This document shows, piece after piece, positions 1-22,306 of a DNA stretch of 22,306 nt. The stretch covers positions 1-22,306 of IMG/VR virus record IMGVR_UViG_3300033182_000246; one strand, given 5' to 3'. Source of the stretch: a virus. The notes below the pieces were generated by a model. The model worked only from the letters and a program-made list of their open reading frames with translations, did not search any database and had not been told where the DNA came from. Position 1 is the stretch's first letter. Each line of letters opens with the position of its first letter. Both the position numbers and the translations under genes were made by a program.

Positions 1-49
1 CGCTATAATGTTTATATTGTAATTATATAGCGAGTAAACAAGTGTTTAC
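1..49 (+). promoter_or_regulatory. Upstream region of the first gene: TATAAT-like -10 and a palindrome over the GTG start
   Basis: TATAAT lies at 4-9, preceded by GC; the -35 region is outside the window. Bases 1-7 (CGCTATA) and 26-32 (TATAGCG) form a perfect 7-bp inverted repeat. A second perfect repeat, GTAAACA (34-40) and TGTTTAC (43-49), is separated by only AG and covers the GTG start codon at 42. No good Shine-Dalgarno is visible. The second repeat could be an operator or a start-masking structure. That it is regulatory is inference. Confidence 0.35.
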
Positions 50-1952
50 GTTTAAAAAATCTTATACTTCAGCCCCATTTATTGACACTACTACACAATC
101 CTATGTGTATGGGAAAACAAATGGATCAATTATTGCAGATGTTGACAAAAATGGTTTCTTAGATATTGTAACATTCCCGTCAACCCACTCAACGGATACA
201 TCGTATCAAGCATTAGTTTGGTTGAACACAAACGGAGTCTTCACTGCGCATCACCCTAGTAACCCAGACGAAGTTATATATCAATATATTCGTAATAGTG
301 AGTTGGGAGACTTTAACAATGATGGTTATTTAGATTTTTTCTCCGCTGATCAAGGCTGGGAGTTGAACGGTCGAGATCCTGCTTATTTCTTTGGAAATAA
401 TCCATTACTAATGTTAGGTACCGAGTCCTCTGTAGAGATCGTTCAGCCTAACGAGTGGATGTTATCCGGAGCAAACACTGTTAAAACATTTAATCATATT
501 AGCACAACCGCAGACTTTGACCAAGACGGCGATCTTGATGTTGCAATCGCTGCTTTTTGGGATTTTCGTTTATACGAGAACGACGGCAATGCTAACTTTA
601 CTTGGCGACAAGATCTTGTCGCAAACGACTACTCGTCGTTGTCATGGGACTATGGTTCAGGCACCAGCTTTATCAAGTTAGGCGATGAGTATGCACTGGC
701 AGTTGGCTTCTACCGAAACTTTGACCCTAACTTTCTAAACGACCCGCCTGTAATACTAACAATGCAAGATGGCAAGTTTGATGTTGCATACCACCTTGAG
801 CGTCCAGATTTAAACGGCCGAGAGCTAAACTACGGCGCTGCGGACATGTATAATATTGACGTCAACAACGACGGTCGAGAAGATTTATTTATTCTTTGGG
901 AAACAGAAGCTCGTGGTGGAATTGATGATGGCTACTCTACAATTTCTGATGAAACTTATTATCAGGGATCACGGTACACAGACCTATCTAATACCTTGCT
1001 AACTTTGTGGGTGCAAGACGAAACAGGAAAACTAGTGAAAAGTGATACTCCGTATTACAACTTAGAGCCAAGCACATCGTCAGGTACAGAATTGAGATTT
1101 GCAGATTTTAATAATGATGGCCTGGTAGATTTCTATTCTTTGTCAGGTGCAGGGTATAATTTACATTCGCTTGAAGATTTAATTTGGATTAACGACGGTA
1201 ACAACAACTTTGTTAACCTAGAGGAAGATACTATTCAGATTAACGAAGATATTCCTGAATGGTACAAAGCTAATCCGTATTTCTTTGATGCTAACAACGA
1301 CGGGGTAACAGACATAGTTACTGTGCGAGCTGTATTTGAACCTGAGAGTAACAACTATAGAAATATTGGCGAAGAAGTCAAGGTATTTACTGGCCAAGGT
1401 GTAGCGGCAGAAGAACGCGATGCCTATGGATCGTACACAGATTCTTTTGTACAGGTAACTGCTCCAGGTGTTGTTGATGTTCATAATGAAGCCGGCAATC
1501 AACACTTTGCTAGTGTAGACCGAGTTATTTTTGACGATGCTATACTGTCGTTTGAAGAACCAGCTGAACAACTTTATCGCATGTATGATACAGTAGTTGG
1601 CGAAGTTCCGGATCCGTATGCACTAGGACACTTGATGTCAATGTTTGACAGTGGCACTACTATAGATGAATTTGCAGCAATTGGTGTTGATGTTCTTGGA
1701 GATATTACCAATGAAGAGTTTGTCACTGCTATGTATAACAATGTGTTAGACCGTGACCCTGACCCAACAGGTTTTGAGTTTTGGGTTAACGCACTAGACA
1801 AAGGAACCACACGAGAAGAAGTTCTCTATGGAGCATCTGAATCAGCTGAACATATTGATTTGCTTGGTATGTCTCCGGGTTTTGGTGTTGTTTATTACGA
1901 ATATCAAGAACCAACTTTTCAGTTAGTTAACTATGTAGATTTACTAATCTGA
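42..1952 (+). CDS. FG-GAP/VCBS-repeat protein with C-terminal DUF4214-like domain, probable virion adhesin
   Basis: This 636-residue protein contains at least six Asp/Asn-rich, calcium-loop-like repeats of the FG-GAP/VCBS type, pattern D-x-(D/N)-x-(D/N)-G-x-x-D. They lie at about residues 33-45, 90-101, 158-169, 273-284, 355-366 and 416-427. Such repeats build a beta-propeller in integrin-like and bacterial surface proteins. Residues about 509-606 look like two DUF4214-type units; the second has the typical core around LDRDPDPTGFEFWVNAL followed by GTTREEVL and SESAEH. DUF4214 is usually found at the ends of secreted RTX-type proteins. There is no signal peptide, which fits a virion protein better than a secreted one. 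The start is GTG; the frame upstream is closed by a stop at 6-8 and contains no ATG. The following gene has a late promoter and also looks structural. A role as tail fibre or receptor-binding adhesin is inference; a depolymerase or other virion decoration is possible. Confidence 0.75.
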   Translation: MFTFKKSYTSAPFIDTTTQSYVYGKTNGSIIADVDKNGFLDIVTFPSTHSTDTSYQALVWLNTNGVFTAHHPSNPDEVIYQYIRNSELGDFNNDGYLDFFSADQGWELNGRDPAYFFGNNPLLMLGTESSVEIVQPNEWMLSGANTVKTFNHISTTADFDQDGDLDVAIAAFWDFRLYENDGNANFTWRQDLVANDYSSLSWDYGSGTSFIKLGDEYALAVGFYRNFDPNFLNDPPVILTMQDGKFDVAYHLERPDLNGRELNYGAADMYNIDVNNDGREDLFILWETEARGGIDDGYSTISDETYYQGSRYTDLSNTLLTLWVQDETGKLVKSDTPYYNLEPSTSSGTELRFADFNNDGLVDFYSLSGAGYNLHSLEDLIWINDGNNNFVNLEEDTIQINEDIPEWYKANPYFFDANNDGVTDIVTVRAVFEPESNNYRNIGEEVKVFTGQGVAAEERDAYGSYTDSFVQVTAPGVVDVHNEAGNQHFASVDRVIFDDAILSFEEPAEQLYRMYDTVVGEVPDPYALGHLMSMFDSGTTIDEFAAIGVDVLGDITNEEFVTAMYNNVLDRDPDPTGFEFWVNALDKGTTREEVLYGASESAEHIDLLGMSPGFGVVYYEYQEPTFQLVNYVDLLI

Positions 1953-1972
1953 TAACTAGATTGCTTGCGTAG

Positions 1973-1980
1973 TATAAATA
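1973..1980 (+). promoter_or_regulatory. T4-type late promoter TATAAATA
   Basis: This is an exact match to the T4 late promoter core TATAAATA. It sits 6 nt upstream of the ATG at 1987 and 20 nt after the previous stop. In T4 the octamer spans about -13 to -6, so initiation would fall at about 1986, one base before the start codon. No Shine-Dalgarno is present in the 20 nt before the ATG. Confidence 0.8.
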
Positions 1981-1986
1981 GTTACT

Positions 1987-4900
1987 ATGCAAGCATCACA
2001 AGATTTATTTGATTTATTAGTAAGCAAAGACTTCACAGTTAAGACTTTGGACAACAAGGGCAAGCCTGTTGTTGATCCAAGCGAAGCTGAGATGTTTTCG
2101 TTTGATTTTGAAGTTGGCAATAATAACTACGGCACCGTTGTTGTCCTAATCACAGACAACACAGCAATGGAAGTCTACTATGGTGACAATGTAGGCAAAA
2201 ACATGGAAGGTGACGATAAGGATGCATGGTACGACTTCCTAAACCATATCAAACGCTTTGCTACTCGTAACCTATTCCAGTTTAACCTAAAGAACATGAA
2301 CCGTTTGCGCTATACCATGCAAGGTATGGCAGCGATTAACGAAGGTTTGTTTGAAGGTTGGAACGGCACCAAAATGACCTCTTATAACAACAAGCGTAGC
2401 AATGTACGTCTAAAGATTGTACATGATAAGCCTATGGAAGAGACGGATCAACGTTGGCGTGCCGTTAAAACAATGTTTATTGAAACTCCAGAAGGCGAGC
2501 GTTTTAAACTTCCGTTTAAATCAACCTCTGCTGGTAAGGCAATGACACGCCACGTTATAGAAGGTGGCAATCCTTACGATACTTTTGGTAATCACATTGT
2601 TGATATCGTGCGTGAAACGAACGCACTTGCTCGTTTCTTACGCGGCAAAACACGCCAAGTAACAGAAGATCATCAAGACTACGAACTAGTTCAAGAACTT
2701 AAAGATCGTTATAAAACACTGCGCAAGCGTATGAAATCAATTACAGGCAAGCGTGGTTATCATGCTTATAAAGAGTCATGGGATCCTGCACAGATTGAAG
2801 AAGGCGTAGTTGGTAAGATTGCAAAACGTCTTGGTAAAGCAGCACTAAAGCACGGCGGCAAGATTGCTGTTCCTGCTGCTATTGGCACCATGATTGCTAT
2901 GAACGAGCCTCAAGACACAGACAAAAAAGAACCATCACCAAGTGCTGATGTAGTTAAAAAGCAGGAAGTTAAAGAAGCAGAATACGACTTCAATGACGGC
3001 GACCTAGTTGTTCTAGTTCCGCCTTATGCAGAAAACCCGGACGAAGTGTTTACATTATCGCAGTGGGACGGCAAACGCGGATGGATTGGTGATGAAGATA
3101 ACCGTGGCTGGTATGTAACTGGCGATATGATTGCTCACGCACCAGACGGCGACGACGATGACGATGCTCCAACGTGGGATCGTAGCTCTGGTGAAGATGA
3201 ATACGATATAGACGAGTCACAAGTTAATGAAGGCAATGTTAAAAAGCGTTTCTATCAGATCCGCGATATGCTGGCTAAACTTGACGAGCGTATGACCGAG
3301 GAAGGCCTCTACGGCAATCCAAACACCCACACCGTTGCTGGTAAGATTACCTCAGGCGACATTGATGGCGCTATGGAAGAACTATGGTATGCTTATAACG
3401 GCGAAGATGGCGACTCAGGCGAGTACGAAAAAGGCCCACTTATTGATGATTTTAAAAAGGAAGTAGAAGAACTAATGAGAGTTGAAGAAGGTTTCCGCAA
3501 TGACCTACAAGGCGGCAAAGTGCCAGTAGGCAACTATACATTTATATATACAATGGACAATCCAGCGGACTTGAACTTTGTAATTCGTTCAGCAGAAGAA
3601 CGTGGTATGGCTGTTCTAGCAAAAGGCAAGCGTAAAGCTCGTATTGATGGCAACGCTGGACAGCACACTTCATTGGTGCGTTCACTACAAGATTTAAGTA
3701 TCCGCACTAGAGACTACAACGGTAGCGTAACAGAGCCACACCGAGCAGGTGAACTACAAACAGAATCAGTGCCGCCAGGTAGCTACATGATTTGGACTGT
3801 AGAGTTCAAAGACGGCACAACCAAACAATATAAAGGCAACGACGAAGCAAAGCGTAGCCTTGAAAAGAAACACCCAGAAGCGGTGAAGATTTCAACAGAC
3901 TGGGTAGTACGCTCAGACGAAGAATTATATGACGACGCAAAGGCGAACAATATGAAAGAACTTAACGAATTTGAAAACTGGGCAGACGATGTCACAGAAG
4001 GCACTTGGGCTATCCCAGACACTAAAGACAAAGTAAAAGCACTGCAAGACTTTATGAGTCAAAAGCAACCAGTAGGCATTGACGGTGCAGACGCACAAGA
4101 TGCACTATACGACATCATTGGTGACGATGACCTAATGGACGACTTGTATGAGTTATCACAAGATGGTGCAGATTCGGATGCTCGCATTGTTGTTACACAC
4201 TGGTTACAAGCACACAAAGACGATCCTACTATTGGACCTTTGCTTGATAAAGTATTAGGCAGCGGCGAACTAGAAGAAGCAGAAGGTGAAGCACCTCCTG
4301 TATCTGGTAAGATCAAGCGTTTCCAGGCAGGTATGGAAGTACCTAGCGATGCAGGCCCAGATGGCGGCGCAGCAAATGATCGTTATTCACCACCTACTAA
4401 AGATGGTGTATCACCTCCTACTAAGCGTATGGGCGAAGCAAAAAAACCTGACTTTTTAGATCTTGATGACGACGGTGACACAGAAGAGTCAATGAAGAAG
4501 GCTGCTAAAGATAAGGCAATGAAAGAAGAGCACGACTTAGACACAAGCGAGCCAACTAAAAAGCCACAGCGTGATCCAATGCTAGAAGCAAACGATTGGG
4601 CACGTCTAGCAGGTTTAGCAGGCAAAGTGTATGAGCCTATTGCAGAAGAAACTGTAGAAGAAGCATTCAACGATATGGAAGACAAGCCAGAAGCAGCGAT
4701 GCTTAAAGGTTTAGAAGACTTCATGGCTAAGAAAGATGCACTATCAGACATTATTCGCAACCCAGAATCAGACGAGGATACGCTACACAAAGCAATGACT
4801 CGTTGGGCTGAAGTATTCAACGACGCATTTAAACAAGGCTTAATTGACCGTAACGGCAATCCAAAGCAAGAAGAATCAATGCAGCAGCGTTTAGAGCGTG

Positions 4901-5502
4901 AAGTAATGGAAGACTGGGGTTCAAGCGACTGGACAGCAGCAATCAGTTACTACCAAAAGAACCTAGCAAAAGGTATGGACACACTAGACGCAGCAAACGA
5001 TGTAGTTGAATTCTTCTATGATGAAGAAGAAGGTGAATCACCTTTCTCAGCATTAGAACTACTACAAGTAGCAGCAGCTCGCGGCCAACTTGAACTACAA
5101 GTAGACGAAGGCAATGCTTTCTCTGGTGCACTAGCACAAGCAAAGAAAGCGGGTAAGTCAGAGTTTGAAGTAGACGGCAAAACCTACAAAGTAGATGAAG
5201 CAGACGCAGGCACGTTTGGGCAAGCAGACTTTGACGAAAAAGAAACCAATCCAGTAGCACCAGGTGCTAACACTGAAATGCAGGAAAAAGAGCTTGAAGA
5301 AGCAGACGTTGGCATTGCACATTCTGTAGACGATGAAGAAATCCGTGATCCGTTCCCAGAGTTGCCACAAGTAGCACACTCTGGCGATGCAGATGACTAC
5401 GCAAGCAAGTACGATGTTGATGATTCGCATGTAGGCATAAAAGGTAAAGATACCGCAGACGATGATCTAAGTTGGATCAAACGAGCACTAGGTAACAAGT
5501 AA
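1987..5502 (+). CDS. Very large acidic protein with EF-hand-like loop, probable late virion-associated protein
   Basis: This is an 1171-residue protein with no enzymatic motif that I can identify. Residues 1 to about 265 form a basic/mixed N-terminal domain. A short hydrophobic Ala/Ile-rich stretch follows at about 295-306, and the rest is Glu/Asp-rich and probably modular. Near residues 820-834 there is an EF-hand-like loop, core DLDDDGDTEE, preceded by KKPDF. I associate this motif with very long proteins of marine T4-like phages. A short LARLAGL-type hydrophobic motif occurs near residues 873-879, and Pro-rich SPPTK is repeated near 800-815. Regulation is by the exact TATAAATA octamer immediately upstream, so late expression is likely. 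It is followed by a strong terminator. Candidate roles are an internal head protein, a processed structural protein or a baseplate/tail component; none is proven by the sequence. Confidence 0.6.
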   Translation: MQASQDLFDLLVSKDFTVKTLDNKGKPVVDPSEAEMFSFDFEVGNNNYGTVVVLITDNTAMEVYYGDNVGKNMEGDDKDAWYDFLNHIKRFATRNLFQFNLKNMNRLRYTMQGMAAINEGLFEGWNGTKMTSYNNKRSNVRLKIVHDKPMEETDQRWRAVKTMFIETPEGERFKLPFKSTSAGKAMTRHVIEGGNPYDTFGNHIVDIVRETNALARFLRGKTRQVTEDHQDYELVQELKDRYKTLRKRMKSITGKRGYHAYKESWDPAQIEEGVVGKIAKRLGKAALKHGGKIAVPAAIGTMIAMNEPQDTDKKEPSPSADVVKKQEVKEAEYDFNDGDLVVLVPPYAENPDEVFTLSQWDGKRGWIGDEDNRGWYVTGDMIAHAPDGDDDDDAPTWDRSSGEDEYDIDESQVNEGNVKKRFYQIRDMLAKLDERMTEEGLYGNPNTHTVAGKITSGDIDGAMEELWYAYNGEDGDSGEYEKGPLIDDFKKEVEELMRVEEGFRNDLQGGKVPVGNYTFIYTMDNPADLNFVIRSAEERGMAVLAKGKRKARIDGNAGQHTSLVRSLQDLSIRTRDYNGSVTEPHRAGELQTESVPPGSYMIWTVEFKDGTTKQYKGNDEAKRSLEKKHPEAVKISTDWVVRSDEELYDDAKANNMKELNEFENWADDVTEGTWAIPDTKDKVKALQDFMSQKQPVGIDGADAQDALYDIIGDDDLMDDLYELSQDGADSDARIVVTHWLQAHKDDPTIGPLLDKVLGSGELEEAEGEAPPVSGKIKRFQAGMEVPSDAGPDGGAANDRYSPPTKDGVSPPTKRMGEAKKPDFLDLDDDGDTEESMKKAAKDKAMKEEHDLDTSEPTKKPQRDPMLEANDWARLAGLAGKVYEPIAEETVEEAFNDMEDKPEAAMLKGLEDFMAKKDALSDIIRNPESDEDTLHKAMTRWAEVFNDAFKQGLIDRNGNPKQEESMQQRLEREVMEDWGSSDWTAAISYYQKNLAKGMDTLDAANDVVEFFYDEEEGESPFSALELLQVAAARGQLELQVDEGNAFSGALAQAKKAGKSEFEVDGKTYKVDEADAGTFGQADFDEKETNPVAPGANTEMQEKELEEADVGIAHSVDDEEIRDPFPELPQVAHSGDADDYASKYDVDDSHVGIKGKDTADDDLSWIKRALGNK

Positions 5503-5510
5503 CCTAAACC

Positions 5511-5538
5511 AAGCCCAGTGTAAAAACTGGGCTTTTTT
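5511..5538 (+). terminator. Rho-independent terminator after the 1171-aa gene
   Basis: The perfect 9-bp stem AAGCCCAGT (5511-5519) and ACTGGGCTT (5526-5534) has a 6-nt loop and runs directly into a T tract. It starts 8 nt after the stop codon and separates the late unit from the gp32 unit. Confidence 0.9.
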
Positions 5539-5552
5539 CTGGAAAAAAGCTC

Positions 5553-5581
5553 TTGACAGGTAAATAACTTTGTAGTACACT
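5553..5581 (+). promoter_or_regulatory. Sigma70-type promoter of gp32
   Basis: A perfect -35 TTGACA (5553-5558) is followed by a 17-bp spacer and the -10 TACACT (5576-5581, 4 of 6 consensus positions including the key A and final T). Initiation near 5588 would give a leader of about 87 nt before the gp32 start at 5675. This suggests host-polymerase-driven early expression. Confidence 0.75.
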
Positions 5582-5587
5582 AGCAGA

Positions 5588-5674
5588 GTGTAATGCATAT
5601 TTTGTTTGTTTTCTTGTAAAACATTCTAGGCATAAGACACATAATTTAAGCATAAGGCATAAGGAGAAAAAACT
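5588..5674 (+). promoter_or_regulatory. gp32 leader with three GCATAAG repeats, possible autoregulatory operator
   Basis: The AT-rich leader contains three exact copies of GCATAAG, at 5630-5636, 5650-5656 and 5657-5663. The last overlaps the Shine-Dalgarno AAGGAG (5661-5666). T4 gp32 is known to repress its own translation by binding its leader, nucleated at an upstream pseudoknot. The repeats here occupy the right place for such control. No clear pseudoknot was found by eye. Confidence 0.4.
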
Positions 5675-6676
5675 ATGGCATCTTTAGCAGACATCCGTGC
5701 TCGTTTAGCAGCACAAGAGAACAAAGGTTCTTCAAACTCAACTTTCAAAGGCGATAACGCCATCTACGCTCACTGGAATATTAACGAAGGCGACTCAGCA
5801 ACAGTTCGCTTCCTTCCTGACGGCGACACTACTAATCCATTCTTTTGGGTAGAGCGTCAAATGATTCGCTTGCCATTCAACGGCGTTGTTGGCGGCGAAG
5901 GTAAGCAAGTAATCGTAAATGTACCTTGCGTAGAAATGTGGAACGAAACTTGTCCAATCCTAACTGAGGTTCGTACTTGGTTTAAAGACCCAGCACTAGA
6001 AGAAATGGGTCGTAAGTATTGGAAGAAGCGTTCATACCTATTCCAAGGCTTTGTTCATGAGAATCCGCTAGCGGACGACAATACCCCAGAAAACCCAATC
6101 CGTCGTTTCATTATCTCACCACAGATCTTTAAGACTATTAAAGACTCATTGATGGATCCAGAGATGGAAGAAATGCCAACTGACTACAATGCGGGCTTAG
6201 ACTTCCGTATTAAGAAAACCTCAAAAGGCGGCTTTGCTGATTACTCAACTAGTTCATGGGCTCGTAAAGAATCAGCACTTACTAGCGAAGAACTTGCAGC
6301 AATTGACACTCACGGTTTATATGACTTGAAGGCATTCTTGCCAAACAAGCCAGGTGACTTAGAGTTGAAAGTGATTGCTGAAATGTTTGAAGCAAGTGTA
6401 GATGGTCAAGCATACGATCCTGATAAGTGGGCGTCATACTTCAAGCCAGCAGGCATGAACTTTGACAACGCGGCACCAGCACCTGCTCAAAATGTGCAAG
6501 AAGTTGCGCAAACACCTGCACCTGCAGCGGCAAATGTGCAAGAATCTGCACCATTTGAGGCCGACAATGTAGCAGCGGCAGCACCAGTTGCAGAAACTGC
6601 TCCAGCAGCAGCACCAGCAGACGGTGGTAGCAAGGCAGAAGATATCCTTGCTATGATTCGTGCTCGTCAATCATAA
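5675..6676 (+). CDS. gp32: Single-stranded DNA-binding protein, gp32 family
   Basis: This 333-residue protein (T4 gp32 is 301) coats single-stranded DNA during phage replication, recombination and repair. Residues 1-12 form a basic helix-like N-terminus, the expected place of the cooperativity region. The core OB-fold region runs from about 25 to 260 and contains WNINEGDSATVRFLPDG and the region around C85 and C93. In T4 the zinc is held by one His and three Cys ending in a CPxC pair. Here the second Cys of that pair is Leu (CPIL), so the zinc site looks degenerate. A Pro/Ala-rich linker (about 265-316) joins a short conserved C-terminal tip, AEDILAMIRARQ, which replaces the strongly acidic T4 tail. 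The start is supported by AAGGAG with 8-nt spacing. The gene has its own promoter and terminator. Product identity is confident. Confidence 0.93.
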   Translation: MASLADIRARLAAQENKGSSNSTFKGDNAIYAHWNINEGDSATVRFLPDGDTTNPFFWVERQMIRLPFNGVVGGEGKQVIVNVPCVEMWNETCPILTEVRTWFKDPALEEMGRKYWKKRSYLFQGFVHENPLADDNTPENPIRRFIISPQIFKTIKDSLMDPEMEEMPTDYNAGLDFRIKKTSKGGFADYSTSSWARKESALTSEELAAIDTHGLYDLKAFLPNKPGDLELKVIAEMFEASVDGQAYDPDKWASYFKPAGMNFDNAAPAPAQNVQEVAQTPAPAAANVQESAPFEADNVAAAAPVAETAPAAAPADGGSKAEDILAMIRARQS

Positions 6677-6694
6677 TTTCCAATAAAGCACTTT

Positions 6695-6735
6695 AAGATT
6701 AACTCTGGGCTTCGGCCCAGGGTATCTTCTTTTTT
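6695..6735 (+). terminator. Strong Rho-independent terminator with UUCG tetraloop after gp32
   Basis: CTGGGC (6705-6710), TTCG loop and GCCCAG (6715-6720) form the core. The stem extends outward through positions 6702-6704 with 6721-6723. After a 2-nt bulge it continues as AAGAT (6695-6699) with ATCTT (6724-6728). A T-rich tract follows. It probably insulates gp32 from the following operon, although no strong promoter is visible immediately downstream. Confidence 0.9.
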
Positions 6736-6754
6736 AGAATAGGAAACTACCGCA

Positions 6755-6835
6755 ATGGAATATGTAGTAGATTGGCTAATATTGGTTGAAACAATATTAG
6801 TTGGACAAGTTATATACATAACTATAAATGAATAG
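6755..6835 (+). CDS. Micro-ORF, 26 aa, hydrophobic, possible leader peptide or small membrane peptide
   Basis: The ATG at 6755 opens a 26-codon frame ending in TAG. It is preceded by AGGA (6741-6744) at 10-nt spacing. The peptide is acidic at both ends and mostly hydrophobic in the middle (Leu, Ile and Val rich), compatible with one weak membrane segment. Its last 8 nt overlap the start of the next gene (ATG at 6828), the same overlap length as between that gene and uvsX. This suggests translational coupling. It could equally be a chance frame in a leader; no homologue can be named. Confidence 0.4.
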   Translation: MEYVVDWLILVETILVGQVIYITINE

Positions 6836-7664
6836 ACATTACTATATTAACTACAATAACGGCGCAGCTGGACATACAATACTAACACATATTTTATATT
6901 CCTGCGGTCAAATTAGTAATAGTTTAGATAATTTATTCTCACCGGAGTCAAACTTACACGCAGTACAAAAACATCTGTTGTTATCGTGTCGACATCAAGA
7001 TCAATATGAGTTAAACGATGATATTTGTTTAATTGACATTAAAACTGAACAATGGAGTGAAGTTCTAAGACTAATCTTTTCCTATGCTAAGTGGCATAAA
7101 CAATATCCTACTATAAGCAATTATGATAGTTTTTTTGATCTTGACAAAATGAATATAAATTACAATAAAGAGTGGAATGATTTTTATAACAGTTACAAAG
7201 ACCCTGAGTGGCCTAGCTGCGCTAATTTTACCGACGTTAATACATTGCCCATGTGGATACAAGACGAGATTCATTCGGTGTATCAGCCACCTGTAACAGA
7301 AGTCACAGACAAAAATTTTGTTGAGTTATTAACAATTGCATATCGAGATGAATTTAAGATGCGTAGCAGCAATAAAGATGTGTCAAAGTATAACGGTAAT
7401 GTCTATTGTCTGTCTGACTATTACTTTGATCGCAACGTAGATGTTTTAAAAAGCGCAGCAACTAAAACATTAGGGTGGTCCTGGGACGATAACAAAAGCA
7501 ACAATATGTTTGATATTGTATTTGAAAAGAATAAAAAATATTTAAAAGAGCTTGCAAAGTTACAAGACGTGTATTATAATAGTGCCACTATAGAGTTACT
7601 TGACTGGCAAGTTGCAATTTTGCAAGCATTTAAAGAATTTAACGAGGAAAAGCACTATGGCTAA
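6828..7664 (+). CDS. Hypothetical protein upstream of uvsX
   Basis: This 278-residue protein is unrecognised. It is AT-rich, with many Asn, Tyr and Lys codons ending in A/T, unlike gp32 and uvsX on either side. Near the N-terminus GAAGHT (about residues 12-17) is vaguely P-loop-like, but it lacks the GK(S/T) lysine, so nucleotide binding is not claimed. Aromatic residues are frequent (many Trp and Tyr). The start overlaps the micro-ORF by 8 nt and the stop overlaps the uvsX start by 8 nt, so it is part of the uvsX operon. A late-promoter-like TATACATA (one mismatch) lies at 6813-6820, 7 nt before the ATG. Base composition suggests a more recent arrival than its neighbours (inference). Confidence 0.7.
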   Translation: MNRHYYINYNNGAAGHTILTHILYSCGQISNSLDNLFSPESNLHAVQKHLLLSCRHQDQYELNDDICLIDIKTEQWSEVLRLIFSYAKWHKQYPTISNYDSFFDLDKMNINYNKEWNDFYNSYKDPEWPSCANFTDVNTLPMWIQDEIHSVYQPPVTEVTDKNFVELLTIAYRDEFKMRSSNKDVSKYNGNVYCLSDYYFDRNVDVLKSAATKTLGWSWDDNKSNNMFDIVFEKNKKYLKELAKLQDVYYNSATIELLDWQVAILQAFKEFNEEKHYG

Positions 7665-8781
7665 ACCATTTGACGTAAGCAAATTCCGCAAAGACGTAAC
7701 AAAAGCAATTGACGGAATGAGCTTTGGATTTAATGATCCAACTGATTGGATCTCAACAGGCAACTATGCCTTGAACTACCTTATCTCAGGTGACTTCCAC
7801 AAAGGAATCCCAATGGGCAAGGTTACAGTATTTGCAGGTGAGTCAGGCGCAGGTAAATCATACTTTGCATCAGGCAACATTGTAAAACACGCACAAGAGC
7901 AAGGTATCTTTGTTGTGCTAATTGACTCAGAGAACGCATTAGACGAGAGTTGGTTACACGCATTAGGCGTAGATACGTCAGAAGAGAAACTGCTACGACT
8001 ATCAATGAGTATGATTGATGACGTTGCTAAAACAATTTCGTTGTTTATGAAAGACTACAAGTCAATGGCAGAAGAAGATCGTCCTAAAGTATTGTTTGTA
8101 ATTGACTCGCTAGGTATGTTGCTAACACCAACAGACGTTGACCAGTTTGACAAGGGTGACTTGAAAGGTGACTTAGGTCGTAAGCCTAAGGCACTAACAG
8201 CACTTGTTCGCAACACTGTTAATATGATTGGTGCTTACAACGTAGGCTTAGTAGCAACTAACCACACATACGCTTCACAAGATATGTTTGACCCAGATGA
8301 TAAAATCTCAGGCGGTCAAGGCTTTATCTACGCAAGTTCGATTGTTATTGCAATGCGCAAACTAAAACTTAAAGAAGATGAAGATGGTAACAAGATTTCA
8401 GACGTGCGTGGTATCCGTGCTGCTTGTAAAGTAATGAAAACTCGTTACGCTAAACCATTTGAATCAATTCAAGTTAAGATTCCGTATGAAACTGGTATGA
8501 ACCCATATTCAGGTTTAGTAGACATGGCAGAGAAGCAAGGCTTGCTAACCAAGCAAGGTAACCGATTACGTTATGTTGTAAAAGAAACAGGCGAAGAACT
8601 ACTACAGTTCCGCAAAGCATGGGAAAACAACACAGACGGTTGTTTGGATACACTAATGGAAGATTTCAATTTTGAGGTTCCAAAGGTAAGTAACGATGAT
8701 ATTACTGATGATGAAGTAGTAGAAGATGTTACAAACGAAGTAATGGAACAAGAAGTTGGAGAAGAAACAGTTGAATCCTGA
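7657..8781 (+). CDS. uvsX: UvsX RecA-like recombinase
   Basis: This 374-residue protein (T4 UvsX is 391) is an ATP-dependent strand-exchange protein for recombination-dependent replication. It would work with gp32, encoded upstream, and a UvsY-like mediator encoded downstream. Walker A is GESGAGKS at residues 61-68. Walker B-like FVIDS is at about 147-151. The RecA-type core continues to about residue 325, and the C-terminal tail is strongly acidic, as in many RecA/UvsX proteins. The frame is open further upstream, but ATG 7657 is chosen because GAGGA (7644-7648) lies 8 nt before it and the protein then begins MAKPFDVSKF, leaving no unrelated extension. It overlaps the preceding gene by 8 nt and the following one by 11 nt. 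Confidence 0.95.
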   Translation: MAKPFDVSKFRKDVTKAIDGMSFGFNDPTDWISTGNYALNYLISGDFHKGIPMGKVTVFAGESGAGKSYFASGNIVKHAQEQGIFVVLIDSENALDESWLHALGVDTSEEKLLRLSMSMIDDVAKTISLFMKDYKSMAEEDRPKVLFVIDSLGMLLTPTDVDQFDKGDLKGDLGRKPKALTALVRNTVNMIGAYNVGLVATNHTYASQDMFDPDDKISGGQGFIYASSIVIAMRKLKLKEDEDGNKISDVRGIRAACKVMKTRYAKPFESIQVKIPYETGMNPYSGLVDMAEKQGLLTKQGNRLRYVVKETGEELLQFRKAWENNTDGCLDTLMEDFNFEVPKVSNDDITDDEVVEDVTNEVMEQEVGEETVES

Positions 8782-9019
8782 ACTAGCAGTTGAAATCTGG
8801 GAAGCACTACGTCCTCATATTAGCGGCGCGGATACGCAAGCCGCAGAGGACTTTGCCCAAGTATGTATTGAGAACGGGTTAGAAGCAAGCGAAATGATTG
8901 AGCTTACACAAGACCGCAATATTAAAAAAGCATTTCTACAATTTGTAGACGTTGAGGAAGAAGAAGTCCTCGATGATGATTACGACGAAGACGAAGAACT
9001 GGACTTTGACAATTACTAA
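8771..9019 (+). CDS. Small acidic protein following uvsX
   Basis: This is an 82-residue protein from a TTG start at 8771. That start is chosen because GGAG (8758-8761) lies 9 nt upstream. An alternative TTG at 8756 would add five residues but lacks a good ribosome site. No ATG is available before the conserved-looking beginning NPELAVEIWEALRPHI. The body is predicted helical and the last 20 or so residues are almost entirely Asp/Glu. It overlaps the end of uvsX by 11 nt and the next start by 1 nt (TAATG). Small acidic proteins beside recombinases can act as modulators or DNA mimics, but no function can be assigned here. Confidence 0.75.
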   Translation: MNPELAVEIWEALRPHISGADTQAAEDFAQVCIENGLEASEMIELTQDRNIKKAFLQFVDVEEEEVLDDDYDEDEELDFDNY

Positions 9020-11178
9020 TGAACAACAAAAACACTGTGTACGATTTAGTTATTGCATCTATGCCGTACACTGATTATCTGGTTAACCCGCCTACTGGTC
9101 CTGCTGTGCTTAAAGGTGTAGCAGAAGCACAGGGTTTTAAGATATTAACAGTTGATTTTTCGCTTGAACTGCGAGAGTTTGTTCACAACGGTAACGATAA
9201 TCAGTACCAGGACCATCAGCAGTACTTTGCATCTAACCAAACGATAGACGAAGTTACTGATATAATGATTCCTTATTACTACGATTATATTATTGATCGT
9301 CTAGACAGTCTAGAGTTTCGTTATTTTGGAATGAGTGTATTTTCAATGCTCACACAAAAGGCAGTATTTGAACTTTGCGTGGAGCTGAGAAAACGTCGGC
9401 CTGATATTAAAATTGTTCTAGGTGGACACGGTCTAACCTCTTATAGTCACCACTCAATAAGTAAGTATATTGCAAAAGAAGAATATAAAACTGAGTTCTT
9501 AGATATTATTAAAACTAGGAACTTGGCAGATAGCTTTGTAGTAGGCGAAGGCGAAAACGCAATTATTGATCTCCTTCGAGGCAACACTGATAAATTCACT
9601 CATACGATTACATGGAACGCTGCCAATGACGGATTAAAGTACCCATATCCAAATTGGGATGACTACTACTTAGACTTGTATGACGGTTTAACTGGAAAAA
9701 ATGACATACAGTTATCCCTGGTGTCAAGCAAAGGCTGTGTAAGAAAGTGTGATTTCTGCAATATAGTACAGCACTTTCCTAAGTATCAAAGCAAGGATGG
9801 CGAGTTTCTGGCAGAAGAAATGGCATTCTTATCAAACAAGTACAATATCACTTCCTTTGCTTTCGCTGACTCAATAGCAAACGGCAATCTAGTATCATTA
9901 CGAGAGTTTGTGAAACATACTGCTGACTATAATAACGCTAATCCAGAAAAGTCAGTTACTTGGTCGGGTAACTGGATTGCTCGTCGTAAAGGAATAGTTA
10001 AAGAAGACTTTTATGTGCTCATGAAGCAGTCGGGTGCAGAACACCTGACTGTTGGTGCAGAACACGGTAGCAATCATGTTCTTGATGCGATGAAGAAAAA
10101 AACTGATGTTGAAGGACTGTTATACGAGCTACATCACTTTGATATTAACAATATACAGTGCTCTTTAAATACAATTACAGGTCATTGGGCCGAGACTGCT
10201 GAAGATTTTTTGGAGCATTGCGATGCCTTCATTAAACTGGCTCCAAAGTGTGCCAGCGAAACTATTACAAATATTAATTCCCATATATTTAAGACAATAT
10301 GGGGATCGCCAGCAAACGATAATCCTGGGATCGTAACTGGCATACATGATTACTCGTTAATTTGGTATCATAAAGATAATCCTAACGCTACCTTAAAGGT
10401 TCGACTTAATCGTTATTATCTATTTTTAACAATGCTTATGTATATTGGTATACCTACTAATCGCGATCAGAGTCGCTGGATAAGACATACTGTACAAGAG
10501 CTAAATGATACTTGGCAAGAGTGGAATGAGTTTGCGCAAGAAAACGTTGATCAAAAAAATGTTAATACTTGTCCAACTCTGTCGTTAAACGATAACTGGA
10601 TAGAGCACGTTGAGCAGCGCATTTGTGATTTTAACCCTCAAGGTAAAGTGACTGTTAACTTTTCTGCGCAGTCTGTTAACAGCAACCCAGCTATGTACAT
10701 TAAGGTTAATGATGAAGTAGTTCATTTTGACCAATACAGTACTGGTGATCACACAGTCACAGTAGAGTTTGATAACTGTTTTGATACTGCAACTAGCATT
10801 GCTATAGGAATGAATAATAAAAATTCTGGTGACACACTTGTAGATGACAGCGGTAATATTCTAGCTGACAAGTGTATTGAGTTTCAAAACCTAGTAATTG
10901 ATAATGTTGATATTGTAAAGTATCCAGATTTCTATTATAATAGTGGCAAAGTTAGCTATGTGGTGAATGGAAAAAAAGAACAACCGTGTCCTGGTTTGTA
11001 CGCAAACGGTGTAGTTGAGCTACAAGTTACATATCAGGCTCCTTTCTGGAAACATTTTATGAGTAACTCGCACATTAACTTCTTAGGATGTCATCCAAGT
11101 CACTACGAGAAAAAGATAACTGAGACTCAAGAAGATCTCAAGCTCCTCAAAGATTTAATCAGCAGGTACGAGTACTAA
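9019..11178 (+). CDS. B12-binding-type radical SAM protein with an extra C-terminal domain
   Basis: This 719-residue protein should use a [4Fe-4S] cluster and S-adenosylmethionine to start radical chemistry; its substrate is unknown. Residues about 7-190 resemble a cobalamin-binding fold: PPTGPAVLKGVAEAQGF at 24-40, LGGHGLTSYS at 134-143 and VVGEGEN at 174-180. No DxHxxG motif is seen, as in many radical SAM enzymes of this class. The cluster-binding motif is C240-x3-C244-x2-C247, followed by a TIM-barrel-like region with GAEHGS near 346-351. Residues from about 550 to 719 are extra and beta-rich. They contain an SGDTLVDDSGN loop and resemble a beta-sandwich domain recurring in marine phage proteins and calcium-dependent carbohydrate-binding modules (low certainty). 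The gene is coupled to both neighbours by 1-nt overlaps (TAATG). Plausible substrates are a sugar, lipid or nucleotide; this is inference. Confidence 0.82.
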   Translation: MNNKNTVYDLVIASMPYTDYLVNPPTGPAVLKGVAEAQGFKILTVDFSLELREFVHNGNDNQYQDHQQYFASNQTIDEVTDIMIPYYYDYIIDRLDSLEFRYFGMSVFSMLTQKAVFELCVELRKRRPDIKIVLGGHGLTSYSHHSISKYIAKEEYKTEFLDIIKTRNLADSFVVGEGENAIIDLLRGNTDKFTHTITWNAANDGLKYPYPNWDDYYLDLYDGLTGKNDIQLSLVSSKGCVRKCDFCNIVQHFPKYQSKDGEFLAEEMAFLSNKYNITSFAFADSIANGNLVSLREFVKHTADYNNANPEKSVTWSGNWIARRKGIVKEDFYVLMKQSGAEHLTVGAEHGSNHVLDAMKKKTDVEGLLYELHHFDINNIQCSLNTITGHWAETAEDFLEHCDAFIKLAPKCASETITNINSHIFKTIWGSPANDNPGIVTGIHDYSLIWYHKDNPNATLKVRLNRYYLFLTMLMYIGIPTNRDQSRWIRHTVQELNDTWQEWNEFAQENVDQKNVNTCPTLSLNDNWIEHVEQRICDFNPQGKVTVNFSAQSVNSNPAMYIKVNDEVVHFDQYSTGDHTVTVEFDNCFDTATSIAIGMNNKNSGDTLVDDSGNILADKCIEFQNLVIDNVDIVKYPDFYYNSGKVSYVVNGKKEQPCPGLYANGVVELQVTYQAPFWKHFMSNSHINFLGCHPSHYEKKITETQEDLKLLKDLISRYEY

Positions 11179-11630
11179 TGTGGTATACACGAGTCACAAG
11201 AGATCTATCTAAACTTCCTGAGTTCATTGACTATTATAATGATGAGCTTCAGGAAGCCAAGATGGAATGCGGCATACGAGGTAATGTTGAAAACAACATT
11301 AAACTGTTACCAGGCATTACAGAAACACGCTTTAATCAACTACAAGAGATTGAAGCAGTGTTAAATTATCTCAATATTGAACTTAGAAAAGTGCGTCGCA
11401 AGCACTTTCAAAAGTATTTAGAAGCATACAATCGCGCACTAACTTCGCGCGATGCAGAAAAGTATGTAGATGGCGAGGGCGAAGTAATTGATATGGAACT
11501 TCTTATTAACGAAGTTGCACTACTACGCAATCGTTACCTAGGCATTATGAAAGGCCTAGACGCAAAACAATGGCAAATGGGACACATTGTTAAACTAAGA
11601 ACAGCAGGTATGGAAGATGTTACAGTCTAA
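11178..11630 (+). CDS. uvsY: UvsY-like recombination mediator
   Basis: This 150-residue protein (T4 UvsY is 137) would load UvsX on gp32-covered single-stranded DNA. It is predicted largely helical and charged. The middle has a basic segment, LRKVRRKHFQKYLEAYNRAL, and then a DAEKYVDGEG turn. The C-terminus ends with a WQMGHIVKLRTAGME segment comparable with the end of T4 UvsY. Assignment rests on size, helical pattern and position in the uvsX operon rather than on a diagnostic motif, so it is probable, not certain. The start overlaps the previous stop by 1 nt (TAATG) and the following gene overlaps its end by 14 nt. Confidence 0.65.
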   Translation: MWYTRVTRDLSKLPEFIDYYNDELQEAKMECGIRGNVENNIKLLPGITETRFNQLQEIEAVLNYLNIELRKVRRKHFQKYLEAYNRALTSRDAEKYVDGEGEVIDMELLINEVALLRNRYLGIMKGLDAKQWQMGHIVKLRTAGMEDVTV

Positions 11631-12354
11631 CCCAGGACAACAAGTACTTGACCTACTAGAAGGTTATGGCACCTTTATGGAGTCAATTGATACACTATGT
11701 GATATGGGCTGCGGCAACGGCAGTGACTTGGAATGGTGGGCTACTCGCGCACTACTTGATGATGATGGAAACAAGATACCACTTAATATTAAGTGTACTG
11801 GTGTTGATCTCAGAGACCGTATGACTGAAGCCAAGCAGTACAAAAACGTTGTATTTGAAAATAGAGACTTTGAACAGCGTCTTGAAAATCCTGCAAAGAA
11901 GTATGACGTAATTTGGTGTAACAATGCGTTTCAGTATGCTGTTGACCCACTAGAGACACTAAAGGCCTGGCGCGATTTAATGACCGAGGGCGGTATGCTT
12001 GTAATGGTAGTGCCTGCTACTACATACCTGGAAAATAATCGCACGGTTATAACACAAGGAGCCCACACACTATTTCACTACACAACAGTTAGCCTTATAC
12101 ATATACTCGCAATGACTGGATTTGAAACTGCGTTTATGCAGCAGGAGTTAGGAGATCCGTGGATTAAACTTGTTGCCTATAAGAGTAAACATGGACCGTT
12201 TGATCCTAAAACTACAAGTATGTACGACTTGATGGGCAAACAGTTATTTCCGCATTCAGCAGAAGAATGCGTACACAACTACGGATACCTGCGTCAAGAT
12301 CAACTTACTCTACCGTGGTTAGATAAATCCCTACGCTGGCACGGAAACGATTAA
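11617..12354 (+). CDS. Class I SAM-dependent methyltransferase
   Basis: This is a 245-residue protein. Motif I is DMGCGNGSD (about residues 28-36), with an acidic end of strand 2 at GVDLRDR (about 63-69). Motif IV-like VIWCNNAFQYA lies near 98-108, and a GGMLVMVVPA strand near 125-134. This is the standard Rossmann methyltransferase order. The IWCNNAFQYAVDPLETL pattern resembles trans-aconitate/UbiE-like small-molecule methyltransferases more than DNA methylases; no DPPY/NPPF motif is present. It overlaps the uvsY-like gene by 14 nt and ends the recombination operon, just before the late promoter of the glycan module. It may belong functionally to either block. Confidence 0.82.
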   Translation: MLQSNPGQQVLDLLEGYGTFMESIDTLCDMGCGNGSDLEWWATRALLDDDGNKIPLNIKCTGVDLRDRMTEAKQYKNVVFENRDFEQRLENPAKKYDVIWCNNAFQYAVDPLETLKAWRDLMTEGGMLVMVVPATTYLENNRTVITQGAHTLFHYTTVSLIHILAMTGFETAFMQQELGDPWIKLVAYKSKHGPFDPKTTSMYDLMGKQLFPHSAEECVHNYGYLRQDQLTLPWLDKSLRWHGND

Positions 12355-12375
12355 TCAAATATAAACTTAGCCGTT

Positions 12376-12383
12376 AATAAATA
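12376..12383 (+). promoter_or_regulatory. T4/cyanophage-type late promoter AATAAATA
   Basis: AATAAATA is one mismatch from T4 TATAAATA and fits the relaxed NATAAATA form described for cyanophages. It ends 5 nt before the ATG at 12389 in the 34-nt gap between the methyltransferase gene and the glycan operon. There is no Shine-Dalgarno before that ATG, so initiation at about 12389 would give a leaderless message. Confidence 0.6.
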
Positions 12384-12388
12384 CAGCT

Positions 12389-13162
12389 ATGACTACAGTT
12401 GTATTAGCTACAGGCGGTTTTGACCCGATTCACTCAGGACACATTTCTCTATTAGAAGAAGCCAAGCAACTTGGCGATTATCTGGTAGTAGGCGCTAACA
12501 GCGACAACTGGCTTATTCGTAAGAAAGGACGCTACTTCCTGCCCTGGTATGAACGTGCAAAGATATTAGCAAGCCTAAAGCCAGTTGATCAAGTTATTGC
12601 GTTTAACGACAATGACAATACAGCCTGCGACGCTATTCAGATCTGTTTAGATAAATTTCCCAACGCAAGCAAAATTATTTTCATCAATGGCGGAGACCGC
12701 ACACAAGACAACATTCCCGAAATGGACAAGTTTTCAGGCAGAGACAGAGTTGTGTTTGCATTTGGAGTTGGCGGCGAAGATAAAAAGAACTCATCAAGCT
12801 GGATACTGGAACAGTGGAAAGCACCGCGCACAGATAGAGAATGGGGATACTATCGTGTTATACACAATGTAGGATTGGGTGTTAAGGTAAAAGAACTTAC
12901 AGTAGAGCCAGGTAAAACACTTAGTATGCAACGCCACGCTAAACGCAGCGAATATTGGTTTGTGGCAGAAGGCAAAGGACTTATTAACAGAGCACTCTCT
13001 GATGGTTACGCATTGCCTAGTCTAGAACTAGAAGAACACGATCAACTGGTTATTCCTGTAGGCGAATGGCACCAACTGGTAAACCCATACGATGCGCCAC
13101 TTAAGGTAGTAGAAATTCAATACGGCGAGGACTGTATTGAAGAGGACATTGAGCGCAAATGA
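12389..13162 (+). CDS. Fusion of a cytidylyltransferase-like domain and a PMI-type cupin
   Basis: This is a 257-residue two-domain protein. Residues 1 to about 145 are a nucleotidyltransferase of the TagD/HldE-C/CoaD superfamily: GGFDPIHSGH at 9-18 with the catalytic HxGH at 15-18, and a second nucleotide-binding element around NSSSWIL at 134-140. Such domains activate sugar or polyol phosphates as CDP or ADP derivatives. Residues about 150-257 are a cupin like the C-terminal part of type II mannose-6-phosphate isomerase. They include PGKTLSMQRHAKRSEYWFVAEG at about 174-195 and PVGEWHQLVNP at about 223-233, with H183, E188 and H228 as likely metal ligands. It is the first gene of a plus-strand operon whose later genes overlap by 4 nt. 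It probably supplies the activated sugar for the glycosyltransferases (inference). Confidence 0.85.
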   Translation: MTTVVLATGGFDPIHSGHISLLEEAKQLGDYLVVGANSDNWLIRKKGRYFLPWYERAKILASLKPVDQVIAFNDNDNTACDAIQICLDKFPNASKIIFINGGDRTQDNIPEMDKFSGRDRVVFAFGVGGEDKKNSSSWILEQWKAPRTDREWGYYRVIHNVGLGVKVKELTVEPGKTLSMQRHAKRSEYWFVAEGKGLINRALSDGYALPSLELEEHDQLVIPVGEWHQLVNPYDAPLKVVEIQYGEDCIEEDIERK

Positions 13163-13836
13163 TACCAATTTTTATAGGATACGACCCACGTGAAGCTATT
13201 GCATACCACACTTGTGTTAACAGTATCATTAGGCATAGCAGCCAACCTGTTAGCATTACACCACTTGCTCTCAACAATTTAACAGACTACGACGAAAAGC
13301 ATACTGATGGGAGTAACCATTTTATCTATTCACGGTTTCTTGTGCCTCATTTAATGGGCTACAAGGGCTGGGCTATCTTTATGGATGGCGATATGGTTGT
13401 TAAAGACGATATTGCTCAACTGTGGGACTTGCGACAACCAGACAAAGACGTAATGGTTGTTAAACACGATTACAAGACAAAACGTACTACTAAATACCTA
13501 GGATCAAAAAACGAGGACTATCCTCGCAAAAACTGGTCTAGCGTAATACTTTGGAACTGCGGTACTAATGCTAATTTAGAACTTACAGCAGAACGAGTAC
13601 AGCAATCGCCTGGGTCGTACCTACATCGCTTTAGTTGGATTAAGGATGAACGCATTGGCGAACTACCCGCTGAGTGGAATTGGCTACCAGACGAGTATGG
13701 TGAGAACTCAGACGCAAAACTATTACACTATACACTAGGCACGCCTAGTTTCCACGAGTTTGCTGACACACCGCAAGGTGCTGAATGGCATAGAGAACGC
13801 ATACTAGCAGAATATTGCGAGCAACACGGATTATGA
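13159..13836 (+). CDS. Glycosyltransferase, GT-A fold (GT8-like)
   Basis: This 225-residue protein begins IPIFIGYDPREAIAYHTCVNSI, typical of small phage and bacterial GT8-related enzymes. The metal/nucleotide-sugar-binding motif is DGD at 76-78 within WAIFMDGDMVV. A WSSVILWNC segment near 126-134 and an LLHYTLGTPS segment near 189-198 match the expected acceptor and C-terminal HxxG-like regions, although the canonical HxxGxxKPW is not complete. The start overlaps the previous stop as ATGA. It would transfer a sugar from a nucleotide donor to an unknown acceptor. Confidence 0.83.
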   Translation: MIPIFIGYDPREAIAYHTCVNSIIRHSSQPVSITPLALNNLTDYDEKHTDGSNHFIYSRFLVPHLMGYKGWAIFMDGDMVVKDDIAQLWDLRQPDKDVMVVKHDYKTKRTTKYLGSKNEDYPRKNWSSVILWNCGTNANLELTAERVQQSPGSYLHRFSWIKDERIGELPAEWNWLPDEYGENSDAKLLHYTLGTPSFHEFADTPQGAEWHRERILAEYCEQHGL

Positions 13837-14615
13837 TTTTTTTAAGCAAAGACGGTGAGGACAGATATGTTAATGACTTCGCTCGAGGATGTAACACTAA
13901 ACCTACTAATACTGATGATTTTAGTTATGAGTCAAGCGATGATAGCATTGTACTTCGCGGAATTCTTAAACATAAAATAATGAAACAATGCTGGAAGGAC
14001 AAGCGAGACTTCTACTATATTGACACAGGATATTTTGGTAATGCACGTTTTAAGATGTGGCATAGAATTGTTAAAAACAATCTTCAGCACGATAAGATTA
14101 TACAACGACCCGATGACAGATTTAAAAAGTTTGGAAAAACTATTCATGAATGGAAAACCGGACGCAAAATCTTAATTGCAGCACCCGACGAAAAGCCGTG
14201 TAAGTTCTACGGCATTGATCGGCAAGAGTGGATTGATACTACCGTTGAGAAACTTAAAAAGTCTACAGACAGACCAATTGAAGTGCGTGAGCGTATTAGT
14301 TCGCGGCTAGGACGTATCGCAGATCCGCTAGAAAAAGCACTAGCAGATGATGTACACGCATTGGTAACGTTTAACAGTGTAGCAGCAACAGAAGCATTAT
14401 TCTTTGGCGTACCCGTATTCATTCACGCAATGGGCACTAAGGTAGTTAATGCTGCTAATCCACTTGCGTATAAAGATTTACGACGTATTGAAAAACCTAA
14501 GTACGCAGACGACGATGAGCGTTATGCGTGGGCATGTCATCTAGCATACGGACAGTTCCATACTTCAGAAATGCAAAATGGATCTGCACTAGATAAACTA
14601 CGGGATTGGTTTTGA
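13833..14615 (+). CDS. KpsS/KpsC-like paralogue A, possible glycosyltransferase with altered catalytic motif
   Basis: This 260-residue protein starts at ATG 13833 and overlaps the previous stop as ATGA. A TTG six codons earlier is less likely. The C-terminal half shares its motif order with three other genes in this window: an STDRPIEV strand, then VTFNSVAATEALFFGVPVF, then a KYADDDERYAWACHLAYGQF segment and a final GSALDKLRDWF. The NSxxxxEALxxGxPVF element is typical of the capsule-synthesis KpsS/KpsC-like (GT-B) family. In paralogues B, C and D the first strand continues as RPHP; here the position reads RERI. The active-site His/Pro may therefore be lost, so this copy could be inactive or have a changed role. 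Confidence 0.7.
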   Translation: MIFLSKDGEDRYVNDFARGCNTKPTNTDDFSYESSDDSIVLRGILKHKIMKQCWKDKRDFYYIDTGYFGNARFKMWHRIVKNNLQHDKIIQRPDDRFKKFGKTIHEWKTGRKILIAAPDEKPCKFYGIDRQEWIDTTVEKLKKSTDRPIEVRERISSRLGRIADPLEKALADDVHALVTFNSVAATEALFFGVPVFIHAMGTKVVNAANPLAYKDLRRIEKPKYADDDERYAWACHLAYGQFHTSEMQNGSALDKLRDWF

Positions 14616-15547
14616 AAGTAGTTTCATATTTGGGCGGTATTCCAAGCGTACACAAGAACCCTGAAAAAAGCGAAATGCTTGTGCGGTTTGTAGAGGGTGT
14701 ACGACGTCTTGGCGACCACGGTATAGAACATTATAACAGAGATTTAGTACCTGCAGATGTAGGCGTTATACAAGGATGGGTACACGAAGACTCGCCTGAG
14801 ACACCACACTTAAAACTACGCAGACGTGTTAGCGAAAACACTGATAATCGTCATACCATTATTATAGACTCAAACCTGTTTAACTACACAGGACAAAAGC
14901 AACACCAGTATCATCGTTATAGTATGGACGGTGTATTCCCTAACACAGGCAATTACTTTAACAGCGAAGTAAACCCTGCACGTTGGCAGCAGATACAGCG
15001 TGAGTATAACATCAGTTTAAAAGATTGGCAGCCAAGGGGCTCTAACATACTCTTATGCTTGCAACGCAATGGCGGCTGGAGTATGAGTGGATTAGGTGTA
15101 GTTGAATGGCTACTTAAAACAGTTAAACGCATACGCAAATACACAGACAGACCTATTGTTGTTAGACCTCATCCTGGTGATAAAAAAGCCAGTATATACT
15201 TAACAGCAGCATTTGAAGCAGACAACCAATTGCGTAACAGCAACGGTGTGCATCTAAGTACGCAGTCTAGTATATTGGATGATTTTAACCAAACCTGGGC
15301 AGTTGTTACATACAATAGTAGTCCTGGTGTAGCAGCAGCAATAGAAGGCTTGCCTGTGTTTGTTACAGATCCTTTTCCAAGTCGCAGCCAAGCGTCACCT
15401 GTTGCTAACGAATTTTTAAAAGATATTGAAAACCCGCAATACTTTGAACGTGAGCGATGGATTGAAAAGATCTGTATGAGCCACTGGAAGTTTGAAGAAC
15501 TAAGCAACGGAAGCGCATGGGCGCACATAAGAGGATATTGTAAATGA
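14612..15547 (+). CDS. KpsS/KpsC-like paralogue B, putative polysaccharide glycosyltransferase
   Basis: This is a 311-residue protein. TTG 14612 is chosen because it overlaps the previous stop as TTGA, mirroring the ATGA junctions of this operon. GGGA also lies 6 nt upstream, and the protein then begins MKVVSYLGG like paralogue D (MKTIAYFPN). A TTG two codons earlier is possible. Motifs in order are ILLCLQRNGGWS near 146-157, YTDRPIVVRPHPG near 179-191, VVTYNSSPGVAAAIEGLPVF near 232-251, and a final WKFEELSNGSAWAHIRGY. RPHP plus NSxxGxxA...G.PVF is the signature of KpsS/KpsC-like capsule glycosyltransferases. No membrane segment or signal peptide is visible, so it is cytoplasmic. Confidence 0.78.
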   Translation: MKVVSYLGGIPSVHKNPEKSEMLVRFVEGVRRLGDHGIEHYNRDLVPADVGVIQGWVHEDSPETPHLKLRRRVSENTDNRHTIIIDSNLFNYTGQKQHQYHRYSMDGVFPNTGNYFNSEVNPARWQQIQREYNISLKDWQPRGSNILLCLQRNGGWSMSGLGVVEWLLKTVKRIRKYTDRPIVVRPHPGDKKASIYLTAAFEADNQLRNSNGVHLSTQSSILDDFNQTWAVVTYNSSPGVAAAIEGLPVFVTDPFPSRSQASPVANEFLKDIENPQYFERERWIEKICMSHWKFEELSNGSAWAHIRGYCK

Positions 15548-16512
15548 TTAGAATGGTTGGATTCCCGCCACCTGTAAGTAAACCTTACCACAACTGGGCT
15601 GGAGGTATGGCAGCACATGGTGATGAATACCTTACTTGTGACGATTTAAACGATCCTCTGGTGCGTGGTTGTGATGCATTCTATCAAACAAACGAACTAA
15701 AGCCCAAGTTTATACAGGCAGGACGTATGGATCTACACGGCAAGTATATGATCCATATACTAGAAAGCAAGCGTCCGTTTATTGTAAGTGAGTCAGCACC
15801 ATTTAGACATCACCCAGGATACCTACGCTTTGGTTGGTGGAGTTATAAATGGGACCTAGGCGACTTTAATAATAACAACGTAACACGCGATCGTTGGGAA
15901 AAGTTCCAGGAAGCAACAGGCACTGAGTTTAAACCTTGGCGCGAGCGAGAGGACGGACCTATTGTTATAATGGGACAAAAAGAAGGCGATAGTAGTTTGC
16001 GTCGTATATACAACGCAGGCTATGAATCATTCTACGATTGGGTATATGATCAGGTATTAACTATTCGCAACCACACACAACGCGATATTATTATACGCCC
16101 GCATCCGCGCAACCTAGACAGAGGCGTTAAACAATCACAGCGTAGAGTATTGTTTAAACTTCAAGCAGCAGGCGTTGATACTAGCACTATTAGAATCAGT
16201 GAGAACCTAACCATTGGTGGTAACCAAGGCGGCGAAGGACTTGCAGCAGATCTAAGGGATGCATACTGCGTAGTAACATACAATAGTTTAAGCAGTATTG
16301 AAGCAGTACAAGAAGGTGTTCCTGTGTTTGCATTAGATGGCGGATCAATGGCACATCCTGTTGCACATCACGATTTAAGTGAGATCAACAACTTGCGTTA
16401 CGATATAGATCTAACTGAATGGCAAAACAAGATTGCTTATACAATGTGGAACAAAGAAGAAGTTAGTTCAGGCGAGTGCTGGGCACACCTAAAACCTGCT
16501 TACTTTAAGTAA
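15544..16512 (+). CDS. KpsS/KpsC-like paralogue C, putative polysaccharide glycosyltransferase
   Basis: This is a 322-residue protein. The start overlaps the previous stop as ATGA; an internal ATG three codons later is possible. Motifs in order are PIVIMGQKEGDSS near 139-151, HTQRDIIIRPHPR near 177-189, YCVVTYNSLSSIEAVQEGVPVF near 241-262, AHPVAHHDLSEI near 269-280, and WNKEEVSSGECWAHLKPAY at the end. This is the most complete copy of the family signature in the window. Its last 13 nt overlap the 3' end of the convergent sulfotransferase gene, leaving no room for a terminator between the two. Confidence 0.78.
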   Translation: MIRMVGFPPPVSKPYHNWAGGMAAHGDEYLTCDDLNDPLVRGCDAFYQTNELKPKFIQAGRMDLHGKYMIHILESKRPFIVSESAPFRHHPGYLRFGWWSYKWDLGDFNNNNVTRDRWEKFQEATGTEFKPWREREDGPIVIMGQKEGDSSLRRIYNAGYESFYDWVYDQVLTIRNHTQRDIIIRPHPRNLDRGVKQSQRRVLFKLQAAGVDTSTIRISENLTIGGNQGGEGLAADLRDAYCVVTYNSLSSIEAVQEGVPVFALDGGSMAHPVAHHDLSEINNLRYDIDLTEWQNKIAYTMWNKEEVSSGECWAHLKPAYFK

Positions 16513-17084
16513 TTAAAGTTAGCGAAGTCTTCTTTGTATAACTGGTACACACGCTCTCTCTGTATTGCATTTAATCCAATGTGTTTAACTTTACTAGGAT
16601 GACGCTTTTGTGTAACAGGATCTAATGCTAGTGGCCAAGTTGCTAGTTGCTTAACATCAAATGTTAAGAACTGGTGTACAGGAATAAAACTTGATTGTGT
16701 CCTCAAATGTACATCTAGTTCTGTAGCAGATTGTATAAAGTCTAGTACGTCATCTACTGTCATACTAGGATCTAATCCTGCTGAACGACCACGCTTGGGT
16801 CTGCTCAATATCATATCACTGTATATACTTAAAAAGCGATCGTACGGATTGCGTGTTACACTAAAGTTTCTCAATCCATTTTCCATTGCTTCTTGTCTCG
16901 AAGCGTAGATAATTGAGCCTACGCCGTGTATGCGAGTGTGTTTTTTATCTGTAAACTTTTGTTTTGTAGCAAGCTCGTATAGGTGTGTTTTAACCGCAGT
17001 GTTAGCACACTTGGTTATGCCCCAAAAGTTATAGCCCAGTGTAGGCCATACTGTTATGTTAGCGTCTTTTAAAGAAGAGCCCAT
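16500..17084 (-). CDS. Carbohydrate-type sulfotransferase (family 2-like)
   Basis: This is a 194-residue protein. ITKCANTAVKTHLYEL at about 23-38 matches the 5'-phosphosulfate-binding loop of Golgi-type carbohydrate sulfotransferases (PKxANTS-like). SVTRNPYDRFLSIYSDM at about 75-91 matches the 3'-phosphate-binding RNPxxRxxSxY element. The C-terminus GLNAIQRERVYQLYKEDFANFNY is the usual end of this family. The reaction would be sulfate transfer from PAPS to a sugar hydroxyl. It is the last gene of the minus-strand operon. The start overlaps the methyltransferase gene by 26 nt and the stop overlaps the convergent paralogue C by 13 nt. Neighbours suggest that the substrate is the glycan built by this cluster (inference). 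Confidence 0.82.
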   Translation of the reverse strand: MGSSLKDANITVWPTLGYNFWGITKCANTAVKTHLYELATKQKFTDKKHTRIHGVGSIIYASRQEAMENGLRNFSVTRNPYDRFLSIYSDMILSRPKRGRSAGLDPSMTVDDVLDFIQSATELDVHLRTQSSFIPVHQFLTFDVKQLATWPLALDPVTQKRHPSKVKHIGLNAIQRERVYQLYKEDFANFNYLK

Positions 17085-17643
17085 GGTCTCTCACAAAGGT
17101 GTGTCGCTTTCGCTGCTCGCCGGTTTTCTTGTTTGTTTTAATAGAGCCCATGCTAGAGTTAGATCTAATGTATTTGGTTTCTTCTGCGTCGTAGTCAAAG
17201 CCGTATAAGTTAAACACATCAATCCAGTATTCTTCTGTGTTACAGTTAACATGATGATGTCCTGCTTTACCCGGAGGTGCGTATGTCATAATAACATATT
17301 GCGCACGTCTAAAGTCTTCCATGAAGTTAGGAACAAACTCCTCATATACATGCTCTACAAACTCGCAACTCCATACAAAGTCTACAGTTAAGTCGCCCAA
17401 TGGACCAGGACCTTTCTCATAGTCGTGTATAGTAACTGGTACTGCAGGACGCTTTACTTCAAAATCACCGTCAATGCCTTGTGCGTTGATGCCTAGTTCT
17501 CTGGCTAGTTTAACCATGCCAGCAGGACCGCAGCCGATGTCTAGCATTGTTTTAATGTCGTACTTAGACTGCATATACTCTAGGTTAGCACGATCTAAAT
17601 GTGTTTTGTTTTTATGCCCGCCTAAGTGGTCAGGTAAACTCAT
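17059..17643 (-). CDS. Class I SAM methyltransferase of the glycan module
   Basis: This is a 194-residue protein. Motif I is MLDIGCGPAG at 33-42 and the acidic residue ending strand 2 is in GIDGD at 56-60. A VDFVWSCEFVEHV segment near 88-100 and YVIMTYAPPGKAGHHHVNC near 116-134 resemble small phage methyltransferases of the Methyltransf_11/23 type. The upstream glycosyltransferase gene stops in its start codon (ATGA, 4-nt overlap), so both are translated together. O-methylation of a sugar is the most economical proposal given the neighbours, but the acceptor is not visible from the sequence. Confidence 0.82.
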   Translation of the reverse strand: MSLPDHLGGHKNKTHLDRANLEYMQSKYDIKTMLDIGCGPAGMVKLARELGINAQGIDGDFEVKRPAVPVTIHDYEKGPGPLGDLTVDFVWSCEFVEHVYEEFVPNFMEDFRRAQYVIMTYAPPGKAGHHHVNCNTEEYWIDVFNLYGFDYDAEETKYIRSNSSMGSIKTNKKTGEQRKRHTFVRDHGLFFKRR

Positions 17644-18455
17644 ATCTTTCTCCAGTATGCTTCTGGTCTATTTACTAGTATGTCTTTGCGTTTAGAGTGT
17701 CCAAGTTGCTTTCTAGCACCCTTTAAATGATCTAGGTATGCTCCCCATTCACTATTAATAAGAGGATGACCCTCGCCTGTAATTAATCCTTCGCTCCAGT
17801 TGAGCTCGTGTAGCATTGGTAAGCCTTTGCGTACAGCATCAAATACATAACTATCGTGCCACTCGCTTAGTGTAAAGATGCCTGCTTCTGCATCTTCGTA
17901 CATGTTTTCAAAACGCATTAAAAACTTTTTTGTATTATTTGAACGTAGGTTCATTGCGTATAAGCCGCATTCGCTGTATTTTCCGCGACGTCCTAGATAA
18001 CACAAGTCTTTGGTAACGGGTATTAGATGTTCTAAACGCTCTTGTGTAATGGGTGAGTGACAGTAGTTATCAGCGTCCATCCATACCAAGAAGTCGTCTT
18101 GTGTTGTACGGGCAGCAGCAAAGATTGCATATACTTTGTGTGCGAAACGTATGGCGTCCCATTTAAAACCCTTGCCCGCATCTTTGCGTTTGCTTCGTAT
18201 AGGGTCATCACTTACATCGCCATTTGCCCGAGGAACGTTCTTCCAACGCTGTTTAAATGCAACTAATTCTGGCGAAGCGTCGTGCAAGTTAAATACACTC
18301 AAGTTATGTGCCGTTTCCTTAACAGCACAATCCTCAGCATAAACATAAAGTTTTACCGAGTCAGGCCAGTTCTTTAAAAAGGATTGTATCATACGAGAAC
18401 CGTATAAATCATAACCTGCTTGATTAAATGTAGTAACTATAGTATATGTTGGCAT
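17640..18455 (-). CDS. GT-A-type glycosyltransferase
   Basis: This is a 271-residue protein. It begins MPTYTIVTTFNQAGYDLYGSRM and contains FLVWMDADNYCHSP around 122-135, with the DxD motif DAD at 127-129. A KWDAIRFAHKVYAIF helix near 98-112 precedes it. The tail GHSKRKDILVNRPEAYWR is often seen in phage and bacterial proteins of this type. It is the first gene of the minus-strand operon, under a perfect late promoter whose octamer ends 5 nt before the ATG. The donor and acceptor are unknown. Confidence 0.75.
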   Translation of the reverse strand: MPTYTIVTTFNQAGYDLYGSRMIQSFLKNWPDSVKLYVYAEDCAVKETAHNLSVFNLHDASPELVAFKQRWKNVPRANGDVSDDPIRSKRKDAGKGFKWDAIRFAHKVYAIFAAARTTQDDFLVWMDADNYCHSPITQERLEHLIPVTKDLCYLGRRGKYSECGLYAMNLRSNNTKKFLMRFENMYEDAEAGIFTLSEWHDSYVFDAVRKGLPMLHELNWSEGLITGEGHPLINSEWGAYLDHLKGARKQLGHSKRKDILVNRPEAYWRKI

Positions 18456-18460
18456 TTGAA

Positions 18461-18468
18461 TATTTATA
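18461..18468 (-). promoter_or_regulatory. T4-type late promoter TATAAATA on the minus strand
   Basis: The plus strand reads TATTTATA, which is an exact TATAAATA on the minus strand. It ends 5 nt before the minus-strand ATG (18455). It lies inside the 17-nt gap between two divergent start codons, so transcription would begin at about the first base of the start codon. There is no Shine-Dalgarno. Confidence 0.75.
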
Positions 18469-18472
18469 AACT

Positions 18473-19318
18473 ATGAAAACGATAGCATACTTTCCTAACC
18501 AAGTAGCAAAGAATGGGCAAGCAGTATTGGCGGCATTCCTAGAAGGTATGCGTAAACACGGATATACTCCTGTAGAGAACTCAATGGATGCTGACATAGC
18601 AGTTATATGGAGTGTTCTATGGGATGGTCGTATGCGAGCAAATGAGCCAGTATATAGACACTACTGTAAACAATTTAAATCAGTTATTATACTAGAAGTA
18701 GGTGCATTAGATCGAGGACGTTTGTGGAAAGTTTGCGTAGATCATACAACAGCGGATGGCTACTACGGGCATACAGAGAACCTAAACTGGGATAGACCCA
18801 AGCAGTTAGGACTAGCACTCAAACAACCTGCTCGTCCACAAAAGCATATTGTTATAGCAGCGCAGCATACACGGAGCCTACAAGTAGAAAACATTAACTA
18901 CACACACTGGATCTCTAGACAAATAGCACATTTACGTCAATACACAGATAGAGAAATCATACTGCGTCCGCATCCACGCTGTAAAATGGATATGAATCTA
19001 GTATGGCCTAATGTAACCATACAACAACCGCGACCTATAGCAAACACATACGATTCGTTTGACTTAGACTTAGATGCTTATTGTATTGTTAACTTTAACT
19101 CAGGGCCCGGCATACAAGGTGTAATCAACGGCACTAGAGTAATAGTAGATGAAACAAGTCTAGCACATCCAATGACAATTACATCGCAGGATATTGAATC
19201 GCTTAACTTTAACAACAGAGATGAGTGGTTTACACAAATATGCCACACGGAATATACAGTAGAAGAAATTGAACAGGGCATACCCTACACAAGAATAGGC
19301 AGTTTCGTAGATGATTGA
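18473..19318 (+). CDS. KpsS/KpsC-like paralogue D, putative glycosyltransferase
   Basis: This is a 281-residue protein. Motifs in order are HIVIAAQHTRS near 125-135, YTDREIILRPHPR near 159-171, AYCIVNFNSGPGIQGVINGTRVIV near 202-225, AHPMTITSQDIESL near 231-244 and YTVEEIEQGIPY near the end. It keeps RPHP and NS. The Glu-Ala of the third motif is replaced (IQGVINGTR for IEAVQEGVP), so it is the most divergent copy after A. It diverges from the minus-strand operon with only 17 nt between the start codons. Its own promoter must lie in the minus-strand coding sequence or in the TTTATAAA region. It overlaps the next gene by 8 nt. Confidence 0.72.
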   Translation: MKTIAYFPNQVAKNGQAVLAAFLEGMRKHGYTPVENSMDADIAVIWSVLWDGRMRANEPVYRHYCKQFKSVIILEVGALDRGRLWKVCVDHTTADGYYGHTENLNWDRPKQLGLALKQPARPQKHIVIAAQHTRSLQVENINYTHWISRQIAHLRQYTDREIILRPHPRCKMDMNLVWPNVTIQQPRPIANTYDSFDLDLDAYCIVNFNSGPGIQGVINGTRVIVDETSLAHPMTITSQDIESLNFNNRDEWFTQICHTEYTVEEIEQGIPYTRIGSFVDD

Positions 19319-20015
19319 TTGCGCCTGCGTTATAACTGGAGACAAGTATGACTTTGAGTATGTACACAAACTCTACAACGGACTAACACGCGGTTTTACA
19401 CAACCTGTAACACTACACGTCTACACAGAGGCAGATAGAGAAGTTCCTGCGCCTTACGTTAAACATACACTAAAGAACTTTAAGACGCGAAGTGACCGAG
19501 GATGGTGGCACAAGTGTCAACTGTTTGATCCTACGTTGTTTAACGGGCAACTGGTATACTTTGATTTAGATGTTGTCATAACAGGCACGTTAGATTGGAT
19601 ACTAGACTTAGATACCAAATACTTTTGGGGCATACGAGACTTTAGATACTTGTGGAGCAACAGACGCATGGAACTAAACTCCAGTGTAATGTACTTTAAC
19701 ACAGACAAGTTTCGCTATGTGTGGAACGAGTTTAATAAGAACCGCGATCATTATATGAATAGACTACACGGTGATCAGAACTTTATATGGAGGCAAGTCC
19801 CTCCAGCAACACAAAAGTTCTTTGATGAAATGCGTGTTAAAAGTTACAAATGGGAATGTCTAGATGGAGGTTGGAATAACGACGCTCGCTCATATAGAAC
19901 TCCGGGGTCGGGTACTGTGATTCCGCATGAGACCAGCATATTAATTTTTCATGGAAAGCCAAACCCAGCTGAAGTAATTGAAACTGATAAAAATATAGCT
20001 AAGTTCTGGAATTAA
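19311..20015 (+). CDS. GT-A-type glycosyltransferase
   Basis: This is a 234-residue protein. The DxD motif is DLD at 85-87 within QLVYFDLDVVITG. The N-terminus CACVITGDKYDFEYVHKLYNGL, a RGWWHKCQLFDP segment at about 63-74 and LNSSVMYFNTDKF match small phage/bacterial nucleotide-sugar transferases. An LHGDQNFIW element lies near 154-162 and an IFHGKPNP element near the C-terminus; both are typical of this family, the latter like the GT8 HGKPKP tail. It overlaps paralogue D by 8 nt and is followed by a noncoding region of 216 nt. Confidence 0.8.
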   Translation: MIDCACVITGDKYDFEYVHKLYNGLTRGFTQPVTLHVYTEADREVPAPYVKHTLKNFKTRSDRGWWHKCQLFDPTLFNGQLVYFDLDVVITGTLDWILDLDTKYFWGIRDFRYLWSNRRMELNSSVMYFNTDKFRYVWNEFNKNRDHYMNRLHGDQNFIWRQVPPATQKFFDEMRVKSYKWECLDGGWNNDARSYRTPGSGTVIPHETSILIFHGKPNPAEVIETDKNIAKFWN

Positions 20016-20160
20016 TATTGTCGAGTAGTTCTGATCAATTCTCTGTATAACTTCGTGGGTGTGTTCCTGCAAAAAGTGCTCAGAAAACTGGCCCACTAAC
20101 ACTTTTTCCATGCAAAAAATTTATAAGTTATTGATTTATAAGGAAATCTTTTTTTGCAGA
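20016..20160 (+). promoter_or_regulatory. Structured intergenic region, possible weak terminator and operator
   Basis: No convincing gene lies here. AAAAAGTG (20071-20078) pairs with CACTTTTT (20100-20107), a possible weak terminator with a 21-nt loop. GTGGG (20055-20059) can pair with CCCAC (20092-20096); the two pairings interleave like a pseudoknot. ATTTATAAG is directly repeated at 20119-20127 and 20134-20142. TGCAAAAAA (20111-20119) and TTTTTTGCA (20150-20158) form an inverted repeat around it, ending 7 nt before the -35 box. The AT-rich repeat could be an operator or an UP-like element. All functional readings are inference. Confidence 0.35.
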
Positions 20161-20165
20161 AAAGG

Positions 20166-20194
20166 TTGACCAAACGGGTGTTTCCCCCTATAAT
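20166..20194 (+). promoter_or_regulatory. Near-consensus sigma70 promoter
   Basis: TTGACC (20166-20171), a 17-bp spacer and a perfect TATAAT (20189-20194) make the strongest sigma70-type promoter in the window. Initiation near 20200 would give a leader of about 32 nt to the ATG at 20232. Early expression by the host polymerase is likely. Confidence 0.88.
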
Positions 20195-20231
20195 ACTTCG
20201 TATAGCAATTAAACAACAACGGAGTTCAAAT

Positions 20232-21227
20232 ATGACTACTACTGTAAAAATCCAATTTGGCACTTATCGCAACGAAACTTTTACTAACCAAGTGTTTACA
20301 CTTGTTGATGATGTAAAAGAGGGTGCAAAGGGCCACTTCATTACTGTTCGTCCTAACGATACAATTGGTGTAGGACGTGACAAGATCCGCGTTAACTTAG
20401 AAGATCCAAATCACGTGGAATATTCCAACAAGCCTAAGTCTGTTGAGACTGATGACGAAATTATGGATCGTATTGAATCTCGTTTTGAGATCCTAGACGA
20501 CATGACCAAGGCTGCTATCAACGGTGACGTTCGTGGTATGATTGTAACAGGTCCTCCAGGCGTGGGCAAGTCGTATGGCGTAGAGCGTCAACTTGAGAAG
20601 GCGTCACTGTTTGAATCAGTGAAGAGTGTTGCTAACAAAAAGTATGAAGTAGTTAAAGGTGCAATGACTCCAATTGGTTTGTACGCTACATTGTATCGCT
20701 ATAGTGACTCAGGTTCTGTACTGGTATTTGACGACTGTGACAGTGTACTAATGGATGACTTGAGCCTTAACATTCTTAAAGCAGCACTAGACTCAGGCAA
20801 GAAGCGTACTATTCACTGGAATGCAGATAGCTCACTGTTACGTCGCGAAGGTATTCCGGATCGCTTTACTTTCCGCGGTGCTGTTATCTTCATAACTAAT
20901 ATTAAATTCAACAACGTGAAGTCTAAGAAGCTACAAGACCACTTGGAAGCTCTACAATCACGTTGTCACTACTTGGACCTAACTCTTAATACCGAGCGTG
21001 ATAAGATCCTGCGTATTAAACAGATCCATCGCAAAGGTGACTTGTTTGAGTCATACTACTTTGATGGTAACGAAGGCGATCAAGTTATTGATTTTATGGA
21101 AGAGAACCAATCAGCAATGCGTGAAATGTCACTGCGTATGGCGCTCAAACTAGCAGACCTAATTAAAGTATCTCCGACACGTTGGAAGGACTTGGCTGCA
21201 TCAACTTGTATGAAGAACTCTTTCTAA
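20232..21227 (+). CDS. AAA+ family ATPase
   Basis: This is a 331-residue protein. Walker A is GPPGVGKS at 107-114, Walker B is VLVFDDCD at 163-170, and the sensor-1-like IFITN is at 219-223. QSRCHYLDL follows near 249-257, and a helical lid closes the protein. Residues 1 to about 75 form a separate N-terminal beta-rich domain. The order fits MoxR/clamp-loader-like AAA ATPases common in marine T4-like phages, whose role is not established. The start is ATG 20232, supported by GGAG (20221-20224) with 7-nt spacing; the longer open frame would run through the promoter. The gene has a strong promoter, so early expression is likely. The next gene starts 2 nt after the stop. Confidence 0.87.
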   Translation: MTTTVKIQFGTYRNETFTNQVFTLVDDVKEGAKGHFITVRPNDTIGVGRDKIRVNLEDPNHVEYSNKPKSVETDDEIMDRIESRFEILDDMTKAAINGDVRGMIVTGPPGVGKSYGVERQLEKASLFESVKSVANKKYEVVKGAMTPIGLYATLYRYSDSGSVLVFDDCDSVLMDDLSLNILKAALDSGKKRTIHWNADSSLLRREGIPDRFTFRGAVIFITNIKFNNVKSKKLQDHLEALQSRCHYLDLTLNTERDKILRIKQIHRKGDLFESYYFDGNEGDQVIDFMEENQSAMREMSLRMALKLADLIKVSPTRWKDLAASTCMKNSF

Positions 21228-21228
21228 T

Positions 21229-22011
21229 ATGGAGAACCGTGTACTAGTAGGCGGCGCTAGTGTTAGCGCCGGTGCTGGCTTAGCCCAAGGCAGTAATGAT
21301 AGCAAGCTCTGGGTTAATCAGTTAGTAGCAGGCAAATTTAACACTGCGGACGTTGATAATATCAGTGTCATCGGCGATGATAATCGTCAAGTGTTTATAG
21401 ATGTTGCTGCTAAACTGCTCGCAGGCAATTACACCAATGCAATTGTTTGTTGGCAAACAGCGGATCGTGTTAATGTTAACTTTGGATTGGAAACATATCC
21501 AACTCGTGTTTGCTTAACTGAACCACACAAGTCTACTGATGCAATTAACTTGGTTGGCGGAGCACAAGTATCAACTAAACAAATTAACCAGTGCAAAGAC
21601 ACATTTTTAAGATTTCGTAACCTGCATTGGTACTTTAAAGATCTAGTAGGATACACCAGTATCCTAAACAGTATCGCAGCAAGAACCAATACTAAAATAC
21701 AGTTTGTTAACGTTGACCAACCCTGGAGCAAAGATTATTTCGTTAAACGTGATTGGCAAGTACCTAGCGAGCTAGACAGTGTAACACAAGAAGTATTACA
21801 GTCAGAGTATCGCAGCGACAGTGAAGTGCGCGAGCTGTACAATCTAATACACGAAGATTACCAGCAAGCAGGAACAATCTGTCACAGCAGTTGGCTTAAC
21901 TTGTACGAACCATTAAAGAGCTTGCAGGTTGATTATGCAAGTGACACAGACAAGCACCCAGGCTATAAAAGCCAGGATGCATTTACCAATTTCCTACTAG
22001 ATAGGATTTAA
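21229..22011 (+). CDS. SGNH-hydrolase-like protein
   Basis: This is a 260-residue protein. The N-terminal VLVGGASVSAGAGL (about 6-19) resembles the block I nucleophile region GxSxSxG, with S11 as candidate. NAIVCWQTADRVN (about 70-82) replaces the usual block III, as in other phage SGNH-like proteins. SDTDKHPGYKSQ (about 238-249) supplies the C-terminal His (H243), with D239 or D241 nearby, although the classical DxxH spacing is not exact. It may be an esterase/deacetylase or a degenerate family member. It follows the AAA ATPase gene directly and lacks a clear Shine-Dalgarno. A link to acetylated glycan made by the upstream cluster is possible but unproven. Confidence 0.6.
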   Translation: MENRVLVGGASVSAGAGLAQGSNDSKLWVNQLVAGKFNTADVDNISVIGDDNRQVFIDVAAKLLAGNYTNAIVCWQTADRVNVNFGLETYPTRVCLTEPHKSTDAINLVGGAQVSTKQINQCKDTFLRFRNLHWYFKDLVGYTSILNSIAARTNTKIQFVNVDQPWSKDYFVKRDWQVPSELDSVTQEVLQSEYRSDSEVRELYNLIHEDYQQAGTICHSSWLNLYEPLKSLQVDYASDTDKHPGYKSQDAFTNFLLDRI

Positions 22012-22065
22012 AGAACAGTATGGAACCGCTGTAATTGCTATGTTGAACTCCTAGGTTCCACCCCT
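22012..22065 (+). ncRNA. Possible small structured RNA or 3' UTR element
   Basis: The 54 nt between the SGNH-like gene and the terminator hold a perfect 7-bp inverted repeat, TGGAACC (22021-22027) and GGTTCCA (22054-22060), with a 26-nt loop. The following terminator gives it a defined 3' end. The GGTTCCA recalls a tRNA T-arm, but no acceptor or anticodon arm can be built, so it is not called a tRNA. It may simply be the 3' UTR. Confidence 0.25.
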
Positions 22066-22103
22066 AAAGGGCGTAAGATAAAACTTGCGCCCTTTCTTCT
22101 TTT
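22066..22103 (+). terminator. Rho-independent terminator
   Basis: A 12-bp stem, AAAGGGCGTAAG (22066-22077) with CTTGCGCCCTTT (22084-22095), has one G-T pair and an ATAAAA loop. A CTTCTTTT tract follows. It ends the AAA-ATPase/SGNH unit. Confidence 0.9.
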
Positions 22104-22104
22104 A

Positions 22105-22115
22105 TGCTATAATTA
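22105..22115 (+). promoter_or_regulatory. Extended -10 or late-like promoter of the last gene
   Basis: TGCTATAAT (22105-22113) is an extended -10 element (TGnTATAAT). Read as an octamer, TATAATTA (22108-22115) is one mismatch from TATAAATA and ends 5 nt before the ATG at 22121. Either reading places initiation at or next to the start codon. No Shine-Dalgarno is present. Confidence 0.6.
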
Positions 22116-22120
22116 CTATT

Positions 22121-22306
22121 ATGACAGACACCGCTACTATTGAAACTCGCAACGCTGCACATAGATGGTTGGTCTTACATGTTCGTTATAGTCGTTATGA
22201 TACTAACTTTATTGATAACGTATCTAGACTAAGCGGCGAACATAAAGCCCTCACTAAACGGCAGAACGAACTCTGGGAACGACTTGTATACAAGTATCGT
22301 AAACAG
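22121..22306 (+). CDS. Partial hypothetical protein, runs off the window
   Basis: The frame opens at ATG 22121 and remains open for 62 codons to the window end. It begins MTDTATIETRNAAHRWLVLH and continues basic and helical, with LTKRQNELWERLVYKYRKQ at the visible end. Codon use resembles the neighbouring genes and a terminator plus promoter sits directly upstream, so a real gene is likely. I do not recognise the family. The helical region could be an N-terminal part of a DNA-metabolism protein, but this is a guess. Confidence 0.65.
   Translation, partial: MTDTATIETRNAAHRWLVLHVRYSRYDTNFIDNVSRLSGEHKALTKRQNELWERLVYKYRKQ

Follow-up and report, generated by a model that had tools for sequence, protein, structure and literature searches.

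A B12-fold radical SAM enzyme paired with a CBM60-like beta-domain recurs among recombination and replication genes in viral contigs

Here we describe a conserved phage pair, made up of a cobalamin-type (B12-fold) radical SAM enzyme and a beta-domain whose predicted fold resembles CBM60, which is encoded as a fused protein in one clade and as adjacent genes in others. What is new is the enzyme/beta-domain pairing and its repeated siting among recombination and replication genes; our literature search found no description of a B12-type enzyme with a beta-domain partner. The reading that we favor, with a probability of about 0.4, is that the pair modifies a carbon of a sugar or glycoconjugate, with the CBM60-like domain as recognition module, and travels as a cargo gene. 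B12-type radical SAM enzymes are mainly known from natural-product and cofactor pathways, and a phage-specific enzyme and recognition module found as a pair across diverse viral contigs make a compact, testable system. The stand-alone beta-protein provides a direct handle on the substrate, whose identity would show which molecule is the target of phage radical chemistry during infection.

RESULTS

The enzyme gene and its neighbors

The window analyzed here is the whole of a 22,306-nt stretch of DNA (positions 1 to 22,306 of IMG/VR record IMGVR_UViG_3300033182_000246). Its UvsX is 61-67% identical to the best isolates, nearly all of which are jumbo phages (310-490 kb). The window is accordingly assigned to a jumbo-phage lineage, and the 22-kb viral record is probably a fragment of a giant phage. 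The original prediction of a 719-aa radical SAM ORF was confirmed, with CxxxCxxC intact and an N-terminal domain that is B12-type by fold (Table 1). A chance ORF can be excluded, since homologues with 34-41% identity occupy the corresponding position in further phage contigs. Both of its gene junctions have the 1-nt overlaps that had been claimed, and both are TAATG, but the direct link holds for uvsY and not for uvsX, from which the enzyme is separated by an 87-aa ORF. In most relatives this position holds a small ORF (about 70-92 aa), whether the enzyme is present or absent.

Table 1. Positions of the features discussed in the text (window coordinates, except for the last line)
Feature	Position	Strand	Remark
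719-aa B12-fold radical SAM protein with fused C-terminal beta-domain of CBM60-like fold	9019..11178	+	ATG start
N-terminal Rossmann-like, B12-binding-type domain, residues about 1-190, without DxHxxG motif	9019..9588	+	
Radical SAM core, residues about 228-423	9700..10287	+	
CVRKCDFC, [4Fe-4S]/SAM motif (C240, C244, C247; residues 240-247), invariant in the family	9736..9759	+	
C-terminal beta-sandwich, residues about 541-683, conserved NK..DT.VD..GNI..DK; separate adjacent gene in distant homologues	10639..11067	+	
Left junction TACTAATG: 87-aa ORF stop / enzyme start, 1-nt overlap	9014..9021	+	
Right junction TACTAATG: enzyme stop / uvsY start, 1-nt overlap	11173..11180	+	
uvsX-like recombinase	7657..8781	+	phrog_97 8.9e-70
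Acidic 87-aa ORF separating uvsX from the enzyme	8756..9019	+	
uvsY-like recombination mediator, directly after the enzyme	11178..11630	+	phrog_231 3.8e-14
gp47/gp46 (SbcD/SbcC-like) loci	L262, L268, L269, L270, L272, L273, L275, L276, L278, L309		most with adjacent beta-domain gene

A radical SAM core preceded by a B12-type fold

Radical_SAM (PF04055) matches residues 236-402 with 34.6 bits, above the Pfam cut-off of 29.5, and the CxxxCxxC motif, whose presence in the radical SAM core places the protein in the radical SAM superfamily, was found in 33 of the 33 family sequences checked. An intact [4Fe-4S] site is predicted from the intact motif; in the structural model the loop that follows the motif, residues 249-255, is of low confidence. 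B12-binding PF02310 matches residues 81-145 below its cut-off (22.3 against 32.1 bits), and the fold alignment, which runs over residues 6-537 with AprD4 and over similar spans with OxsB and TsrM, puts an N-terminal B12-binding domain fold ahead of the core, as in class B. DxHxxG was not found in the N-terminal domain of the enzyme, and a missing DxHxxG does not exclude cobalamin binding in class B radical SAM enzymes. The sub-threshold PF02310 score and the absent DxHxxG both count against cobalamin use, for which the window enzyme is at most a candidate.

The full-length AlphaFold2 model (16 family sequences; pLDDT 84, pTM 0.85) superposes best on the solved structure of AprD4 with paromamine (Z 21.0, 402 residues), followed by OxsB (20.6), TsrM (19.6) and MgmA (18.7). 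AprD4 is a sugar-acting radical SAM 1,2-diol dehydratase; it is 14% identical to the window protein, and the aligned model residues, 6-537, end ahead of the beta-domain. No counterpart of its reductase partner AprD3 was identified here. The class B enzymes TsrM, OxsB, MgmA and the TIGR03975 RiPP C-methyltransferases share with the window enzyme a B12-fold followed by a radical SAM core, CxxxCxxC and the overall fold (Z about 19-21), and the window family gives profile matches to TsrM (3.3e-7) and MgmA (4.7e-7). In contrast to these enzymes, to which it is about 15% identical, the window protein misses all family cut-offs, carries an extra C-terminal beta-domain and has no established cobalamin ligand motif. 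NCBIfam searches returned 17 matches, all far below cut-off, the nearest models being largely B12-binding radical SAM enzymes and several of them methyltransferases. The RiPP C-methyltransferase model rSAM_ocin_1 (TIGR03975) scored 57 bits against a curated cut-off of 281.85, which leaves the enzyme outside that family, and the twitch-domain model NF033640, not being among the 17 matches, does not claim it either. Overall the assignment of the enzyme to the cobalamin-type (B12-fold) radical SAM class is supported.

The C-terminal domain has a CBM60-like fold

The separate beta-rich C-terminal domain that had been described is real: the final ~145 ordered residues of the model adopt a beta-sandwich, with strands at residues 541-672 (pLDDT about 90-97 over most of them) and then a C-terminal helix. 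When the C-terminal 215 residues were folded alone and searched against solved structures, the domain matched CBM60 2xfd (Z 11.3, rmsd 2.6 A, 103 of 109 residues) and 2xhh (Z 11.1), while the next unrelated structure scored 5.9; Foldseek gave a match to CBM60 with E 3.1e-4. The predicted beta-sandwich is thus that of the CBM60 fold. CBM60 PF16841 has no match in the window protein, profile searches of solved chains with the beta-domain revealed no CBM60 sequence relationship, and hhalign of the beta-domain against one weak CBM60 family member gave 0.8% probability. An attempt to find a sequence link through a bacterial CBM60 match yielded nothing usable. We regard the likeness as one of shared predicted fold, which does not imply membership. 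Compared with the Ca-dependent CBM60/CBM36 modules (2xfd, 2xhh), the domain has the same fold and, like them, a conserved acidic loop, but it is 10% identical, gives no profile match and is attached to a radical SAM enzyme instead of a glycoside hydrolase. From the fold resemblance, the beta-domain may be a putative Ca2+-dependent sugar-binding module. The suggestion that this domain binds the polymer being modified therefore draws support from the fold of a Ca-dependent carbohydrate-binding module but none from sequence.

Enzyme and beta-domain form a conserved pair

In distant phage homologues the enzyme measures about 430-530 aa, and a separate neighboring gene, which mostly overlaps the enzyme gene or sits within 30 nt of it, encodes the beta-domain. 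L169, with the enzyme at 8995-10404 and the beta protein at 10404-10862, is one such natural split pair. A shorter enzyme with a separate adjoining beta gene indicates that the two parts are a conserved unit, which is fused in one clade. A first beta profile, holding three stand-alone sequences, had 73 matches among 10,980 ORFs from loci that were centred on the enzyme and included some refetched or near-identical copies: 30 were fused to a B12-type core gene, 39 adjacent to one and 4 apart. Of all 10,980 ORFs, only 479 (4.4%) adjoin a core gene. After iteration, a beta partner was found beside 45 of 68 unfused viral core genes, some of the others being cut by contig ends, and beside 0 of 74 core-family matches of bacterial loci. 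Two of the four beta genes that stand apart adjoin cytidylyltransferase-like genes. A search of a second set of 20 contigs found zero beta-domains, indicating that the domain is not universal in the lineage.

Single-protein searches with the window enzyme returned zero matches at E<=1e-5 in 50,697 phage records and zero relatives in viral contigs; at E up to 10 there was only a weak match, to a Streptomyces phage SF3 protein annotated as B12-binding radical SAM. The loci of relatives were reached via uvsX/uvsY and profiles. Profile A1 (three sequences) found 24 viral loci, 21 of them with uvsX or uvsY, and two further profiles enlarged the set. Once near-identical copies were removed there were 61 distinct viral-type loci, a count that includes two contigs binned with bacteria. 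The view that such enzymes are uncommon in phages is thus borne out by the phage records, where none was found, but not by uncultivated viral contigs, with about 60 distinct examples.

In a careful tree the fused proteins then known grouped as a single clade (100/100), whose sister was the unfused L164. A larger quick tree placed the fused L258 and L311, which have no uvsX nearby within the DNA covered, outside the uvsX-uvsY fused clade and inside a supported group (SH-aLRT 96), a position that is consistent with one fusion and subsequent movement. The window enzyme is a deep branch, with at most 44% identity to any relative over a partial overlap. Two relatives have unusual gene structures. 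An 821-aa ORF (L158:3166-5631) joins the first 87 residues of UvsY in frame with the radical SAM protein, either as a real fusion or by assembly error, and in L170 the enzyme is in two ORFs (8947-10173 and 10170-11114) with a 4-nt overlap where the radical SAM core ends, either a natural split or a frameshift error.

An optional insert at a variable slot

To place the enzyme in its lineage, we compared 153 ordered uvsX-uvsY pairs, with some loci representing overlapping parts of the same contig: 109 were empty (median gap 288 nt), 25 held a twitch radical SAM gene, 12 a B12-type gene and seven another gene. On the UvsX tree, presence of the enzyme needs 11 changes for 15 carriers, compared with 12-15 in shuffles; its distribution is nearly scattered. 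The nearest UvsX/UvsY relative (L002) is without the enzyme, and there the 87-aa gene is joined to uvsY by the same word as at the window's right junction, in a plain junction that reads AATACTAATGTGG. Because TACTAATG flanks both ends of the enzyme and the empty locus has the plain junction, the window enzyme was most likely inserted precisely between the 87-aa gene and uvsY. Other contigs have the enzyme ahead of the small gene (L153, L155) or behind uvsY (L157, L165). Within the lineage of the window, the enzyme is therefore an optional insertion, and the slot that it occupies varies. The enzyme had been described as lying inside a recombination operon; the location is correct, and other recombination/replication loci can be added to it, but a role in recombination does not follow from location because the gene is optional and its slot variable.

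The slot also accepts GIY-YIG, methyltransferase and GDSL-like genes. One GIY-YIG/NUMOD3 homing-type endonuclease gene in it (L090:5410-6171) is a possible driver of insertion. Two unrelated radical SAM classes use this one insertion site. The twitch radical SAM genes at 25 of the 153 loci (for example L015:9310-10560, L075:7549-8817 and L009:2241-3533; NF033640 scored above cut-off in the three tested) resemble the window enzyme in their site of insertion, which in this lineage lies between the small gene and uvsY. They also occur as arrays in phage contigs, but their radical SAM class is another one and has an N-terminal twitch region.

Recurrence at other recombination and replication genes

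Co-occurrence with recombination genes, one of two associations raised by the original prediction, was seen repeatedly: uvsX-uvsY, gp46/gp47 or DnaB genes are found beside or close to the enzyme in 28 of 61 distinct loci (15, 10 and 3, respectively), the other 33 being elsewhere. Of the 46 distinct loci in which the DNA covered has no uvsX/uvsY, 10 have gp46 and/or gp47 (SbcC/SbcD) beside or near the unit, with the enzyme between gp47 and gp46 in four; in three the enzyme is beside the DnaB helicase gene; and seven lie inside twitch radical SAM arrays, several with glycosyltransferase-like and 2-oxoglutarate-oxygenase-like genes. The gp46 assignment comes from Rad50 (2.1e-9) and that of DnaB from Pfam (3.1e-22). 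Well-supported branches of the tree imply at least three label changes for the uvsX-uvsY placement and at least two for gp46/gp47, where a change is a gain or a loss and one uvsX-uvsY entry (L167) is outside the slot, about 2.3 kb downstream of uvsY. This repeated siting may reflect function or hot spots.

Glycosyltransferase-like genes are near six distant loci. In 10 of the 46 distant loci a neighbor shows HxD...H, a pattern of 2-oxoglutarate oxygenases; the oxygenase label refers to this conserved pattern only. Many loci have twitch radical SAM genes. One cluster of such neighbors (L169:8369-8998 and relatives, in 14 loci) encodes proteins of about 210 aa with HxD...H as in 2-oxoglutarate/Fe(II) oxygenases, and a tested member had no Pfam match and no solved-structure match.

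The second association, with glycan genes, was not upheld, as the genes downstream of uvsY are equally common without the enzyme. A specific tie to the glycan genes of the window was accordingly rejected; a GT8 relative, for example, is present in 5 of 10 contigs with the enzyme and 37 of 80 without it. Within the window, positions 12389-13162 encode a protein in which a cytidylyltransferase is joined to a cupin of the mannose-6-phosphate isomerase type. This gene stands close to the start of a stretch of genes of glycosyltransferase-like, capsule-synthesis-like, sulfotransferase and methyltransferase type that extends to about 18455. The nearest homologues on bacterial chromosomes, from Bdellovibrionota MAGs, are 26-29% identical, have no beta-domain and lie within twitch radical SAM arrays with QueC-like PP-loop proteins. 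In L174, L175 and L177 these are twitch/SPASM arrays with QueC-like PP-loop proteins, and there are 13-19 twitch matches per genome. The idea that the bacterial clusters are glycan loci was unsupported, since in one Bdellovibrionota genome (G043) there is no GT2 or epimerase match within 85 kb of the homologue on its contig.

DISCUSSION

The predicted folds suggest that the substrate of the pair is probably a sugar or a sugar-bearing molecule. Sugars are an established substrate type for this enzyme class, because the substrate of AprD4 is the aminosugar paromamine, and aminoglycosides are methylated by GenD1 and GenK, two class B radical SAM methyltransferases (PMC5461906). In the mechanism that we propose, the [4Fe-4S] cluster would cleave SAM to the 5'-deoxyadenosyl radical. 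The beta-domain would hold a sugar or glycoconjugate, and the radical would activate an unactivated carbon of this substrate. Were cobalamin bound, as in class B, the outcome would be C-methylation; were it not, radical dehydration or similar tailoring would be expected, as in the sugar-acting AprD4. The beta-sandwich would serve in substrate recognition, and the unit would move between phages as a cargo gene, settling among recombination/replication genes. This reading also draws on the glycosyltransferase-like genes near six distant loci and on the cytidylyltransferase-like genes beside two of the beta genes that stand apart. Against it weigh the lack of a sequence match between the beta-domain and CBM60, the sub-threshold B12-binding score together with the absent DxHxxG, glycan genes that are no more frequent around uvsY when the enzyme is present, and the Bdellovibrionota homologue without a GT2 or epimerase match within 85 kb on its contig.

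Alternatively, the pair could act on a peptide or protein, as a RiPP-style C-methyltransferase or related maturase working on a phage (e.g. virion) or host protein that the beta-domain recognizes, and we consider this somewhat unlikely but a serious possibility. The best NCBIfam score is that of rSAM_ocin_1, a close homologue of the window enzyme scores 72.8 bits with ApyD, and MgmA, among the structural matches, is a protein glutamine methylase, yet every family score is far under the model cut-off and the fold of the beta-domain resembles a sugar-binding module. The oxygenase-pattern neighbors and the twitch radical SAM genes at many loci also speak for a peptide substrate, as proteusin clusters likewise combine a B12-radical SAM enzyme with an oxygenase, but no candidate precursor peptide was found; the 87-aa neighbor was ruled out as one, because the small gene by uvsX also stands there in phages without the enzyme. 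The radical SAM cassettes reported from the host-recognition cluster of pelagimyophages (PMC7029224) would fit a peptide substrate as well.

It is unlikely, in our estimation, that the enzyme is an auxiliary small-molecule or cofactor enzyme that hitchhikes in the recombination-gene slot and is unconnected with any polymer. Its radical SAM scores with metabolic enzymes of the BchE, BzaD and HpnJ types and the bacterial homologues in arrays with QueC-like proteins agree with such a role, but not the persistent pairing in phages with a recognition-type beta-domain that the bacterial homologues do not have. Modification of DNA, in which a base or a DNA-borne sugar is altered and the beta-domain reads sugar-decorated DNA, would account for the siting among recombination/replication genes at 28 of 61 loci and for the label changes in the tree. 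We nevertheless judge it about as unlikely, as no nucleotide-hypermodification gene was recognized within the window, 33 of the 61 loci are elsewhere and the uvsX-uvsY slot behaves as an insertion hot spot, taking genes as varied as twitch radical SAM, GIY-YIG, methyltransferase and GDSL-like. Slightly less likely still is the narrower proposal that the radical SAM system alters the phage's own sugar-decorated DNA, with the CBM60-fold module reading the DNA-borne sugar; action on such DNA would explain why the unit is kept beside uvsX-uvsY, gp46-gp47 or the replicative helicase in independent lineages.

Radical SAM genes are numerous in some phages. One marine T4-like genome has 12 of them (PMC5332604), and in Tasman Sea viromes radical SAM and glycosyltransferase genes are prominent together (PMC7150976). 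Among the contigs collected here, that of L137 (G007:C1:38183-58419) has about 14 consecutive twitch radical SAM matches in about 20 kb, with 17 profile matches contig-wide.
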